The position numbers and the translations under genes are program-made. From Lentilactobacillus senioris DSM 24302 = JCM 17472 (GTDB lineage: Bacteria > Bacillota > Bacilli > Lactobacillales > Lactobacillaceae), in the NCBI RefSeq assembly GCF_001436555.1, contig NZ_AYZR01000004.1, positions 62,001 to 126,000 on the forward strand: a DNA stretch of 64,000 bases, given 5' to 3'. Each line of letters starts with the position of its first letter. The first letter of the stretch is position 1. The notes below the pieces were generated by a model. It worked only from the letters and a program-made list of their open reading frames with translations. It searched no databases and had not been told where the DNA came from. Positions 1-64,000 of this stretch are shown here, piece by piece.

Positions 1-1
1 T

Positions 2-1357
2 ACCATCGGTTCCATGCTATTATTCTATTTAACTACGGTTGATGGAATTTCAGCCGCTGTTGGCGCTACCATTTTCTTAGTTGTTCGTTGGGTTAACGTT
101 TTCTGGGATCCATTTGTTGGAGCCTGGATCGATAAACGCAACCCTAAATCAGGTAAATACCGGCCTTATTTACTTTGGTTTGGAATTCCATTAACTGTTT
201 TATCAGCAATGTTATTCTTACCAATTCCAGCTGTTCACGGTAATGTTTTGTATGCTTTCCTATCTTACTTAGCAACAGCTATGGTTTACTCACTAGTAAA
301 CATCCCTTATGGTTCATTGAATGCATCAATGACTCGGGATAGTGATGAAATTTCTAGTTTGACTACTGTTCGGATGACTGAAGCCAATATTGGTAACTTA
401 ATGGTTTATACTTTCTTACCACTATTTATTCAATTAGTTTCACCTGACAAAGTCACTAAAGATATCGGTTTGTTCGGAATTCACTTAGACCTTGGTAATT
501 ATGCTTCTCGTGCTGCCGGTCCCGCCTACTTTAAAGTTATGAGTATCTACATGATTATCGGTTTCTGTTTATTAATGCTTACTTACTTCGGCGTTAAAGA
601 ACGAGTAGTTGCTACTAAAGAAGAAACTGAAAACGTTAAATACTCTGATTTAATCACAGAATTTAAGCGTAACCGTCCTCTTCGAATTTTAGGTTTGTTC
701 TTCTTAATTGGATTTACCTTTATGTTCTTTGGTAACACCGTTTGGGCATTCTACACCCAATACAACATTGGCCATGCCGAATGGATGGGTTCAATTGGTT
801 TAATTGGTTCTATTCCTGGTATCTTCTTAGTTTTCTTATGGCCTAAACTTAAAAAAGTTTTCGGTAAAAAAGGCTTCTTCTACTTCTTCTTGGCTCTCTT
901 CATCGTTGGTAGTTTAATTCTTTGGGTTTGGAGTTTCCCACAATTTAAGAACTCTATTGCTTTAGGTTACATTGGTCGTTTCATTCAACAATGGGGGATC
1001 ACTTCTGCTACTGGTTACATGTGGTCAATGGTTCCTGAAGTTGTTACTTACGGCGAATACACCTCTCACCGTCGTTCAGCTGCCTTAATTAACTCCTTAA
1101 TGGGCTTATTCTTCAAGATTGGTTTAGCACTTGGTGGAATTATCCCCGGTTATATCAATGCTGCAGTTGGTTTCGACGGTAACAAAGCAACCCAAAGTGC
1201 CGGTGCTTTAAACGGGATCGTTATTTCCATGATCTGGTTACCAATTGCATTAGCATTAGTTGGCATGTGGGTAATGAGTCGTTACCCATTAACAGATGCT
1301 GACGTTAATAAAATGAACCATGAACTAGCAGCTCAACGGCAAAAACAAAATCTTTAA
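2..1357 (+). CDS. GPH-family sugar:cation symporter (xyloside transporter), 5' end outside window
   Basis: This is a membrane symporter of the glycoside-pentoside-hexuronide (GPH) family, which imports xylosides or related oligosaccharides with a cation. The reading frame is already open at base 2, where the codons give T-I-G-S before the first Met at base 14. The N-terminus therefore lies upstream of the window and the Met at 14 is internal. The visible part has the family hallmark of about twelve hydrophobic segments. It also has the loop after the second segment, DPFVGAWIDKRNPKSGKYRP, which is the GPH form of the MFS loop 2-3 motif. The stop is 26 bases before the GH43 xylosidase, so the two form an operon, and this supports a xyloside substrate (XynT/XylP type). 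The exact substrate is inferred from the neighbour. Confidence 0.9.
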   Translation, partial: TIGSMLLFYLTTVDGISAAVGATIFLVVRWVNVFWDPFVGAWIDKRNPKSGKYRPYLLWFGIPLTVLSAMLFLPIPAVHGNVLYAFLSYLATAMVYSLVNIPYGSLNASMTRDSDEISSLTTVRMTEANIGNLMVYTFLPLFIQLVSPDKVTKDIGLFGIHLDLGNYASRAAGPAYFKVMSIYMIIGFCLLMLTYFGVKERVVATKEETENVKYSDLITEFKRNRPLRILGLFFLIGFTFMFFGNTVWAFYTQYNIGHAEWMGSIGLIGSIPGIFLVFLWPKLKKVFGKKGFFYFFLALFIVGSLILWVWSFPQFKNSIALGYIGRFIQQWGITSATGYMWSMVPEVVTYGEYTSHRRSAALINSLMGLFFKIGLALGGIIPGYINAAVGFDGNKATQSAGALNGIVISMIWLPIALALVGMWVMSRYPLTDADVNKMNHELAAQRQKQNL

Positions 1358-1383
1358 AGTTAAAAAGAAAGGATCATTATCTC

Positions 1384-3024
1384 ATGAAAATCAAAAACCC
1401 TGTTTTACCCGGATTCAATGCAGACCCTAGTATTATTCGCGTAGATGATACTTATTACATCGCTAACTCGACCTTTGAATGGTTCCCCGGTGTTCGTCTC
1501 CATGAATCAAAAGATTTGGTTCACTGGAATGAACTCCCTTCTCCACTTGCAGATGTTGATATGTTAGACATGAAAGGCAATCCTGCTTCTGGCGGAATCT
1601 GGGCTCCAGATCTATCTTACGCAGATGGTAAGTTCTGGTTAATCTTTACCGATGTTAAGGTTACTGAAGGACCTTTTAAAGATATGCACAACTACGTTAC
1701 TACTGCCAAAGATATTCATGGTCCTTGGACTAAGCCCGTACTATTAAACGGTGTTGGTTTTGATGAGTCCCTATTCCACGATGATGATGGTCGTAAATAC
1801 ATCGTGCAACAAACTTGGGATCATCGCGAATACAAGCATCCATTTGACGGTATTACTTTAACTGAAATTGATCCTAATACCCTAGAAGTGATGCCAGAAA
1901 CCGCTCGGACAATTTATGATGGCACCGACGTTAAATTAGTCGAAGGACCTCATTTGTACAAGATCAACGGTGAATACTATCTCTTTGCTGCTCAAGGTGG
2001 AACTGTTTGGACTCACCAAGAAGTAGTGGCTCGTTCTAAAACTTTAGACGCTCACTCATTTACTACTGAACCTGGTGACCCATTCATTACTAACTTTGAT
2101 ACTCCTGATTCATACATCCAAAAACAGGGTCACGGTGCTTTAGTTTCTACCCCAGGTGGCGAATGGTACTACGCTTCCCTCTCTGCTCGTCCTTGGCATC
2201 ATGAAACTGAATCAGCAACTGACCCTCGCGGTTGGAGTCCATTAGGCCGTGAAACTTCCATTCAAAAAGTGGAATGGGATGATGAAGGCTGGCCTCGCAT
2301 CGTTGGTGGTCATGGTGGTGAAACATTTGTAGATGCCCCTAAAGATGCCATCCTAACTGAAGCTCCTAAAGATCATTCCTTCCATGATGACTTTACTGGT
2401 AAACTAGATACTACTAACTGGAACACCTTACGAATTCCATTTACTGATCACATGGGTTCCACTGGTGATGGTAGTCTGAAATTAATTGGACACGATTCGT
2501 TAAGCAGTACGTTTGACGTTTCTATGATCGCTATGCGGTGGCAAGCATTTAACTTTGACGCATCAGTTAAAGTTAAATTCAATCCATTTAGTTACCAACA
2601 AATGGCTGGTCTTACTAACTTCTACAACGATAAACATTATTCTTGGATCTTTATTACCTGGAACGAAGAAAAAGGCCACGTCATCGAAGTTGCCCAAAAC
2701 GACAATAACAATTACACTTCCTTCTTGAAGGATGACGCCATTCAAATTCCAGAGGGAACTGAATCAGTTTGGTTCAGAACTAAGGTTAGAAAACAATTCT
2801 ATACTTACGAATACTCATTCGATGGTCAAGAATGGCATGAAGTTCCGGTTAAATTGGACGCCAAAATCCTTTCAGATGAATATGTTCTTTCCACTTATGG
2901 TGGATTTTTCACAGGTGCGTTCGTTGGTTTAGCAGCTGTTGATTACTCTGGGTATAATTCTACTGCTGAATTTAACAACTTTGATTACACCGAATTACCT
3001 GATCCAGATGAACCTAAAGAATAA
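1384..3024 (+). CDS. xynB: Glycoside hydrolase family 43 beta-xylosidase
   Basis: This is a cytoplasmic exo-beta-1,4-xylosidase that releases xylose from imported xylo-oligosaccharides. The 546-residue protein has the family's usual length and architecture: an N-terminal five-bladed propeller (about 1-320) followed by a C-terminal beta-sandwich (about 335-535). The opening NPVLPGFNADPS carries the catalytic base Asp14. The pKa-modulating Asp is Asp127 (GFDES) and the catalytic acid is Glu187 (VEGPH). There is no signal peptide, which fits intracellular action on substrate brought in by the upstream GPH transporter. The ATG follows AAAGAAAGGATCA, a good ribosome binding site. A perfect hairpin terminator follows. 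An alpha-L-arabinofuranosidase side activity is common in this subfamily and cannot be excluded. Confidence 0.95.
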   Translation: MKIKNPVLPGFNADPSIIRVDDTYYIANSTFEWFPGVRLHESKDLVHWNELPSPLADVDMLDMKGNPASGGIWAPDLSYADGKFWLIFTDVKVTEGPFKDMHNYVTTAKDIHGPWTKPVLLNGVGFDESLFHDDDGRKYIVQQTWDHREYKHPFDGITLTEIDPNTLEVMPETARTIYDGTDVKLVEGPHLYKINGEYYLFAAQGGTVWTHQEVVARSKTLDAHSFTTEPGDPFITNFDTPDSYIQKQGHGALVSTPGGEWYYASLSARPWHHETESATDPRGWSPLGRETSIQKVEWDDEGWPRIVGGHGGETFVDAPKDAILTEAPKDHSFHDDFTGKLDTTNWNTLRIPFTDHMGSTGDGSLKLIGHDSLSSTFDVSMIAMRWQAFNFDASVKVKFNPFSYQQMAGLTNFYNDKHYSWIFITWNEEKGHVIEVAQNDNNNYTSFLKDDAIQIPEGTESVWFRTKVRKQFYTYEYSFDGQEWHEVPVKLDAKILSDEYVLSTYGGFFTGAFVGLAAVDYSGYNSTAEFNNFDYTELPDPDEPKE

Positions 3025-3051
3025 TTCTATACAGTGATATAGATTCAAAAA

Positions 3052-3086
3052 AATAGGGCCTCAACACAATGTGTTGAGGCCCTATT
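3052..3086. terminator. Bidirectional intrinsic terminator
   Basis: A perfect 16-bp stem (AATAGGGCCTCAACAC with its complement) has a 3-base loop. A-rich sequence precedes it and T-rich sequence follows it. It lies between the convergent xylosidase and FucP-like genes and can serve both strands. Confidence 0.9.
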
Positions 3087-3099
3087 AATTTATAACTAA

Positions 3100-4455
3100 T
3101 TAATCTTCTACTACCGTGTAAGGGTGTTTTTTATCGTAACGGTATTCTAATGCCCAGTAGATAGTTACGTACAAGAAGCAAAGCATTGGAACGATAAATG
3201 AGAATTGCATTGAGCCAGTGATGTCAGATACCCAACCTTGGATAGCTGGAACAATAGCCCCACCAACGATAGCCATAACCACGAAAGCTCCGGCAGTTTC
3301 GTTGTACTTCTTTTCAGTAACAGTATCTAAAGCATGGGAGTAAATCGTTGGCCATTGAGGACCAAAGAAGAAACTAGCAGCGATAGCCATGATAACTGAA
3401 GTCATATTTGGAATACTCATAGTTAAAATCAATGCGATGGTTCCAAATACTGAGTAGATTGCAAGAACCCGGGTAATTGAGAAACGACCCATTAAGAAGT
3501 TAGCAACCACTTTACCAACAAACCAAGCAATGTAACTGTAAATCATGAAGGTAGAAGCAGCACTATCAGTCAAATGATCGCCCATCTTCAAAGCTAGACG
3601 AATGGTAAATGACCAGACAGTAGTTTGCATACCAACATAAACAAATTGAGCTGCAACGGCTTTTCTAAACCGAGCATTTTTAACTAAGTAGCGGAAAGTT
3701 TCACCCAATGAAGGCTTTTCTTCTTCCACTCCATCACTAGAAGTATTAGTAGCTTTAGCAGCTGGCATTGGAGTCAATGCCAAGATGATCAACATTACAA
3801 CCAAAACAATCAAAATGTACTTGTATGGTCGCAAGGTAAGTTGCAACATCTTTTCACCGTAGGCAAGTCGTGCTGCACCATGCATGTTAGCCATCTTTTC
3901 AGATAGATTTCCAACGGTACCAAAGATCAAGTACTTACCTAAGACGATTCCTAAAATATCCCCTAAAGGTACCAAAGTTCCAGCAAAGTTAATTCGGAAG
4001 TTAGCGGACTTCTTAGGTCCAAGCATTGAACTGTAAGTTTCAGCAGAAGTTTCCAAGAAACTAAGTCCAATCGCAATGGCGAAGATGGCAGCTAAGAACA
4101 TTCCGTACGTGGCCACTTGAGAAGCTGGGAAGAACAAGCCACAACCTACGATGTAGGCAATCAAACCAATCATAATGGCAAACTTGTAACTCATCTTCTT
4201 GATAACAATTGATGCAGGGATGGCGATTAAGAAGTAACCACCGTAAAAGGCACTTTGAACAAAGGCAGTAGCAGCATCGTTTAACATGAACACCGTCTTA
4301 AATTGAGTGATCAAAATATCGTTCAATGAAGCTGCGGCTCCCCACAATGGGAACATCAAACAAACCAAGATAAATTGAAAAATTGGGGTTTTATTCAAAT
4401 AACCGTCGGATAATTGAATCCAACCGTGCTTTGATTCGACTTCTTTTGCTTGCAA
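3100..4455 (-). CDS. FucP-like MFS sugar:H+ symporter
   Basis: This is a major facilitator permease of the fucose:H+ symporter (FucP) family. It is 451 residues with about twelve hydrophobic segments and starts with the family-typical segment PLWGAAASLNDIL. It is the second gene of an operon with rbsD, 17 bases downstream. The start codon is TTG at 4455, chosen because GGAGGAAAATAAT stands directly in front of it and no better Met follows nearby. The co-transcribed pyranase suggests ribose or another sugar taken up in pyranose form, although FucP family members also carry fucose, glucose and galactose. Substrate assignment is therefore an inference from the neighbour. Confidence 0.85.
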   Translation of the reverse strand: MQAKEVESKHGWIQLSDGYLNKTPIFQFILVCLMFPLWGAAASLNDILITQFKTVFMLNDAATAFVQSAFYGGYFLIAIPASIVIKKMSYKFAIMIGLIAYIVGCGLFFPASQVATYGMFLAAIFAIAIGLSFLETSAETYSSMLGPKKSANFRINFAGTLVPLGDILGIVLGKYLIFGTVGNLSEKMANMHGAARLAYGEKMLQLTLRPYKYILIVLVVMLIILALTPMPAAKATNTSSDGVEEEKPSLGETFRYLVKNARFRKAVAAQFVYVGMQTTVWSFTIRLALKMGDHLTDSAASTFMIYSYIAWFVGKVVANFLMGRFSITRVLAIYSVFGTIALILTMSIPNMTSVIMAIAASFFFGPQWPTIYSHALDTVTEKKYNETAGAFVVMAIVGGAIVPAIQGWVSDITGSMQFSFIVPMLCFLYVTIYWALEYRYDKKHPYTVVED

Positions 4456-4472
4456 ATTATTTTCCTCCTTAA

Positions 4473-4868
4473 TTAAAATGTAACTCCGCTTTCTAAAATA
4501 ATGTTTGAGTAAGGTGTCATTTCACCAGTTCGTACGAAAGCATGGGTCTTGCTAAGATCTTTTTTAAGTTGACTATGTGGGACAAAGGTAATGTCCACAT
4601 CAGGTAAAACTTCTTTAATAGCAGCTAATTGTTCTGGGTTTTGATCCTTGATTTCATCTGCCAAGTAAATGTGTTGAACTTCCATTTCAGCTAATACGTT
4701 TTTCAAAACGTCCATAAAGCTAGGAAGTTGCTTAGTAAGAGCAAGATCAATTTTCTTGGTACCTGCAGGAACTGGCATTCCAGCATCACCGATTGAAAGC
4801 CAATCCATGTGGCCCATTCCGGCAATCACTGTTGATAGTTCTGAGTTAATCACAGTAGTTTTTTTCAT
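4473..4868 (-). CDS. rbsD: D-ribose pyranase (RbsD/FucU family)
   Basis: This cytoplasmic mutarotase interconverts beta-pyranose and furanose forms of ribose before phosphorylation. The 131-residue length fits the RbsD branch. Family motifs seen are the N-terminal [17 protein letters not shown] (canonical GHxD...DAGLP, with the catalytic-region His and Asp kept) and the C-terminal [16 protein letters not shown]. The latter is more RbsD-like than FucU-like. The gene leads the operon with the FucP-like permease. No ribokinase is present in the window, so the pathway must be completed elsewhere. The upstream region carries two cre-like sites and a 10-bp direct repeat. Confidence 0.9.
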
Positions 4869-4900
4869 AATTGTTTCTCCTCATTCAACTAGGTTATACG

Positions 4901-4963
4901 TTTTAGTAAACCTTTTTACTTTTAAAGCAAAAAAATAAACTTGATAGTTTATTTTTTAGTAAA
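4901..4963. promoter_or_regulatory. Direct repeat TTTTAGTAAA, possible operator of rbsD operon
   Basis: The 10-mer TTTTAGTAAA occurs at 4901-4910 and again at 4954-4963, in the region upstream of rbsD. The surrounding bases (CGTTTTAGTAAACC and TTTTTTAGTAAAACGG) are similar but not identical. The positions fit a repressor or activator pair acting on the rbsD promoter. The regulator is unknown. Confidence 0.35.
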
Positions 4964-4995
4964 ACGGTTAAGCGACAAAAATATAATATCATCAC

Positions 4996-5011
4996 ATGCA
5001 AACGATTGCAA
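4996..5011. promoter_or_regulatory. cre site (CcpA-type operator), site 1
   Basis: ATGCAAACGATTGCAA matches the published cre consensus WTGNAANCGNWWNCAW at every position. It lies 127 bases upstream of the rbsD start, in the rbsD-def intergenic region. It could also be read by another LacI-family regulator such as RbsR. Confidence 0.7.
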
Positions 5012-5113
5012 TAACATTTTTAAATTTCACTAAATATTCTTAGATCATATTCCATTTAAATCCAACTCCCATACCGTTTTCTTATTAAATTATTACTTGT
5101 GATATTATCAATA

Positions 5114-5129
5114 ATGGAATCGATTGCAA
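5114..5129. promoter_or_regulatory. cre site (CcpA-type operator), site 2
   Basis: ATGGAATCGATTGCAA also matches the cre consensus fully. It lies 118 bases from site 1. Two full-consensus sites in one 427-base intergenic region suggest looping or control of both divergent units. Confidence 0.65.
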
Positions 5130-5226
5130 TAACCGTAGTAATAGTGTTTATTCCTAAATACACATGTTAATTCTGCGATTAAATTCACTTTATAAATAAG
5201 TATTATTTTTCACAATCTCCGCTAAT

Positions 5227-5255
5227 TTTAATTACTCAATTAGTTAGCGTATAAT
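5227..5255 (+). promoter_or_regulatory. Promoter of the deformylase-like gene
   Basis: A perfect -10 box TATAAT at 5250-5255 sits 17 bases after TTTAAT, a weak -35. The implied transcript starts near 5262, about 35 bases before the ATG. Confidence 0.45.
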
Positions 5256-5295
5256 AAGCGCTGGTAATTAATCTTAATTTTTATAGGAGAATAAA

Positions 5296-5706
5296 ATGAT
5301 TCAACCAATTGTAACTAATCCCCTGCAATTAACCAGCAAAGCTCAACCTGCTACGATTGCTGATCACCAAATTATTATCGACCTAAAAGATACTTTAGCA
5401 GCCCACAAGGAACACTGTGTTGGAATGGCAGCTAACATGATTGGTCAAAATAAGCATATTATCATTGCTGAAATTGGTGCTTTCCCATTAATTATGGTGA
5501 ATCCCATCATTACCAAACATCAAGAAGCTTACTCAACCAGTGAAGGTTGCCTCTCTTTAAGTGGCGAGCGACCAACTACCCGTTATCAAGCCATTACCGT
5601 TAAATACCAAACCGAACAATTTCAACCAAAAACTCAGCAATTTACCGGCTTTGTCGCCGAAATCATCCAACATGAAATCGATCATTGTGAAGGGATTTTA
5701 ATCTAA
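5296..5706 (+). CDS. Peptide-deformylase-like protein
   Basis: This 136-residue protein has the peptide deformylase fold. That enzyme removes the formyl group from nascent N-terminal Met. Motif II, EGCLS (83-87, with metal-ligand Cys85), and motif III, HEIDH (126-130, with both metal-ligand His and the catalytic Glu), are intact. Motif I is GMAANMIG (43-50) instead of the usual GLAAPQIG, so the oxyanion-hole Gln is replaced by Met. Bona fide deformylases of Gram-positives are usually 180-200 residues, and this short form belongs to a secondary paralogue group. The metal site argues for hydrolase activity, but the natural substrate is uncertain. It has its own promoter. Confidence 0.8.
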   Translation: MIQPIVTNPLQLTSKAQPATIADHQIIIDLKDTLAAHKEHCVGMAANMIGQNKHIIIAEIGAFPLIMVNPIITKHQEAYSTSEGCLSLSGERPTTRYQAITVKYQTEQFQPKTQQFTGFVAEIIQHEIDHCEGILI

Positions 5707-5813
5707 CTTCAATTTAGTATCTTTTCAACGTCAATTAACAATTCAGAATAATTGCTTTTCCCCGTCAAAAGTTGGATAAATAGTGTAAAAGGATTTCATG
5801 AACGGGGGAAGTC

Positions 5814-7196
5814 ATGACTGAAAAAAATAAAACATTATTTGCCATTATTGCAACTGGATTGCTTAGTTTTTTAGGAACTAATTTATTAACCGGGTTAAAT
5901 ATAGCTATGCCCGTAATCCTAAAAACCTATGATATTGGAACTGATTTAGGACAGTTAGTTAATAGTGCCTACTCTTTGATTGTGGGAATTTGCATCCTCA
6001 TGTCACCATACCTTTTGAAGCGTTTTGCTACTTCTCAGTTATTTCGTAGCTCTATAGCAATTTTTACAGTGGGACTTTTAATTAGTGGACTGGCTTCCAA
6101 CTTCGCTATTTTACTTACGGGACGGGTCATCCAAGGCATAGCTGCCGGCCTTTCCGTTCCCTTAATGTTCAACATCATTATCGACAAGGTTCCCAAGAAT
6201 CAGCGAGGAACCTTCATCGGTGTTGGAACGCTATTGTTAACCATGGGACCTGCTTTAGGTCCCCTTTATGGTAGCTTAGTTCTTCACTTCTTTAACCTAC
6301 CATGGCTATTTCTTTTAATGCTGATCGTGGTATTTATCAGCCTGGCGTTAGGATTTAAGACGGTAGAGCCTTTGACTAAGCCCCAGCCGATCAAGCTAGA
6401 TTGGGGTGGCCTGATTCTAATTACCATTATTTTAAGTTGCTTAACATTTGGTCTTTCGTTTATTAGTAGTTCAGTAATCAGCCCGGTAATTTCCATTGGT
6501 AGCCTAGTAGTAGCTGTCATCACTACCATCTGGTTTTTTAAATATTCTGCTAAACAAACTAATCCTATTTTAAACGTCACCGTTTTTCACAACCGTGACT
6601 TTAGAGACCAAAATATTTCCTTCTTCTTAAGTCAAGTTGCTCCTCCAGCTGTTGGCTTTTTATTGTCAATTTATGTTCAGACAGTAGACCACAATTCTGC
6701 TATGGTAGCTGCTTTAATCTTATTACCCGGTTCATTATTGTCAGCGTTAATTTCTCCAGCTAGCGGTACCTTATTAGATAAATTAGGTGCTAAAAAGACA
6801 ATTGGACTAGGAACGATTTTGTTAACGCTAGGATTAGCATTATTTGTCGTTAGTACCGCCCATCACTTAGGCATTTGGGAAGCGGTTGTTATTTACTTTA
6901 TCTTCATGTCAGGAATTGGGCTAACCACTGGTAATCTTCAAACTAGTGGAATTAGTTTGTTGACTAATCAGCAGCAAAGTGATGGTGATGCGTTCTTCAA
7001 CGCATCTCAGCAATATTCTGGATCAGTAGGTACTGCTCTTTCCGGGACCGTGCTTGCTGCCTACCAAACTGGTAAGGTCGGTAATAGTTTAGTTGCAGGA
7101 ACGGCAACTGGTACCCAAATATCATTCTTATTATTTTTAATATTGGCACTAATTAGTGATTTTCTTTTATTTAAGGTTTTTCGGTCCCAAAAATAG
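5814..7196 (+). CDS. DHA2-family MFS drug exporter (EmrB/QacA type)
   Basis: This is a 460-residue integral membrane protein with about fourteen hydrophobic segments. It is a drug:H+ antiporter of the major facilitator superfamily. The family motif C region is visible as LLTMGPALGPLYGSLV (about 142-157). Motif A-like GRVIQGIAAG precedes it. Likely substrates are lipophilic cations or antibiotics; none can be assigned from sequence. The ATG at 5814 follows GGGGGAAGTC, a usable ribosome binding site. It is a single-gene unit ending in a strong hairpin shared with the convergent permease. Confidence 0.85.
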   Translation: MTEKNKTLFAIIATGLLSFLGTNLLTGLNIAMPVILKTYDIGTDLGQLVNSAYSLIVGICILMSPYLLKRFATSQLFRSSIAIFTVGLLISGLASNFAILLTGRVIQGIAAGLSVPLMFNIIIDKVPKNQRGTFIGVGTLLLTMGPALGPLYGSLVLHFFNLPWLFLLMLIVVFISLALGFKTVEPLTKPQPIKLDWGGLILITIILSCLTFGLSFISSSVISPVISIGSLVVAVITTIWFFKYSAKQTNPILNVTVFHNRDFRDQNISFFLSQVAPPAVGFLLSIYVQTVDHNSAMVAALILLPGSLLSALISPASGTLLDKLGAKKTIGLGTILLTLGLALFVVSTAHHLGIWEAVVIYFIFMSGIGLTTGNLQTSGISLLTNQQQSDGDAFFNASQQYSGSVGTALSGTVLAAYQTGKVGNSLVAGTATGTQISFLLFLILALISDFLLFKVFRSQK

Positions 7197-7200
7197 ACAT

Positions 7201-7250
7201 AAAAAAACGATAGCATTCACCATAATTTGGTAAGTGCTATCGTTTTTTTT
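7201..7250. terminator. Bidirectional intrinsic terminator
   Basis: Arms AAAAAAACGATAGCA (7201-7215) and its exact complement (7235-7249) flank a 19-base loop. A-run and T-run on either side make it work on both strands, for the MFS exporter and the YjeM-type permease. Confidence 0.9.
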
Positions 7251-8742
7251 ATTTTTTAAGTCGTTTGCTTTGACTTGAATAAAAGATCAACGCTACTCCT
7301 CCGAAGAAGATTGGACCAATGATAGTCCAAAATGCGGTTGTGTAGTCATGTTGTAAGATTGGCTCCACGGCAGTAAAAATAATTCCTAAGGACAAAATGA
7401 TTAAAATGAAGGCAACAATGATATTAGTCCAGGTTTTATTTTTAAAAGCCACAAATGGGCGTTCAATATTTTGTTTGCTTTTAAAGAATGGAAAAGCTGC
7501 AATTAAAAATAGGTACGGCACAGAAGTAGAAATATTTCCCATATCAGTTAAGATCAAATAGAATTTTTGGGCTCCAGAACCACCAAAGGAAATCAATAGG
7601 ACAATCACTGAAACAATCGCTGCTTGAATCCACATTGCATATGCTGGCATACCGTTTTTATTCAGCTTAGTCATTTTTTCTGGCCAAAGTTCTTTAGGTG
7701 AACCCATGATAAATGATTTCAATGGAGAATAAGTCAAAATGAAGAAAGAACCGAAGTACCCCAAGAACATACTCAAACCGGTAAACCGAGCTAGTAGAGA
7801 ACCTAGCATCACAGACGTTGCATGAGAAAGGCCTAAACTATGACCAAAGAACAGGCCTAAGTTATTCATCAAAACATAAGTGATGTTACCTAAGTTTACG
7901 TCGTCGCCACCAATAACTTTGCTCCAGTTGGTACTAATCCCCCAAAGAAAAATACAAAGAGAGTAGAACACCGTAACAAACAAGGTAGCAATTAGAATTC
8001 CCTTAGGAAAGTTCTTTTCTGGCTTGTCGAGATCATCCACGATCCCCCCCATGGATTCCATCCCGCCATAAGCAAAGATAGCATACACTACAAAAGAGAA
8101 AACTGCGATCGGTGATTGAAAACCAACATTTGGTGACTTAATGAAGCTCACTGCCCCGTGAATTGGCTCTTGTAATTGACCATGATTGGCAAATAATAAA
8201 ATTACAGAAGCTACCACGAAAATACCAGTTAAAATCATTACGAAGGTCCCACCAATGGACCCAACTCTGGCAATCGAATCAATCCCTTTACTACTGAAGA
8301 AGGTGATTGCAATCATCCAAATCAACGCTAAAATCCCAACCGTTTGAATTGGGGTCAAGCCCATAAAATGCCAAGTCTGAGTTTTATCAGAACCGGTTAA
8401 TAACGTAGTTAGCGGAATCCAAACCTTAGAAGAGGTAGAAACTAACCAAATTACCCAGCTAGATAACCAGATAAAAGTTCCTACAAAGGCAGTTTTTTCA
8501 CCAACTGATTCGGATAACCATGAATAAAAACCACCATGATCATCCTTAAACGCGGAGCCATACTCGGCGAACATTAGTCCTGATGGTAAAAAGAACACAA
8601 TTGCCGCAAATATGTACCAGATAATGCTGGCATAACCCATCTGGGCAAATGCCACCGTTGTATTAGCAAATCCATAAATCGTAGAAAAAATCATTAAAAT
8701 TAAGCCGGTCAGAGAAATCTTCGACTGTACCTTCATTATCAT
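7249..8742 (-). CDS. yjeM: APC-family amino acid permease, YjeM type
   Basis: This is a 497-residue member of the amino acid-polyamine-organocation superfamily with about twelve hydrophobic segments. It most resembles the glutamate/GABA-antiporter-like YjeM group: the N-terminal segment GLILMIFSTIYGFANTTVAF and the following FLPSGLMFAEYGSAF are typical. The substrate of YjeM proteins is not firmly established. Two in-frame Met codons lie close together (8742 and 8736), and both are within reach of AAAAAGGATG, so the start is uncertain by two residues. The gene stands alone and ends in the shared terminator. Confidence 0.8.
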   Translation of the reverse strand: MIMKVQSKISLTGLILMIFSTIYGFANTTVAFAQMGYASIIWYIFAAIVFFLPSGLMFAEYGSAFKDDHGGFYSWLSESVGEKTAFVGTFIWLSSWVIWLVSTSSKVWIPLTTLLTGSDKTQTWHFMGLTPIQTVGILALIWMIAITFFSSKGIDSIARVGSIGGTFVMILTGIFVVASVILLFANHGQLQEPIHGAVSFIKSPNVGFQSPIAVFSFVVYAIFAYGGMESMGGIVDDLDKPEKNFPKGILIATLFVTVFYSLCIFLWGISTNWSKVIGGDDVNLGNITYVLMNNLGLFFGHSLGLSHATSVMLGSLLARFTGLSMFLGYFGSFFILTYSPLKSFIMGSPKELWPEKMTKLNKNGMPAYAMWIQAAIVSVIVLLISFGGSGAQKFYLILTDMGNISTSVPYLFLIAAFPFFKSKQNIERPFVAFKNKTWTNIIVAFILIILSLGIIFTAVEPILQHDYTTAFWTIIGPIFFGGVALIFYSSQSKRLKK

Positions 8743-8925
8743 CGCATCCTTTTTCTCTTAGTTATTAAAAAATTATAACGGTTAATGTTTTTTTATGCAA
8801 TGGCTATTGAAAAACGTTAATTTTTATACATTTGAAAAGATAAGTAAGTTAATTTTTCCCCGTTTAAAATCTTCCAGCGCTAAAATGGAGACAAATTCTG
8901 TTTTGATAAAGTTAGGGGAGATTAC

Positions 8926-9522
8926 TTGTTTGCAAATCTAATCAAGGCGACTCTAGCCTTTTTGGCAACTGACATGGACGACCTCTTTTTACTAGTTACC
9001 TTCTTAATGGTCGCCGTCAGTGAAGCCGCTGATAAAAAACGTCAGGACATCATTAAAGTTTTTATTGGTCAGATACTGGGATTTATCGTCATTGTTTTAT
9101 TAGCCGATTTAGGCGGCTTAGGCGTCAGAATGCTATCCAAAGATTTCATTGCTGGTTTAGGTGCGATCCCCTTATTTATGGGGTTTGAAATTTTTTGGAC
9201 TGAGCGGCATGCTCGCCGAGAACACCAAAAGAAAAGTATCAACCAACATGTAGTTTCAGTGGGATTTGTTTTCATCACTATCTTAGCAGATGGCGGCGAT
9301 AATTTAGGGGTCTACATACCATTCTTTTCTACCTTAAATAACACTGATTTAATCCTAGTGAACCTCTACCTCGTATTCTTAATCTGCTTATGGTGCGGAT
9401 TAGGTCTATGGTTCACCCACTTCAAGGATTTTGAAACTTTCTTCCATAAATACGGAGAAAATACTACAGCTATAATTTTAATCGTTTTAGGGGCGGCATT
9501 AATTTACCAAGGACTAAATTAA
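8926..9522 (+). CDS. cadD: CadD-family heavy-metal/cation resistance transporter
   Basis: This is a 198-residue membrane protein of the CadD family (LysE superfamily fold), linked to cadmium resistance in staphylococci and lactobacilli. Visible marks are the N-terminal ATDMDDLFLLV acidic motif (about 14-24), a second acidic motif ADGGDNLGVYIPF (about 120-132), and six hydrophobic segments. The start is TTG at 8926, chosen because AGGGGAG lies 5 bases before it. No cadC-type regulator is adjacent. The chromosomal, single-gene setting means metal specificity is uncertain; quaternary ammonium or other cations are alternatives in this family. Confidence 0.85.
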   Translation: MFANLIKATLAFLATDMDDLFLLVTFLMVAVSEAADKKRQDIIKVFIGQILGFIVIVLLADLGGLGVRMLSKDFIAGLGAIPLFMGFEIFWTERHARREHQKKSINQHVVSVGFVFITILADGGDNLGVYIPFFSTLNNTDLILVNLYLVFLICLWCGLGLWFTHFKDFETFFHKYGENTTAIILIVLGAALIYQGLN

Positions 9523-9534
9523 TATAACTTTGCC

Positions 9535-9569
9535 AAAGAAGGTAGAAGATTTATTCTTCTACCTTCTTT
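9535..9569. terminator. Intrinsic terminator between cadD and ppdK
   Basis: Arms AAAGAAGGTAGAAGA (9535-9549) and its complement (9555-9569) with a 5-base loop sit between the convergent cadD and ppdK genes. A run and T run are present on the two sides. Confidence 0.85.
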
Positions 9570-9573
9570 TTAA

Positions 9574-12192
9574 TTATGCAGTTTGTAAAATATGTGCCTG
9601 TGCTGCCGCCAAACGAGCAACAGGTACCCTAAATGGCGAACAGGAAACATAGGTTACTCCGATTTTTTCGAAGAAATTAATTGAAGTTGGATCGCCACCA
9701 ACTTCTCCACAGACTCCAATTGGTAGGTCTGGTTTAGTTAAGCGTCCCCTATTAACAGCCATTTTCATAAGCTCGCCGACCCCTTCAACATCAATGGTCT
9801 GAAATGGATCTGCCGGTAAGATTCCTTTCTTAATGTACTCTGGCAAAAATGACCCTACATCATCTCTGGAATAACCAAATGTCAATTGCGTTAAGTCATT
9901 AGTTCCAAAACTAAAGAAATCAGATTCTCGAGCTACTTGATTTGCAGTAACACATGCTCGAGGCATTTCCATCATGGTTCCCACGGTGTAGTCGATAGTG
10001 ATCTCTTTATCAGCTAACATCTCAGTTATTTGATCGGTAACTAGTTTGCGAACCCATCCCATTTCGGTTTGCGAATCAGTTAGCGGAATCATAATATGGG
10101 GATGAACAATCTGACCTTCATCAGATAACCGTAGTACAGCGGTCATGATGGCTTTAACCTGCATTTGATAAATATCAGGGAAGGTTATTGCTAATCGGTC
10201 ACCTCGATGCCCCAGCATCGGATTAATTTCTTTTAACGAGTCAATTCGTTCAGTTAAGTAATCCACAGATACATTGATTTGTTCTGCTACTTCTTGAATT
10301 TCAGCCATATCATGTGGTAAAAATTCGTGAAGCGGTGGATCAAGTAATCGGATAGTTACCTCTTTATCACCAGCCAACTTGTAAAGCTCATAGAAGTCTG
10401 CCTGTTGCATCTCTAGTAAGTGCGATAAAGGTTCTGCGCGTTGTTCAGCCGTTCTAGCCAAAATAACTCGGCGCATTTGCAATAATCGTTCCGGCTTGAA
10501 AAACATATGCTCTGTCCGGGTCAAACCAATTCCGTCGGCATCAAATTCCAACGCCTTTTGAAAATCTCTGGGAGTATCAGCGTTGGTATACACACCTAGT
10601 TTAGCAAATTTCTTCGCCCATTCTAACAATACCGATAAATCCCCTTTAATGGTGGCTGGGGTAGTTTCAATTGGTCCTAAGTACAAATTACCCGTAGTCC
10701 CATCAACAGACAACCAATCCCCCTCTTCAATCAATTGGTCCCCTACATTAGCTTGCTTTTTAGCGTAATTGACATTTAATTCACTTGCTCCAACAACTCC
10801 GGTCGCCCCCATTCCCCGAGCAACCACGGCCGCATGGGAAGTCATTCCACCTCGTGACGTTACAATCGCCTGGCTAACAATCATTCCTTCAATATCTTCT
10901 GGGGAAGTATCCTGACGCACTAAAATTACTCGATGACCTTCATCGCTAGCCTGCTTAGCGGTTGCTGCAGTGAAGTATACCTGTCCGGTAGCAGCCCCAG
11001 GAGAAGCTGGTAAACCAGTAGTTAAAACTGGATGTTCAGCCATTGTCTCCGCATCAAATTCTGGGTGCAGTAATGCGGTTAATGATTCCGGCTTAACTTT
11101 TAAGATGGCTTCTTGTTTGCTCAATAGCCCCTCATTAACCAAATCAATTGCGATTTTAACGGCCGCAGCTGGCGTTCGTTTACCGTCCCGAGCTTGTAAT
11201 AAAAACATCTTTCCGTGTTCAATGGTAAATTCTAAATCTTGCATATCATGATAATGTTGCTCTAAGGTTTTCGCAATATCTTGGAGTTGATCGTATAATT
11301 GTGGCACTTCCGTGGCTAACACTTCAACTGATTGTGGAGTTCTAATTCCCGCTACCACATCTTCACCTTGGGCATTTTGTAAATACTCTCCAAACAACTT
11401 ATTCTCCCCAGTGGCTGGATTTCTAGTAAATGCTACCCCGGTTCCACAATCTGCGCCGGCATTACCAAATACCATTTCTTGAACGTTAACCGCAGTTCCT
11501 AGGTCTTCTGAAATTTGATTTTCTCGACGGTAAATACGAGCCCGTTGATTATCCCAGGATTCAAACACCGCCCTAATGGCAGCAAGTAATTGTTCTTTCG
11601 GCTTTTGAGGAAATTCGCCTTTATCTGAATCACGGTAAATTTGCTTAAATTCGGCTACAATCGCCTTTAAATCTTCAGTTGTTAGATCCAAATCTGATTC
11701 GTAGTTTTTTTGAGTCTTAATATCCGTTAAAACCTGGTCAAAGGCATCTTCGGCAATTCCATAAACTACGTTACCAAACATAGCTAGTAATCTGCGGTAA
11801 CTATCGTAAGCAAACCGTTCATTATCGGTTAATTCAGCCAATACAGCAACCGTTTTATCATTCAAACCAATATTTAAAATTGTGTCCATCATTCCGGGCA
11901 TCGAAATAGCAGCCCCAGAGCGCACAGAAATTAATAAGGGGTTGTGTTCGTCCTCAAATCGTTTGCCACTAATTTCACTTAACTGTTCCAAAGCTTGGTC
12001 TACTTGGTGTAATAGCTCTTGGCCCAGTTGGTGATTGACTTGGTAATCATGGCAAGCAGTCGTGGTCAGGGTAAATCCTTGAGGGACTGGCAAACCTAAT
12101 CCGGTCATTTCGGCCAAATTAGCCCCTTTACCACCTAATAAATCGCGCATGTTCATATTTCCTTCAGCAAAATTATAAACTAGTTGAGTCAT
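9574..12192 (-). CDS. ppdK: Pyruvate, phosphate dikinase
   Basis: This cytoplasmic enzyme interconverts pyruvate + ATP + Pi and phosphoenolpyruvate + AMP + PPi. The 872-residue length is that of full PPDK. The N-terminal ATP-grasp domain (about 1-340) is followed by the swivelling phospho-His domain with GGMTSHAAVVARG (about 450-462). The C-terminal PEP/pyruvate barrel ends with the catalytic Cys in GVCGEVGGDP (about 830). The Thr next to the phospho-His, the target of the PpsR/RP bifunctional kinase-phosphorylase in other bacteria, is kept. A near-cre site lies about 70 bases upstream. A CcpN-like regulator is encoded directly upstream on the same strand, but a terminator separates the two. 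No ppsR lies in the window. Confidence 0.97.
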   Translation of the reverse strand: MTQLVYNFAEGNMNMRDLLGGKGANLAEMTGLGLPVPQGFTLTTTACHDYQVNHQLGQELLHQVDQALEQLSEISGKRFEDEHNPLLISVRSGAAISMPGMMDTILNIGLNDKTVAVLAELTDNERFAYDSYRRLLAMFGNVVYGIAEDAFDQVLTDIKTQKNYESDLDLTTEDLKAIVAEFKQIYRDSDKGEFPQKPKEQLLAAIRAVFESWDNQRARIYRRENQISEDLGTAVNVQEMVFGNAGADCGTGVAFTRNPATGENKLFGEYLQNAQGEDVVAGIRTPQSVEVLATEVPQLYDQLQDIAKTLEQHYHDMQDLEFTIEHGKMFLLQARDGKRTPAAAVKIAIDLVNEGLLSKQEAILKVKPESLTALLHPEFDAETMAEHPVLTTGLPASPGAATGQVYFTAATAKQASDEGHRVILVRQDTSPEDIEGMIVSQAIVTSRGGMTSHAAVVARGMGATGVVGASELNVNYAKKQANVGDQLIEEGDWLSVDGTTGNLYLGPIETTPATIKGDLSVLLEWAKKFAKLGVYTNADTPRDFQKALEFDADGIGLTRTEHMFFKPERLLQMRRVILARTAEQRAEPLSHLLEMQQADFYELYKLAGDKEVTIRLLDPPLHEFLPHDMAEIQEVAEQINVSVDYLTERIDSLKEINPMLGHRGDRLAITFPDIYQMQVKAIMTAVLRLSDEGQIVHPHIMIPLTDSQTEMGWVRKLVTDQITEMLADKEITIDYTVGTMMEMPRACVTANQVARESDFFSFGTNDLTQLTFGYSRDDVGSFLPEYIKKGILPADPFQTIDVEGVGELMKMAVNRGRLTKPDLPIGVCGEVGGDPTSINFFEKIGVTYVSCSPFRVPVARLAAAQAHILQTA

Positions 12193-12260
12193 AATATCCT
12201 TCTTTCTGGAAAATAATACATTACAATTATTATTTACAATGTAACTTATCTTCTAAAATA

Positions 12261-12276
12261 ATGCAAACGTTTTCTA
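12261..12276. promoter_or_regulatory. Near-cre site upstream of ppdK
   Basis: ATGCAAACGTTTTCTA matches the cre consensus at all but one position (T instead of A near the right end). It sits about 70 bases upstream of the ppdK start, within reach of its promoter. Confidence 0.5.
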
Positions 12277-12287
12277 AAGTTAAAAAT

Positions 12288-12334
12288 AAAAAACAAGCTA
12301 CTAAAGCGCTAAACACCTTGGTAACTTGTTTTTT
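12288..12334. terminator. Terminator between the CBS regulator and ppdK
   Basis: Arms AAAAAACAAG (12288-12297) and its complement (12325-12334) enclose a loop with a short inner stem. On the minus strand it is followed by a T-rich run, so it ends the regulator transcript and gives ppdK its own transcription unit. Confidence 0.7.
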
Positions 12335-12354
12335 ATTTAAAGACTTATTTTAAT

Positions 12355-12978
12355 TTATGAATCAGCCTGACCATTTTCAATAAAGTGTTGGAAAATGCGG
12401 TTTTTAGTAATTTTACCAATCACGGACCGACTTCCCGACTTATCAACAACCGGTAGAGAATCAACTTCATGGGTTAACAACAAACGGCCTGCTTCTAGGA
12501 TGGTAGTTTGCGGCGTTACCATCACGATATTAGGCATTCTGGTCATAACTACTCCAGCTGGAACCACCTTAGGGTCATCGCTAGTAAACGTAGCCCGCAA
12601 AAGATCTTTTCTTGAAATCAATCCTACCAGTTCTGAATCGTCATCCACCACGTACAAAGAACCAACATCTTCAATAAATAACTTAGTAATCGCAGCTTGC
12701 ATACTAGTATCTTCACTAATTTTAGTGGCTGGTAAGAGGATATCTTCAATTGGCAGATCGTATAGTTCATTGTAGTTCAACCGGTTAGCTGGATTTCCCT
12801 GGTAAATGTAACCTACTTTGGGCCGAGCAGCCAAAATTTCCACCGCTGTTAATAATCTTAAATCAGCTCTGATAGTTGGGACACTTAATCCTAGACTTTC
12901 ACCAATTTTTTCCCCCGTCATTGGACTATTTGCCTTTAGCATTTCAATAATCTTTTTTTGTCGCTCCGTAAATTCCAT
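12355..12978 (-). CDS. CcpN/YqzB-like HTH-CBS transcriptional regulator
   Basis: This 207-residue regulator combines an N-terminal winged helix (about 1-60, starting FTERQKKIIEMLKANSPMTG) with a pair of CBS domains (about 82-135 and 145-200). CBS domains bind adenine nucleotides. This is the domain layout of Bacillus CcpN, a catabolite repressor of gluconeogenic genes, and of the regulator that in many Firmicutes precedes ppsR and ppdK. Its place directly upstream of ppdK supports control of PPDK. The ppsR gene normally between them is absent here. The ATG at 12978 follows GGGAGAGCGGA. A DNA target cannot be read off with confidence. Confidence 0.85.
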   Translation of the reverse strand: MEFTERQKKIIEMLKANSPMTGEKIGESLGLSVPTIRADLRLLTAVEILAARPKVGYIYQGNPANRLNYNELYDLPIEDILLPATKISEDTSMQAAITKLFIEDVGSLYVVDDDSELVGLISRKDLLRATFTSDDPKVVPAGVVMTRMPNIVMVTPQTTILEAGRLLLTHEVDSLPVVDKSGSRSVIGKITKNRIFQHFIENGQADS

Positions 12979-13042
12979 TCCGCTCTCCCGTGTTTTAAAT
13001 CGATTAATAATACGTTATGTTTAATTTTAAGTATATCATTAA

Positions 13043-13753
13043 TTAATGATTTTGCTTCAAGTACCTCATTAAGTCCCCAAACGAATAGGCCCGACTCCAC
13101 AAGACCATTTTCCTTTGTCCGTTTTGTAGTTCATAAGCTGAAGTTTCCACCCGCACAGCCTCTTGCACTAATTTTTCACCTGGTTTTGCTACCTCTACAT
13201 TAGTCGACATTGTATGAAATTTCCCATCAAACTGGTACTTATGTTTCAGCAGCGTTAATAGCCAAGAGTTAGTTAACTCACTTCGATAGATTTGCGGATA
13301 ACGTAGATACGGCAGATAAACCGAATCAAAAAAGACGGCTTGACCATCAAAAGTAGTAACATACTTGATCTCATAGATATAATCATCATCATTAATTTTT
13401 AGTTTTTTCCGGATACTTTGTAGGCTATCATCCACAATTAACCGAAACGACGCTAATTTAACCTCGGCCTGACCTCCCATTTCCTTAATTGCTTCATAAA
13501 CATTAAAGTAATGCATTCCGCCTACTTCGTGTTCGCGTTTTTTAACGAAGGAGCCTTTTCCCTGAAAAGTTTCGATATAACCACTAGTTTCTAAGTCCTT
13601 TAATGCTCGCCGAATAGTAATCCGACTCATTTGATAATCTCTATGTAGTTTGCTTTCCGAAGGCAACTTAGTGCCTGGTAAAAGGACCTTAGACTCTATT
13701 AATTTAATAATAGTATTTTCTAATTTTTGATATAGCGGAATTCGAATAGTCAT
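13043..13753 (-). CDS. GntR/HutC-family transcriptional regulator (UTRA domain)
   Basis: This 236-residue regulator has an N-terminal GntR winged helix (about 5-70: LPSESKLHRDYQMSRITIRRAL is typical) and a C-terminal UTRA ligand-binding domain (about 90-230). UTRA regulators respond to sugar phosphates or other small molecules. It is transcribed divergently from the amidohydrolase gene, 190 bases apart, so that gene is the probable target. The intergenic region contains a 14-bp perfect palindrome next to the amidohydrolase -35 box. The ligand cannot be named. The ATG follows GAAGGAAT at a short spacing. Confidence 0.85.
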   Translation of the reverse strand: MTIRIPLYQKLENTIIKLIESKVLLPGTKLPSESKLHRDYQMSRITIRRALKDLETSGYIETFQGKGSFVKKREHEVGGMHYFNVYEAIKEMGGQAEVKLASFRLIVDDSLQSIRKKLKINDDDYIYEIKYVTTFDGQAVFFDSVYLPYLRYPQIYRSELTNSWLLTLLKHKYQFDGKFHTMSTNVEVAKPGEKLVQEAVRVETSAYELQNGQRKMVLWSRAYSFGDLMRYLKQNH

Positions 13754-13856
13754 ATTCCTTCACCTGTCTTATGAGTATAACCAGTTTTTTTACTAATTGT
13801 TATTTTACCTTAAAGTACTTATTAAATGGGCATTTATGCACTTATCATATTCCCCA

Positions 13857-13870
13857 AATTAACGTTAATT
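13857..13870. promoter_or_regulatory. Perfect palindrome, candidate operator
   Basis: AATTAACGTTAATT is a perfect 14-bp palindrome ending 3 bases before the -35 box of the amidohydrolase promoter, between it and the divergent gntR-type gene. This is the right place for a repressor site. It is AT-rich, so chance occurrence is possible. Confidence 0.45.
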
Positions 13871-13873
13871 TTT

Positions 13874-13902
13874 TTGACCATTTCCACTGTTAGCTATACA
13901 TT
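13874..13902 (+). promoter_or_regulatory. Promoter of the amidohydrolase gene
   Basis: TTGACC (13874-13879) is a good -35. TACATT at 13897-13902 with 17-base spacing, or TATACA at 13895-13900, can act as -10. The start codon follows about 40 bases on. Confidence 0.6.
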
Positions 13903-13943
13903 TAACGGGTAATTTAGTAAATATGTAGGGAGGAGCTTTTTAA

Positions 13944-14945
13944 ATGGTTGTTAAAAAAATTGCAATTGAGGAACATTTTTCCACACCAGAAAATAGTAAA
14001 CTCTGGAATGACTCTGGCGAGGCAGATCGCAATGGTAAAAGTTATACTGATTTTATCGTAGATCGGTTGTGGGATGATAACAAGGCTTATCAAGATGAAT
14101 TAAATCGGTTAGGCATAGTTCACACCGTAATGTCATTAACTTCTCCTGGGGTTCAAGGAATCGATGACCCTAAAACTGCAGTGGATTTAGCTCATAGTAG
14201 TAATCAAGATGCCTATGACCACTATGTAAAATCCAATCCAAAGCAATTTAGTATGTTTGCCGCAGTTGCTTTACAAGATCCCAACGAAGCTGCTAAGGAA
14301 GCTGAACATGCTGTAAAGGATTTGGGTGCTAAGGGAATTTTGATTAACGGTTACACCAATATGGGTGATGTTAACACTCCTATGTACTTAGATGATCCTA
14401 AAGTGGATGTTTTCTGGCAAAAGATCAGTGAATTGGATGTTCCAGTTTACTTGCATCCTAGAGAACCAATGCCAGCTTCTACTCAAATTTATCAAGGCTA
14501 TCCAGAATTAATCGGTTCTGCTTGGGGCTTCACTCAAGAAACCGCGGTTCATGCAATTCGTTTGATTATGAGTGGCTTGTTCGATCGTTACCCTAACCTC
14601 ACCGTTGTCTTAGGCCACTTAGGTGAAGGGCTCTCCCAAACTTTGCCTAGAACTGAACATCGCTTGTTCCGGCAACGAAATGGTGAAGTGAACGCCAAAA
14701 ACGTTAAACCACTCACCTCATACTTGCACACTAATTTCATGTGCACTACTTCCGGCCACTATGACACCGACGCACTGGAAAGTGCCATCGAAGCATTTGG
14801 CCCTGATCGAGTAATGTTTTCAGTAGATTATCCATATGAAAATAACTCTGACGCTGCTAACTGGTTTGACCAACTAAGTCTGCCAGAAGATATCAAGCAA
14901 CAAATTGCTTATGATAATGCGGCTCGCTTGCTTCACATTAAATAA
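13944..14945 (+). CDS. Amidohydrolase-superfamily decarboxylase (resorcylate/dihydroxybenzoate decarboxylase-like)
   Basis: This is a 333-residue metal-dependent enzyme of the amidohydrolase-2 (ACMSD) family. The opening IAIEEHFSTPE is the signature of gamma-resorcylate (2,6-dihydroxybenzoate) and 2,3-dihydroxybenzoate decarboxylases, with metal-ligand Glu and His. Further family marks are YLHPREP (metal-ligand His, about 172-178), LGHLGEGL (about 227-234) and FSVDYPYE (metal-ligand Asp, about 292-299). The expected role is non-oxidative, reversible decarboxylation of a hydroxybenzoate of plant origin in the cytoplasm. Other members act on related phenolic or cyclic acids, so the substrate is not certain. 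It is a single gene with its own promoter and terminator, divergent from a GntR regulator. The ATG follows GGGAGGAGC. Confidence 0.8.
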   Translation: MVVKKIAIEEHFSTPENSKLWNDSGEADRNGKSYTDFIVDRLWDDNKAYQDELNRLGIVHTVMSLTSPGVQGIDDPKTAVDLAHSSNQDAYDHYVKSNPKQFSMFAAVALQDPNEAAKEAEHAVKDLGAKGILINGYTNMGDVNTPMYLDDPKVDVFWQKISELDVPVYLHPREPMPASTQIYQGYPELIGSAWGFTQETAVHAIRLIMSGLFDRYPNLTVVLGHLGEGLSQTLPRTEHRLFRQRNGEVNAKNVKPLTSYLHTNFMCTTSGHYDTDALESAIEAFGPDRVMFSVDYPYENNSDAANWFDQLSLPEDIKQQIAYDNAARLLHIK

Positions 14946-14953
14946 TAGCAATC

Positions 14954-14989
14954 AAAAAACGCAAACTTTCCCCGAAGTTTGCGTTTTTT
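14954..14989. terminator. Bidirectional intrinsic terminator
   Basis: Arms AAAAAACGCAAACTT (14954-14968) and its exact complement (14975-14989) with a 6-base loop lie between the convergent amidohydrolase and aguR. The right arm overlaps the last codon of aguR. Confidence 0.9.
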
Positions 14990-15788
14990 ATTGTTTGATA
15001 AAGTTAAAATCCCGCTTTCCATAGTCTTCAATGTACTGATATAACACTAATTCCAATAATGCAATCGTTGAAATTTGAGAACTAATTTCAGTTTGGTTAA
15101 CAGTTACCTGATCCGTAAAAACGTAGAGGTTAACGTCACTTAAATTCTGAATAGTATTATTATCAGCTTCGGTAATCGAAACTATGAAAGGTCTTTGGTG
15201 TGAGGCTTCAAAGGAATGCATCATTTCTAAGAATTCACTATTTTGACCATCATAAGAAATAATAAACACTAGGTCATCTTTTTGAACCTGTTTCATAGTT
15301 ACTTGTCGAAATTCATAGTCCTTGGGATATGTAACCGAAAAACCGGCCATGCTGTATAAATAATAAATATACTCCGTTGCGTACTTACTAATGCCCTTAG
15401 CAAACAGGTAAACATTAGGGTGAGTAGCTAAATGGTTAACTATCTCGTTAATTTTAGTTGGTGAAATTACCCGAACAGATTCGGTAATATTTTTTAAATA
15501 CTCTTCTCGATAATCACGTTGTTGGACGGTAAATGGCATTGGCTTAGTAGCCGTTTGATTATTCAAGACGGTATATTTAATCACGGTGGTAAACTCACTA
15601 AATCCAGTAAAACCAATTTTCTTTACAAATCTTAAAAACGTAGCCGTAGAAACAAAGGTTTCAGCAGCCACTTCTCGAATACTTTGGTTTTTCACTTGAT
15701 CCATATTTTTAACCACGTAATCAAACAGGGCTTGTTCGCTTTTCGTCAATGAACTAATATGGGCGTTAACAATTTCAAAGAAGTTCAT
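14988..15788 (-). CDS. aguR: RpiR-family regulator of the agmatine deiminase operon
   Basis: This 266-residue regulator has an N-terminal RpiR helix-turn-helix (about 1-75: TKSEQALFDYVVKNM, then SIREVAAETFVSTATFLRF) and a C-terminal SIS phosphosugar-type domain (about 105-235). It is the last gene of the AgDI operon, 2 bases after aguA2, and is transcribed with it. RpiR-type AguR is known from the L. brevis AgDI locus, whereas E. faecalis uses a LuxR-type membrane regulator, so the type itself points to the L. brevis kind of cluster. It presumably senses agmatine or a related signal, which is an inference. Confidence 0.85.
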   Translation of the reverse strand: MNFFEIVNAHISSLTKSEQALFDYVVKNMDQVKNQSIREVAAETFVSTATFLRFVKKIGFTGFSEFTTVIKYTVLNNQTATKPMPFTVQQRDYREEYLKNITESVRVISPTKINEIVNHLATHPNVYLFAKGISKYATEYIYYLYSMAGFSVTYPKDYEFRQVTMKQVQKDDLVFIISYDGQNSEFLEMMHSFEASHQRPFIVSITEADNNTIQNLSDVNLYVFTDQVTVNQTEISSQISTIALLELVLYQYIEDYGKRDFNFIKQ

Positions 15789-15790
15789 CT

Positions 15791-16897
15791 TTAACTCTCC
15801 TTTAAATTACCTGGGACACTCGTTACTAGTGTGTGAATTCCTCCACCCCCAGTTAGAAATTCACGAGCTTTAATGCCAACCACTTCTCGTTCTGGGTATA
15901 AATTCATTAATTGTTGCCTAGCTAATTCATCATTGGGATCATCAAATTCCGGAAAAATAATTGCTTTATCAACGGTAATGTAGTTAACGTAAGTGGCCGT
16001 TAATCTTTGTCCCATATTTCTTGGTAACATCCCATTAATTGATTCTACGCCCTGCTCTTCTTCTGCCGATAACACTTGAGGAGCTGGCAATTTCATTTTA
16101 TGAATTTTAAATTTTCTCCCGGCAGCATCGGTTACTTGCTGCAGTTGCTCATAAGCAGCCTGACTAATAGCAGCTTGGGGATCATTAGAATCATCAGTCC
16201 AGGAAAGAACTAATTCCCCAGGTCTAACAAAATTGACCAGGTTATCAATATCCCCACCAGCTTCATCTAAGTAAAAACCTTCCTCAAGCCAAATTACTTT
16301 TTGGGCGCCAAAATAATCCGCAAAAATTTTTTCAGCCTGTTCTTTAGTCATGTTCTTATTGCGACCTTCAGATAACACTACCTCTTCTGTAGTAATTAAA
16401 GTGCCTTGACCATCAACAATAACGGAGCAACCTTCTAGAATCATTGAATTTTGATACACCGCTAAATTATCAATATCCGCTAATTTAACGGAAATTTGAT
16501 TATCTTTGTCCCATGGAAAATACAAACCATCAGTCAAGCCACCCCAAGCATTAAATTGAAAATCAACACAGCGCACTTCACTATCAGCATTTACTACATA
16601 AAACGGACCAGTATCCTTAATAAAAGCATCGTCACTACTCATTTCCATTACTCTGATGTTGTTAGGCAGCATTGCTCTTGCATTTCTATACTGGGATTCA
16701 TTAACTAACACGGTTGTAGTTTGGTAGCGGTCCAATATTTGTGCTAACTGGACAAGCTGCTTTTGAACTGGCTTACCACCATTACGCCAATTATCCGGAC
16801 GCTGCGGCCAAATTAAGTATCCCGATTGATGCGGTTCAAATTCTGCTGGTAATCTAAATTGATCTTGAGCTGGAGTTGTATTAGTTACTAATTCCAT
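15791..16897 (-). CDS. aguA2: Second agmatine deiminase paralogue lacking catalytic His and Cys
   Basis: This 368-residue protein of the agmatine deiminase family aligns along its whole length with the aguA product encoded two genes upstream. The Met at 16897 is preferred because GAGAAGGGA precedes it; a longer reading from 16963 lacks family similarity in its first 22 residues. The shared N-terminus ([12 protein letters not shown]) and Glu155 (LEGCS) are kept. The catalytic His216 of AguA is Asp216 here (GGDIDN against NGHVDN), and the nucleophile Cys356 is Thr355 (GGGGIHT against GGGNIHC). The protein is therefore predicted to be unable to deiminate agmatine. The reading frame is intact, which suggests a kept non-catalytic role or recent loss. 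Confidence 0.88.
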   Translation of the reverse strand: MELVTNTTPAQDQFRLPAEFEPHQSGYLIWPQRPDNWRNGGKPVQKQLVQLAQILDRYQTTTVLVNESQYRNARAMLPNNIRVMEMSSDDAFIKDTGPFYVVNADSEVRCVDFQFNAWGGLTDGLYFPWDKDNQISVKLADIDNLAVYQNSMILEGCSVIVDGQGTLITTEEVVLSEGRNKNMTKEQAEKIFADYFGAQKVIWLEEGFYLDEAGGDIDNLVNFVRPGELVLSWTDDSNDPQAAISQAAYEQLQQVTDAAGRKFKIHKMKLPAPQVLSAEEEQGVESINGMLPRNMGQRLTATYVNYITVDKAIIFPEFDDPNDELARQQLMNLYPEREVVGIKAREFLTGGGGIHTLVTSVPGNLKES

Positions 16898-17001
16898 TAT
16901 GCAAAATCCCTTCTCAACAAAGCAAGAGTGTCCCAGAAACATATATTTTCTGACACACCCCACTTCATTTATTAACTTTATCTAGAATATTTAGTTACTG
17001 C

Positions 17002-17943
17002 TTATTTGGTAACAACAGTTGCATCACCATTTGCCAGGAAGCCAGAGATATTATCCAAAGAAGTAATGACTGCCTGAGCATCATCTTTGTTTTGAACGAA
17101 ATCAATTGCGGCTTGCACTTTTGGCAACATGCTCCCCTTAGCGAATTGATCTTCTTGAATATATTGATTTAACTCATCAATTGTAACATGGCTTAAGGCC
17201 TTTTGATTTGGTTTATTAAAGTTAACGAAAACATGATCAACAGCCGTTAAGATGATTAATAAATCCGCATCAATTTGTTCTGCCAATTTTTCAGAAGCAA
17301 AGTCTTTATCAATTACCGCTTCTCGGCCAGCTAAATGATTACCCTCTTTAACTACCGGAATCCCACCGCCACCAACTGACACTGGAATTACGTTGTTGGC
17401 TACTAACGTGTCTACCACTTCTGATTCAACAACGTTAATTGGTTTAGGTGATGGGACCACCCGCCGGTAACCCCGACCTGCGTCTTCTACAAACGTGTAA
17501 TCTGGATTTTCTTGCCGTTGCTTAGTAACTTCTTCTTCAGTATAAAACGGACCGATGGGTTTAGTTGGGTTAGTAAAGGCTGAGTCATTTTCACTAACTT
17601 CCACTTGAGTTACAACAGTAGCCACTGTTTTACTTAAATTATTATTACGTAATTCTTCATCTAAGGCATTTTGGAGCCAATAACCAATGCTTCCTTGCGT
17701 CATTGCTACTGCCGTATCAATTGGCATAGCTGGGTTAGTATCGGTGCTTCCCGCAGCTTGTTGTAATAATAAATTACCTACTTGAGGGCCATTACCATGA
17801 GAGACAATCAATTCATCGCCGTTTTTAACAAATTCAACTAAATATTTAGCTGTATTTTTTAATGCTTGTTGTTGAGCAGCTGCCGATGCATCTTTGGATA
17901 AAATTGCATTTCCGCCTAGTGCCACTACAATTCTTCTTGCCAT
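17002..17943 (-). CDS. arcC: Carbamate kinase (AgDI pathway)
   Basis: This cytoplasmic kinase transfers the phosphate of carbamoyl phosphate to ADP, giving ATP, CO2 and ammonia. It is the energy-yielding last step of the AgDI route. At 313 residues it has the family length. Visible motifs are [10 protein letters not shown] at the N-terminus, [13 protein letters not shown] (about 44-56), the [10 protein letters not shown] glycine loop (about 192-201) and [14 protein letters not shown]. It lies between aguA and aguA2 in the operon, and is called aguC in AgDI clusters. The ATG follows GGAGGAAATAAAAA. No arginine deiminase genes are in the window. Confidence 0.95.
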
Positions 17944-18005
17944 TTTTTATTTCCTCCACCCGGTTAAGATTAGTGGACCAAAACAGAAGTCCTGGCCCAC
18001 CTAGT

Positions 18006-19106
18006 TTACTTATTACCTTCTGGAACTTGTTGAGTAATGCAGTGAATGTTACCGCCACCTAAGAGAATTTCGCGAGCATAAACACCCACAATTTCACGGT
18101 CTGGGTACAATTCAGCCAATGTTTCTTTAGCCTTTTCATCCATTGGGTCGCCAAATTGAGGAACAATGATGGCTCCGTTAGCGGTGTAATAGTTAACGTA
18201 ACTAGCAGCTAACCGGTCTCCTTCTTGACGAGGAAGCGTACCATCAACAGCGTCTACTCCTTCACTTTCTTCTTTGGTGATTTTAACAGGTGATGGAACG
18301 TAAAGCTTATCTACCTTAATTTTACGGCCCTTAGCATCAGTAGCATTTTCCAAAATTTCCAAATTTTCCTTAGAAATTTCGTATTGAGGGTCATTTTTAT
18401 CGTCGGTCCAGGCTAAAACTACTTCACCAGGTTTAACAAAGTTAGCAATGTTATCAACGTGGCCGTTAGTTTCATCAAGGTAAATCCCCTTCTTCAACCA
18501 AATGACTTTTTCTAGGTTCAAATGTTCTTTTAAGACGTTTTCAATTTGTTCTTTAGAAAGTTGTGGATTACGACCATCAGATAACAAACATTCTTCAGTA
18601 GTGATTAAAGTCCCTTCACCATCAACGTGAATTGAACCACCTTCTAATACGAAGTCATCCAACCGGTAACGATCAGTATGTTCTAATTCAGCCATCTTTT
18701 GGGCTACCCGATCGTCTTTATCCCATGGGAAGTATAAGCCATCAACCAAACCGCCCCAAGCATTAAAGGTCCAGTCTACTGCTCTAAGTTGACCTTGTTC
18801 GTTTTTAACAAACGTTGCCCCGCAATCACGAATCCATGAATCATCGTTAGAAAGTTCAATGACCTCTACTTCATCAGCTAACATGTGGCGAGCATTGTTA
18901 AATTGATCATCATTAACCCCAACGGTAACATGTTCATACTTAGAAATGGCTTTGGCCACTTCAGCAAATGTTTTTTGAGCTGGCTTACCACCATCACGCC
19001 AGTTATCTGGGCGTTGAGGCCAAAGCATATATACTCCACGGTGAGGTTCAAATTCGCCGGGCATTCTATATCCATCACGTTTTGGGGTACTATCAAGTGT
19101 TTTCAT
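18006..19106 (-). CDS. aguA: Agmatine deiminase
   Basis: This enzyme hydrolyses agmatine to N-carbamoylputrescine and ammonia, the first step of the AgDI pathway. It is 366 residues, the usual length. The guanidino-modifying catalytic set is complete: Asp94 (WIRDCG), Glu155 (LEGGS), His216 and Asp218 (NGHVDN), and the nucleophile Cys356 (GGGNIHC). It sits third in the operon, 62 bases before arcC and 12 bases after aguD. The ATG is preceded by AAGGAGAGATAGTT. It is the only catalytically competent agmatine deiminase of the two in this operon. Confidence 0.97.
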
Positions 19107-19118
19107 AACTATCTCTCC

Positions 19119-20507
19119 TTAATTTATATGATTAGCAACCGGTGTACCTACCTTGCTTTTATGCTCGGCATAACGAACAACAATTTCTCCAATGACTACC
19201 GTAATAATGACCCCAATCAAAATTGGCATTTTAGCTGAGATTTCTTCTTGGCTGCCATTTAGTGGAACTACCGTCAATACAATGGTTGCTATTAATAAAA
19301 CTTCTGGAATCCAAGTCATTAGTTGAATCATAAATTTATTACCAGGCACTTTAAATGGCCGTTCATGGTCAGGATCTGAATACCGAAGCTTAAGAAATGC
19401 CGGAAACATCATAGTGTAGGAAATCAGAAGGGCAACAACATTCAATGAGAAGAAGGCCCAGAAAATATCTTGGTTAGGAATAAATGGAGCGACTACCACT
19501 AAAATGGTACCAACAATTCCGTTTAAATAACCGGTTCCTACTGGCATCCCCTTGGCGTCTTCTTTACCAAAAATAGATGGTAAAACGTGGTCCTTAGCTG
19601 CGTAATCCGCAACATAGTTAACTCCTAATGCCCAGGAAACCATTTCTGAAGCTAAGATGTATAAGAACAACACACCAATCAAGATTACAAACCAGTTTAA
19701 GTTACCAACCAGTAAGATAAAACTATCGATTAATCCACTGGATGCTGACAATTTATCGGTTGGAATTGCTGCACTCATACCGAATGCTGCGATTAAATAG
19801 AAGAAAGCAATTAACGCACCACCATAAATAATCGCTTGTGGAATTTGTTTTTTAGGGTTATCCATATCATCCGCCATTGTGGCAACAACTTCAAATCCTA
19901 AAAAGTTAAATATAATTACAGACAGGTTGCTTAAACTTTTAACGTTTAATTGGGGAAGTAAGTTATGTAGCGAAAAGTCATTGGCGACTCCCTTGGTAAC
20001 TGCCACATAAATACCTAAGATAGCTAATGATGCAATCGTAAATATTTTAGCAAACGCTGCTAAATTCATAATCCATTTACTTTCAGATACTGGCTTGTTA
20101 CCCACAAATACCACTACCCAAACGAAAATCAATTGCACTATGATTGAAACAGCAGTACTTAAATGCAACCCAAAGATTTTTTCGGCAGTTTGGAAAAACA
20201 AAACTGCTAAACTGGCCATCCAAATTGGATAATTAATCCAGTAGAACCAAGCTAATCGGCCACCCCATCTGGCTCCGAAAGCTTGCTTTACCCAATCATA
20301 AAGGCCACCATCACCAGCATACGCAGTTCCCAACTCCGAGGAAATCAATCCATAAGGAAGAAAGAACAAGATTAGTAAAAAGATCCACCAAAAGAATTGT
20401 GACGTTCCAATTGCTGCCGCTGGAGCTGCTGATTCAACAACCAGAACTACTACTACCGCCATTAAAACTGCATCAAACAACCTGAACTTTTTTTTACCAT
20501 TTGTCAT
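19119..20507 (-). CDS. aguD: Agmatine/putrescine antiporter
   Basis: This is an APC-superfamily exchanger with about twelve hydrophobic segments that imports agmatine in exchange for putrescine. The Met at 20507 is preferred because GGGAGA stands 7 bases before it; the in-frame Met at 20522 has no ribosome binding site and overlaps this one. The length is then 462 residues. The N-terminal AVLMAVVVVLVVESAAPA and LPYGLISSELGTAY segments are typical of the family. It lies between ptcA and aguA, and that context gives the substrate pair. The regular export of a dicationic product fits the acid-resistance role of AgDI. Confidence 0.9.
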   Translation of the reverse strand: MTNGKKKFRLFDAVLMAVVVVLVVESAAPAAAIGTSQFFWWIFLLILFFLPYGLISSELGTAYAGDGGLYDWVKQAFGARWGGRLAWFYWINYPIWMASLAVLFFQTAEKIFGLHLSTAVSIIVQLIFVWVVVFVGNKPVSESKWIMNLAAFAKIFTIASLAILGIYVAVTKGVANDFSLHNLLPQLNVKSLSNLSVIIFNFLGFEVVATMADDMDNPKKQIPQAIIYGGALIAFFYLIAAFGMSAAIPTDKLSASSGLIDSFILLVGNLNWFVILIGVLFLYILASEMVSWALGVNYVADYAAKDHVLPSIFGKEDAKGMPVGTGYLNGIVGTILVVVAPFIPNQDIFWAFFSLNVVALLISYTMMFPAFLKLRYSDPDHERPFKVPGNKFMIQLMTWIPEVLLIATIVLTVVPLNGSQEEISAKMPILIGVIITVVIGEIVVRYAEHKSKVGTPVANHIN

Positions 20508-20550
20508 GATAGAGTCTCCCATCTATAAACCAAGAATTACAGGTATTAGA

Positions 20551-21582
20551 TTAGTTTTTACGGTTGTCAATTGCGTTTCTTAACATAATTTCTAATTCAG
20601 CATTGTACTTTTCAGCAACATTTTCAGAAGCATATTCTAATTCTGGGTTTAATAAGTAAACAAAGATTGCACGCATAGCAGTCTTACGGTTACCAGCTTC
20701 ATCCCAAACAATTGAGTAATCTGAATCAAGAACTTCGTCAGTTACTTCTTCACCACGAGTTGCTGGTAAGCAGTGCATAAATTTAGCATCTGGGGCAGCT
20801 TTAGCCATCATGTCAGCAGTTACTTGGTACTTAGGATAGAAGATTCCCATTCTTTCTTCCTTAGGCATTTCGGCATCGTATAATCCGTACCAAACATCGG
20901 TGTAAACAAAGTCAGCATCCTTCATTGCTTCGTCTTCATTTTCGGTCATGGTGACACTACCACCGTAACGTTTTGCATTTTCTTTACCAATAGCAACTAC
21001 ATCGTCTTTCATTTGGAAATCTTTAGGACCGTATTGAACAAAATCCATTCCCATCTTAGTAGTCATAAACATAGTAGAAACACAAACCTGAGTTGCATCA
21101 CCGACAAAGACGATCTTGCAATCACTTAACTTCTTGCCCTTTGGTAGGTGTTCAGTCATAGTAATAATGTCGCCAAGTTCTTGAGTAGGATGGTTGTAGT
21201 CACTCATGAAGTTAACCACTGGAACTTTAGCGTATTTAGCAACTTCAGCAACTGTCTTATGACGATCAGTCCGGGCACCAATAATATCTAGGATGCGGCC
21301 TAGGACTTGAGAAGTATCTTCGATAGTTTCATGACCACCAAGTTGAATTTGACCTGGGGCAAGGTATTGAGCATGACCACCTAATTCAGTCATAGCTGCT
21401 TCAGCAGATGTCCGAGTCCGAGTTGAACTTTGCTCGAAAATCATTCCCAAAGTTTTGTTAGCCAATAGTTGTGGGTAGTAACCGTTATTAATTGATTCTT
21501 TGATCTTCAAAGCCAAATCAATCATGTATTGAATTTCTTCTTGAGTGTATGTGTTAGTATCTACAAAGTCGCGTTTTGTCAT
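20551..21582 (-). CDS. ptcA: Putrescine carbamoyltransferase
   Basis: This enzyme phosphorolyses N-carbamoylputrescine to putrescine and carbamoyl phosphate, the second step of AgDI. It is also called aguB. The 343-residue protein has the transcarbamylase motifs SSTRTR (carbamoyl phosphate loop, about 52-57), NHPTQE (about 130-135) and [15 protein letters not shown] (about 270-284). The C-terminal extension with a helix after the [10 protein letters not shown] region matches putrescine-type rather than ornithine-type enzymes. It is the first gene of the operon, and the ATG follows AAAGGAGATTACCTATT. A near-cre site lies about 67-82 bases upstream of the start codon. Confidence 0.93.
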
Positions 21583-21648
21583 AATAGGTAATCTCCTTTT
21601 TGTCTTTGTTTTAATTTACAAACACATCATAAAAGACTAGCAATTATT

Positions 21649-21664
21649 TTAAAAGCGTTTTCAA
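21649..21664. promoter_or_regulatory. Near-cre site upstream of ptcA
   Basis: TTAAAAGCGTTTTCAA matches the cre consensus except for one position. Catabolite repression of AgDI operons is known in enterococci and L. brevis, so this position is functionally sensible. Confidence 0.6.
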
Positions 21665-21695
21665 AGCTATTGATACTGGGATTGAGGGAGATGAC

Positions 21696-21720
21696 ACGTG
21701 TTTCATTTCATGAAACATGT
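21696..21720. promoter_or_regulatory. 25-bp imperfect palindrome between ptcA and the MATE gene
   Basis: Arms ACGTGTTTCAT and ATGAAACATGT flank a 3-base centre, with one mismatch. It lies in the 306-base region between divergent units, 114 bases from the ptcA start and 169 bases from the MATE start. It looks like the operator of a dimeric regulator, perhaps AguR. Confidence 0.55.
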
Positions 21721-21888
21721 ACCACCATTACTAAATCCACTTCTGCTTGAACACTTGAAATTCATTCAATTATACATTGTGAAAGATATAATAATTTCGC
21801 TGACACAAATTATCATTTTACAGTTAGACACCTTTTTTAAAATCCAGTATGCTAGAAGAATCGAGAAAAAACAGGAGGTTTTTCCACC

Positions 21889-23220
21889 TTGGAAGAATTA
21901 TTTGAAAAAGCACCCATACGACAGGCCTACTTTAAGTTGGCAATGCCCGTCGTAATTAGTATGCTGGCCAGCATGATTTACAACCTAGCCGATACATATT
22001 TCGTGTCCTTAACCCAAAATACCGATTTAGTGGCTGGTGTCGCCATTTGTGCGCCTCTCTTTAATTTGATGATCGCTTTAGGCGATATTTTTGGATTAGG
22101 TGGCAGTGCCTACATTTCTAGACTCCTCGGGCAACATAAAATTGAATTAGCCCGCCACGTTAGTAGCTGGTGCTTTTACTTTGGTATTTTTAGTAGTATT
22201 GCAGTTGCCATTTTAATGTTGATCTTTGAACGACCAATCTTAATGTTAATGGGAGCTACCGCAAGTACTTATGCTTATGCTGCCCAATTTTATCGGATTT
22301 TCAACGTGGGAGCTGTCTTAGTAACCATGTCAATCATTCCCGGTAATTTAATGCGAACTGAAGGCCGTGCCCGTGAAACCATGGTGGCTACGGTATTAGG
22401 TATCGTAATTAACGTTATTTTTGACCCCTTATTTATTTTAGGATTTCATATGGGAGCCGCTGGAGCTGCCTTAGCCAACTTATTAGGCTACCTGCTCTCT
22501 GATGCTTTATTAGTAGTTTACATTATCAAACGCTGTCGGGTTATCACTGTTGATTGGCGTAAAATGAGTTTACAACGAGACTCTGTCTGGCAAGTATTAA
22601 TCATCGGAATTCCCGCTTCGGTAACCAATCTAATGATCAGCTACCAAACTGCCCTGTTCAATAACTACTTAGCCCGTTATGGTGCAGATCAGGTGGCCGC
22701 TTTAGGAATCGCCACGAAAGTTTCACAAGTGGTTAATGCCATCATGGTGGGCTTTGCCTTTGGCGCCCAACCATTAGTGGGTTACAACTACGGGGCTAAA
22801 AACCATAAACGGCTTCAGGCTATTATTCGATTTGATATTATTGTCGAAGTTCTCTGGTCCTTAGTTATGGCTTCTCTGATGATTTTAGTTGCTCCTTGGA
22901 TTGTAAGTCTCTTCTTAAAGAATCCTAATGTTATTCATTATGGAACTCAGTTACTTAGAATCTTGCTAGTAACCACTCCATTCGCCGGCGCTATCTTGGT
23001 TTATACCACCGTTTTTCAATCCACGGCTCAAGCTTTCAACGCATTAGTCATGTCCGTTTCCCGGCAGGGCGTTTTCTTCACTATCGCGATTGTGATTGGT
23101 AACTTATTATTTGGTTATAACGGAATTATTTGGTCCCAAGCAGTTGCTGACGTTTTGACGGCTGCCTTAGGTTGGTATTTATATCGCCGTCAAGTTCGCA
23201 AAGTAAATCAAGCATTATAA
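21889..23220 (+). CDS. MATE-family multidrug/Na+ (or H+) exporter
   Basis: This 443-residue membrane protein has about twelve hydrophobic segments in two related halves. Both halves show the MATE pattern, for example KLAMPVVISMLASMIYNLADTYFV-type sequence near residue 16 and a matching GIPASVTNLMISYQTALFNNYL stretch after residue 240. The start is TTG at 21889, 10 bases after AGGAGG. It exports cationic compounds at the cost of an ion gradient; the substrate is unknown. It is divergent from the AgDI operon and has its own terminator. Confidence 0.88.
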   Translation: MEELFEKAPIRQAYFKLAMPVVISMLASMIYNLADTYFVSLTQNTDLVAGVAICAPLFNLMIALGDIFGLGGSAYISRLLGQHKIELARHVSSWCFYFGIFSSIAVAILMLIFERPILMLMGATASTYAYAAQFYRIFNVGAVLVTMSIIPGNLMRTEGRARETMVATVLGIVINVIFDPLFILGFHMGAAGAALANLLGYLLSDALLVVYIIKRCRVITVDWRKMSLQRDSVWQVLIIGIPASVTNLMISYQTALFNNYLARYGADQVAALGIATKVSQVVNAIMVGFAFGAQPLVGYNYGAKNHKRLQAIIRFDIIVEVLWSLVMASLMILVAPWIVSLFLKNPNVIHYGTQLLRILLVTTPFAGAILVYTTVFQSTAQAFNALVMSVSRQGVFFTIAIVIGNLLFGYNGIIWSQAVADVLTAALGWYLYRRQVRKVNQAL

Positions 23221-23226
23221 ATTATA

Positions 23227-23261
23227 AAAAGGCAGACTACCCAAAAGGTAATCTGCCTTTT
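23227..23261. terminator. Intrinsic terminator, MATE/yfcC
   Basis: Arms AAAAGGCAGACTACC (23227-23241) and GGTAATCTGCCTTTT (23247-23261) pair with one mismatch around a 5-base loop. It lies between convergent genes. Confidence 0.85.
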
Positions 23262-24809
23262 CTAATTTACCATTACTTCGGCTACTAATAAGCCACCACC
23301 AAATACCAATAAGAATACTACTACCGGCCAAACAAATTTCAACCAATGAGAATATTTCATATCAAGCATTTGCAACGTTGCCATTACCAATCCGGTAGGA
23401 GCTAAGAAGAGCATTGCATATTGACCAAATTGATAGGCCGTCACTACCGCATACCGTGGAATATTTACCGTATCAGCTAATGGCGCCATAATTGGCATTG
23501 ATAATACTGCCAATCCTGAGGATGATGGAACAATAAACCCAAGAACGAAGAAGATTGCCAACATAACCAAGATGAAAGCTGGACCACTCATTTTGGCAAC
23601 TAATGACGAAGAGAAGTTCAGCATGGTATCTGAAATCATCCCGTTATTCAATACCAAGTTAATCCCCCGTGCTAAACCAATAATTAAGGATACCCCAACT
23701 AAACTCGAAGCTCCTTCCACAAAGGCATCTACTACTCCCTTTTCTCCCAAACCATTTGGTCCGGTAGCAGTTAAAAACATAATTATAATTGCAAAGAACA
23801 GAAATGATGAAGCCATGGTTGGGAACCACCAGCCCTGGCTCATAACGCCCCAGACCATGATGGGAAAGGTAACTACGAACAAGACTAGGATAATTTTCTT
23901 TCTTAAGGAAAATGTGCTTTCAATTACTTCGTTGTTACCAGGAACCACTGACCACATTTTGTCAAACGATTCATGGTCTTCATAAGAATACGAAAATTCT
24001 GGGTGAGCTTTAACCTTATTGCTATACCAATAAAGGTAAGTTACTACAAAGATGGTTCCGACAATACAACCAAAAACGCGCCACATCATCCCTTCAGTAA
24101 AATTAATCCCCGCAGCATTGGACGCAATTACAACAGAGAATGGATTAATAGTCGAAAACGCAGTTCCTACCGAACTAGCAAGAAAAATCGCTCCCACGCA
24201 GACTATCGAATCATATCCCATCGCTATAAAGATCGGAACCAGAATTGGATAAAAGGCCACCGCTTCTTCAATCCCACAAAGTGTGCCTCCCAAAACCATT
24301 AAAACGGCCACCAAGAAAATCAATAAAAATTCGTGTCCTTTTGTCTTTTTCGTCAAAGCTAACAGACCAGATTCAAACGCACCACTAGCTTTAACTACTC
24401 CAATCAAACCACCCAAAACAAAAATGAAAACCATAATATCCACGGCTTCAATTGTTCCGTTAACCATACTACCCGTAACTGCTCCTAGGCTTGCTGGACG
24501 CTGCTTCAACCGTTCATATGTATTCGGGATAGAAACGGCGTCTGTAATTCCGCCGCTTTTGAACTGACTGATTTTAATTTTAACCCCAAGTTTGTCCAAC
24601 TCTGCTTGGGTTGCAGGCAATTTTTCTACTTCACCGTGAGGTTTAGTTACCACCAGCTGAGAATTAGACTGATTATAAGTCAGCTTGGAATAGGAACCGG
24701 CAGGAACAATCCACGTTGCCATCACAGCCACAATGGTTAAAATAAACAGAATCACGAAAGCTCCTGGCATTTTCAACTTAAATCGTTTCTTCTTACCCGT
24801 TTTGGACAT
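23262..24809 (-). CDS. YfcC-family (DcuC superfamily) membrane carrier
   Basis: This is a 515-residue transporter of the YfcC group, in the C4-dicarboxylate/short-chain carrier superfamily. In lactic acid bacteria such proteins are annotated as basic amino acid or arginine/ornithine-type carriers (ArcD2-like). It has about twelve hydrophobic segments and starts with a basic N-terminus, KTGKKKRFKLKMPGAF. Two GIEEAVAFYPILVP-like and PSSSGLAVLSMPIMAPLADT re-entrant motifs occur in the middle and near the C-terminus. The gene is monocistronic with a near-cre site 25 bases upstream. A role next to AgDI in amino acid exchange is possible but unproved. Confidence 0.78.
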   Translation of the reverse strand: MSKTGKKKRFKLKMPGAFVILFILTIVAVMATWIVPAGSYSKLTYNQSNSQLVVTKPHGEVEKLPATQAELDKLGVKIKISQFKSGGITDAVSIPNTYERLKQRPASLGAVTGSMVNGTIEAVDIMVFIFVLGGLIGVVKASGAFESGLLALTKKTKGHEFLLIFLVAVLMVLGGTLCGIEEAVAFYPILVPIFIAMGYDSIVCVGAIFLASSVGTAFSTINPFSVVIASNAAGINFTEGMMWRVFGCIVGTIFVVTYLYWYSNKVKAHPEFSYSYEDHESFDKMWSVVPGNNEVIESTFSLRKKIILVLFVVTFPIMVWGVMSQGWWFPTMASSFLFFAIIIMFLTATGPNGLGEKGVVDAFVEGASSLVGVSLIIGLARGINLVLNNGMISDTMLNFSSSLVAKMSGPAFILVMLAIFFVLGFIVPSSSGLAVLSMPIMAPLADTVNIPRYAVVTAYQFGQYAMLFLAPTGLVMATLQMLDMKYSHWLKFVWPVVVFLLVFGGGLLVAEVMVN

Positions 24810-24833
24810 GGTTAAACACTCCTTCTCAAAATA

Positions 24834-24849
24834 ATTAAAGCGCTTTCAA
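24834..24849. promoter_or_regulatory. Near-cre site upstream of the yfcC-type gene
   Basis: ATTAAAGCGCTTTCAA, read on the other strand as TTGAAAGCGCTTTAAT, matches the cre consensus except for one position. It is 25 bases from the start codon and would block transcription if bound by CcpA. Confidence 0.6.
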
Positions 24850-24954
24850 TAATATTGAAAAATAATTGCGTTTCCACTTTAATTATATTATGTTTGTGCT
24901 TAAACACGCGTTAACTATTTATCAAACTCAATGTATTTTATTTATCATTAAAAA

Positions 24955-24984
24955 AGCGTCTCCCTGAACTATTTAGGAGACGCT
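24955..24984 (-). terminator. Terminator of the decayed oxidoreductase operon
   Basis: Arms AGCGTCTCC (24955-24963) and its complement (24976-24984) flank a 12-base loop and are followed on the minus strand by a T run. It still marks the 3' end of the broken arsR-oxidoreductase operon. Confidence 0.8.
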
Positions 24985-24992
24985 CGTTTTAT

Positions 24993-25372
24993 TTAGTTTG
25001 GCATTTCAATAACCACTTTACCAACGGTGTGGCCGGCATTAGAGTACTCAAATGCAGATTGAATTTGCGCTAATGGATAAGTTCGATCAATAATTGGTTT
25101 CACTTTACCAGCTTCAACTAACCGGGTCAATTCTCGTAACTACCTACAGCAACTACTTCACCAGCCATGTCATTTCCTAAAGTTACCGGATACTGAACGG
25201 TTCCAGGAGACAGCAACCCTACCGTCGCGAATTTCTGGTCCACTGGATTAATACTTGCCGCTGCTACCTTTACTAATAACTCATTGGGTTTAATCTTTGG
25301 AACAACTATTTCGGTCAATTGGGGAGTAGCTCGTTTATTTTTTGCCACAAAAGCCTGCATTGTTTTAGTCAT
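24993..25372 (-). pseudogene. NADP-dependent quinone oxidoreductase-like gene, internally deleted
   Basis: The N-terminal part reads from ATG at 25372 for about 75 residues of a zinc-independent alcohol dehydrogenase/quinone reductase (PNELLVKVAAASINPVDQK, then VTLGNDMAGEVVAVGS). The frame then hits a stop at 25127-25129. In another frame the C-terminus of the same family follows at once: ELTRLVEAGKVKPIIDRTYP, ending in HTVGKVVIEMPN and a stop at 24993. The usual 310 residues are reduced to about 125, so roughly 180 residues with the nucleotide-binding domain are gone and the junction is out of frame. It overlaps the end of the broken arsR gene by 8 bases, so the two were a coupled operon. 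Confidence 0.85.
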
Positions 25373-25708
25373 TACGATTATTAATCTCCTTTAAAGCGTC
25401 CAAGCTAGCAAGTAACTGCGTTAATTTTGCAAAATTAGTATGAATATCCGCAAAATAAAAGTTCATTGATCCTTCTTTACGCATAGTAACCAATTTTGAG
25501 TCCTTTAAAATTTTTAAGTGATGAGAAACTGCTGGTCGCTACAAATTTACCGCTTCAGTAATATCGCCCACCCTCAGCCCAGTTGTACAGCTGGTATCAC
25601 ATAGAGTTAGTAAAATATTTTGCCGGTTAACGTCCCCAAGGCTTCTAACATAGGTTGGCAGTCAGTAAAGGAATCTTTTAATTGCTGAACAGATTCTTGA
25701 TTGGCCAT
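25365..25708 (-). pseudogene. ArsR-family winged-helix regulator, broken by a frameshift and a stop
   Basis: From ATG at 25708 (after GGAGGACGATGATA) the frame reads MANQESVQQLKDSFTDCQP and so on for about 25 residues. It is then lost near a GGGG run. A second frame continues with NILLTLCDTS and GLRVGDITEAVNL, then an in-frame TAG, then RPAVSHHLKILKDSKLVTMR. Both pieces together give a complete ArsR-type HTH of about 113 residues. The stop falls at a place normally occupied by Ser in this helix (NLSRPAVSHH), so TAG probably arose from a Ser codon. Two independent lesions make sequencing error an unlikely explanation. It would have controlled the adjacent oxidoreductase. Confidence 0.8.
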
Positions 25709-25839
25709 TATCATCGTCCTCCTAAAATGTTGGTTCATCAGTTTAAACCAGTGATCCAAAATGCTGAACTCATCTTACGACTTCCTAGATTAGCAAACAA
25801 CCTTGAGAAAGAAATTCAAGACGGGTTTAAGCAAATAAA

Positions 25840-25869
25840 AAAGCCATAGCAGCTTTCCATTATGGCTTT
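25840..25869 (-). terminator. Terminator of the yfhO-type gene
   Basis: Arms AAAGCCATA (25840-25848) and TATGGCTTT (25861-25869) are followed on the minus strand by a T run (the plus-strand A run before 25840). Confidence 0.75.
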
Positions 25870-25875
25870 AAATAT

Positions 25876-28401
25876 TTAACTGCGTTTTCGATTTCTAAAT
25901 TCTAACCATCCAAATCCAATCAATCCTAGCAAGGACAATAGTAGTCCCGCTTTGATACCCGGAGCTTGGTAAGCTAACTTCACTTGATTAGTTCCACTAG
26001 TTAAAGGAACGGCCGTTAGCCCTCCCAATACTGATTTAAGCTCCACTGATTTTCCGTTGACAGTTGCGTGCCAACCACTGTCAATCGGAATAGGAAGGTA
26101 GTAATACTGACCACTATTGGCCTTAATTTTAAATTGAAGGTGTGAATCATTTCCTACTTTACGAATCACCGCACTAGGGTGTTGCTTGAGAGTTTTACGA
26201 ATGTTTTGATTATTTAGCATTACAAATCTAATACGCTTATTGGTCCGATCACGTGCCCGTGTCTTAACAATAACCGTTTGTCCCTTACGGAAATGACCAA
26301 TCAGATAAAATCTTCGAGTCCCTTTTCTGAAATTATAGAGCGGCTTACCGTTTACAGTAGTCCGACCATAATTAATTCCGTAACTTTGCGCATCCAAATA
26401 CAGTTTACCGGTACGATTAATCTTAATTCGTTCCACGTGTTGATAATGGTATCGTGATCTAGTCTTTAAATCAGTAACTTGATCAATCACCTTAGGCAAC
26501 ATTATAAACTTCGTGTTCTTATTGTCTAAACTGGTCATAATGTCATTTAAATTATCAGAGATAAACGGTTGCTTACCTGATACCTTAGTGAAAGCCACTG
26601 GTACCGTCATCCCGGTTCCTTGATATTCTGGAATTCGGTGAACAGCGCCTTTAGTGGTGACATTATATTTGGCTCCCAGTATTGCTGACATCGGATTAAC
26701 TAATCCCATATTGCTAACTCGCCGAGCATTTCTAACGTAAGCTCCAAAGTTATTTAATAAATCAATATCTTGCACGGTTAACGTAGAGGTATATGAAGAG
26801 ACATCAGAAAAGTTAAAGAGCGCGCTGTCATTATAGTTACGATAGCGTTGTAGAGCCACATTAATATTTCGGTTTTTACTAATTGCCCGAACCAAATTAG
26901 AAGTATTGGCTACTGGTTGAAATTGCATCGTTTCCTTTTGATATTGCCGTTCATAATTAGCCTGATTACCAAATTGAAAACCATGCATTCCAGAATAAAA
27001 GTTAGCAAATAATTCTCCGGCAACCATACCAACTAAAACAACCTGGGCTACCCGCTTAGAAAGCCAAAATAACACAATTGTTAAGACCACTACATAACCA
27101 CAATTAATCGTTAGCTTAACAAGAGTATCAACATTTTCAATAGGAATTCCACCATCTGTGAGCTTTGGTCCCCACTTTGCGGCTACAAATCCAACTGATA
27201 ACGCCGCAATTAATCCACCAGGAATTAACCACCGCCACTTGCCAGTGATTTGACGGATTCCAGCTTGCCAAACTTGAAATGCCAGCATAACTGCAAAAAA
27301 GCTATAAAAGAAAACATTCCGGAACGGAAAACCAACTGGTTCTTGAAGCATATGCCATACCAGATTCAAGGGAGTAATCCACATAGTAAGTAATAATACT
27401 AGCAACATTACAAGAGCGGTTCTTTTATAAATACGTGAAATAGCTGGATGAACAAAATAAAATAATACTAGTAAAGCTACAAACAACGAGCTATAAATTG
27501 TCGGAGCATGCACTAAATGACTGTTAAAGTTTGTTCCACCCATTCCTAATTGGGTCAAAATATCTAGTCCAAATTGGTTCCACGGTAAATTTTGATTAGT
27601 ATTTACTTTAGCAGTTTTAAACATTTCTAATGCGGTAGGTAATAAAACCACCATCGATGTTAATGCACTCAAAATACCGATTTGAAGGACTTTGCCGATA
27701 AATGACCATGCATTTTTCAAAGTCGATTTGATAGATTGCGTTTCTTCTCGATTAGCAAATACCAGATAAACTGCATACAAACCTACAAATATACAAGTCA
27801 TATAACCTAAATAGTAATTAGTAATAATCGATACTGATAACCATCCAAATAGCATTCCAAATTTTCTATTACGGTACAGTTGATCCACACCTGTAATAAT
27901 TAAAGGTAGCCAGATCAAAGAATCTAACCACATTAAATTAAAGTAATTAGTAGCTACAAATCCACAGAGACTATAAGCATTGGCAAATAAAACCGTGGCC
28001 CAGCTTTGAGTTTCAAAGTGGCGTTGCAAAAAATAATTCATTGCTACTGCACTAAGTCCAATTTTTAAAATAATAACTAACGTTATAAAAATCGGCACTT
28101 GTGAGGATTTAAAGAAAATCAGTAACAGATTAAACGGACTCATCAAATAATAGGAAATTAATGCGACTAGGTTACTTCCAATACCAACGTTGAATGAGTA
28201 TAAACTCAACGTATGCGTTTTTAACATGTGCTGTAACATCGTCAAAAACGGCGAGTATTGGGCCCCCACATCACTAGCTAATAAGTTACGGTTGCCAAAA
28301 GGTGTCACATGATTAATTGCCATCACTGCAATCATAATCAATATACTTAATAACCCCGCAGCTCCCATTAACATAAATTTGTTAGTTTTATTTTTAGTCA
28401 T
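25876..28401 (-). CDS. YfhO-family polytopic membrane protein
   Basis: This is a large integral membrane protein, 841 residues from the Met at 28401. That start is chosen because GGAGGAAATA stands directly before it; the Met at 28416 overlaps the ribosome binding site. The N-terminal 480 residues hold about twelve or more hydrophobic segments with a GT-C-like layout, starting after NRNLLASDVGAQYSPF, the YfhO hallmark with an acidic residue in the first loop. An extracytoplasmic domain (about 490-805) and a final hydrophobic segment with the basic tail RNRKRS follow. YfhO proteins of Gram-positives are linked to glycosylation of lipoteichoic or wall teichoic acid. That role is by family, not shown here. 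The gene is monocistronic. Confidence 0.85.
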   Translation of the reverse strand: MTKNKTNKFMLMGAAGLLSILIMIAVMAINHVTPFGNRNLLASDVGAQYSPFLTMLQHMLKTHTLSLYSFNVGIGSNLVALISYYLMSPFNLLLIFFKSSQVPIFITLVIILKIGLSAVAMNYFLQRHFETQSWATVLFANAYSLCGFVATNYFNLMWLDSLIWLPLIITGVDQLYRNRKFGMLFGWLSVSIITNYYLGYMTCIFVGLYAVYLVFANREETQSIKSTLKNAWSFIGKVLQIGILSALTSMVVLLPTALEMFKTAKVNTNQNLPWNQFGLDILTQLGMGGTNFNSHLVHAPTIYSSLFVALLVLFYFVHPAISRIYKRTALVMLLVLLLTMWITPLNLVWHMLQEPVGFPFRNVFFYSFFAVMLAFQVWQAGIRQITGKWRWLIPGGLIAALSVGFVAAKWGPKLTDGGIPIENVDTLVKLTINCGYVVVLTIVLFWLSKRVAQVVLVGMVAGELFANFYSGMHGFQFGNQANYERQYQKETMQFQPVANTSNLVRAISKNRNINVALQRYRNYNDSALFNFSDVSSYTSTLTVQDIDLLNNFGAYVRNARRVSNMGLVNPMSAILGAKYNVTTKGAVHRIPEYQGTGMTVPVAFTKVSGKQPFISDNLNDIMTSLDNKNTKFIMLPKVIDQVTDLKTRSRYHYQHVERIKINRTGKLYLDAQSYGINYGRTTVNGKPLYNFRKGTRRFYLIGHFRKGQTVIVKTRARDRTNKRIRFVMLNNQNIRKTLKQHPSAVIRKVGNDSHLQFKIKANSGQYYYLPIPIDSGWHATVNGKSVELKSVLGGLTAVPLTSGTNQVKLAYQAPGIKAGLLLSLLGLIGFGWLEFRNRKRS

Positions 28402-28555
28402 TATTTCCTCCAACATAGATCGTGTTCTTCAAAAGTTAAACAAACTCCTTAATATAGTCTAGAAGGCTTAATTATATGGCCTAAGTTAACTAATACCAAT
28501 AACATTTACTAGTTTTTAATTATTTTTTTGGTAATTCGCCCCCATTATAAACTAA

Positions 28556-28600
28556 AAGAAGAGTGGTAGCGGCCTTAATTAAGCCATTATCACTCTTCTT
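28556..28600 (-). terminator. Terminator of the lemA-htpX operon
   Basis: Arms AAGAAGAGTG (28556-28565) and CACTCTTCTT (28591-28600) with an inner GGC/GCC stem follow the htpX stop. A moderate T-rich stretch lies beyond on the minus strand. Confidence 0.7.
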
Positions 28601-28605
28601 AAGAT

Positions 28606-29613
28606 TCACCGTAGGTCATTAGAAGAATCGTCCATATCAGTTTCTCCCAATACCCGTTTTAAATTCGCAATTCGTTCATCCAATGGAGGATGATCATCCA
28701 TCATCCGCGACCACCATGAACGTTGATTATTTTTGCCAAACAATGGCTCCACTAAATATAATCCGGCAGCTTGTGGGGACAAAATTTTAGCAGCCGGTTG
28801 TGGCTCTTGTAATTTTTCTAGTGCACTAATCAACCCTTGGGGATTGCTAGTTAATTCCGCACCAGACACGTCCGCTAACGCTTCTCGTTTTCTGGATAGG
28901 AATTTTTCTAGTAGGTAACTAATCGGCAAGCCTACAACTACAATGACAAAGCCAATTGCCATCAAAGCAACTCCAATCATCGCTGAACTGTTGCCTTCTC
29001 GATCGTCATCACTGCTAAAGCCACCGAAGTACGACATTGATTGTCCCACTCGAACTAAACCGTAGCCCATTAAGCTAATAAACCCAACCAAAGCAATTGA
29101 GAGGGTAGTGACCCGAATATCATAGTTTTTCACGTGACTCATTTCGTGAGCGACTACCCCTTCTAATTCTTCACGATCCATGATATCTAGTAGACCTTGA
29201 GTTACCGAAACACTAGCCTTAGCAGGACTCATTCCGGTAGCAAACGCATTCGGAGAAGCATCCGGTACTACAAATACCCGTGGCATTGGCATCCCCGCTG
29301 CTAAGCTCAATTCAGTTACAATATTGTAAACCTGCTTATATTGCGGATCGGTCGTATCTTCTGGAATTTCTTGGCCTTTATTCATGCGTACAATTTCCAT
29401 CCCACCCTGCCAGTAACGATACAAGATGTACAGTACCAGAATTACTTCTAACCAAATCAGCGAACTGATCATACTATTTAAATCACCACCGGTGAAAAAG
29501 TAAGCTAACACCACAAAAATGACATTGATTAGCAGTAAGAAAACTGCAATTGTCCACGCAGACCGCCGTTTATTAGCAGTCACTTGGGCCCCTAAAGTAT
29601 CTAATCTAGCCAA
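28606..29613 (-). CDS. htpX: HtpX-type membrane zinc metalloprotease
   Basis: This membrane-bound M48 peptidase is involved in quality control of membrane proteins. It is 335 residues. Two N-terminal hydrophobic segments (about 20-41 and 47-66) are followed by the zinc site HEMSH (156-160). A further pair of hydrophobic segments lies at about 170-235, and the third-ligand region ALADVSGAELT follows. The gene comes 10 bases after lemA, the classical lemA-htpX pairing of Gram-positives. It is sometimes linked to oligopeptide or cell-surface stress responses in this group. Confidence 0.95.
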   Translation of the reverse strand: MARLDTLGAQVTANKRRSAWTIAVFLLLINVIFVVLAYFFTGGDLNSMISSLIWLEVILVLYILYRYWQGGMEIVRMNKGQEIPEDTTDPQYKQVYNIVTELSLAAGMPMPRVFVVPDASPNAFATGMSPAKASVSVTQGLLDIMDREELEGVVAHEMSHVKNYDIRVTTLSIALVGFISLMGYGLVRVGQSMSYFGGFSSDDDREGNSSAMIGVALMAIGFVIVVVGLPISYLLEKFLSRKREALADVSGAELTSNPQGLISALEKLQEPQPAAKILSPQAAGLYLVEPLFGKNNQRSWWSRMMDDHPPLDERIANLKRVLGETDMDDSSNDLR

Positions 29614-29623
29614 TCAAATCACC

Positions 29624-30217
29624 TCAGAACTTAACTTCTGGGACTTTTTCAGTCGCTGGGTCAGTAGGAAGTTGGTCTCGTTTAGTAAAGTGGAACATGC
29701 CTGCAAATAAGTTAGCAGGGAATGATTGAATTCGAGTGTTGTAGTCTCGAACCACCCGGTTGAAGTTAGTCCGGCTAGCAGCTACTCGGTTTTCAGTACT
29801 AGTCAGTTCTTCTTGAAGTTGACTGAAGTTTTGGGAAGCCTGCAAGTTAGGATAGTTTTCTGCAATGGCAAACAAACGTCCAAGACCGGCACTAGCTGCA
29901 TCACTGGCTTTAACCCGTTGAGCCAAATCCGCATTATCATCAGCCATGGTAGCAGCATCACTTTCCAAGTTATCAAGAGTGGAACCATTGGTACCTTCAT
30001 TTCTAGCAGCAATGGTATCCATAAATGTATCGTGTTCATGCTTGGCATAACCCTTAACCGTGTTCACCAAGTTAGGAATCAAATCGGCCCGTCGTTTGAG
30101 TTGCACCCCAATTTGGCTCTCCGCTTCATCCACGGAGTTTCTGGCACTAACCATGCCGTTATAAATTAAAATTGCTGCTATCACAATAACAGCAATGATT
30201 ACGATCGCAATTATCAA
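29624..30217 (-). CDS. lemA: LemA family protein
   Basis: This 197-residue protein has a single N-terminal membrane segment (about 2-22) followed by a long helical extracytoplasmic-type domain. The LemA signature SARNSVDEAESQIGVQLKRR is followed by DLIPNLVNTVKGYAKHE, and NFNRVVRDYNTRIQSFPANL comes near the C-terminus. The start is TTG at 30217 after GAAGGAT; there is no better Met because the next lies past the membrane segment. It pairs with htpX. The precise biochemical role of LemA is not known. Confidence 0.93.
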   Translation of the reverse strand: MIIAIVIIAVIVIAAILIYNGMVSARNSVDEAESQIGVQLKRRADLIPNLVNTVKGYAKHEHDTFMDTIAARNEGTNGSTLDNLESDAATMADDNADLAQRVKASDAASAGLGRLFAIAENYPNLQASQNFSQLQEELTSTENRVAASRTNFNRVVRDYNTRIQSFPANLFAGMFHFTKRDQLPTDPATEKVPEVKF

Positions 30218-30298
30218 TTTAGATCCTTCTTTCTACATATCTTTAGTTGAGCTTAGTGTAACAAGCCCCACTACATGGAGCAAGTTAAACTAATAAAA

Positions 30299-30745
30299 TC
30301 ATTTATTCCAAGGAGCTACATGCAGCATCCACTCAATTCCATACTCATCAGTGAAGATTCCTAACTTACCACCCCAGAATTGATCAGTATATGGCATAGT
30401 AATTTGAACCAGTCCACTAACTTTAACGCGGTCATAAAATTCAGCCGCCGCTTTAACACTCTCTTCATCGTTAGCATCCAAATCCAACATAACGGAAACT
30501 TGGTTACCAATTCGTAGCGCTCCAGAAAAGGAATCGGCACACACAAAGTGGCTACCTAAAACGTCAAAACCGCCATTCATGGTGATGTTGTCCAGGTTAG
30601 CGTTCTCAGGCAAATGTAGCACCTTAGCTTGTTGCTCATCTGGACTCACCCGAAACACATTGGTCGCCCCAAAAACTTCTTGGTAATATTCAATCGCTTC
30701 TCTAGCATTAATAAAGTGAAAATAGGCGTACATTTGTGATTGCAT
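30299..30745 (-). CDS. VOC-fold (PhnB-like glyoxalase/bleomycin-resistance) protein
   Basis: This 148-residue protein has the PhnB-like vicinal oxygen chelate fold: MYAYFHFINAREAIEYYQEV at the N-terminus and FTDEYGIEWMLHVAPW at the end match this family. The C-terminal GIEWML is where PhnB-like proteins have their typical GV(K/E)W. Catalytic metal ligands are not obvious, and many PhnB-like proteins have no known activity. Despite the family name there is no link to the phosphonate-type genes at 33-38 kb. It is a single gene with AGGAGGAAGTTAAC before the ATG. Confidence 0.8.
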   Translation of the reverse strand: MQSQMYAYFHFINAREAIEYYQEVFGATNVFRVSPDEQQAKVLHLPENANLDNITMNGGFDVLGSHFVCADSFSGALRIGNQVSVMLDLDANDEESVKAAAEFYDRVKVSGLVQITMPYTDQFWGGKLGIFTDEYGIEWMLHVAPWNK

Positions 30746-30917
30746 GTTAACTTCCTCCTTGTATTAATAACTTCTTCATTATCTCAAAACTAATCATAAT
30801 AACAAGTTTCTGCGCTGACTTAACACCAAGCTTAATTCTTTTTTGACAAATCTAAACAAAAAGGAGTAAATTAAATACTTACAATTACTTAGTTAAAAAC
30901 AAAGCGAGGTCGTTTTT

Positions 30918-31568
30918 ATGGAAACTCAAGCTGCGATCAATCATCGCCGTGCCATTCGGGACTTTCAGTCCACCCCTGTTCCCCAAGCTGACTTAATCGA
31001 TATCGTCAGAGACGCCCAACGAACTCCATCCTGGGGCAATTCCCAACCCTGGAAAGTTTATATCGCTACTGGCGACAGTTTGGCAGAATACAAACGCCGG
31101 TTTCAAAGCTTAAATGAAGCTAACAAGAAGCCGAAAGCCTTCTTAGAAACTATGGCACAAGGTCAATGGCATCCTAAGGAACAAGTCAATATGGCCAAAT
31201 GGAACGTGCAACTTGCCCAGACTTTAGATGGCATGCAATACATCTATTCTAACAGTCAGTACGCATTATATAATGCTCCAGCGATCGCAATTTTGACCAT
31301 TCCCAAAAACAGTTTAGCCTGGTCTGTTTACGACCTGGGCGCCTTCGCTCAAACATTGATGCTAGCAGCCACGGATCGTGGAATTGCCACCGTGCCATCC
31401 TACGAATTCGTTAAGTATCCTGAACTGGCTTACGGCGTACTAGACGTTCCCACTAAAGAAGCGGTTGCCATGGGCATCGGATTAGGTTACGTTGACGATA
31501 CTCGCCAAATCAACCAACTGCACACCGATCGCGAACCGGTTAGCGATGTCCTAAAAATCTTAGATTAA
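30918..31568 (+). CDS. Nitroreductase-family flavoprotein
   Basis: This 216-residue FMN-dependent NAD(P)H oxidoreductase opens with the family motif INHRRAIRDFQSTPV, whose basic residues contact FMN. It goes on with PSWGNSQPWKVYIATGD, also FMN-binding. The late segment GAFAQTLMLAATDRGIATVPSYEF is typical of nitrobenzoate reductase-type members. The physiological substrate is unknown; quinones and nitroaromatics are common for the family. It is transcribed alone and ends in a terminator shared with the convergent aldo/keto reductase. Confidence 0.9.
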   Translation: METQAAINHRRAIRDFQSTPVPQADLIDIVRDAQRTPSWGNSQPWKVYIATGDSLAEYKRRFQSLNEANKKPKAFLETMAQGQWHPKEQVNMAKWNVQLAQTLDGMQYIYSNSQYALYNAPAIAILTIPKNSLAWSVYDLGAFAQTLMLAATDRGIATVPSYEFVKYPELAYGVLDVPTKEAVAMGIGLGYVDDTRQINQLHTDREPVSDVLKILD

Positions 31569-31621
31569 TAACCCCCGTTTCCTTGACACCTCAAGCATTA
31601 GGGGACTTTTTATAATTACAA

Positions 31622-31663
31622 AAATAGGCTTTAACCCGCAAAAATGGGTTAAAGCCTATTTTG
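31622..31663. terminator. Bidirectional intrinsic terminator
   Basis: Perfect 17-bp arms (AAAATAGGCTTTAACCC and its complement, 31622-31638 and 31647-31663) enclose an 8-base loop between convergent genes. Confidence 0.9.
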
Positions 31664-31665
31664 AT

Positions 31666-32472
31666 TTAGTCGTAGTTCAAATGTTTATCTTGATCCAAAG
31701 CGTTAATCTTTTTAATATCATCAGCGTCCAACTTAAAATCAAAGATATCAATATTCTCTTTGATTCGAGCTGGTTTGCTGGACTTAGGAAAGACCACGAA
31801 GTCAGTATCAATTTGCCAACGCAAAACTACCTGAGCAGGAGTCTTACCGTACTTATCAGCAAGTTCCACAATGACCGGATCTTCTAAAATCAAGTGGCCG
31901 TGACCGATTGGAGAATAGCCTTCGTTAACAATACCGTTGGCAGTATCAAAAGCCCCTAGCTCTGCTTGAGTTTTGTAAGGATGGCGTTCAATTTGGTTAA
32001 CCATTGGTTTAATTTCAGCCATATCAAAAACTTGTTTTAATTGATCTTCTGAGAAGTTAGAAACCCCAATGGCACGAACTTTCTTTTGTTTGTAGAGGGT
32101 TTCTAAGGCCTTCCAAGTATCTAGTGACAATTGGAAGTTATCTTCGTTAGGCCAGTGAATTAAGTATAAATCTAAATAATCAACTTGAAGGTCATTAATG
32201 GCTTTATCAAAAGCTTTTAACGTACTTTCATAACCTTGATCAGTATTCCAAACCTTGGAAGTTAAGAATAAATCTTCTCTAGCAACATCAGTTTGGCTTA
32301 ACACGTCACCAATTTCTGCTTGATTGCCGTAAATTTCGGCAAAGTCAAAGTGCCGGTAACCAGCATCCAAGGCAGTTTGCATCATGTCTTTAACATCGGC
32401 CTTATCAATTAGGTAGGTTCCAAACCCCATCATAGGGATGGTAACCCCGTTACTTAAAGTTTGATTTTCCAT
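31666..32472 (-). CDS. Aldo/keto reductase (2,5-diketo-D-gluconate reductase type)
   Basis: This is a 268-residue NADPH-dependent carbonyl reductase with the AKR barrel. The catalytic tetrad is visible: Asp and Tyr in DFAEIYGN, Lys in LTSKVWN and His in LIHWPN. The C-terminal cofactor segment VVFPKSSKPARIKENIDIF holds the usual Lys-Ser-Arg contacts. It reduces aldehydes or ketones in the cytoplasm; the natural substrate cannot be read from the sequence. The ATG follows GGAAAGGAAGTAGATT. Confidence 0.9.
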   Translation of the reverse strand: MENQTLSNGVTIPMMGFGTYLIDKADVKDMMQTALDAGYRHFDFAEIYGNQAEIGDVLSQTDVAREDLFLTSKVWNTDQGYESTLKAFDKAINDLQVDYLDLYLIHWPNEDNFQLSLDTWKALETLYKQKKVRAIGVSNFSEDQLKQVFDMAEIKPMVNQIERHPYKTQAELGAFDTANGIVNEGYSPIGHGHLILEDPVIVELADKYGKTPAQVVLRWQIDTDFVVFPKSSKPARIKENIDIFDFKLDADDIKKINALDQDKHLNYD

Positions 32473-32589
32473 AATCTACTTCCTTTCCAAGTAAAACCAC
32501 TATCAGAACTTGTAGGTATATTATAAATACCGTTTTACCTAAATGGCAATAAGGCACATTTTTGTGCCCTCCATTATCATAGGACGTTT

Positions 32590-33450
32590 TTACAGCACAT
32601 CTAACGGTTGTTTTCTAGTTGGCGTTGGGTACTTTGCTTGAATCAGTTGCCACTCATCCGCGGTCAATTCTAACTTAGCCGCGGCCAAATTATTTTGAAC
32701 GTGGTCTGCACTGCTAGATTGCGGAATAGCCAACGTTTCGCCGTTTCGAATTACCCACGCTAATAGTAATTGGAAAACAGAAACGTGGTGGGCAGCCGCA
32801 ATTTCGTTAAGCAATGGATCAGCAGTTAAATCATTGCCTAAACTATCTCCCTGAGCTACGGGGGAATAAGCAATCACCGGTAACTGATGAGCCTGCAGCC
32901 ACGGAACCAAATCGTATTCGATTCCCCGTGACCCCAGATTGTATAGCACCTCGTTAGTCACACATTGGTCGCCATCCGGAACCTGCCAAAGTTCCTGCAT
33001 ATCACTAGTATCAAAATTGGAAACACCCCAATGCCGAATCTTGCCGGCCTTTTGGGCCCGTTGCATTGCCAAAACCGTTTCCGCTAACGGAATATTACCG
33101 GTCCAATGTAGTAAATACAAATCCAAATAATCCACACCTAACCGGTTTAAGCTAGCGTCCAAACTCTTAGGCAACAAATCCTCAGAAGCATTCCAGGGAT
33201 ACACCTTAGAAATTAAATACAGTTTCTGCCGCTCAACTGGCTGAATGGCTTCCCCTACTAATGTTTCGGATCGCCCTTCGCCATACATTTCAGCCGTATC
33301 AATCGCCAACGTCCCTAACTCCGTCCCGGTTTGAATTCCGGACCGCAAGGCCGCAATTTCGGTGGCTCGGTGCTGCGGTTCATCACCCATATGCCAAGTT
33401 CCTAGTCCAATCGGCAGTACCGCTTGGCCTTTAAAATTAACCATGTTCAT
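32590..33450 (-). CDS. Aldo/keto reductase
   Basis: This is a second, more distant AKR of 286 residues. The tetrad is Asp/Tyr in DTAEMYGEG, Lys in ISKVYPW and His in LLHW. GVSNFDTSDM is the usual substrate-loop motif, and NGETLAIPQSSSADHVQNN binds the phosphate of NADPH. Start ATG at 33450 follows GGGGTGATAGT. It shares the strand with the nucleotidase operon but is separated from it by 53 bases without an obvious promoter, so it may be read through from that operon. Confidence 0.88.
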   Translation of the reverse strand: MNMVNFKGQAVLPIGLGTWHMGDEPQHRATEIAALRSGIQTGTELGTLAIDTAEMYGEGRSETLVGEAIQPVERQKLYLISKVYPWNASEDLLPKSLDASLNRLGVDYLDLYLLHWTGNIPLAETVLAMQRAQKAGKIRHWGVSNFDTSDMQELWQVPDGDQCVTNEVLYNLGSRGIEYDLVPWLQAHQLPVIAYSPVAQGDSLGNDLTADPLLNEIAAAHHVSVFQLLLAWVIRNGETLAIPQSSSADHVQNNLAAAKLELTADEWQLIQAKYPTPTRKQPLDVL

Positions 33451-33503
33451 ACTATCACCCCACTATTTTTAATGAAGCCGTTTCCCTTAGTATAGTCGCA
33501 AAT

Positions 33504-35060
33504 TTACCATTTAACTTGAAAATTTTCGGGTTGGGTGGCCGTCACGGGGTTGTTTTGTTCAAAATAATCGGTAATTAGTTCGGTCATATCCAGATTCACT
33601 TCTTTGACTACTTTGGCGGTGCCAAACATGTCATATTCACCGCCACCATTACCACGATATTGGTTCATCGCTACTTGCAAGGTTTGCTCTGCCGTTACCG
33701 TTTCGCCATGGTACTTAAGCTTGGTTACCCTGGAACCAACCGGTTGGCGCAAATCAAATTCATAATCAATGCCACTATAAAAATCGTAATTATAATACTG
33801 CACTTTCGGTTTCACAAACGCCGCTGCCACCACTACTTGGCCCGCTTGAACCTCAAAAAAACTAGCACACCGTTCCAGAGCCGCTTTCAAATCCGCTCCG
33901 GTAATCCGTTCCACGACTAACGTATTGGGATAACCATAACTGTTTAAGACTTGGCGGATGGTAACTTCCGCTTCATAGCCTCGGACTTCGTTGTTAAACA
34001 ACGCCGTAGCTGCAATGTCGACCCCCGTGGCTGCCATTTCAACTTGATTAATAAACTGTAAATATGGATGCCCATGTAACCTAGCCTGCATTGGATCAAC
34101 AATCGCCATTGCCGTCCCATTAACTTGTCCTAGTGGTTGATCCAACCACGTCTGAACCTTTTGTTCTAGCTTGGCGGTCATTTGCGTTAACGTCGAATCC
34201 GGTATCATTTCTTCAGTCGCTAGTAACGTGGCAGTTGAGCCTTGCACTTCATTATTCTTCTCCAGCTGAAGTTCAATACAGCCGACAAATCGGCCCCGTT
34301 CTCCTGGCTGGGTAACTGGCAAGCCGTTGTAAACTGCGGCGATTTGACGGTGTTGATGACCGGTAATCAATGCATCGATTCCAGGCACTTGGGTCAAAAT
34401 CCGGTAGCCTTCATCTTCAGCCGTGATTTTTTCACTGGGTAGCCCCGTTTTTAGATCACTCTCCAGCCCGCCATGGTAGGCCACCACGACCACATCTGCC
34501 ATTTCACGTAATCGCGGCACCCACAGTTTGGCAGTTTCCAGTGCTGACTTAAAATTTAATCCGGTTAGATGGTTAGCCTGTTCCCAAACGGGAATATAGG
34601 CAGTTGTTAGCCCTAAAATGGCAACCTTAATGCCCTTTTGTTTCACAATCGTGTAAGGGGCGTCCACAATTTGTTGTTGCCGTCCACCAGCAATGTTGGC
34701 ACCTAGCAGCGGATAGTTACGATAGTGTTCAGCCGCTCTTAAATAATCCAGGCCGTAGTTAAACTCATGATTACCTAATACACCCGCGTCATAGCCGATG
34801 TTACTAGTAATTTGGCTAAAGATGCCTTGCTGTTTGGCCGTGGTTTGTTTAGCCACATAACTAGTTAACGGTGAGCCTTGAATCCAATCACCATTTTCCA
34901 CGGCAATCACGATTTCATCTGCGGCGGCTGCTTGCTTTTGTTGCTTAATCAAAGTGGCGGCCTTTAACATCCCGTAATCAGCAATGTTATTAGGCGTGCT
35001 GTAATCCGTGGGATAAACGTAACCATGGACATCACTAGTCGATAAAATTTTAACTTTCAT
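33504..35060 (-). CDS. 5'-nucleotidase / 2',3'-cyclic-nucleotide phosphodiesterase family metallophosphatase
   Basis: This 518-residue enzyme has an N-terminal calcineurin-type dimetal phosphoesterase domain (about 1-290) and a C-terminal 5'-nucleotidase domain (about 310-500). Motifs are STSDVHGYV (metal ligands Asp and His), VENGDWIQGS, LGNHEFNYG (the family GNHE motif) and ITGHQHR. There is no signal peptide or sorting signal, so it should act in the cytoplasm, unlike the secreted wall-bound members. It is the last gene of the phn-type operon, 2 bases after the second permease gene. Its presence suggests that the transported compound or its product is a nucleotide or nucleotide-like phosphoester; this is an inference. 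Confidence 0.9.
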   Translation of the reverse strand: MKVKILSTSDVHGYVYPTDYSTPNNIADYGMLKAATLIKQQKQAAAADEIVIAVENGDWIQGSPLTSYVAKQTTAKQQGIFSQITSNIGYDAGVLGNHEFNYGLDYLRAAEHYRNYPLLGANIAGGRQQQIVDAPYTIVKQKGIKVAILGLTTAYIPVWEQANHLTGLNFKSALETAKLWVPRLREMADVVVVAYHGGLESDLKTGLPSEKITAEDEGYRILTQVPGIDALITGHQHRQIAAVYNGLPVTQPGERGRFVGCIELQLEKNNEVQGSTATLLATEEMIPDSTLTQMTAKLEQKVQTWLDQPLGQVNGTAMAIVDPMQARLHGHPYLQFINQVEMAATGVDIAATALFNNEVRGYEAEVTIRQVLNSYGYPNTLVVERITGADLKAALERCASFFEVQAGQVVVAAAFVKPKVQYYNYDFYSGIDYEFDLRQPVGSRVTKLKYHGETVTAEQTLQVAMNQYRGNGGGEYDMFGTAKVVKEVNLDMTELITDYFEQNNPVTATQPENFQVKW

Positions 35061-35062
35061 TA

Positions 35063-35872
35063 TTAAACCAACTTCTTTCGCAACCGGCCAGACAAACTGT
35101 CAATGGCCAGTACCATAATAATAATCCCTAACAAAATGATGCCGACCCGGGGCCAGTTTCGCGTTTGAATGGCAAACAACATGGGGGTCCCGATTCCGCC
35201 GGCGCCTACCATCCCTAAAATGGTAGCTGACCGCACGGCGATTTCAAACCGGTAAAGGGTGTAGGAAATAAATTCTGGCATGATCGTGGGTAACGTCGCC
35301 AGCATAAACACCTGACTAGCATTGCCCCCCACACTAACAATCGCTTCTTCAGCCCCACCATCCATATTTTCGATAGCCTCACTAAATAGCTTCCCTAACA
35401 TCCCCACGGAGTGCACACTAACTGCTAGCACCCCGGCGTAAGAACCCGGGCCCACCGCTTTGATGAACATAATTGCCAATACAATTTCTGGGAAGGTACG
35501 AATCAAAGTGAGCACTAACTTGCCGCTGCCAGAACGGAGATACCATTTTTCAGTTTTGCTTCGGGCCGCCCAAAAGGCAAAGGGCACGCTAATCACTGCT
35601 GAAATAATGGTTCCTAAAAAGGCAATCGCCAGGGTTTGACCAATTAACGAAACCAAATCTTCCCCACTACCGTTGTAAACGTAGGCCCAATCCGGATGAA
35701 AAATACCGTGCAAAATAGATTTGGACACCGGGCCTGCCGAATCCTGAATTCCACTTAATTTTAGCCCCTTTAACGCCCAACCATAAATCACTAAGATAAT
35801 AAACGCCCAAAGTAACCAACCGTAGCGGTCATAGTAGTTTTTTTCTATTTTTAGTTCTGGTGATTTTGTCAT
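35063..35872 (-). CDS. phnE2: Phosphonate-type ABC transporter permease (second)
   Basis: This 269-residue permease of the PhnE family has about six hydrophobic segments. The ABC-contacting EAA-type loop is at about 175-195 (MDGGAEEAIVSVGGNASQVF, then LATLPTIMPEF). The C-terminal AVRSATILGMVGAGGIGTPML is a PhnE signature. It overlaps the stop codon of the first permease gene by one base, a sign of translational coupling. With the first permease it should form a heterodimer served by PhnC. Confidence 0.93.
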   Translation of the reverse strand: MTKSPELKIEKNYYDRYGWLLWAFIILVIYGWALKGLKLSGIQDSAGPVSKSILHGIFHPDWAYVYNGSGEDLVSLIGQTLAIAFLGTIISAVISVPFAFWAARSKTEKWYLRSGSGKLVLTLIRTFPEIVLAIMFIKAVGPGSYAGVLAVSVHSVGMLGKLFSEAIENMDGGAEEAIVSVGGNASQVFMLATLPTIMPEFISYTLYRFEIAVRSATILGMVGAGGIGTPMLFAIQTRNWPRVGIILLGIIIMVLAIDSLSGRLRKKLV

Positions 35873-36669
35873 TAAATTAACCGCTCCCTTAGATAATTAC
35901 TAATTCCGTTAATCACGATAACGACTGCCAACGTCATCAAAATAATAACCGCCGTTTGGCTGTAATTAAATTCATTGAGTGACCGTTGCAGATAAACCCC
36001 AATCCCGCCAGCTCCTAAATAACCTAACACCGTTGAAGCCCGCACGTTAATCTCTAATGTGTATAAAAAGTAACTGATAAATTGGTTCATTACTTGGGGC
36101 ACCACCGCGAAATGAATGATTTGTAATTTCCGCGCGCCTACTGATTCCAACGCTTCAATGGGGCCTTCATCAATCGTTTCGATTACTTCGTAAAACAATT
36201 TAGAAACCATCCCAAACGAGAAAATTGCTAAGGTCACTACCCCAGCGGTGGAACCAATGCCAAAGATGGCCACAAAGATCGCCGCTAACAGTAAGTCTGG
36301 TAAGGTCCGAACTAAATCCAAGAAGAAACGAATTAGTCCGTGCGCCCAGGAGTTTTTAACGATATTACTAGCTGCCAAGAAGGAAAAGGGGATGGCAAAC
36401 AACGTCCCAATCGTGGTCCCCATTACCGCCATTTGGATTGTTTCTAAAATCGGCTGCCAAATAATGGCGATGTAACTCCAATCTGGATGTGACATTCGAA
36501 CTAATAAATCAGTAAATTGATCTAAGTTAGTAAAGAACATGGCAACGTCCACGCCCGCCACCTTGGCAGATAAAATTACTAACCCAATAATGACGACCGT
36601 TACACTAACCGTTTTGACGTGATACTTTTGCCCCCAGGATTGGTGGGGGAGTTTTTTCATGACTTCCAT
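35872..36669 (-). CDS. phnE1: Phosphonate-type ABC transporter permease (first)
   Basis: This is a 265-residue inner membrane permease of the PhnE family. The EAA loop lies around IDEGPIEALESVGARKLQII and the C-terminal signature is NVRASTVLGYLGAGGIGVYL. The ATG at 36669 follows GGAGGACCTCC. It comes 10 bases after phnC. The paired phnE genes are the usual arrangement in Lactobacillaceae for this transporter type. Confidence 0.93.
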   Translation of the reverse strand: MEVMKKLPHQSWGQKYHVKTVSVTVVIIGLVILSAKVAGVDVAMFFTNLDQFTDLLVRMSHPDWSYIAIIWQPILETIQMAVMGTTIGTLFAIPFSFLAASNIVKNSWAHGLIRFFLDLVRTLPDLLLAAIFVAIFGIGSTAGVVTLAIFSFGMVSKLFYEVIETIDEGPIEALESVGARKLQIIHFAVVPQVMNQFISYFLYTLEINVRASTVLGYLGAGGIGVYLQRSLNEFNYSQTAVIILMTLAVVIVINGISNYLRERLI

Positions 36670-36679
36670 GGAGGTCCTC

Positions 36680-37432
36680 CTAAATCGGTTGATAAATGGC
36701 GCTTAAGGCGTCTTCAGTTACCTGGTCAATCGGCTGATCGTAAACTAATTGCCCCCCGCGCATCCCAATAATGCGGTCCGCATACTGTAAAGCTAACGGA
36801 ACCGAATGCAAGTTCACCACCACGGTAATGCCGTCTTCTTCGTTCAATCTTTTCAAGTCGTTCATTACTGCTTGAGTGGTCAACGGATCCAGGGAAGCAA
36901 TTGGTTCGTCGGCCAAAATAATTTTGGGATCTTGCATCAAAGTTCGGGCAATCGCTACCCGTTGTTGTTGGCCCCCGGACAATTCATCAGCCCGCATATA
37001 AATTTTTTCGAGTAAGTTTACCCGGTCTAACGCCACAGCGGCCTGTTGTTTATCGGCTTTACTATACAAGTTCAAGATACTCTTCCAAGTGGGATAGTAG
37101 CTAATTTTACCGGACAAAACGTTGTGTTCCACGCTAGTTCGTTTCACCAAGTTAAAGTTTTGAAATATCATGCCAATCTTGCGGCGAAGTTCTCGCAATG
37201 ACCGTCCTTTAAGGTTTGTTACTTCCACTCCATCAACTAACACCTTGCCAGAACTAGGATTATGCATTTTATTGATGGTTCGCATCAAGGTACTTTTGCC
37301 AGCCCCCGACAATCCGACTACCACCAAAAATTCGCCCGGCTTCACCGTCAAATTAATATCTTTTAAGCCCACCGTGCCGTTATCGTAAATTTTATTGACG
37401 TCTTTAAATTCAATAATTGGTTTTGCATCCAT
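36680..37432 (-). CDS. phnC: Phosphonate-type ABC transporter ATP-binding protein
   Basis: This 250-residue ATPase energises the importer. Walker A is GLSGAGKST (about 39-47), the Q-loop region is [20 protein letters not shown] (a PhnC-type sequence), the signature is [13 protein letters not shown] (about 147-159) and Walker B is IILADEP. It follows phnD after a 98-base gap that contains an intrinsic terminator, so it is expressed at a lower level than the binding protein by read-through. Confidence 0.95.
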
Positions 37433-37446
37433 TTCCCTTTTCCTCC

Positions 37447-37497
37447 AAAAAAATGGCTGGAAATAATCTCCATTCGGAATATTTCAGCAGCCATTTT
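37447..37497 (-). terminator. Partial terminator between phnD and phnC
   Basis: Arms AAAATGGCTG (37450-37459) and CAGCCATTTT (37488-37497) are extended by GAAATA/TATTTC with a 2-base bulge. On the minus strand a T run follows directly and then the phnC ribosome binding site GGAGG. This placement lowers downstream expression relative to phnD. Confidence 0.75.
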
Positions 37498-37530
37498 CAG
37501 TATTAATTTTACAATCACAGTTTTGGGGTT

Positions 37531-38469
37531 TTATTTATCTAACTTAGTAGCTTCTTTATCGTATTTACGAATGATATCGAAGTTGCTGTCCTTAGAGTCG
37601 ACGTAACCTTCATGACTGTAAACGCTCGAGATGATTTGGTGCCCTTTTTTGGTTTTGGCAATGTCTTTAAACGCTTTGGAGATCTTCTTTTGCCACTTAG
37701 AGCTCATATCACCACGAACCGTAATGGTATCGTTAGGAATTTTGCCCGTGGTATAAATTGGCACTACCTTTTTCATGACGTCTGGTTCATCGCCCTGTAC
37801 TAATAACCGGGCTCCTTGGAAAACAAAGGCTGCATCGGTGTTTTTGTTATAAACCGACAGAACCCCTTGATCGTGACCCTTCACTTGAACGGTCTTAATT
37901 CCGTCTTTGTTAATATTAACCCCGTGGTTTAGCATTTCTACGGCTGGATAAATCCAACCGGCAGTTGAGGTAGTATCCTGGGTTGCAATTGTTTTGCCCT
38001 TTAAATCTTGAATATCTTTAATGCCACTATCCTTCCGGACCAAAATTTGAGAACGATAGTAATCAACTAATTTGCCGGTTGATTGATCGTTAGGTTCCTT
38101 AACCCCGTAACGTTGAGCTTGTAATAAAACCTTGGCATTGTATTGTTTATGTGCCAAAACATAAGCATCAGGTGGGAGATAACCAACATCGACTTTTTTA
38201 GACCCCATAGCTTCTACGATCGTGTTGTAATCCGTAGAAACAGCTACCTTAACGGGAATCCCCAGTTCCTTTTTCAGTAGGCCTTCTAATGGTTTGGCCT
38301 TAGCTTCGATGGTACCAGCATTGGACGAAGGCACGAATTCAACGGTTAACTTCTTAGGAGTATAATCCCCCTTTTTGGCACTAGACTTGCCACAACCCGT
38401 CAAGCCGACAGATAGTAATAGCAAGGAAATAATAGCGACTCCATATTTGGCACGGTGATTAAATCTCAT
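37531..38469 (-). CDS. phnD: Phosphonate-type ABC transporter substrate-binding lipoprotein
   Basis: This is a 312-residue extracellular binding lipoprotein. The Met at 38469 is chosen because GGAGGGACCACTTG precedes it; the reading frame extends 17 codons further but without a ribosome binding site. The signal peptide ends in the lipobox LTGC with Cys26 as lipidated residue. The mature part has the PhnD/PhnS family marks LTVEFVPSSNAGTIEAKAKP near its start and MGSKKVDVGYLPPDAYVLA. Phosphonate, phosphite or phosphate esters are classical ligands of the family. The regulatory region suggests a nucleotide-linked compound instead. Confidence 0.9.
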   Translation of the reverse strand: MRFNHRAKYGVAIISLLLLSVGLTGCGKSSAKKGDYTPKKLTVEFVPSSNAGTIEAKAKPLEGLLKKELGIPVKVAVSTDYNTIVEAMGSKKVDVGYLPPDAYVLAHKQYNAKVLLQAQRYGVKEPNDQSTGKLVDYYRSQILVRKDSGIKDIQDLKGKTIATQDTTSTAGWIYPAVEMLNHGVNINKDGIKTVQVKGHDQGVLSVYNKNTDAAFVFQGARLLVQGDEPDVMKKVVPIYTTGKIPNDTITVRGDMSSKWQKKISKAFKDIAKTKKGHQIISSVYSHEGYVDSKDSNFDIIRKYDKEATKLDK

Positions 38470-38507
38470 CAAGTGGTCCCTCCAATAGTGTATTTGATTC
38501 ACATCCC

Positions 38508-38537
38508 ATCCTAACCCCAATAAACGAACTTAGTCAA
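38508..38537 (-). promoter_or_regulatory. Promoter of the phn-type operon
   Basis: On the minus strand TTGACT (38537-38532) is followed after 18 bases by TAGGAT (38513-38508). Transcription would start near 38500, about 30 bases before the phnD ATG. A CGAAC box fills the spacer between the two elements. Confidence 0.55.
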
Positions 38538-38624
38538 TTTATTTTTCGATTCAAGTTCGTGTTTTACCGTTTTAAAGGCTTATATACCGTTTAAATTTAT
38601 TTTTTTGCGTAAAATAACGAACTT
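38524..38624. promoter_or_regulatory. Three ACGAACTT boxes (PurR-box-like operators)
   Basis: The octamer ACGAACTT occurs at 38524-38531 (plus), 38553-38560 (minus) and 38617-38624 (plus). The CGAAC core in an A/T-rich context is the heart of the PurBox recognised by PurR in Lactococcus and Bacillus. The first and second boxes form an inverted pair 21 bases apart, as PurR boxes often do. The first lies between the -35 and -10 elements of the phnD promoter. A first-position A instead of the commoner C weakens the assignment to PurR. Confidence 0.55.
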
Positions 38625-38642
38625 TACTTAAAAACAAGCACT

Positions 38643-38765
38643 AAAAAAGCCTCAGGTCTACAAGAGACAAGAGGCTAGTATTTGGTCCGTTTAATTTACA
38701 GTGGTTTCTTAATTTTGCCACTGGTATTTAAACCTTCAACTTCCTAGCCTCACGGGACTAATTTA
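38643..38765 (-). promoter_or_regulatory. PyrR-type transcription attenuator
   Basis: On the minus strand the sequence AGTCCCGTGAGGCT (38759-38746) matches the PyrR binding-loop consensus ARUCCNGNGAGGYU at every position. Downstream lies a terminator AGCCTC...GAGGCT (38676-38671 with 38653-38648), with an inner GTCT/AGAC stem and a T6 run. The binding loop's GAGGCTAG is exactly complementary to the terminator's left arm CTAGCCTC, giving the alternative antiterminator. The mechanism is that PyrR with UMP favours the terminator. The next gene in this direction is phnD, so the attenuator should feed the phn-nucleotidase operon. Confidence 0.8.
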
Positions 38766-38943
38766 AAGTTACGATATTCAATTGATTAGTTAATTTAACC
38801 TAACACGAAATTTAATTTTTGGGTAGTGTTTTTTCTGATAACCCGATTAATAATTTCGAATCGCTAACCACCACAATCCCATGATAACGGGCATGGTGCG
38901 GTAGGTTTGCGATTGAAGTTTCTGGTTAATAAAGTCAGTTGGC

Positions 38944-41478
38944 TTATTTACTTTCAGCAGCAAATGCATCATTGACTGCTGCTTGTTCCGCTTCAATTAA
39001 CGCCACTCGCCCAACAATGATTCGTTCATCCATCGTGATTTCACGGGTTAATCCTGGAGTGTTGAGTTTAGGGATAAAGAAGTCCTTAAACTCTTGTAAC
39101 CGCGTTGGCGTCTTGAAGATATTGGCAATTGAAGTAATAAAACCAGTAAATTCCATGTCACCACCAACCGTCTTTTGCATCCAACCCCAATCGTTGCGGA
39201 TCCAATCCCAAGCTGCCTGTTGACCAGCATCATTAGCTAAGACCGCTGGGAACCAAGCCCGTAAATCCTGTGGCTTGATGATCGTTGGTTTTTCAAAATC
39301 TTCAATCAACTTAGCCACTTGTTTAGCATCTGGAGTTTCAGCTAAGGCTACTTGTAAATCCGCCTTAAAGCTGGCATCACTAGACTTGCGGTACAAGTCC
39401 ATTAGATGATCAAATAATTTCATACTGTTGTAATGCTTAATTTCATTGCTGATCGTTAAAGCCCGAATTTCTGCCGGCAAATTAATCAAGTCAGCTTGAT
39501 GTTCATTAAATAATTCATGGACTTGGGCAATCATTGCTTTATCCTGCGCATACAAGGCGGCGCTTATAACCGCGGGTCTGATTACTAAATCTTCAGGCGT
39601 ATCGCTATCGCGTTTAGTCAACCCTAACCGTTCCACTTGTCCCTTGCTTAATTGACCTAAGAAGGCTTGTAAATGTTGTTCTTCAGCAGAATCTGGTGTT
39701 ACAAATTTCTTGAGGTCGGTAGTAATTCGGTAAAGAGCGGTAATGACAATTGCCGAATGACTGGCTGCAAATTGTTGTAGTAATGGGATGACTTTTGCAA
39801 AACTGATTTGTTGACCTTCCGCTAATAACCGTAAATCTTGTAAGAACTGTAATTGGGTGATGGCATCAAAGTCAGCCATTTCACTCAATAAGTCGTTCAA
39901 CAAGGTTTCATCATACTTCACAATGAAATGGGAATTATTGCCGACGTTTAATCTAAACGCCTGCCCGGCTTGTTGCCGCAATTCCTGATAGTCACCCAAC
40001 TTAATTTCTTTGCCGGCCATAATGGTTGGCACCACATCATAATTACCGTTCAACGGAATTTGCCAGATACGTCCCTGGTCTTTGCCATCTCCGATAAAGA
40101 ACTGTTGTTGACTTAACGTTAATTGACCGTCAACCACGGAGGCAGATACTACTGGGTAACCAGGTTGTTCTAACCAGGAATTCATAATCATTCCCACGTT
40201 TTGACCGGAAGCTTCTTCTAGCGCTGCCCATAGATCAGCACCGGTAGCATTACCGTAGTGGTGGGCTGCAAAATAGTTCTTTAAGCCAGAACGTAAGGCT
40301 TCATCACCAATTAAGGAACGGACCATTACCAGCATCCGCGAACCCTTAGCGTAAACGATGGCACTGTCAAACAGCGCCGCAATTTCAGCGGGATCTTCAA
40401 CCGCCACGTGAACGGGTTGAACGTCATCAATAGCATCCCGTTGCAAAGCCCGTGGTACTTCTAAAGTTTGGAAAGTTTCCCAAATATGCCAATCTGGTTC
40501 TAAGGCATCTACTGCCACGTATTCCATCATGTTGGCAAAACTTTCGTTCAACCACAGATCATCCCACCACTTCATGGTTACCAAATCCCCGAACCATTGG
40601 TGAGCTAGTTCGTGGGTGATAGTAGTTGCCACGTGTTGTTTGGTAGCCATGGAAGCATTGGCTGGGTCAAATAATAGGTAAGATTCACGGTAGGTGACCA
40701 AACCCCAGTTTTCCATTGCTCCGGCGGAGAAGTCTGGTAAGGCTAACTGCCAAGAATGGGGTAATGGGTATGGAGTTTCGTAGTATTCTTCGTAAAAATC
40801 AATTGAGCGTTTAGCGATGTCTAACGGAAAATCGAGCTCATTAATATCATGGGCTTTGGTGGAGTAGACACCGATTTTAACTCCACTTTTGGTAGTAGTT
40901 TGTTTGCTTTGAAGATCACCGAAGGCAAACGCGATTAAATAAGTCGACATCCGTTTAGTGGTGTCAAAGTAGTGAACGCCATTTTCTTCACGCACTTCCG
41001 GCATGTTAGCCAAAATGGTTTCACCAGGTTTTTCATCAAATTTAATTGCCAAGTCAAAAGTAGCTTTGGCTTCTGGCTCGTCAACGCTAGGAAAGGCTTG
41101 TCGAGCTGCCGTAGTTTCGAACTGGGTCCCAATAATTTCTTGGCGTTTGCCATCTAGTTCATAGTATGAAGGATAAATCCCCATCATCGTGTCAGTTAAG
41201 GGTGCTTCATAGGCAATCATCACGGTTACCTTCCCCGCCCTTGGCAAATTAATGCGCACTAATTCCGCTTCATCATCGGTTTCAAACGTTACTTCTTGGT
41301 TATCCACCATGACGGATTCAATCGTTAAGTATTTTTGGTGCACCGCAATGGTTGGGTCCACCGCGTTCCCAGTAATCGTTGAAGTCCCAGCGATTTTTTT
41401 CTTAGCCCGGTTAATATCGATATTTAAGTCATAATGCTCTGGTTGAAATGTTTCGTATAAATGCCCGTTTTGTGTCAT
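38944..41478 (-). CDS. pepN: Aminopeptidase N (lysyl aminopeptidase)
   Basis: This is an 844-residue cytoplasmic M1 metallopeptidase that removes N-terminal residues from peptides, a standard part of the lactobacillar proteolytic system. Marks are the exopeptidase motif GAMENWG (about 252-258), the zinc site HELAHQWFGDLVTMKWW (about 289-305) with the third ligand in WLNESFA, and the catalytic Tyr region downstream. It has the usual length. It is monocistronic with AGGAGGTTGTC before the ATG. A weak cre-like sequence (TGAAAACGCTATAA on the minus strand) lies about 31-44 bases upstream. Confidence 0.97.
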   Translation of the reverse strand: MTQNGHLYETFQPEHYDLNIDINRAKKKIAGTSTITGNAVDPTIAVHQKYLTIESVMVDNQEVTFETDDEAELVRINLPRAGKVTVMIAYEAPLTDTMMGIYPSYYELDGKRQEIIGTQFETTAARQAFPSVDEPEAKATFDLAIKFDEKPGETILANMPEVREENGVHYFDTTKRMSTYLIAFAFGDLQSKQTTTKSGVKIGVYSTKAHDINELDFPLDIAKRSIDFYEEYYETPYPLPHSWQLALPDFSAGAMENWGLVTYRESYLLFDPANASMATKQHVATTITHELAHQWFGDLVTMKWWDDLWLNESFANMMEYVAVDALEPDWHIWETFQTLEVPRALQRDAIDDVQPVHVAVEDPAEIAALFDSAIVYAKGSRMLVMVRSLIGDEALRSGLKNYFAAHHYGNATGADLWAALEEASGQNVGMIMNSWLEQPGYPVVSASVVDGQLTLSQQQFFIGDGKDQGRIWQIPLNGNYDVVPTIMAGKEIKLGDYQELRQQAGQAFRLNVGNNSHFIVKYDETLLNDLLSEMADFDAITQLQFLQDLRLLAEGQQISFAKVIPLLQQFAASHSAIVITALYRITTDLKKFVTPDSAEEQHLQAFLGQLSKGQVERLGLTKRDSDTPEDLVIRPAVISAALYAQDKAMIAQVHELFNEHQADLINLPAEIRALTISNEIKHYNSMKLFDHLMDLYRKSSDASFKADLQVALAETPDAKQVAKLIEDFEKPTIIKPQDLRAWFPAVLANDAGQQAAWDWIRNDWGWMQKTVGGDMEFTGFITSIANIFKTPTRLQEFKDFFIPKLNTPGLTREITMDERIIVGRVALIEAEQAAVNDAFAAESK

Positions 41479-41597
41479 GACAACCTCCTAAATAATTTAG
41501 TATTCATCTTATAGCGTTTTCAATTCAAGAACAAGGGTTTAGCTACTTTTAAATTCTATGGTGTGGAAGTAAACCGTTTTGTTACTACCTATTTTCA

Positions 41598-42239
41598 TTA
41601 ATCATTTTCAGTATATCGAACCACCTGGAGTTCGTTATTTTTAAAGGTCGCCATGAAAACATCTTTAACATTGGTAACCCCGTGTTGAGCCAAAACTTGG
41701 GTAAGCCATTTCTCGTCTTTACCCATAATTTCCAAGACATCGTTATCAATTTGACCATCAACGATTACCGGATAACGAATACTGCCATCCCCCTGTCTGA
41801 GGACGGTGAGACTGCCATTTTGTTCGATAATAGCTCGTTTGACCTCGCTAATGTTATAAACCCCAGCGGTTCTTAGCTTAAAATCGACTTCTTTAGCGGA
41901 TAAATTAACCTTCAAACAGTTATCTACCAAAATCCGTCCGTTTTTAATAATCGTGACCGGCTCACCATCAATCAACTTTCCCACCCAGTGGACATGGGTC
42001 TTAACGTAACGGGTAACTAAAATTAACAGGGACCAGATGAGCAAAACCACCACAAATTGGGTCAGCGTAATTGCCGGATTATAAAGCACCCCACCGATAA
42101 TGCCACCCAAGACGTAGTTTTGCATTTGGTCCAGAGCCGAAGTGGGAGCCAGATTGCCCTTACCGGTAAAATTAATTAAAAAGGTGATAAATAAAAAACC
42201 GACAATTAGCTTAAGAATAATGTCTGAATAGGTGAACAT
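41598..42239 (-). CDS. DUF421 (YetF-like) membrane protein
   Basis: This 213-residue protein has three N-terminal hydrophobic segments (about 5-25, 38-55 and 60-78) and a C-terminal cytoplasmic YetF domain with VNLSAKEVDFKLRTAGVYNISEVK. The family was recently linked to membrane stress and nutrient or spore-related signalling in Bacillus, but it has no agreed biochemical role. It lies 2 bases after the DUF3290 gene and shares its ribosome binding region GGAGGATTAATT. The DUF3290-DUF421 pair is widely kept in lactobacilli. Confidence 0.88.
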   Translation of the reverse strand: MFTYSDIILKLIVGFLFITFLINFTGKGNLAPTSALDQMQNYVLGGIIGGVLYNPAITLTQFVVVLLIWSLLILVTRYVKTHVHWVGKLIDGEPVTIIKNGRILVDNCLKVNLSAKEVDFKLRTAGVYNISEVKRAIIEQNGSLTVLRQGDGSIRYPVIVDGQIDNDVLEIMGKDEKWLTQVLAQHGVTNVKDVFMATFKNNELQVVRYTEND

Positions 42240-42241
42240 AA

Positions 42242-42694
42242 TTAATCCTCCTGAATTTTAATCTCGGGATGAGATAGTTGAATTTTTTCTAATACAAACT
42301 GAGTGCCATCCTCGCTAAACAAAAGACGAAAATAGCCCTTAGGAGTTTTAACTAATAAGTTAGTAGTGTTATTAAGTTGAGTGGCATTAATCAATACCCG
42401 TTGGGGCTTCACCTTTAGTTTGGTCGCCACCTGTTGCACTATCTGCGTAACCTGACCGGTTTGTTTAATGGAATTACGCAAATTCGTATAATCATTAGCC
42501 TGAATCCCCACAATCAGCAAACACAGGACCCCCACAATAATGGTTAAGTCTTTATATTTAACGTCCCACCGATTTTTTAGGTACCTAATCCCAAAGGCAA
42601 TGAATAAAATCACCAAAATAATAATCACGCCGATATGAACATATTGCCAATTATTTTGATTGTTTTGGAGGTATTGATAAGTGTAAAAATCCAT
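42242..42694 (-). CDS. DUF3290 membrane protein
   Basis: This 150-residue protein of the DUF3290 family starts with MDFYTYQYLQNNQNNWQYV. It has two hydrophobic segments (about 20-40 and 50-66) and a C-terminal soluble part ending in acidic residues. The function is unknown; it is nearly always next to a DUF421 gene, as here, and the two probably form a membrane complex. The ATG follows AAAGGAGTAATCTAGA. Confidence 0.85.
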   Translation of the reverse strand: MDFYTYQYLQNNQNNWQYVHIGVIIILVILFIAFGIRYLKNRWDVKYKDLTIIVGVLCLLIVGIQANDYTNLRNSIKQTGQVTQIVQQVATKLKVKPQRVLINATQLNNTTNLLVKTPKGYFRLLFSEDGTQFVLEKIQLSHPEIKIQED

Positions 42695-43050
42695 TCTAGA
42701 TTACTCCTTTAATAAGTTAAAAACATTTTAGCACACACATTATTTAAGGAATTGTCAGCTCAGTTCCTTAACTTGGCGCCGTATTTTTAGAGGGAAAATA
42801 AATTTTAAATTAAAAAGGAGGGGGGCAAAAGTCATGAAATGACCTTATAACCACACTCCTCTTTTATTATTACTTGTGCTTATAACATCTTTTGAAATTG
42901 TGATAGGCCATTAACCATTGTTATGTAAGGGTTTCGATTACGCTTTAATTATAAACATATTTCAGTCACATTTTGCCCACATTTATTTGTTATCATCACC
43001 ATAAATTAATAAAGCAATCCCTAACCACTTTCGAAATGGAGGTACTCCTC
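42695..43050 (+). other. Intergenic leader region upstream of the pilus operon
   Basis: This 356-base stretch has no gene. It holds a perfect 8-bp hairpin TTAAGGAA/TTCCTTAA (42744-42751 with 42764-42771). A second structured segment, near 42813-42870, has AAAAAGGAG followed by a run of G, an inner GTCAT/ATGAC stem, then CTCC and a T-rich run, so it looks like a weak terminator or attenuator reading towards the pilus genes. A ribosome-binding-like GGAGG before ATGAAATGA gives only a two-codon reading. No convincing -35/-10 pair was found, though ATTATAAACAT near 42950 could serve as a -10 region. Confidence 0.4.
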
Positions 43051-45969
43051 ATGAAAAAATGGCTCCGAATTGTGTTTTTTTTAAGTTTTTTGGTCATTGC
43101 GGCACCGTTTCCGCTAGTAATTATTCAAGCTCAGGAACGTGGCCCAACTATCAAAAATGCGACTGTTGAAAAGATAAGTGACTCAAAATCAGATCAAGCA
43201 AAGTTATCAATAATCTTAGACCTTGATGCAGACGAAGAGGTCAATTTAGAGTTGGCTGATAATGAACAAGCTAATTTTGATGACGAGTCAGAAATAAAGA
43301 TTGATGAAAAACAAATTAAGGCTGACCTTGATAAGGATAACCAAGAACGACTAATGGTGGAAAATATAACTTCAAAAGCTCAAACCGTAACATTAGAAGT
43401 TCCTCTAGCAATCAATTATCAAACTACTGCCGACAAATTAAAGCTCCAACTATTATTGAATCATGATCAGGAAAAATACGACATTCCTGAATTTAACTTG
43501 AGTAACAATAATCAAGAATCAAAAATTGCAGATCCAAATTCTAGTTCTGTGTTTGAAGAACAGTCCTCAAACACTTCTACTTCAAAAGAAGTTACTAAAG
43601 AAGAACCTACCAACACCAACAAAAAGGTGGCAAGTAAGGCATCTCAAAAACAAGTAACTGCCAGACAAGTTAAGAAACAAGCGGAAAGTAGCTCTACCAA
43701 AGCAGAAGCTACAGAGGAAGCAGATGATGAAGATGGTGAGGAGCAGAAGACTATAAAGCCACAAGCAATCACACCTTCTGAAACAGTAAAAGTTCCTGAT
43801 GATAAACTGGATGTTTATCGAACTCAAGTTTCTGCTGATAGTTGGTCAAGCAAATTGAGTATTGATACAAAAAATATCCCAGGATCTGTTATTTACGGCG
43901 ACAAAACAAATTTAGACGGTGGCTATTGGAATGATGCATCTTATGAAAATGACTACTATAAGTCATATAAAACATATGTTAAAGATCCTAGTAATCCTAA
44001 CGATACCATGCAGTCTAAAGCCTATGCTGTAAAGCTTCCGACGAATCAAAGTAATGCATCATTCTACGTTAAATACGATAACGTTGGTGTTTACTACGAA
44101 GATAATGCTGAAGAAACGCTAGCTCAGCAAATGGGAGCTATCATAAAAATCTCCAATATTAAATATAGTAGTAAGCAACCTACCGGAACTTCAAATAAAT
44201 ATATCGATTTTTCTAATAACTTTTATTCCGGATTAGTTTACAACAATATTGAAAGTTTCGATATCGATATTACTTTTACTACTGCCGATGGCACAAAAGC
44301 ACTATCTGTAAGTCCTGGCACAGACAGTAATAAATCATTTATTACCTTTGGATCTCTTAATGGAAATTCCAATGGTAATGAATGGGCTGGTACTAACACT
44401 GTAGATGAAAATGGCAATTACATTGAAGGAATTCTTTCAGATGAATCTTTAGTTAAAAAAGGGCATGATAGCAATGGTAAATATAATGGCTGGTACGAAG
44501 GTATCGGTGAGGGAGTTTGGGAAAAAGGGCATGACTACTCAGGCGCAAATCAATGGGGTGACTTTTTAGGTTCTACTGACTATGAACAAGGAGCCGTATC
44601 CTTCCCTATTTCTGGTGTAACCCATAAATTCAAACTCCGTAGTGATTATGGTTTTACTTGGCAATCCATTTCTAGTGGCTCTATAAGGCCATTGAAACCA
44701 GAAAAACCAATTAAAACTGTTCACCGAACTGAAAACATTGGTATAGATAATAATAATTTGGATAAAGTAACAATTGATAGAAATGATGAAAACATGAATA
44801 GTTTTTACTACACCATTTATCAAAAAACTTACAATATTCCAGATAAATCAATCGCTAAGCCTAACAAAATCATTTTTACTGACACCTTGCCAGAAGGGAT
44901 GAGCGTTACAAGTTCAAATATCAGGCTCTACAATACCGATGGTAATCTCGTAACTGCTACCAAAGGGAATATCAATATTGTAGGTCAATCTATAACTTAC
45001 TCTCTTTCTAACAAAGAAATTGAAGCTTTAGAGTTTAATGGTGGCCACTTCGCCATTCAGATGAAAGTTACGTTCTCAGAAAAATTTATTGGTACATTTA
45101 CTAATAAGGCTAACGTTAAATTTGATTCTGGAGTTGATTATACTTGGGACAATGATACTAACGAGGTAGTTACTAAATTTGTTATTGATACAGACAATCT
45201 CACATTAGTTAAGAAAGGTGAAAATCCCTGGAATCCTGGTCAGTATAACCTTCTTCCAGGCGCCACCTTTAACCTTAAGGAAGAAGGCGCAACTGGAGAT
45301 GGTACTGAATATACTACTGGCGCAGACGGCACAATTAGTTTAATCGACTTGGACCGCTCTAAGAAGTACATTTTAACTGAAAATACTATGAATGGTTACG
45401 ATCCACTAGTTCCCGCTATAACTATTTCATACGATAAAGAAAATAAGAAGTGGACAATTTCTGATAATCCAAAGGCAACTATTTCAGATAAAACTATTAC
45501 GGTTAATAACACCATTACTCGCGGTAGTTACAACTTCCAAAAAATTGATAGCGCATCCAAAAACGGATTAAATGGAGCCAAGTTTGTAGTTAAACACGGT
45601 AACGACTATTTAACCTTTGATGCTAACGGTAAAATGACCGGTACAGTAGCAAGCCAAGATAAAGCTACAGTATTGGAAAGTAAATCTGTTGGTAATACGG
45701 ATGGACTCATTAGTATCAGTGGCTTACCGTATAACACTTATGAATTAATCGAGGTTGAAGCTCCAAACGGTTATTCATTAGATTCAAATCCAACTATATT
45801 CATAGTTAACAAAGATTCAGGAGGTGATGCTCAGATCAAGAAAATCGAAAACACTCATTACAGCTTACCTGTTACGGGGGGATCCGGAATTATCTGGATT
45901 GTCATTATTGGATTAATCTCTATCTCACTGTCTCTCGCCATTCGGCGCACTCACTCAAGAGGAGGATAA
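43051..45969 (+). CDS. LPxTG pilus adhesin/tip protein with Cna_B (SpaA-type) domains
   Basis: This 972-residue surface protein is covalently linked by sortase. The Met at 43051 is chosen because GGAGGTACTCCTC precedes it and a signal peptide follows (about 1-27, KKWLRIVFFLSFLVIAA). A highly acidic, Ser/Thr/Lys-rich linker covers about 130-235. A unique region follows (about 240-590), then a D2-like isopeptide fold (about 597-710, FTDTLPEGMSVTSSNI). Two Cna_B-type domains sit at about 714-820 and 824-930. The sorting signal LPVTG (about 938) is followed by a hydrophobic stretch and the basic tail RRTHSRGG. It is the first gene of the pilus operon and the largest subunit, so it is probably the tip adhesin. 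The ligand is unknown. Confidence 0.9.
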   Translation: MKKWLRIVFFLSFLVIAAPFPLVIIQAQERGPTIKNATVEKISDSKSDQAKLSIILDLDADEEVNLELADNEQANFDDESEIKIDEKQIKADLDKDNQERLMVENITSKAQTVTLEVPLAINYQTTADKLKLQLLLNHDQEKYDIPEFNLSNNNQESKIADPNSSSVFEEQSSNTSTSKEVTKEEPTNTNKKVASKASQKQVTARQVKKQAESSSTKAEATEEADDEDGEEQKTIKPQAITPSETVKVPDDKLDVYRTQVSADSWSSKLSIDTKNIPGSVIYGDKTNLDGGYWNDASYENDYYKSYKTYVKDPSNPNDTMQSKAYAVKLPTNQSNASFYVKYDNVGVYYEDNAEETLAQQMGAIIKISNIKYSSKQPTGTSNKYIDFSNNFYSGLVYNNIESFDIDITFTTADGTKALSVSPGTDSNKSFITFGSLNGNSNGNEWAGTNTVDENGNYIEGILSDESLVKKGHDSNGKYNGWYEGIGEGVWEKGHDYSGANQWGDFLGSTDYEQGAVSFPISGVTHKFKLRSDYGFTWQSISSGSIRPLKPEKPIKTVHRTENIGIDNNNLDKVTIDRNDENMNSFYYTIYQKTYNIPDKSIAKPNKIIFTDTLPEGMSVTSSNIRLYNTDGNLVTATKGNINIVGQSITYSLSNKEIEALEFNGGHFAIQMKVTFSEKFIGTFTNKANVKFDSGVDYTWDNDTNEVVTKFVIDTDNLTLVKKGENPWNPGQYNLLPGATFNLKEEGATGDGTEYTTGADGTISLIDLDRSKKYILTENTMNGYDPLVPAITISYDKENKKWTISDNPKATISDKTITVNNTITRGSYNFQKIDSASKNGLNGAKFVVKHGNDYLTFDANGKMTGTVASQDKATVLESKSVGNTDGLISISGLPYNTYELIEVEAPNGYSLDSNPTIFIVNKDSGGDAQIKKIENTHYSLPVTGGSGIIWIVIIGLISISLSLAIRRTHSRGG

Positions 45970-45973
45970 GACC

Positions 45974-47476
45974 ATGAAATTCAAAAAAATACTACGGACG
46001 TTAGCAGTCACCGCCCTGATGTTTGTCGGTGGATCTGCAATTAACGCAAGCGCAGAGGTTAAAAGTACTCCAGCACCAGATGAAAACGTAAATATCCAGT
46101 TGCACAAGATGTTTAACACCGACTCAAGTAAAACTATTACCAATACTGGTAGCGAGTTAACTGGTGAAGCTTTAAACGGGATGACACCATACGATGCTAC
46201 TAAAAACGGTAATGTTGAATTTACAATCTTCAAAGTTGGTAAAGGTTTATTAGATCCAGATAACATGACAGAAGCGGAATATGCTACAGCTCGTGATGCT
46301 TTAATTTCTCAAATCAAAAAAGGAGCAACCACCCCTTCAGAGATTATAGACAATCAAAATGATTTCATTGAGACTAATACTGCAAATAACAACTTAACTA
46401 ACTCAAAAGCTCTAACATTACAAGATAGTTCAGGGATTCTTGAATTTAATAACATCACCAACAATGGAACTTACTTGATTTTAGAAACTAAGGCAGCTAA
46501 CTTAACAGATATCACTTCAATCTCTGCCCCATTAATTTTTAACTTACCAATCACTGGTGTGAGCGGTACTGCTCACCTATATGCTAAGAACCTGTTCCCT
46601 AAAGACACCACAACTCAATTAACTAAAAAAGGAATTGACCCATTAGCTCCAACCAACATTACAAACTTATTAGAGCTTGAAAATGTTGAGTTTACTATTA
46701 CAAATAGCAGTGGTTACAATAAAAAAGTAACTACAGATGCCAATGGTAATATCACTTTTGGTAACTTGGCTCCAGGCGAATACACCATAACAGAAACTTC
46801 CATTTCATCTATTCCTTGGTACCAACAAATGAAAGCTGAAAATCCAATTTCTATGAATTTTACTGTAGCTGAAGATGGTACCATTACTACTAGTCAAAAA
46901 AATAACGATTACTTCATTATTACTAAAGATAAAAGTGGAAACGTTACTGGTATCGAGGTTAAAAACTACCTAATTACAGGTGGCGCTGACTTTATCAAAG
47001 TGGATGCAGATGAAAATACTAAATTACTAGAAGGTGCTAAATTTATCGTTAAGAAAGAAAGTTTTGACGAAAGTGGAAACCCAACCACAGAATACGCTAA
47101 ATTTAATAACTCTTACGAATTTACTGGCTGGGGAACTATAGATGAAGCCAAAGCATCTACACAATTAGTATCAAAAGATGATGGAACATTCGGCTTTACT
47201 GGTATTCCTTACGTTTATGACAAACGCAACGATGCTGAAGGAAAAGTAACTAAGTATTCCTTAGTTGAAACCCAAGCACCATCAGGCTATGCAAAATTAG
47301 CTGCTAACGACTCACAACTTAACTTTGAAATGGGTTCCAAAGACCAACTCATTAAAAACAAACGCTACTCACTTCCTATCACCGGTGGCATGGGTATCTG
47401 GCTCTTCGTTATCGCTGGTTTAGCATTAATGGGTGGTTCAGGTTACCTTTACTACAAGAAGCAACGCAACGTATAA
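45974..47476 (+). CDS. Major (backbone) pilin, SpaA type, LPITG anchored
   Basis: This 500-residue pilin is the likely shaft subunit polymerised by the class C sortase. A signal peptide (about 1-27) ends near NASA. The pilin-motif region is HLYAKNLFPKDTTT (about 200-213); its Lys would join the Thr of the next subunit's sorting signal. Two Cna_B domains follow (about 215-320 and 335-455). The second contains an E-box-like LVETQAPSGYAKL (about 428-440) with the Glu needed for the internal isopeptide bond. LPITG (about 466-470), a membrane segment and KKQRNV end the chain. It starts 4 bases after the adhesin gene stop; GAGGAGGATAAGACC supplies the ribosome binding site. Confidence 0.92.
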   Translation: MKFKKILRTLAVTALMFVGGSAINASAEVKSTPAPDENVNIQLHKMFNTDSSKTITNTGSELTGEALNGMTPYDATKNGNVEFTIFKVGKGLLDPDNMTEAEYATARDALISQIKKGATTPSEIIDNQNDFIETNTANNNLTNSKALTLQDSSGILEFNNITNNGTYLILETKAANLTDITSISAPLIFNLPITGVSGTAHLYAKNLFPKDTTTQLTKKGIDPLAPTNITNLLELENVEFTITNSSGYNKKVTTDANGNITFGNLAPGEYTITETSISSIPWYQQMKAENPISMNFTVAEDGTITTSQKNNDYFIITKDKSGNVTGIEVKNYLITGGADFIKVDADENTKLLEGAKFIVKKESFDESGNPTTEYAKFNNSYEFTGWGTIDEAKASTQLVSKDDGTFGFTGIPYVYDKRNDAEGKVTKYSLVETQAPSGYAKLAANDSQLNFEMGSKDQLIKNKRYSLPITGGMGIWLFVIAGLALMGGSGYLYYKKQRNV

Positions 47477-47537
47477 TTCAATAGATTAATAACGAGGCTT
47501 CGGCTTCGTTCTACATATCCGAGAGGAGGAACTAACC

Positions 47538-48332
47538 ATGCGCAAATGGCTCGCAATCCTATTATTCATTCTTGGCCTGGGGCTACTTAGTTTCCCCATG
47601 GTTAGCAACTACTATACCTCTCTTCGCCAACAAGGCACCCTTAATGAATATAAAACTAGTCTACAATACGCAAGTAAAAAGAAACTTAAAGAAGCACAAC
47701 AAAGCCTTCTCAAGCAGCAAACTTACCAACAGCAGACCGTTAACGATCCTTTCGGCGATCATTCTAGCACCGCTTACGGGACAGATCCCCTCGCCTTTAT
47801 TTCCATTCCAGCAATTGACGTGGAACTACCGGTTTTCCCAGGGACTAGTGATAAGACCCTAAATCGTTACGCTGGCTTAGTTCAAGGCACCGACGTTCCC
47901 ATAGGTAAGAAAAACCAACACAGTTTAATTACCGCTCACCGGGGATTGCCAGGAGCCCAGTTATTTACTGACTTACCCCGTCTAGAAGTCGGCGATAAGT
48001 TTTACCTCAAAAACGCTTATGGGTTGATGACTTATGAAGTTGATAATATCAAGACCATCAAGCCAACCACTGCTAACCCGGTTCAGCGAGATCCTCAGAC
48101 TAACCAAGTGACTCTGATGACCTGTACCCCTTACATGATCAACACCCATCGGCTCTTAGTTACTGGGCACCGCATTCCTAACGAATCCAAGTCGATTCCT
48201 AAGGCCCATTTTGTTTGGGACTGGTACAAGATTTTGATGGTGGCATTAGGGGTTGCAGTAGTCGCTTACCTCATCTACCGATTAATCCGTTACTTCCGGA
48301 ACCGTAAAGGAGGTGATTCAGATGAAATCTAG
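47538..48332 (+). CDS. srtC: Class C (pilin-polymerising) sortase
   Basis: This 264-residue membrane transpeptidase joins pilin subunits. It has an N-terminal membrane segment (about 4-24), a lid with the DPF motif (VNDPFG, about 71-76) typical of class C enzymes, and the catalytic His in LITAHRGLPGA (about 135). The catalytic Cys is in TLMTCTPYM (about 196) and the Arg is in LVTGHRIP. A second C-terminal membrane segment plus basic tail (about 231-258) is also class C-specific. The ATG follows GAGAGGAGGAACTAACC. It is placed directly after the pilin genes in the standard order. Confidence 0.95.
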   Translation: MRKWLAILLFILGLGLLSFPMVSNYYTSLRQQGTLNEYKTSLQYASKKKLKEAQQSLLKQQTYQQQTVNDPFGDHSSTAYGTDPLAFISIPAIDVELPVFPGTSDKTLNRYAGLVQGTDVPIGKKNQHSLITAHRGLPGAQLFTDLPRLEVGDKFYLKNAYGLMTYEVDNIKTIKPTTANPVQRDPQTNQVTLMTCTPYMINTHRLLVTGHRIPNESKSIPKAHFVWDWYKILMVALGVAVVAYLIYRLIRYFRNRKGGDSDEI

Positions 48333-49056
48333 ACATTCCAAACATCCAGCTTCTTGGCTGTTAATCCTTACCTTTCTGATTGGGATCATTATTTTAACCG
48401 TGGCTCTCACTGAATCACCAGCCATCAAGCACCTGGGTAAAAAAGAATACGATGACATAACAGCTGATAAAATCGCTAAAGCAGCTAAAGTGGAACGCCA
48501 AAATCGTAGTCAAAGCGATGATTTTAACTACGCTAAAACTGGGCAACTAAATCCTGTCGCCGTCGCTAATTATCAAGCTCAAGATGTCATTAAAAGCTTC
48601 AGTTCTAATAAAGATACTAGTGGCTATAAAGGTGGAAGCTCTAATTATTATCCAGCCGGCCGCCTCATGATTCCCGCCGTGGGCTTGTATTTACCAATTG
48701 GCATCGGGGTTAGTAACGCCGTTTTAGTACGCGGGGCCGGAACTTTAAAACCCGACCAAAAAATGGGAGAAGGCAACTACGCCCTAGCTGGTCATTATAT
48801 GACCAACACCCGCATTTTATTTTCCCCGATCAAACGCGTCCAAAAGGGCAACCGCATTATCATTACTGACATGAAAAAGGTCTACACCTACCAAGCCATT
48901 AGCAATCAAATTGTCGATAAAGACGACGTGGAAGTCTTAGATGATCAACCAGGACGTAAGTTAATCACCCTTATCACTTGCGCCTCTTGGCGTTGGAACG
49001 AACCAGACCGGATTGTAGTCCAAGGAAAATTGCAATCGGTTCAGTCATACAAATAA
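48322..49056 (+). CDS. srtA: Class A-type sortase
   Basis: This 244-residue sortase differs from its neighbour and resembles housekeeping class A enzymes. It has one N-terminal membrane segment (about 10-30), the catalytic His in YALAGHYMTN (about 157), Cys in LITLITCASWR (about 220) and Arg in DRIVVQGK (about 231), with no class C lid and no C-terminal anchor. The Met at 48322 is used because AGGAGGTGATTCAG stands before it. The gene overlaps the end of srtC by 11 bases in another frame. A class A sortase inside a pilus operon would attach the finished pilus to peptidoglycan. It might also serve all LPxTG proteins of the cell. Confidence 0.9.
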   Translation: MKSRHSKHPASWLLILTFLIGIIILTVALTESPAIKHLGKKEYDDITADKIAKAAKVERQNRSQSDDFNYAKTGQLNPVAVANYQAQDVIKSFSSNKDTSGYKGGSSNYYPAGRLMIPAVGLYLPIGIGVSNAVLVRGAGTLKPDQKMGEGNYALAGHYMTNTRILFSPIKRVQKGNRIIITDMKKVYTYQAISNQIVDKDDVEVLDDQPGRKLITLITCASWRWNEPDRIVVQGKLQSVQSYK

Positions 49057-49102
49057 AAACACCAGCGATGATCTTTTTAGCTAGATCATTACTGGTGTTT
49101 TT
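49055..49102. terminator. Terminator of the pilus operon
   Basis: Arms of about 20 bases (49055-49074 with 49083-49102) pair with a few mismatches around an 8-base loop (AAAAACACCAG against CTGGTGTTTTT). T-rich sequence follows on the plus strand and an A run stands on the other side, so it serves the convergent GTPase gene too. Confidence 0.85.
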
Positions 49103-51037
49103 TTATTGTAAATATCCCACATGCGCCATCGCTGGTACCTTGTCCCATTTTACTGGATAACCAGCACCGTGGGCGCAAAAGACGGAATCCGGGGTGTTAG
49201 CGACATCTGCCACTGGGTCGTAATCAGTGTTTGCTACCACTTCGGCTGCGTTATGACATGGCTGGTAACCGGCAAATACGCACTCTAACTGTCCTTGCCC
49301 ATGAGTATAAGCATTAACATCCTGAGAGTACTCTTGCATCTCAGAAACCGGCGCAGTTCCAACAATCGTAACCATTTCCGCATTACCAGCATTAGTGGGC
49401 GCTTCGAAGGTCCCGTTCATTTTTTGAATATCGTTTAAGGCGCGCCCCACTTGGTCACTACCGATCTCCAATCTAAATTGATACCAGGGTTCTAGTAACT
49501 GGCACACATTTCGTTGTTTCAATAGCATCAATCCTTGGCGAACTGCTCGCCAGGTAGCTTCACGAAAATCCCCGCCCACGGTATGGACGTTGCTGGCTCT
49601 TCCGTTAATCAAGGTGATCTTAACATCGGTCAATGGGGAACCAGTTAGTACGCCCAGTTGTTCCTTAGCAGCTAAATTAGCCATCACTTGATGTTGCCAA
49701 TTTTTGCCGAGCACGTCTACCGGGCAATCCGCCACGAATTCTAGGCCACTGCCAGCCGGAGCCGGTTCCATCAATAAGTGGACTTCCGCATAATGTCTAA
49801 GGGGTTCAAAGTGCCCGACTCCTTCTACGGTTTCGGTAATGGTTTCGCGATATAAAATGCTGCCTTCACCAAATTGCACCTGTAACCCAAACCGGGCTAG
49901 CAAAAGCTGTTGTAGTACTTCTAGTTGCACGGCCCCCATCAATTGCACCCGAATTTCTTGCAAATGGCTGTCCCACTGGACGTGCAATTGGGGATCTTCA
50001 TCTTCGAGTTCCCGTAATGCTGCCAAAGTGGTTTGTAGATCTACGGTTTCGGGTTGGACCGCATAGTTTAAAACCGGTTGGAGCATTGGGCTCAAGGAGT
50101 CAACTTGATTGCCTAAGCCTTGGCCGGGATACGTTCCAGTTAAGCCAGTCACAGCGCAAACTTGTCCCGCGTTAATTCGCGTTTGGTTCGCAAACTTAAT
50201 TCCGTTATATGTTCTTAACTGGTTAATCTTTTGCTTGTCCATTACCATCATTTTCGGTTGTAAGTCGCCACCAGTCACCCTTAACCAGGTTAAGCGCTCA
50301 CCGTGATCGTCACGAGAAATTTTGAACACCCGCGCGCCAAATTCGCGTTCGGTTCGCGTTTCAAGTGTCCATTTCGCCATTCCAGCCAGTAACTCAGTAA
50401 CGCCTGCCAACTTCAAGGCTGCGCCAAAATAAACTGGAAAAACTTGGCGGTTTTGAATCAACCGTTGAACGGTTTGCTCGCTCAACTCCCCTACTTCCAT
50501 GAACTCATCCAACGCTTTTTCGGACTGCATCGCAATTTCTTCTTGAGTTGCCTCAGTTAATTCAGCGGTGTCAAAGGCTACGCAACCATCCGCTAAATTA
50601 GTTTGTAAATCTTGTAAAACAGCATTGCGGTCAACTCCGGGCACATCCATTTTATTAACAAAAATGAAGGTTGGAATTTCGTAACGTTCCAGCAGATGCC
50701 ACAGGGTTCTAGTGTAACCTCTCACCCCATCGGTAGCTGAAACCACCAAGATTGCATAATCTAAAACACTTAAGACCTGCTCCGTTTGGCTAGCAAAATC
50801 CATGTGTCCCGGAGTATCTAGCAGTGTTAACGCTAAATCTTCGTATTGCAAGTTGGCTTGATGAGAAAAAATCGTAATACCGCGTTTTTGTTCCAAACTA
50901 TCAGAATCCAAAAAGGCGTCACCGTTATCCACTCGCCCTAGTTGTCTGACAGTTCCAGTTTGGTACAGCAGTGCCTCTGATAACGTGGTTTTGCCTGCGT
51001 CCACGTGGGCCACAATCCCAGTTACAATTTGTTTCAT
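49103..51037 (-). CDS. Tet(M)/EF-G-like translational GTPase
   Basis: This 644-residue protein has the full domain set of ribosomal protection proteins. The GTPase domain carries P-loop AHVDAGKTT (10-18), RGITIF in the switch I region, DTPGHMDF and NKMD. EF-G-like domains II to V follow. At this length and with this start (KQIVTGIVAHVDAGKTTLSE) it belongs to the Tet(M)/Otr(A)-like family found on many Lactobacillaceae chromosomes. True Tet proteins displace tetracycline from the ribosome. Chromosomal homologues like this are of unclear function and often do not give clinical resistance. Nothing mobile is nearby. The ATG follows GAGGAGATTTTTTC. Confidence 0.85.
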   Translation of the reverse strand: MKQIVTGIVAHVDAGKTTLSEALLYQTGTVRQLGRVDNGDAFLDSDSLEQKRGITIFSHQANLQYEDLALTLLDTPGHMDFASQTEQVLSVLDYAILVVSATDGVRGYTRTLWHLLERYEIPTFIFVNKMDVPGVDRNAVLQDLQTNLADGCVAFDTAELTEATQEEIAMQSEKALDEFMEVGELSEQTVQRLIQNRQVFPVYFGAALKLAGVTELLAGMAKWTLETRTEREFGARVFKISRDDHGERLTWLRVTGGDLQPKMMVMDKQKINQLRTYNGIKFANQTRINAGQVCAVTGLTGTYPGQGLGNQVDSLSPMLQPVLNYAVQPETVDLQTTLAALRELEDEDPQLHVQWDSHLQEIRVQLMGAVQLEVLQQLLLARFGLQVQFGEGSILYRETITETVEGVGHFEPLRHYAEVHLLMEPAPAGSGLEFVADCPVDVLGKNWQHQVMANLAAKEQLGVLTGSPLTDVKITLINGRASNVHTVGGDFREATWRAVRQGLMLLKQRNVCQLLEPWYQFRLEIGSDQVGRALNDIQKMNGTFEAPTNAGNAEMVTIVGTAPVSEMQEYSQDVNAYTHGQGQLECVFAGYQPCHNAAEVVANTDYDPVADVANTPDSVFCAHGAGYPVKWDKVPAMAHVGYLQ

Positions 51038-51090
51038 GAAAAAATCTCCTCATGCTTCGATATTCGCTGTCTTTAATTATAACCTGGTTG

Positions 51091-51906
51091 TCAATTCAGA
51101 CCGCAAAGGGCTTTGGTGGCCGCCAAATCATTCATGGTGAATAGATGGATCCCAGCAACTTGATGAGTTTGTAAATCTTCAATTTGCCGTTGCGTAAACT
51201 CCAATCCCACTTGGCGAAAGGCTACTGGATCGTCACCATATCTGGAAACCAACTGTTCTAACGTTGGCGTTAACGTTAGTCCCATTTTAGTAGTCAAAAT
51301 CTCGACCAAATGCAAACTCAAAATCGGCATAACTCCGGCCACAATTGGGACGTTAATGCCAGCAGTTTGCGCCCGATCAGTGAAATCATAGAAGACCTGA
51401 TTATCAAAGAAAACTTGCGAAATTAATCGCTCAGCGCCAACTGCTACCTTCAACTGCAAATACTGCAAATCTGCTGCCAATGAATCAGCTTCCGCATGAC
51501 CAGCCGGATAACAAGCCGCACTAATTTGAAAATCACCTTGAGTTTTAAGATAGGTAATTAAGTCGCTAGCATGTAAGAAGTCCCCCACTTGTCGATCAGC
51601 TTGGTAATCTCCCCGCAACGCCATTATCTGATGGACGTTAATGGTTCTCAATCGTTCTAAAAAGGCGGTAACACTGGCTTTAGTTTCATAGAGGCCAGTC
51701 AAATGGGCAATCGCCGGCAGCCCCATTTGGTTTTGCACCCTAGTTAAGGTCACTAAACTAGCCTCTTTAGCAGTTGTGGTCTGCCCGGCACCCAAAGTAA
51801 CTGCCACCGAAGTGGGCTGTAAATCTGCTAATCCAGCCAACATTTCTTCATAATCCGGCACTTTATCTGGACTACTAGGAGGAACAATTTCTATAGAAAA
51901 TGACAT
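51091..51906 (-). CDS. Methylenetetrahydrofolate reductase-family protein
   Basis: This 271-residue TIM-barrel protein opens with FSIEIVPPSS, the MTHFR N-terminal strand with the catalytic Glu, and contains IMALRGDYQADRQ, the family LRGD motif, and DNQVFYDF. The Met at 51906 follows AAAGGAGGCCTCTTC; a longer reading from 51975 has no family match in its first 23 residues. It is at the short end for MetF (usually 280-300). No metE, metH or other one-carbon gene is adjacent. MetF uses NADH/FADH2 to make 5-methyl-tetrahydrofolate for methionine synthesis; that role is probable but not certain here. Confidence 0.82.
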   Translation of the reverse strand: MSFSIEIVPPSSPDKVPDYEEMLAGLADLQPTSVAVTLGAGQTTTAKEASLVTLTRVQNQMGLPAIAHLTGLYETKASVTAFLERLRTINVHQIMALRGDYQADRQVGDFLHASDLITYLKTQGDFQISAACYPAGHAEADSLAADLQYLQLKVAVGAERLISQVFFDNQVFYDFTDRAQTAGINVPIVAGVMPILSLHLVEILTTKMGLTLTPTLEQLVSRYGDDPVAFRQVGLEFTQRQIEDLQTHQVAGIHLFTMNDLAATKALCGLN

Positions 51907-52052
51907 GAAGAGGCCTCCTTTACAAAAATTAATTGCTTTTATTATAGCAAACCGTCGCCAGTCTAAAATTTCCACGGCGTTTTATTTGTTTCTAAATAAC
52001 CGCTATGGTACTGTTGGATTAATAAATCACATCCAGTAAGGGAGATAATATT

Positions 52053-52376
52053 ATGGCACAAATTTTAGTAGTTACCACTGAAAATATTCCTGGTAAAAAT
52101 TATGAAGTAATTGGCGAAGTTTTCGGCTTGACCACCCAATCTAAAAACGTTGTTAAAAACATTGGTGCCGGCCTAAAGAGCGTAATTGGTGGGGAAATTA
52201 AAGCCTTCACTGAATTGATGTCTGAAACTCGAGACACCGCCGTTGACAGATTACGACAAAATGCGGCCGCAATGGGCGCTGACGCCGTAGTTATGATGCG
52301 TTACGATACCGATTCAATTGATGCGGGGATGGAAACCGTGACTGCGTACGGTACTGCAGTTAAGTTTGTAGACTAA
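52053..52376 (+). CDS. YbjQ/UPF0145 family protein
   Basis: This 107-residue protein starts [27 protein letters not shown] and ends in a [11 protein letters not shown] strand, the pattern of the UPF0145 (YbjQ) family. The family forms pentamers or decamers and has no known biochemical role. The central [19 protein letters not shown] is its best-kept segment. It is a single gene with GGGAGATAATATT before the ATG and a hairpin after it. Confidence 0.92.
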
Positions 52377-52399
52377 CTTTTAATATTAATAAGCCTAAT

Positions 52400-52440
52400 A
52401 AAAAGGAACAACTTGACCATTTGGTCGCTGTTCCTTTTTT
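52400..52440. terminator. Bidirectional intrinsic terminator
   Basis: Arms AAAAAGGAACA (52400-52410) and TGTTCCTTTTTT (52429-52440) with an inner GACCA/TGGTC stem lie between the convergent ybjQ-type and GNAT genes. Confidence 0.85.
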
Positions 52441-52870
52441 AATTAATTTTTTGCATGTCCAAGTGTGGAATATCGTCCTCTAAATACACTGCTGACGTGG
52501 CTTGAAAGCCAAACGATTCATAAAATTTTTGTAAGTAAGCCTGGGCCTGAATCTTGATTGGGCGTCCAGTAAAATTATCGGCGATCATTTCTAAGGCCGC
52601 ACTAACAATCTGACGACCTAATCCTTGACCCCGAAATGGTTCAGCAACTAACACGCGGCCAAAGGTAACGTAATCACCCTTATCGATGACTCGCGCATAG
52701 GCTTGAATGTGTTCGTGTTCGTGCAAAATAATGTGCCAATCGTTAAAATCAGCATCGTCAACTTCTTGGTAGGGACAGTTTTGTTCCACTACAAAAACCG
52801 CCACCCGCTGTTTCATAATTTCAATAAGTTCCGTGCTACTTAATTCTGCTGTTTTTTTAATGGTTAACAT
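52439..52870 (-). CDS. ElaA-type GNAT N-acetyltransferase
   Basis: This is a 143-residue acetyltransferase. The opening part with LMKQR-like IEIMKQRVAVFVVEQNCPYQEVDD matches the ElaA group (R-x-x-V-F-V-x-E-Q-x-C-x-Y-x-E-x-D). The acetyl-CoA binding loop is RGQGLGRQIV (about 90-99). The C-terminal FYESFGFQATSAVYLEDDIPH is also ElaA-typical. The acceptor is unknown. The ATG follows AAGGGGTGATCAA. Confidence 0.9.
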   Translation of the reverse strand: MLTIKKTAELSSTELIEIMKQRVAVFVVEQNCPYQEVDDADFNDWHIILHEHEHIQAYARVIDKGDYVTFGRVLVAEPFRGQGLGRQIVSAALEMIADNFTGRPIKIQAQAYLQKFYESFGFQATSAVYLEDDIPHLDMQKIN

Positions 52871-52925
52871 TTGATCACCCCTTGAGGCAACAATAAACCA
52901 TTACTCTGAATTTAACAAATAAAAA

Positions 52926-52948
52926 ACCGATGTTTTGTTAACATCGGT
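52926..52948 (-). terminator. Terminator of the HesB-like gene
   Basis: Arms ACCGATGTT (52926-52934) and AACATCGGT (52940-52948) are followed on the minus strand by a T6 run. Confidence 0.8.
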
Positions 52949-52959
52949 CAAAATATTAT

Positions 52960-53355
52960 TTAGCAATTACCACCACTAGCTTGCATCCCTTTACCAGCAG
53001 CATTAAGCACTTCCTGCCCGTTAGCAATTTGGACTGCGTTATCCAAAATATGGGCGTTATCCCTAATTTCAACACTGTGATTCTTGTAATCTAGCGTTAA
53101 ACCAGATTCAAAAAACATCGTATCGTATTTAGAAGTCCACATGTGAAGGTCAGCGTTATTTTCCATTTTCAATTGATAATCTGGGTCCGGCTGATCCAAC
53201 ACGATAATGGTGAAGTTAGCCCCTAAGCTACAGGACCCACCATTTAGTGAGTACTTGCCCCCAGCGTCATCCGTGATCAAAATCAACTCTTTATCAGTAA
53301 TTCCTTTAGTCTTAAGGTATTCCAACATTGTTGGTGTTACATTAATTGTTGGCAT
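52960..53355 (-). CDS. Iron-sulfur cluster biosynthesis (HesB/IscA-fold) family protein
   Basis: This 131-residue protein belongs to the Firmicutes branch of the HesB-like domain family. The first Met in reach of AGGAGG at proper spacing is at 53355; the Met at 53361 is one base from it. Visible parts are the N-terminal INVTPTMLEYLKTKG, the central SLNGGSCSLGANF and the C-terminal GMQASGGNC. The three Cys positions of true IscA proteins are only partly matched, with Cys in GGSCS and in the terminal GGNC. Cluster carrying is possible but not proven for this branch. Confidence 0.82.
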   Translation of the reverse strand: MPTINVTPTMLEYLKTKGITDKELILITDDAGGKYSLNGGSCSLGANFTIIVLDQPDPDYQLKMENNADLHMWTSKYDTMFFESGLTLDYKNHSVEIRDNAHILDNAVQIANGQEVLNAAGKGMQASGGNC

Positions 53356-53469
53356 ATTCATTCCTCCTTAGCAATTCACATCAGCAAATTACTTACTAAA
53401 AGTTCGTATCAACAACTTATATTCTACTCCCTTTACTGAAAAATGCTAATTTTAACACTTCAGTTTTCA

Positions 53470-53850
53470 TTAATTATTAAGCTTAGCTTTCACATCACTT
53501 GGAACTTGGTCCGCTTTCACTTCGTTAGGCCCGTTAATTACTCGTTTTTGAGAAATTTTAGCTTTAACGTATGAGTTAGGAGTAAATGGTTTCGGATCTG
53601 AACCCATTAGTTCATATTCCATGTTTTGGACCTTTCCGTCCGTTCTCACAAATTTAAAGTGGTAAACGTACGAATAGGAATTAGAAATGGTCTTACCATT
53701 ATCGTCCACCGTTTTTTCTCGCGTTGGCACTTTACTACTTACTACTGCGTAAGCCGTATGTCCTTGGTAAGTTTCTTGATAGTAGTTCCAACCAAAATAA
53801 GCTAATACTACTACCGCCACTCCCACAATTAGCCAAATTATTTTCTTCAT
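53470..53850 (-). CDS. YxeA-family secreted/membrane-anchored protein
   Basis: This is a 126-residue protein with an N-terminal signal or anchor (about 1-23, KKIIWLIVGVAVVVLAYFGW) and a YxeA-type beta-rich domain (TYQGHTAYAVVSSKVPTREK and later YSYVYHFKF). The Met at 53850 is used because AAGGAGGGTTTATTTACT stands before it; the frame is open 13 codons upstream without a usable site. YxeA proteins have no known role; they are often near stress or transport genes. It is monocistronic. Confidence 0.85.
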   Translation of the reverse strand: MKKIIWLIVGVAVVVLAYFGWNYYQETYQGHTAYAVVSSKVPTREKTVDDNGKTISNSYSYVYHFKFVRTDGKVQNMEYELMGSDPKPFTPNSYVKAKISQKRVINGPNEVKADQVPSDVKAKLNN

Positions 53851-53967
53851 AGTAAATAAACCCTCCTTGGTTTTGATTAATTGTAGCATATCTAAAACAA
53901 ACAGAAGTGAAGAAACTATCGATAATGATATAATTAAATTAGTACAATCATAACCTGGAGGTCGACT

Positions 53968-55083
53968 ATGAGTGCTTATGTATTCCCCATTGTTTCAGCT
54001 TTTTTTACTTTTATTTTTATCGCCTTGCTTGCCGTAATTCCGTATGCCGTATTGCAGTACCGCAAGTATGGTTCCATTTCCAAACTAAAAGTATTAATTG
54101 TCTTTAGTTTCAGCTTTTATTTGATTTGTGCCTACTACTTAATTATTTTGCCACTACCTAGCCAAAGCTTTGTTGCTCACTTACATACTCCTTGGATGCA
54201 ACTAGTTCCTTTCAATGCATTGCATTATTTCATCACTAATACCGTCTTTAGACCGCTAGACCCTAGCACCTACGTTCCCGCCCTTAAGCAAAGTGCCTTT
54301 TTGCAACCTTTCTTTAATTTCATGCTCACCGTACCGTTTGGTTTGTATTTACGTTATTTTTGGAAGCTCTCGTTTAAAAAAGTGGTCTTGGCATCCTTTT
54401 GCCTTTCCCTCTTTTTTGAATTGACTCAGTTAAGTGGTTTGTACTTTATCTATCCGCGTCCTTACCGATTATTCGACGTTGACGATTTAATTTTAAATAC
54501 CTTAGGTGGTACCTGCGGTTATTTAATCGAACCCTTATTTGCCAAACTGTTCCCCCCACTTTCTCGGCTCAACTATGATGCTGAACAAAAACGTAATGTC
54601 GCTAGTTTTTCTCGCCGAGCTATCGCATTTGTCATTGATTGGATTATTTTATTAATTATTTTTATTGCTTTAGGGTTGTTAGTTCCCCAATTAGGACTGA
54701 ATAATTACCTAAGCTACTTGGGTGGTGTGTTCATCTACTTCGTAATATTACCTTACTTCAGTAAGGGCACTACGATTGGTAAGGGGGCCGTCAAAATTAG
54801 TCTGGTGGCAGAAGACGAATCAGCTGCTGGTTTTTTGCAACTATTGTTCCGGCAGTTCCTATTTTATGGCTTAGCCCTAGGTAACCTTTTTTACTTCATT
54901 CCGTTAGTCCTAGTCAAATTCGATTCGGATCGTGGCAGTAGTAGGGCCTTTTACTTTACCATTTTAGCAATTGCTGGTATTGCGTTGTTGCTATTCTTAT
55001 TGGATATCTTGGTGTTAATGTTTAAGCAAAACAGCAAGATGTTTTATGAACACATGACTAACACTAGAGAAATTGGTCATTAG
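53968..55083 (+). CDS. VanZ-RDD fusion membrane protein
   Basis: This 371-residue membrane protein combines an N-terminal VanZ-like domain (about 1-195) with a C-terminal RDD domain (about 208-360). The VanZ part has YYLIILPLPSQ and FELTQLSGLYFIYPRPYRLFDVDDLILNTLGG, the family's acidic motif at the membrane face. The RDD part starts SFSRRAIAFVIDWIILLI (Arg and Asp of the family name) and has FSKGTTIGKGAVKI. VanZ proteins raise resistance to glycopeptides in some species, but most homologues have unknown roles. The ATG follows CTGGAGGTCGACT. Confidence 0.9.
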   Translation: MSAYVFPIVSAFFTFIFIALLAVIPYAVLQYRKYGSISKLKVLIVFSFSFYLICAYYLIILPLPSQSFVAHLHTPWMQLVPFNALHYFITNTVFRPLDPSTYVPALKQSAFLQPFFNFMLTVPFGLYLRYFWKLSFKKVVLASFCLSLFFELTQLSGLYFIYPRPYRLFDVDDLILNTLGGTCGYLIEPLFAKLFPPLSRLNYDAEQKRNVASFSRRAIAFVIDWIILLIIFIALGLLVPQLGLNNYLSYLGGVFIYFVILPYFSKGTTIGKGAVKISLVAEDESAAGFLQLLFRQFLFYGLALGNLFYFIPLVLVKFDSDRGSSRAFYFTILAIAGIALLLFLLDILVLMFKQNSKMFYEHMTNTREIGH

Positions 55084-55182
55084 CTTATTTTTTCAATGTA
55101 ACATTTATGGCAGCCAAGTTACGAATATAACCTAATTTCATCCAATTGCCATTTTCGACCTAAAGTTGTAAATCTCTCCCAA

Positions 55183-55210
55183 TTGCCTCGTAATATTGAC
55201 ACGTTACAAT
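55183..55210 (+). promoter_or_regulatory. Promoter of the NlpC/P60 gene
   Basis: TTGCCT (55183-55188) and TACAAT (55205-55210) are spaced by 16 bases; transcription would start near 55217, 25 bases before the TTG start. Confidence 0.55.
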
Positions 55211-55241
55211 GTGGTCATCAACTAGAAATGAGGAATTGATT

Positions 55242-55874
55242 TTGAAATTACCTATTCGTTTAACTTTACTTGCTACCCTTGGATTAATGGGAGCAGGCAT
55301 CGCTACCACAGATGTGGCAAGCGCCGACACTTATACTCAACCACAAACTACTCAAGCTACTCAAACCTATAATGCTGGATACGCTAATCAAGGTACTAAC
55401 TATAATTACAACTATAATTATAATTACGCCAATAATAGTTACTCAGCTAATAGCGTAGCAACAAATACTAGTACTGCCAATCAAGCTACGGCTAATACTA
55501 CCACTACTAGTTCTAACAGTGCCGTAGTTAACTACGCTAAAAAATTAGCTAACATGAACATCCCTTACGTTTGGGGCGGCGCTAGCCTCAGCGGAATGGA
55601 TTGCTCAGGATTAACTGCTTACGTTTACCAAAACGCAGCTGGCATTAGCTTAGGTCATAATACCGCGGCTCAAGAAGGCCAAGTAACTTACGAAAGCGTT
55701 AGTGCTGCTCAACCTGGCGACCTCTTGTTCTGGGGAAGCCAAGGCGCATCTTATCACGTTGCCATCTACATCGGTAACAACCAATACGTAGCTGCACCTC
55801 AACCTGGTTCAAATGTAGAAGTAGAAACAATCAGCTCTGCATTCATGCCTAGTTTTGCGGGGAGAGTAAAATAA
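55242..55874 (+). CDS. Secreted NlpC/P60 peptidoglycan hydrolase
   Basis: This is a 210-residue secreted endopeptidase acting on wall peptides. The TTG at 55242 is preferred as start because AGGA lies 7 bases before it and a classical signal peptide follows at once (KLPIRLTLLATLGLM...ASA, about 1-30). A low-complexity linker rich in Asn, Tyr, Thr and Gln comes next, including a run of NY dipeptides encoded by tandem AATTAY-type repeats. The C-terminal NlpC/P60 domain (about 100-210) has the catalytic Cys in MDCSGLTAYVY, His in YHVAIYIG and the polar third residue after AAPQPGS. No LysM or other wall-binding domain is present. Confidence 0.93.
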   Translation: MKLPIRLTLLATLGLMGAGIATTDVASADTYTQPQTTQATQTYNAGYANQGTNYNYNYNYNYANNSYSANSVATNTSTANQATANTTTTSSNSAVVNYAKKLANMNIPYVWGGASLSGMDCSGLTAYVYQNAAGISLGHNTAAQEGQVTYESVSAAQPGDLLFWGSQGASYHVAIYIGNNQYVAAPQPGSNVEVETISSAFMPSFAGRVK

Positions 55875-55889
55875 AGTTTTAAAGTGCTG

Positions 55890-56065
55890 GAGAGAGAAAC
55901 TAAATTTCTGAAAGAAATTTTTAGTTGAACCTTCGCAAAGTTGGCTAGAGTTTTGTTTTTTGAAACTCAGCCAACCACTGCGCTCGGGTACTTTCGAGTA
56001 CCAACTAAAAATTAAATCAATATTCAACCACCGCTAACCACTATTCATCAATGGTTAGCGGTTTT
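55890..56065 (+). ncRNA. Structured intergenic RNA with terminator, class unknown
   Basis: An outer 12-bp stem (55916-55927 with 56002-56013, AATTTTTAGTTG and its complement) closes a three-way junction. One arm is long: CGCA/TGCG, GTTGGCT/AGCCAAC and GAGTTT/AAACTC over 55934-55982. The other arm is short, GGTACT-TTCG-AGTACC at 55987-56002. Upstream, AAATTTCT/AGAAATTT (55902-55920) forms a hairpin that uses part of the outer left strand, so the two folds exclude each other. A terminator, CCGCTAACCA/TGGTTAGCGG plus T run (56031-56065), follows. This layout fits a small RNA or an attenuator ahead of padR. I could not match it to a known riboswitch or T-box. Confidence 0.5.
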
Positions 56066-56066
56066 T
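56031..56066 (+). terminator. Intrinsic terminator upstream of padR
   Basis: Perfect 10-bp arms CCGCTAACCA (56031-56040) and TGGTTAGCGG (56052-56061) with an 11-base loop and a T5 run end transcripts coming from the NlpC/P60 gene or the structured RNA. Confidence 0.88.
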
Positions 56067-56122
56067 ATTTATTTTCATAAGCTACTTTTTATTACTAAGT
56101 AGTTGACGGAACCGCTATTTTG

Positions 56123-56150
56123 TATTCCTATGTACCGGTACTTAGGAATA
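56123..56150. promoter_or_regulatory. 28-bp near-perfect palindrome, candidate PadR operator
   Basis: Half sites TATTCCTATGTACC and GGTACTTAGGAATA mirror each other except at one position pair. The centre ATGTACCGGTAC resembles the ATGT-N-ACAT type of PadR operators. It is embedded in a longer imperfect inverted repeat (about 56098-56172) and lies 78 bases before the padR ATG. Confidence 0.6.
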
Positions 56151-56227
56151 ACAAGTAGCGACCCACTACTTCGTTCAATTGAAATTCAGTTATCTTAGCT
56201 ACTAAGCAACACTTATTAGGAGAACTC

Positions 56228-56551
56228 ATGAAAGATATTACGGAAATGTTGAAGGGCGTCCTCGAAGGCGTCATTTTAGAAATTATTAGTCGCGGCGAAA
56301 CCTACGGCTATGAAATCACCAAAACCATTCAGGATCTCGGATTTGAAGATATCGTCGAAGGCACCGTCTATACGGTATTAATCAGACTAGAAAAAAATGA
56401 CTGGGTGAACACCGTCAAACGCAAAAGTGACATCGGCCCCATGCGCAAATTTTATTCCCTTAACGAAACTGGTCGCAAAGAACTCGCTCGTTTCTGGGAT
56501 AAATGGGGCTTCTTGACTGACCGACTCAAGGAATTAAAGGGGAAAGCATAA
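56228..56551 (+). CDS. PadR-family transcriptional regulator
   Basis: This is a 107-residue PadR-type winged helix. The opening LKGVLEGVILEIISRGETYGYEI and the wing EGTVYTVLIRLEKNDWV are the family signature. PadR repressors dimerise by a C-terminal helix and answer drugs, phenolics or envelope stress. It is first in a three-gene operon with two DUF1048 proteins, whose first start codon overlaps its stop by one base. The palindrome upstream is its probable own operator. The ATG follows AGGAGAACTC. Confidence 0.93.
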   Translation: MKDITEMLKGVLEGVILEIISRGETYGYEITKTIQDLGFEDIVEGTVYTVLIRLEKNDWVNTVKRKSDIGPMRKFYSLNETGRKELARFWDKWGFLTDRLKELKGKA

Positions 56552-56925
56552 TGTTTAAAAAAGAATATTGGAATTTAAAAGCCCTCCATCAAAAGAAGTT
56601 ACAATACCAAGCAGCAATGGACCGAGTAAAGCAACTACCTCCAGACTATCAGCAAGCGTTTCAACAAATTAGTGACTACCTAATGGCTAATTACGGCGGG
56701 TTCGATGGCTTCGACTTAATGGATGCCCAAGTAAATCTCATTGACTTATTTAGTGAAGTAGCAGCTCAACAAACCCCCGTCGCAGAATTCATCGGCCCGG
56801 ACATCGCAGCATTTGCTCATGACTGGGGCGAATCCATGAACGTGCCTAACTGGACGGAGAATTACCAACAGAAAAAACAAGCAAAAATCAACCAACGAAT
56901 TAACAAAAAACTAGGGGGTAAATAA
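56551..56925 (+). CDS. DUF1048 family protein (first copy)
   Basis: This is a 124-residue soluble, mostly helical protein of the DUF1048 family, with the core RVKQLPPDYQQAFQQISDYL and the acidic C-terminal part GPDIAAFAHDWGES. A basic tail KINQRINKKLGGK follows. DUF1048 genes usually stand behind padR-type regulators in Firmicutes, and their role is unknown. The start codon shares a base with the padR stop, so translation is coupled. It is a paralogue of the next gene. Confidence 0.88.
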   Translation: MFKKEYWNLKALHQKKLQYQAAMDRVKQLPPDYQQAFQQISDYLMANYGGFDGFDLMDAQVNLIDLFSEVAAQQTPVAEFIGPDIAAFAHDWGESMNVPNWTENYQQKKQAKINQRINKKLGGK

Positions 56926-56926
56926 C

Positions 56927-57301
56927 ATGAGTTTATTTCAACGTTTCACCAAAATGCGGGCAGATAAACGAGAATGGCGCGCTCAAATGAAACGAGTTCA
57001 CGCCATGCCCAAAGATTATCAGGTCGTCTACAAAGAAGTAGAAAAATACCTCTTCACCTTCGCTGGTGGTTCTGGCCTAGACACAATCGCCGGCCTTTAC
57101 CAACTAATCGATTTTCTTCAAGATGGCGTGGATAACCATATTCCGGTTTTAGATTATGTCGGAACTAACGTAGGTGAATTTGCCGAAAACTTCCGGCAAT
57201 CATTGCAAACCAAATTCTGGGCTGAAGACTGGAAAAACGATATGCAAAAACGGGTGCACGCTAAACTAAATAAAGCGAGCCATTCTCATCAAAGAAAATA
57301 G
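56927..57301 (+). CDS. DUF1048 family protein (second copy)
   Basis: This 124-residue paralogue of the preceding protein has the same length and core (RVHAMPKDYQVVYKEVEKYL; later GTNVGEFAENFRQSL). It starts 1 base after the stop of the first copy, with GGGGGTAAATAAC as ribosome binding site. The two share the motif positions but differ widely elsewhere, so the duplication is old and a heterodimer is possible. The convergent aldo/keto reductase ends 16 bases further on. Confidence 0.88.
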   Translation: MSLFQRFTKMRADKREWRAQMKRVHAMPKDYQVVYKEVEKYLFTFAGGSGLDTIAGLYQLIDFLQDGVDNHIPVLDYVGTNVGEFAENFRQSLQTKFWAEDWKNDMQKRVHAKLNKASHSHQRK

Positions 57302-57317
57302 CCCGCTATCTTTAGTA

Positions 57318-58271
57318 TTATGGTAAATCATTTCCGGCCGCAAAATAAACATCGTACCATTCTTGTTTTGTCAATTCGATGTCTGCACCAGCAGCACTGT
57401 CGGCGATGTGCTCCGGAGTCATGGTTCCCAATAACACTTGCATGTTAGCTGGGTGCCGTAAAATCCAGGCCACCGCAATACCATTTTTACTAGTATGGTA
57501 TTTTTCAGCTAGTTTCGCCAGTAGATCATTGAGTTCTTGGTACTTAGGACTATCAATAAAGGTCCCTTCAAACATTCCGTATTGGAATGGAGACCAGGCT
57601 TGAATGGTCAAACCCTTTCGCCGGGCAAATTCTAATAGACCGCCATCATGGTCAATCGACCGCTCATCTTTCATATTAGTATGCATCCCAAAATCAACCA
57701 TCCCAGTGTGAGCAATGCTAAATTGCAATTGATTAATCAGTAGCTTTTGGCTGACTGCTTCTTGAACCAGCATGAATTGTTGTGGATTAAAGTTAGATAC
57801 CCCAAAGTGTCGGACTTTACCAGCCATTTGCAATTCATCAAATGCCGCCGCAATTTGATCTGGTTCCATCAAAGGATCAGGCCGGTGTAATAGAAAGGAA
57901 TCCAAATAATCAATTTGCATCCGTTCCAAAATACCATCAACGGCTTCTAAAATGTGTTGCTTAGAAAAATCGTAACGTTGACCAAAAACAAAACTACCGT
58001 GACTACGAGCAGGGTCGGTAACAATTCCACCCTTGGATTGGATAAACAATTTATCACGAGCAATTCCGGATTGCTTCAAAGCTTGACCAAAGTTTTCCTC
58101 TGACTTGCCCATTCCGTAAATATCAGCAGAATCAACAAAGTTAATTCCAGCATCTACTGCCGTTTGTAGTGATTTGGTAGCGTCATCCACGGATAAAGCT
58201 TCCATACGCATAATCCCTAAAGCAACCGCAGAAGCAGTCCAGTTGGTGTTACCCATTTTTACTTGCTTCAT
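57318..58271 (-). CDS. Aldo/keto reductase (YdhF-like)
   Basis: This is a 317-residue NADPH-dependent AKR. The tetrad is Asp/Tyr in DSADIYGMG, Lys in IQSKGGI and His in LLHRPDPL. The cofactor segment near the C-terminus is VLLGTMTPEHIADSAAG. The length and the LLHRPDPLMEPDQIA loop match the E. coli YdhF group of AKRs. Its promoter region contains an inverted repeat TATAC-TGG-GTATA that resembles HxlR-type operators, and an HxlR regulator is encoded just upstream, so redox or electrophile control is likely. Confidence 0.9.
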   Translation of the reverse strand: MKQVKMGNTNWTASAVALGIMRMEALSVDDATKSLQTAVDAGINFVDSADIYGMGKSEENFGQALKQSGIARDKLFIQSKGGIVTDPARSHGSFVFGQRYDFSKQHILEAVDGILERMQIDYLDSFLLHRPDPLMEPDQIAAAFDELQMAGKVRHFGVSNFNPQQFMLVQEAVSQKLLINQLQFSIAHTGMVDFGMHTNMKDERSIDHDGGLLEFARRKGLTIQAWSPFQYGMFEGTFIDSPKYQELNDLLAKLAEKYHTSKNGIAVAWILRHPANMQVLLGTMTPEHIADSAAGADIELTKQEWYDVYFAAGNDLP

Positions 58272-58346
58272 AATTTTGGCCTCCTAATGTCTAATCTAAT
58301 TTTCATTGTAAAAGTCCGACAATGGAAATACAAGAAGGGACATTTT

Positions 58347-58359
58347 TATACCCAGTATA
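58347..58359. promoter_or_regulatory. TATAC-N3-GTATA inverted repeat, candidate HxlR operator
   Basis: TATACCCAGTATA is an inverted repeat with 5-bp half sites and a 3-base centre, 76 bases upstream of the aldo/keto reductase start. HxlR-family regulators such as YodB and HypR bind similar TATA-rich inverted repeats. Confidence 0.5.
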
Positions 58360-58372
58360 CTTTGAAGTGCCC

Positions 58373-58783
58373 TTATCCAGTAAATAATTGTCCTAACCGA
58401 TTTAATTTATCTTGCTTATCTAACATAGTAGCTTCATCGGGCTCACAGGTCGGATGTTTCAATTGGTATTGATCATTCATATTAACGTAACCCCAAGAAC
58501 ACATCACATCTAATAACGGAAATAAACTTTTCCCTAGTTCAGTTACGCTGTAATTTACCTGTACCGGTGCAGTTGGAATCACTTCTCGCTTAATAATTTG
58601 ATCATCTTCTAATTCTCGTAATTGCGCCGTGACCGTTTTTTTCGGAGCAGTTTCTAGATACCGCAAAATTTCACTGTAGCGCTTAGTTCCTTGCGTTTGC
58701 AACAGGTGTAAAATCAAAGGTTTCCATTTACCACCGATTACGTTTAAGGTAACTTCAATTTCACTTAAAACTTCTTTAGCCAT
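58373..58783 (-). CDS. HxlR-family transcriptional regulator
   Basis: This is a 136-residue winged-helix regulator with the HxlR core LNVIGGKWKPLILHLLQ (about 12-28), KRYSEILRYLETAPKKTVTAQLREL and YSVTELGKSLFPLL. Family members sense quinones, aldehydes or disulfide stress, often by an N-terminal Cys. This one lacks an N-terminal Cys and has Cys only in VMCSWGYV and TCEPDEA. The ATG at 58783 overlaps the stop of the EamA gene and lies 13 bases after AAGGAG, so it is translationally coupled; a GTG at 58810 has no ribosome binding site. Confidence 0.88.
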   Translation of the reverse strand: MAKEVLSEIEVTLNVIGGKWKPLILHLLQTQGTKRYSEILRYLETAPKKTVTAQLRELEDDQIIKREVIPTAPVQVNYSVTELGKSLFPLLDVMCSWGYVNMNDQYQLKHPTCEPDEATMLDKQDKLNRLGQLFTG

Positions 58784-59696
58784 TGGATATTGTTTTCTCC
58801 TTATTTGCACTCTTGACTGGCAACGCCTGTAAAAAGACCGTCGCCAAAATTAATATAGACCCAATTAATTCAATACCACTCATTTTTACTCCTAGTAATA
58901 AAATTGCTAGAGTGGTTGCCGTTAGGGGTTCTAGTGAACTAAGCATTCCCGTAGTTGCTGGTGCAATGTAGTTCAAACTTTGAAGGTAGAATAGATATGA
59001 AAAAATGGTTCCAAAAATAATAATATACCCAATTGCTACCAACTCTGGCCCCGCAAATGAATGGGGCACCTGGGTGGCAACGATTGGTAAAAAGGGAATG
59101 CTACCAACTAACATTCCCCACCCCACTACTAATTTAGCGTCGTATTTTTGCAGTAACGATCGGGGAATTAAGGTGTAACTAGCTTGGCTAACTCCAGATA
59201 ATAATCCCCAGATTACTGCTAGAGGTGCTAACGAGAGGGAATTTAAATGCCCCTTAGTAACTAACAAGAAAGTTCCCGTAAGCGCTACTAATATGGAAAT
59301 AGCATCAATTCTGCGTGGTAATTGGTGCTGGCTAATAGCCAGATAAATAATAATATACAGTGGCCCAGTAAATTGCAAAATAGTAGCAGTGGCCGCATTA
59401 CCGGCTTGAATAGCCATAAAATACGATAGTTGGGATGCCAACATACCAAAAACGGCAAAAGCAATTAACTGGCGGCGATCGGCTTTATTTCGCCAAATCT
59501 GCCAAGCAGCTTTGCCATTTTGCAGAGTACTAATTGTCACCAACAGCAATCCGGCAAATAATAGCCGGACCCCCACGATCCATACTGGGGTAATTACAAA
59601 GTTGTTAAATAAGTACTGGGCTACCGTACCAGAAATTCCCCATAAGATAGAACCCCCCACGGCTAGGGAAATTCCCTCAAATTTATTAGACTTCAT
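58776..59696 (-). CDS. EamA-family (DMT) transporter
   Basis: This is a 306-residue drug/metabolite transporter with ten hydrophobic segments in two EamA repeats (about 8-140 and 153-297). The first repeat opens GGSILWGISGTVAQYLF; the second has SLEPLTATTLAILLLGVKMS, a typical helix 9-10 motif. It exports metabolites or toxic compounds; the substrate is unknown. It is the first gene of a two-gene unit with hxlR. The ATG follows GGAGGGTTCA. Two TTGGTATA repeats stand upstream. Confidence 0.88.
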   Translation of the reverse strand: MKSNKFEGISLAVGGSILWGISGTVAQYLFNNFVITPVWIVGVRLLFAGLLLVTISTLQNGKAAWQIWRNKADRRQLIAFAVFGMLASQLSYFMAIQAGNAATATILQFTGPLYIIIYLAISQHQLPRRIDAISILVALTGTFLLVTKGHLNSLSLAPLAVIWGLLSGVSQASYTLIPRSLLQKYDAKLVVGWGMLVGSIPFLPIVATQVPHSFAGPELVAIGYIIIFGTIFSYLFYLQSLNYIAPATTGMLSSLEPLTATTLAILLLGVKMSGIELIGSILILATVFLQALPVKSANKEKTISNG

Positions 59697-59723
59697 TGAA
59701 CCCTCCTAACACGGCTTTTAAAA

Positions 59724-59787
59724 TTGGTATAAACAGCTAAAAGCCGAAATGAAACATCAATTTTCAGTCTAACAAAAATTTGGTATA
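59724..59787. promoter_or_regulatory. TTGGTATA direct repeat upstream of the EamA-hxlR unit
   Basis: TTGGTATA occurs at 59724-59731 and 59780-59787 on the plus strand. The first copy lies in the loop of an 8-bp hairpin GGCTTTTA/TAAAAGCC (about 59713-59745) in the leader. The GGTATA core is shared with the repeat before the aldo/keto reductase gene. Confidence 0.45.
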
Positions 59788-59800
59788 GATTAAACCTCCA

Positions 59801-59838
59801 GACTAAAAGAAACCCTCAACTGAGGGTTTCTTTTAGTC
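59801..59838. terminator. Terminator of the HAD phosphatase gene
   Basis: Perfect 18-bp arms (59801-59818 and 59821-59838, core AGAAACCCTCA) meet at a 2-base centre, leaving a small loop. It overlaps the last codons of the HAD gene. On the minus strand the stem ends in a T-rich stretch. Confidence 0.8.
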
Positions 59839-60651
59839 TAAGACAAATTTATGGATAGCTTCGGCTACCCCATTTTCATAATCAGCCGTGGTTACGTAAT
59901 CGGCCACTGCCTTTACTTCGGGAATTCCGTTAGCCACTGATACCGCTAAGCCCGCAGCCTTAAGCATGGCCAAGTCATTGGAATTATCCCCTAACGCCAT
60001 AATTTCGTCCGCTTTAATTCCCAACCGACTAGCTAAATCCAATACTGCCTTGCCTTTATCAACTCCACCATGGTTAACTTCCACGTAGATACCAGAAGAA
60101 TAAGTAATATTAACCGTTCCTTGTAAATTACGCTCAATTGCAGCATACATCTGGTGACGCACCTCTTCAGCTGGATTCATCGCAATTACTTTCATAATGG
60201 GTTGATCGCTGAACTGTTCAAAATTCGAGGTGGTCATTTCGGTAAACGTCACCCCACGCGTTTGCATATAACGGCGGTCATCATCTCTTAACCGGTAAAT
60301 GTAGAGCTGATCAATAGTGTAAACATGGACGCTAGTATTCGGAAACTCCAAAAAAGTCGCAAACACTTTCCGCGCTTCGTCATAAGTTAACGCATTACTA
60401 ATAATCACTTGGTTGCCAGCATTTTCTACTACCGCGCCACCATTATATGAAATTACATATTCATTAACTCGTTGTTTTAATCCTAGTTGTTCTAATAAAG
60501 GTTGAACCGTCAAAAAATTACGCCCGGTATTAGGAACAAATTTAACGCCCATTTTAGTAGCTGCTTTAATGGCTGCCACATTATCTGCCGAGATAGAACC
60601 ATCTGCTCGTAATAGAGTTTCATCCAAATCGCTAGTTATCAGTTTATACAT
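59833..60651 (-). CDS. Cof-type HAD-IIB phosphatase
   Basis: This 272-residue haloacid dehalogenase-type phosphatase hydrolyses sugar phosphates or flavin-type phosphoesters. The nucleophile motif is TSDLDETLL (Asp8 and Asp10), motif II Thr is in VPNTGRN, the C2B cap lies at about 85-190, motif III Lys is near GVDKGKAV and motif IV is MALGDNSNDLAML. This is the standard Cof/YidA pattern. Substrates are broad in this family. The ATG follows GGAGGATAAAT. Confidence 0.92.
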   Translation of the reverse strand: MYKLITSDLDETLLRADGSISADNVAAIKAATKMGVKFVPNTGRNFLTVQPLLEQLGLKQRVNEYVISYNGGAVVENAGNQVIISNALTYDEARKVFATFLEFPNTSVHVYTIDQLYIYRLRDDDRRYMQTRGVTFTEMTTSNFEQFSDQPIMKVIAMNPAEEVRHQMYAAIERNLQGTVNITYSSGIYVEVNHGGVDKGKAVLDLASRLGIKADEIMALGDNSNDLAMLKAAGLAVSVANGIPEVKAVADYVTTADYENGVAEAIHKFVLD

Positions 60652-60752
60652 ATTTATCCTCCATTTTTAACTACCAAAAAATTCATAAATGAAATATTTT
60701 TGTACTATATGTTAGGTTAAAAGTATACCACTTAATAAATAAAATAAATTAA

Positions 60753-60768
60753 TCACAATTAATTGTGA
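60753..60768. promoter_or_regulatory. Perfect palindrome TCACAATTAATTGTGA
   Basis: This 16-bp perfect palindrome lies about 100 bases upstream of the HAD gene (minus) and about 470 bases before the S-layer gene (plus). The half sites resemble Crp/Fnr boxes but in reversed order (TCACA-N6-TGTGA). Its use is unknown. Confidence 0.35.
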
Positions 60769-61036
60769 CAATAAGATTTGAATATAGCCACTTTATCTTC
60801 CACAATAGTTATACCGTCAAATAGAATCAAAATCCACTTAGGACATACTTTTTTCATCGTTTATATATTAATAATTAAAAATATGAGCTATTTAATTGCA
60901 AAGTTTTTTTTAAGATGCCATAATGTAATCGTTTAAAGCATAGAGCTAAATTTTGATGAGTTGTCTGTCAGCATTTTGTTATACTTGATAATAGTGGCTT
61001 TGCAGCAGTTCACGACTACATATCTTATCGTTTCTG

Positions 61037-61065
61037 TTGCCAGACTGACTGTTTTAATATATAAT
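61037..61065 (+). promoter_or_regulatory. Promoter P1 of the S-layer-type gene
   Basis: TTGCCA (61037-61042) and a perfect TATAAT (61060-61065) are spaced by 17 bases. Transcription from here gives a leader of about 165 bases. Confidence 0.7.
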
Positions 61066-61127
61066 GCTGTGTTGTCAGTTATGTTTATCGTTTTTTAAAT
61101 AAAAATTCAAATAAAAAACATTTTTAC

Positions 61128-61156
61128 TTGTCAAAACGACAAACTCATGTGATAAT
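61128..61156 (+). promoter_or_regulatory. Promoter P2 of the S-layer-type gene
   Basis: TTGTCA (61128-61133) and GATAAT (61151-61156) are also spaced by 17 bases. An inverted repeat TTGTC/GACAA covers the -35 box. The leader from P2 is about 73 bases. Two promoters are known for the L. brevis slpA gene as well. Confidence 0.65.
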
Positions 61157-61235
61157 TAATGTGATTTAGGATACTATGAATTTTTTTAGTATTCTGAAGA
61201 TCATGTTTATATATATTTTAGGAGGAATGTACATT

Positions 61236-62477
61236 ATGAAGTCTACATTGAAGAATTCATTATTTGTTGGTTTAGCTGCCCTTGGTTTTGTAACCTTAGC
61301 TGGCGCTGCTAATGCTAACAATGCAAGTGCCGCTACTACTACTAACGGCTTCCATCAATTAACTGGGGTTAACGCTAACCAACGTAACGTTTCATTTACT
61401 GGTAGCAACGATCTTTTATCTGCACCTAAATACAACAGTAAAGTTGTTGCATCAACTACTACTCTTCGCAAGCTTGCTGCTTCCGATAACAGTAAAGACA
61501 ACTTCCGTGCTTACGGTTACACTGTAAACAGCCGTGGTTCAGTTTACTACAAGATCGTTAGCTTTGATAAGCAATACCGTGGTTGGATTTACGGTGGTAA
61601 AACTGTAAACAACTTTGGTGGTGGCGTTGCTAAATACACTACTTCAAACGAAACTGCTGCAACTTCAACTGAAAAGGCAAACACTTACGTATTTGCAAAA
61701 CCAGGTACTACCAATGATGGTAACTCTGTTACATACGTTGCCCCTGCTTACACTCAATACAAGATCGGCCGTAAAGTAATGGACACCACTGATTACAAGA
61801 ACGACAAGTTGAAAGTTACTAAAGCTGCAACTCGTACTCGTGAAGGAGATCGTTGGTTATACGTAACTGATGGCGCTCACCCAGAAGTTAACGGCTGGAT
61901 CAAGTCAACTGGTCTTAAGAACTACAAGTCAGAAGGCGTTAACCAAACTACTGCTAGCATGGTATTCAACTACTCAAACTACGATGTAGCTGGCCAAAAG
62001 ACTACTAGCACTATTTCAAACATCAGCGGCTTACGTTTGTTGTTCAACTCAAACGTAAACTTCACTGACGCTGTTAATACATTTAACCGTGATGCAAGTG
62101 TTAAGGGTAACAAGTCAGACATTCTTTCACGTAGCGACCTTCTTGCCGCACTTAAGAAAGACGGCTTGTCAACTGTTTACATGAAGATCACACCAACCTT
62201 GTTGCCACGTATCCCAGGTGGTATCTTAGATCACCTTGACAACACTGGTATCTTCATGAAGTTCAACATCGATACTGATGCTCTTCCACAAAACGTTCAC
62301 TACGGTGATAACATTCGTCTTTCATACACTATCGAACCACAAAACTTGTATGTAAAGGCCCCAATTCAAACTATCATTGCTGACAACACTAAGAACTCTG
62401 ACGGTTACTACGCTGTTCCTATGAACAACGACGTTATCCGTAGCATCGTTAGTGGTTTAGCTACTATTGAATTCTAA
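61236..62477 (+). CDS. S-layer-type surface protein (L. brevis SlpA-like N-terminus)
   Basis: This is a 413-residue secreted protein with a signal peptide (about 1-32: KSTLKNSLFVGLAALGFV, cleavage after NASA). The N-terminal half carries the wall-binding repeat type of L. brevis S-layer proteins. NFRAYGYTVNSRGSVYYKIV with YRGWIYGGK (about 94-128) is the best match, and a second repeat with TRTREGDRWLYV lies at about 198-228. The C-terminal half (about 240-413) is less familiar and is probably the self-assembly or exposed part. The Met at 61236 follows AGGAGG by 10 bases. The uniform use of favoured codons (AAC, TAC, GGT, CGT), tandem promoters and tandem terminators all point to very high expression. 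Confidence 0.82.
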   Translation: MKSTLKNSLFVGLAALGFVTLAGAANANNASAATTTNGFHQLTGVNANQRNVSFTGSNDLLSAPKYNSKVVASTTTLRKLAASDNSKDNFRAYGYTVNSRGSVYYKIVSFDKQYRGWIYGGKTVNNFGGGVAKYTTSNETAATSTEKANTYVFAKPGTTNDGNSVTYVAPAYTQYKIGRKVMDTTDYKNDKLKVTKAATRTREGDRWLYVTDGAHPEVNGWIKSTGLKNYKSEGVNQTTASMVFNYSNYDVAGQKTTSTISNISGLRLLFNSNVNFTDAVNTFNRDASVKGNKSDILSRSDLLAALKKDGLSTVYMKITPTLLPRIPGGILDHLDNTGIFMKFNIDTDALPQNVHYGDNIRLSYTIEPQNLYVKAPIQTIIADNTKNSDGYYAVPMNNDVIRSIVSGLATIEF

Positions 62478-62523
62478 TTTTTAAATTAGTATTGTTATAA
62501 CCATTACTGAAATATAAAAATGG

Positions 62524-62555
62524 AAAAAGGAAACATCTTACGATGTTTCCTTTTT
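62524..62555 (+). terminator. First terminator of the S-layer-type gene
   Basis: Perfect 14-bp arms AAAAAGGAAACATC (62524-62537) and its complement (62542-62555) with a 4-base loop are followed by a T run. Confidence 0.92.
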
Positions 62556-62566
62556 TTATCCACAAA

Positions 62567-62598
62567 AAAACCAGCCAAAGATAACTTTGGCTGGTTTT
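62567..62598. terminator. Second hairpin terminator, active in both directions
   Basis: Perfect 14-bp arms AAAACCAGCCAAAG (62567-62580) and its complement (62585-62598) have a 4-base loop. On the minus strand a T7 run follows, so it can end the small convergent unit at 62612-62671 as well as back up the S-layer terminator. Confidence 0.85.
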
Positions 62599-62611
62599 CT
62601 CTTACAAGTGA

Positions 62612-62671
62612 TCAGAACTTGTCTCCACTAAGGAGCAAGGCTGACACTTTAAGATTAGAATAGTAATTCAA
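62612..62671 (-). CDS. Candidate 19-residue leader or toxin-like small ORF
   Basis: A 19-codon frame, MNYYSNLKVSALLLSGDKF, starts with TTG at 62671. It is preceded by AAAGGGGGTGAT, an unusually strong ribosome binding site for so short a frame, at good spacing. Its stop lies in a small hairpin ACAAGT/ACTTGT and a strong terminator follows 14 bases later. The layout, a small mRNA with strong site, short frame and terminator, resembles remnants of type I toxin or holin-like small peptide loci seen in lactobacilli. The peptide itself is not strongly hydrophobic, so it may be a decayed copy or only a small RNA. Confidence 0.35.
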   Translation of the reverse strand: MNYYSNLKVSALLLSGDKF

Positions 62672-62798
62672 AAAGTATCACCCCCTTTTCCATTTGATGA
62701 CCTCATATTAATCTCAAATCATTCAAAATGCAACTCAAATGCTTCATATTATTATCCTCATTTTTTTAGTGTTAAACTGCCAGTAAGGAGGTGTTCGG

Positions 62799-63173
62799 AT
62801 GCAAACTTTTTATGATTTTACTGAAACTGAAATGAGTGGTCAGTCCATTAACTTTAAGGACTATCAAGGTCTGGCTATTCTAGGACTACCTTCCAATCAA
62901 TTTCACCAGGAGCTAAAAACTGATGAAGAAACAGCAGAATACTGTGCTGTCCATTACGGTGTCACCTTCCCAATGACGCGTAAAATCCGGGTAAATGGGG
63001 CAGATGCCGATCCTTTATTTACTTATTTAAAGGAACAAACTAACTCTGGCCGCATTAGTTGGAATTTCACCAAATTTTTAATCGATCGCAATGGTCAAGT
63101 CGTGAAACGTTATTCTCCTAGAACCAAGCCAGGAGAGATTTTACCAGATATATTAGCAGAACTAAAAAAATAA
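62799..63173 (+). CDS. Glutathione peroxidase-like protein lacking the catalytic-cysteine segment
   Basis: This 124-residue protein of the GPx/BsaA family reduces hydroperoxides when complete. The N-terminal TFYDFTETEMSGQSINFKDYQG is followed at once by LAILGLPSNQFHQEL. In normal members about 33 residues with the peroxidatic Cys (the NTASKCG-TPQ region) stand between these parts. The rest is well kept, including the VTFPM, VNGADADPLFTYLK and WNFTKFLIDRNG motifs. The frame is intact across the junction, so the deletion is in frame. The single remaining Cys (EYCAVHY) is not the catalytic one. The protein is predicted to be inactive as a peroxidase. The ATG follows AAGGAGGTGTTCGG. Confidence 0.85.
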   Translation: MQTFYDFTETEMSGQSINFKDYQGLAILGLPSNQFHQELKTDEETAEYCAVHYGVTFPMTRKIRVNGADADPLFTYLKEQTNSGRISWNFTKFLIDRNGQVVKRYSPRTKPGEILPDILAELKK

Positions 63174-63180
63174 TTTGGAG

Positions 63181-63209
63181 GCCAAGATTTATCAAGAATC
63201 TTGGCTTTT
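63181..63209 (+). terminator. Terminator of the GPx-like gene
   Basis: Arms GCCAAGATT (63181-63189) and AATCTTGGC (63197-63205) are followed by TTTTA. Confidence 0.8.
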
Positions 63210-63291
63210 ATCTATCAGTAACCATTGACATCCCCTTAACCAATCCGCAAACTTAAGGTAGCTTACTTTTTAATGAAGGAGAACAACTTTT

Positions 63292-64000
63292 ATGACTTGG
63301 CTCATCCTTATTTTGGCCGCCTTTTTAGGTGCCCTAGTCCAAGGTCTTACTGGATTTGGTTCTGTGATCATCATGATGATTTTTCTGCCATCCATTTTAC
63401 CAATGACTCAAGCAGCCGGTATCGGTGGCGTCATCATGTTTAGTAGTGTTTTAACCCTAACAATTCGTTATCGGCATGAATTTAAGCTCAAACGAGTACT
63501 ACCACCATTTATTGTGTACGCCGCTGTAGCAACTTGGTCCGTTCACCTTAGTAGCGTTTTAGATACGCATATCTTGCGGTTGATGCTTGGCGGACTATTA
63601 GTAGCATTATGCATTTATTTTACTTTTTCCAAAACCGCCGGCAGTCAAAAATATCCCCTTTGGATTGCGTTAATTTTTATGGTAATCTCTGGCTTCTTTA
63701 ACGGTTTATTTGGAATCGGCGGTCCGTTAATGGCCCTTTACTTCTTATCACTTTCGGACTCAATGCCGGATTACTTAGGTAATATCCAGGGCTTTTTCTT
63801 AATTGATGCCATCTATATCACTGCCATTCGGGTCTTTAACGGTATTTTAGGTACCGCAGAAATTCCAGATATCATTGTTGGTATGCTGGCAGCTACCGTT
63901 GGGACAATGGTAGCCACTAGACTATCTGCTCGCTGGAACTTGGAAACGATAAAACCATTTATCTATGGGTTCATCGGGTTGAGTGGTATTTATTATTTAT
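63292..64000 (+). CDS. TauE/SafE-family permease, 3' end outside window
   Basis: An open frame starts with ATG at 63292 after GAAGGAGAACAACTTTT and runs without a stop to the window end, giving 236 residues so far. It is strongly hydrophobic. It shows the two TauE/SafE glycine-rich motifs: GALVQGLTGFGSVIIMM near residue 13, and its repeat FFNGLFGIGGPLMALYFL near residue 135. The family exports or imports sulfur-containing organic anions such as sulfite, sulfoacetate or taurine-related compounds; a specific substrate cannot be given. Full members are about 250 residues, so only a short C-terminal part is missing. Confidence 0.9.
   Translation, partial: MTWLILILAAFLGALVQGLTGFGSVIIMMIFLPSILPMTQAAGIGGVIMFSSVLTLTIRYRHEFKLKRVLPPFIVYAAVATWSVHLSSVLDTHILRLMLGGLLVALCIYFTFSKTAGSQKYPLWIALIFMVISGFFNGLFGIGGPLMALYFLSLSDSMPDYLGNIQGFFLIDAIYITAIRVFNGILGTAEIPDIIVGMLAATVGTMVATRLSARWNLETIKPFIYGFIGLSGIYYL

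Follow-up and report, generated by a model that had tools for sequence, protein, structure and literature searches.

A phn-type transporter operon in Lentilactobacillus senioris is probably a nucleotide-salvage importer under PurR-type and PyrR-type controls

The phnD-phnC-phnE1-phnE2-nucleotidase operon of Lentilactobacillus senioris is probably a nucleotide-salvage importer that is placed under two nucleotide controls in series, one of the PurR and one of the PyrR type. It lies in a 64,000-nucleotide stretch of strain DSM 24302 = JCM 17472 (the window). The initial annotation had proposed nucleotide salvage instead of phosphonate use, and membership of the operon in nucleotide salvage is now well supported by the two nucleotide controls, by the nucleotidase gene and by the absence of PhnJ and phosphonatase matches in the genomes that carry the operon. 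As the importer carries switches for pyrimidine as well as purine shortage, it probably brings in nucleotide-type nutrients and not phosphonates. A more specific proposal, which we put forward tentatively, is that the phn-nucleotidase operon of Lactobacillaceae imports intact nucleotides (e.g., 3'- or 2',3'-cyclic nucleotides released when RNA is degraded), and that it is purine-wired family-wide and became pyrimidine-wired by capture of a PyrR attenuator in a pyrB-less lineage.

The operon and its leader

Comparison between genomes was used to establish the elements described here, their conservation, their distribution and their gene context. The source genome (1.57 Mb) belongs to a set of 24 Lentilactobacillus genomes, three of which carry phnD. 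Two of the carriers (G000 and G019, the latter being L. senioris YQ005) are probably one species, and the three together probably represent two species. PhnD of the window is 99% identical to its counterpart in YQ005 and 90% identical to that in L. kribbianus. The genes of the operon are as follows:

37531..38469, minus strand: phnD, substrate-binding protein (TIGR01098, 244 bits, over cut-off)
36680..37432, minus strand: phnC, ATPase (TIGR02315, 343.6 bits, over cut-off)
35872..36669, minus strand: phnE1, permease (TIGR01097, 293.7 bits, over cut-off)
35063..35872, minus strand: phnE2, permease (TIGR01097, 252.3 bits, over cut-off)
33504..35060, minus strand: 5'-nucleotidase / cyclic-nucleotide phosphodiesterase family enzyme, probably cytosolic (PF02872 and PF00149, over cut-off)

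Elsewhere in the window (42973-47476, plus strand), two neighbouring proteins have SpaA-type pilin domains and LPxTG-like ends, possibly forming a pilus cluster.

The gap between pepN (end, 38944) and phnD (start, 38469) contains, on the minus strand, a PyrR attenuator followed by three CGAAC boxes and a promoter. The parts of the attenuator are:

38640..38773, minus strand: PyrR attenuator (PyrR-binding hairpin, antiterminator and terminator), recognised from RF00515, folding and conservation in L. kribbianus
38738..38772, minus strand: PyrR-binding hairpin (anti-antiterminator), 33/35 identical to L. kribbianus
38759-38746, minus strand: PyrR binding loop AGTCCCGTGAGGCT, within this hairpin
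38744..38751, minus strand: GAGGCTAG, antiterminator 5' arm, paired in the minimum-energy fold
38671..38678, minus strand: CTAGCCTC, antiterminator 3' arm, including AGCCTC (38676-38671), the left arm of the terminator
38643..38653, minus strand: GAGGCTTTTTT, right terminator arm GAGGCT (38653-38648) and T run (38648-38643), 11/11 identical in L. kribbianus

The attenuator (38773-38640) matched RF00515 with 49.8 bits (E 6.8e-6 in a search of 551 bases and 4.7e-6 in a search of the whole genome). This value falls just below the gathering score of the model (54), and a default Rfam scan of the window is therefore empty at this site. The score is ordinary for the genus, since the 60 matches detected at E <= 0.01 in the 24 genomes range from 33 to 61 bits and only 17 of them reach 54, the other 43 lying below. 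The antiterminator and the terminator with its T run are mutually exclusive, and the 126-nt attenuator RNA adopted the antiterminator fold at -32.2 kcal/mol (z -2.23; 6 of 200 shuffled sequences were equally good). The 52-nt terminator piece alone gave -13.8 kcal/mol (10/200) and the PyrR hairpin alone -8.1 kcal/mol (17/200); taken alone, the folding energies of the attenuator RNA are only moderately unusual. In the minus-strand folding and the Rfam comparison that had been suggested as a check, the unit matches RF00515 below the gathering score, and hairpin, antiterminator and terminator can all form. The segment beside the PyrR loop that was said to complement the left arm of a T-tailed terminator can indeed be traced to GAGGCTAG, which can pair with CTAGCCTC; ACTAGCCTC of the latter is identical in L. 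kribbianus.

The loop had also been described as fitting the PyrR consensus everywhere. This is correct only for a looser consensus, and CCCGTGAG is a common loop form among the other PyrR elements of the genus, but the B. subtilis consensus ARUCCAGAGAGGYU, as given in the consulted part of PMC7430163, differs from the window loop at two positions (A to C and A to U).

Distribution and conservation of the PyrR element

Both regulators that the initial annotation had asked for are encoded in the source genome. There is one pyrR gene (245.8 bits; cut-off, 138), located in pyrR-carA-carB, whose product aligns closely with solved PyrR proteins, and PurR is present with 349.7 bits (cut-off, 258.7). 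Two other strong PyrR elements in this genome precede a uracil-permease-type gene and a nucleoside deoxyribosyltransferase gene. Sorted by short downstream peptide motifs, with one member per class confirmed by family search, the targets of the 60 elements of the genus were pyrP (20), pyrB (17), NCS1 permease (14), phnD (3) and nucleoside deoxyribosyltransferase (2), with 4 unassigned. Thus, phn is the only assigned target outside the pyrimidine and nucleobase genes.

An element is located 170-185 bp upstream of phnD in all three carriers (49.8, 41.8 and 55.6 bits), so that in this set, probably of two species, we found no close relative that has phnD and lacks the PyrR loop. Outside this group, a search with a hairpin pattern over 80 phnD loci (kept from 153 found) detected no PyrR hairpin ahead of the gene in the remaining 78; L058 and L074 have less than 170 bp of upstream DNA and are uninformative. 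The pattern matches 60/60 genus elements but was fitted on them, and its sensitivity elsewhere is not independent. It replaced a strict loop pattern, AGTCCN(1-3)GAGGCT, which proved too narrow for the phnD upstream regions as it missed most genus elements. Among the phnD loci surveyed, the PyrR-phn arrangement, as recognised by these patterns, was found only in the senioris/kribbianus group.

Several other PyrR-related signals were seen. A weak PyrR-like leader (23.7 bits) precedes pyrF-pyrE-pyrD in the source genome (L165, 6696-6817); in its loop, GGTTCAGAGAAGCC, the loop-closing C-G is replaced by U-A on both sides, with the hairpin kept and two usually conserved letters different. Weak RF00515 matches L004 to L008 had no loop and were dropped as PyrR elements. 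In Lapidilactobacillus dextrinicus (locus L068, ~1037-1065, reverse strand), a PyrR hairpin match was located ~5 kb from phnD on the opposite strand. The pyrP gene of the source genome (L001, 193-1474, minus strand) is divided into two overlapping frames of 208 and 234 aa; it is one frame of 426 aa in YQ005, and the split reflects either a frameshift or an error in sequencing.

Alignment of the window with L. kribbianus shows identity at 53 of 55 positions in the functional parts of the PyrR element, compared with 146 of 263 in the remaining, unassigned gap sequence (Fisher p 2.4e-10, with the segments drawn after the alignment was seen). Less of the sequence is kept in the middle hairpin region (28/58 identical) and in the terminator loop (6/17). 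The L. kribbianus terminator piece folded at -16.3 kcal/mol, and none of 200 shuffles was equally good. The gene upstream of the leader is pepN in the window and GH65 (glycosyl hydrolase family 65) in L. kribbianus, while the phn operon and the aldo/keto reductase gene that follows it are the same. Given a different upstream gene and the same operon and downstream gene, the PyrR element most likely belongs to phn; the synteny of the attenuator before phnD, which had been named as a point to check, is kept in two species despite the changed upstream neighbour.

L. senioris YQ005 has a 7-bp deletion (L009, ~5801) at the arm shared by terminator and antiterminator. Its terminator piece gave -8.2 kcal/mol versus -13.8 kcal/mol in the window, and 111 of 200 shuffles were equally good. 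The idea that the deletion removes the arm was dropped after folding, as both structures still form with a G-U pair, the terminator being weaker. Such a change would be compatible with the alternative raised in the initial annotation, a remnant left behind by a lost pyr gene; the attenuator would then have no role in phn, and PurR alone would be the regulator. The location of the attenuator upstream of the PurR-type promoter and the fact that pyrB is missing from the same genomes could be read in the same way. In a crude hairpin comparison, the top individual score came narrowly from the pyrB leaders (18 versus 13-17 for other classes), whereas mean scores showed no preference for pyrB (12.2-12.6; other classes, 8.6-15), and the derivation of the phn leader from a pyrB leader was without clear support. 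Because the element keeps its site ahead of phnD in two species although their upstream genes differ, with its functional parts conserved and a well-folding terminator in L. kribbianus, we regard a remnant as rather improbable and continue with an attenuator that serves phn.

The state of pyrimidine synthesis in the carriers may bear on the origin of this arrangement. A pyrB match over the cut-off was detected in 18 of the 24 genomes, and the three phnD carriers are not among these. The source genome has two weaker matches to the pyrB model, probably other carbamoyltransferases, and retains carAB, pyrD, pyrE and pyrF; with pyrB not over the cut-off, de novo synthesis therefore seems broken at the aspartate step. 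Three genomes (G010, which is partial, G012 and G023) have neither pyrB over the cut-off nor phnD, and absence of pyrB thus does not require phn. Recruitment of the PyrR attenuator to phn would then coincide with pyrB absence in the carrier genomes, an association that, with two carrier species, is suggestive only. It should be noted that the carB-like gene of the source genome (L166, 5237-7741) is short: the product has 834 aa, scores 534 bits (cut-off, 1027) and matches model positions 5-652 of 1052 with its residues 4-644.

PurR-type boxes, promoters and a model of control

The boxes and promoters of the leader are:

38797..38825, minus strand: candidate promoter P1 (TACCCA, 17 nt, extended -10 TGtTAGGTT), weak, the best-scoring candidate in both species
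38617..38624, minus strand: PurBox-like box 1 (AAGTTCGT), 7/10 letters and the core GTTCG kept in L. kribbianus
38553..38560, minus strand: PurBox-like box 2 (ACGAACTT), first half of a PurR-type pair; AACACGAACTT is 11/11 in L. kribbianus
38524..38531, minus strand: PurBox-like box 3 (AAGTTCGT), within the -35/-10 spacer of P2 and completing the pair as its second half, 9/10 in L. kribbianus
38508..38537, minus strand: promoter P2 (TTGACT, 18 nt, TAGGAT), from a consensus scan; L. kribbianus has TTGACT-18-TAAGAT

The three boxes that had been placed between terminator and phnD, one of them inside the -35/-10 spacer, were read again at 38624-38617, 38560-38553 and 38531-38524. The CGAAC pair overlaps the -35 element (TTGACT, 38537-38532) and the spacer of P2, whose -10 element is TAGGAT (38513-38508). 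Box, -35, -10 and ribosome-site letters are identical at 50 of 55 positions between the window and L. kribbianus. The promoter consensus around P2 is no commoner than in shuffles (1 found, 1.6 expected).

A box was defined as CGAAC with two A/T letters, and two of the 80 phnD loci were dropped owing to short upstream DNA. Boxes precede phnD in 48 of 61 Lactobacillaceae loci (expected: 9.4 from shuffles, 7.8 from control stretches), and two or more boxes in 26 of these loci versus 0.8 expected; the species are related, so these counts are not independent, and some regions take in a small amount of coding DNA, as the match start was used. They were also present in 5/5 Enterococcus loci, and absent from 11/11 Staphylococcus/Macrococcus loci and from the one other locus. 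Distances from CGAAC to an inverted GTTCG are most often 29-30 nt (14 of 54 pairs). B. subtilis PurR operators are described, in the part of PMC8789054 consulted, as paired PurBoxes with a 16/17-bp spacer, to which 29/30 nt from start to start is equal if CGAA is centred in a 14-bp box. The window thus shows the PurR-operator geometry near a promoter, with two inverted CGAA boxes and a 16/17-bp spacer; the strict pair occurs in 14 and a looser pair in 25 of the 80 phnD loci.

Purine control, offered in the initial annotation merely as possible, gains considerably from this distribution and from the frequent PurR-operator spacing; judged by sequence comparison, it appears older and is better supported than pyrimidine control. 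Both controls pass the comparative tests. The search for further PurR boxes in the source genome went the other way and revealed no other convincing target with strict patterns (30 of the 49 single-box places were inspected): the pair occurred at 5 places, as did the reversed-pattern control, the 4 places other than phn being inside ORFs, and single boxes were not enriched (49 versus 49 in the control).

The P1 candidate lies 37 nt (window) and 36 nt (L. kribbianus) before the binding loop and was not called by the promoter consensus scan. A terminator scan of 38440-38960, which also missed the attenuator's own terminator, found none ahead of the attenuator, and read-through from the preceding gene is therefore an alternative to P1. 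Because P2 is downstream of the terminator, PyrR is able to act only on transcripts that start further upstream. Thus, of the attenuator control proposed for the operon, an added pyrimidine-sensitive transcription stands, but the attenuator cannot switch the operon off.

From this arrangement we infer regulator binding, the use of P1 and the direction of both responses. In the older layer, PurR would bind the paired CGAAC boxes over P2 and be released by PRPP at purine shortage, as in B. subtilis. In the newer layer, transcripts from the weak P1 and/or read-through would run into the PyrR attenuator. At high UMP, PyrR would hold the anti-antiterminator and upstream transcripts would end before P2, and at low UMP they would continue into phn. 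The two inputs would form an OR gate, in which pyrimidine hunger adds transcripts and purine hunger frees P2, PyrR being unable to silence P2. According to PMC7430163, guanine nucleotides are further ligands of PyrR and counteract its binding to RNA, and PMC3582564 describes a second PyrR in L. plantarum, PyrR2, that answers to inorganic carbon.

The transported compound and known systems

PhnC and both PhnE proteins pass phosphonate-family equivalog cut-offs. PhnD is below that of the PhnD equivalog TIGR03431 (156.5 bits; cut-off, 261.1) and passes only the wider phosphate/phosphite/phosphonate family. Its closest solved relatives by sequence are PtxB, PhnD and HtxB. In a profile alignment with E. 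coli PhnD and PtxB, a tyrosine, the ST(S/A) stretch and a histidine, which we take to be phosphoryl contacts, are kept, with one Ser changed to Ala; this Ala, at position three of the STS stretch, is nearly invariant among 41 aligned relatives. In Ligilactobacillus, phnD is an orphan at L053 and L058, with no phnC/phnE in ~6.0 and 3.8 kb downstream, and L056 is similar, but with only ~0.3 kb of downstream DNA.

The last gene had been read as a 5'-nucleotidase-family enzyme without a signal peptide. PF02872 and PF00149 support the family, and a signal-like N-terminus was absent in all 50 nucleotidase loci scored, while the same measure was signal-like in 70 of 80 PhnD. No NCBIfam model exceeded its cut-off (best, PRK09420, 215.7 of 486), and the nearest solved structures are 3qfk/4q7f. 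The gene was located after phnE2 in 50 of 62 Lactobacillaceae loci and was not found in the other 12 or in 5/5 Enterococcus loci, some loci being short, although enterococci have the boxes. The link between nucleotidase and transporter is thus not universal. In Staphylococcus/Macrococcus, a nucleotidase relative was located upstream in 5 of 12 loci, on the opposite strand in 4 of them.

The solved relatives of PhnD and the equivalog matches of the ATPase and permeases would suit an importer of a simple phosphorus compound (phosphate, phosphite or phosphonate), with nucleotide regulators employed since nucleotide synthesis needs phosphate. We consider this unlikely. PhnJ was detected in 0 of 24 genomes, and five of the 24 had a phosphonatase over the cut-off, the three carriers not being among them, so that neither of the phosphonate-degrading enzymes searched was found in the carriers. 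The score of PhnD itself and the cytosolic-looking nucleotidase in the operon also argue against it, and combined pyrimidine and purine control would be an odd phosphate sensor. A reading in which the ligand, and the target of the nucleotidase, is some other phosphorylated metabolite connected with nucleotide pools (for instance, a phosphorylated cofactor or a sugar phosphate) seems very unlikely: the phosphoryl-site motifs leave the rest of the ligand unfixed and the nucleotidase is below every NCBIfam equivalog cut-off, but the leader shows only nucleotide-type controls.

The ligand had been predicted to be a nucleotide, nucleoside or related phosphoester. A phosphorylated ligand is favoured, and a free nucleoside is less likely, because the phosphoryl-site motifs of PhnD align and the nucleotidase looks cytosolic. 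We infer an intact nucleotide as the favoured ligand: a phosphorylated compound, which is most likely a nucleotide, would be bound by PhnD and taken up intact through the permease, and the cytosolic nucleotidase would remove the phosphate. To our knowledge, direct uptake of intact nucleotides has seldom been documented in bacteria. If the proposal is true, nucleotide nutrition would replace the annotated function, phosphonate uptake, for a transporter family of many lactobacilli and enterococci, and a single purified binding protein would make it possible to test intact nucleotide uptake. The attenuator would also exemplify the recent recruitment of a regulatory RNA to a transporter, here in a lineage without pyrB.

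Among known systems, PhnD, PtxB and HtxB share the sequence family and the aligned ST-x-G/S stretch and GH or HD motif with the window protein, which is unlike them in having Ala as the third residue of the STS stretch. Another parallel is an L. lactis operon with cpdC, which from its name is presumably a cyclic-nucleotide phosphodiesterase gene. This operon, phnB-phnC-llmg_0315-cpdC, combines phn-type transporter genes with cpdC, and a network based on expression and other data connects it with pur genes; unlike in the window, no PyrR attenuator is mentioned in the part of the source consulted (PMC3547956). The window letters flanking the boxes fit the lactococcal AWWWCCGAACWWT quoted in the same source only in part, with A where the lactococcal sequence has its first C. 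The likeness to B. subtilis PurR operators, as far as these are described above, consists of CGAAC with an inverted GTTCG at a spacing equal to 16/17 bp. We recognised no literature linking PyrR with phn among the titles and abstract beginnings searched, and the word phosphonate is absent from the main texts of PMC3616900, PMC3766115 and PMC10886434. Like the B. subtilis pyr attenuators (RF00515), the window element has a binding hairpin, an antiterminator and a T-tailed terminator in the same order, and PyrR is encoded; unlike them, it has a loop departing from their consensus at two positions and precedes an ABC importer operon, upstream of a second, PurR-type promoter. Thus, the elements are of known kinds, and their combination before a phn operon is new as far as the literature was searched.
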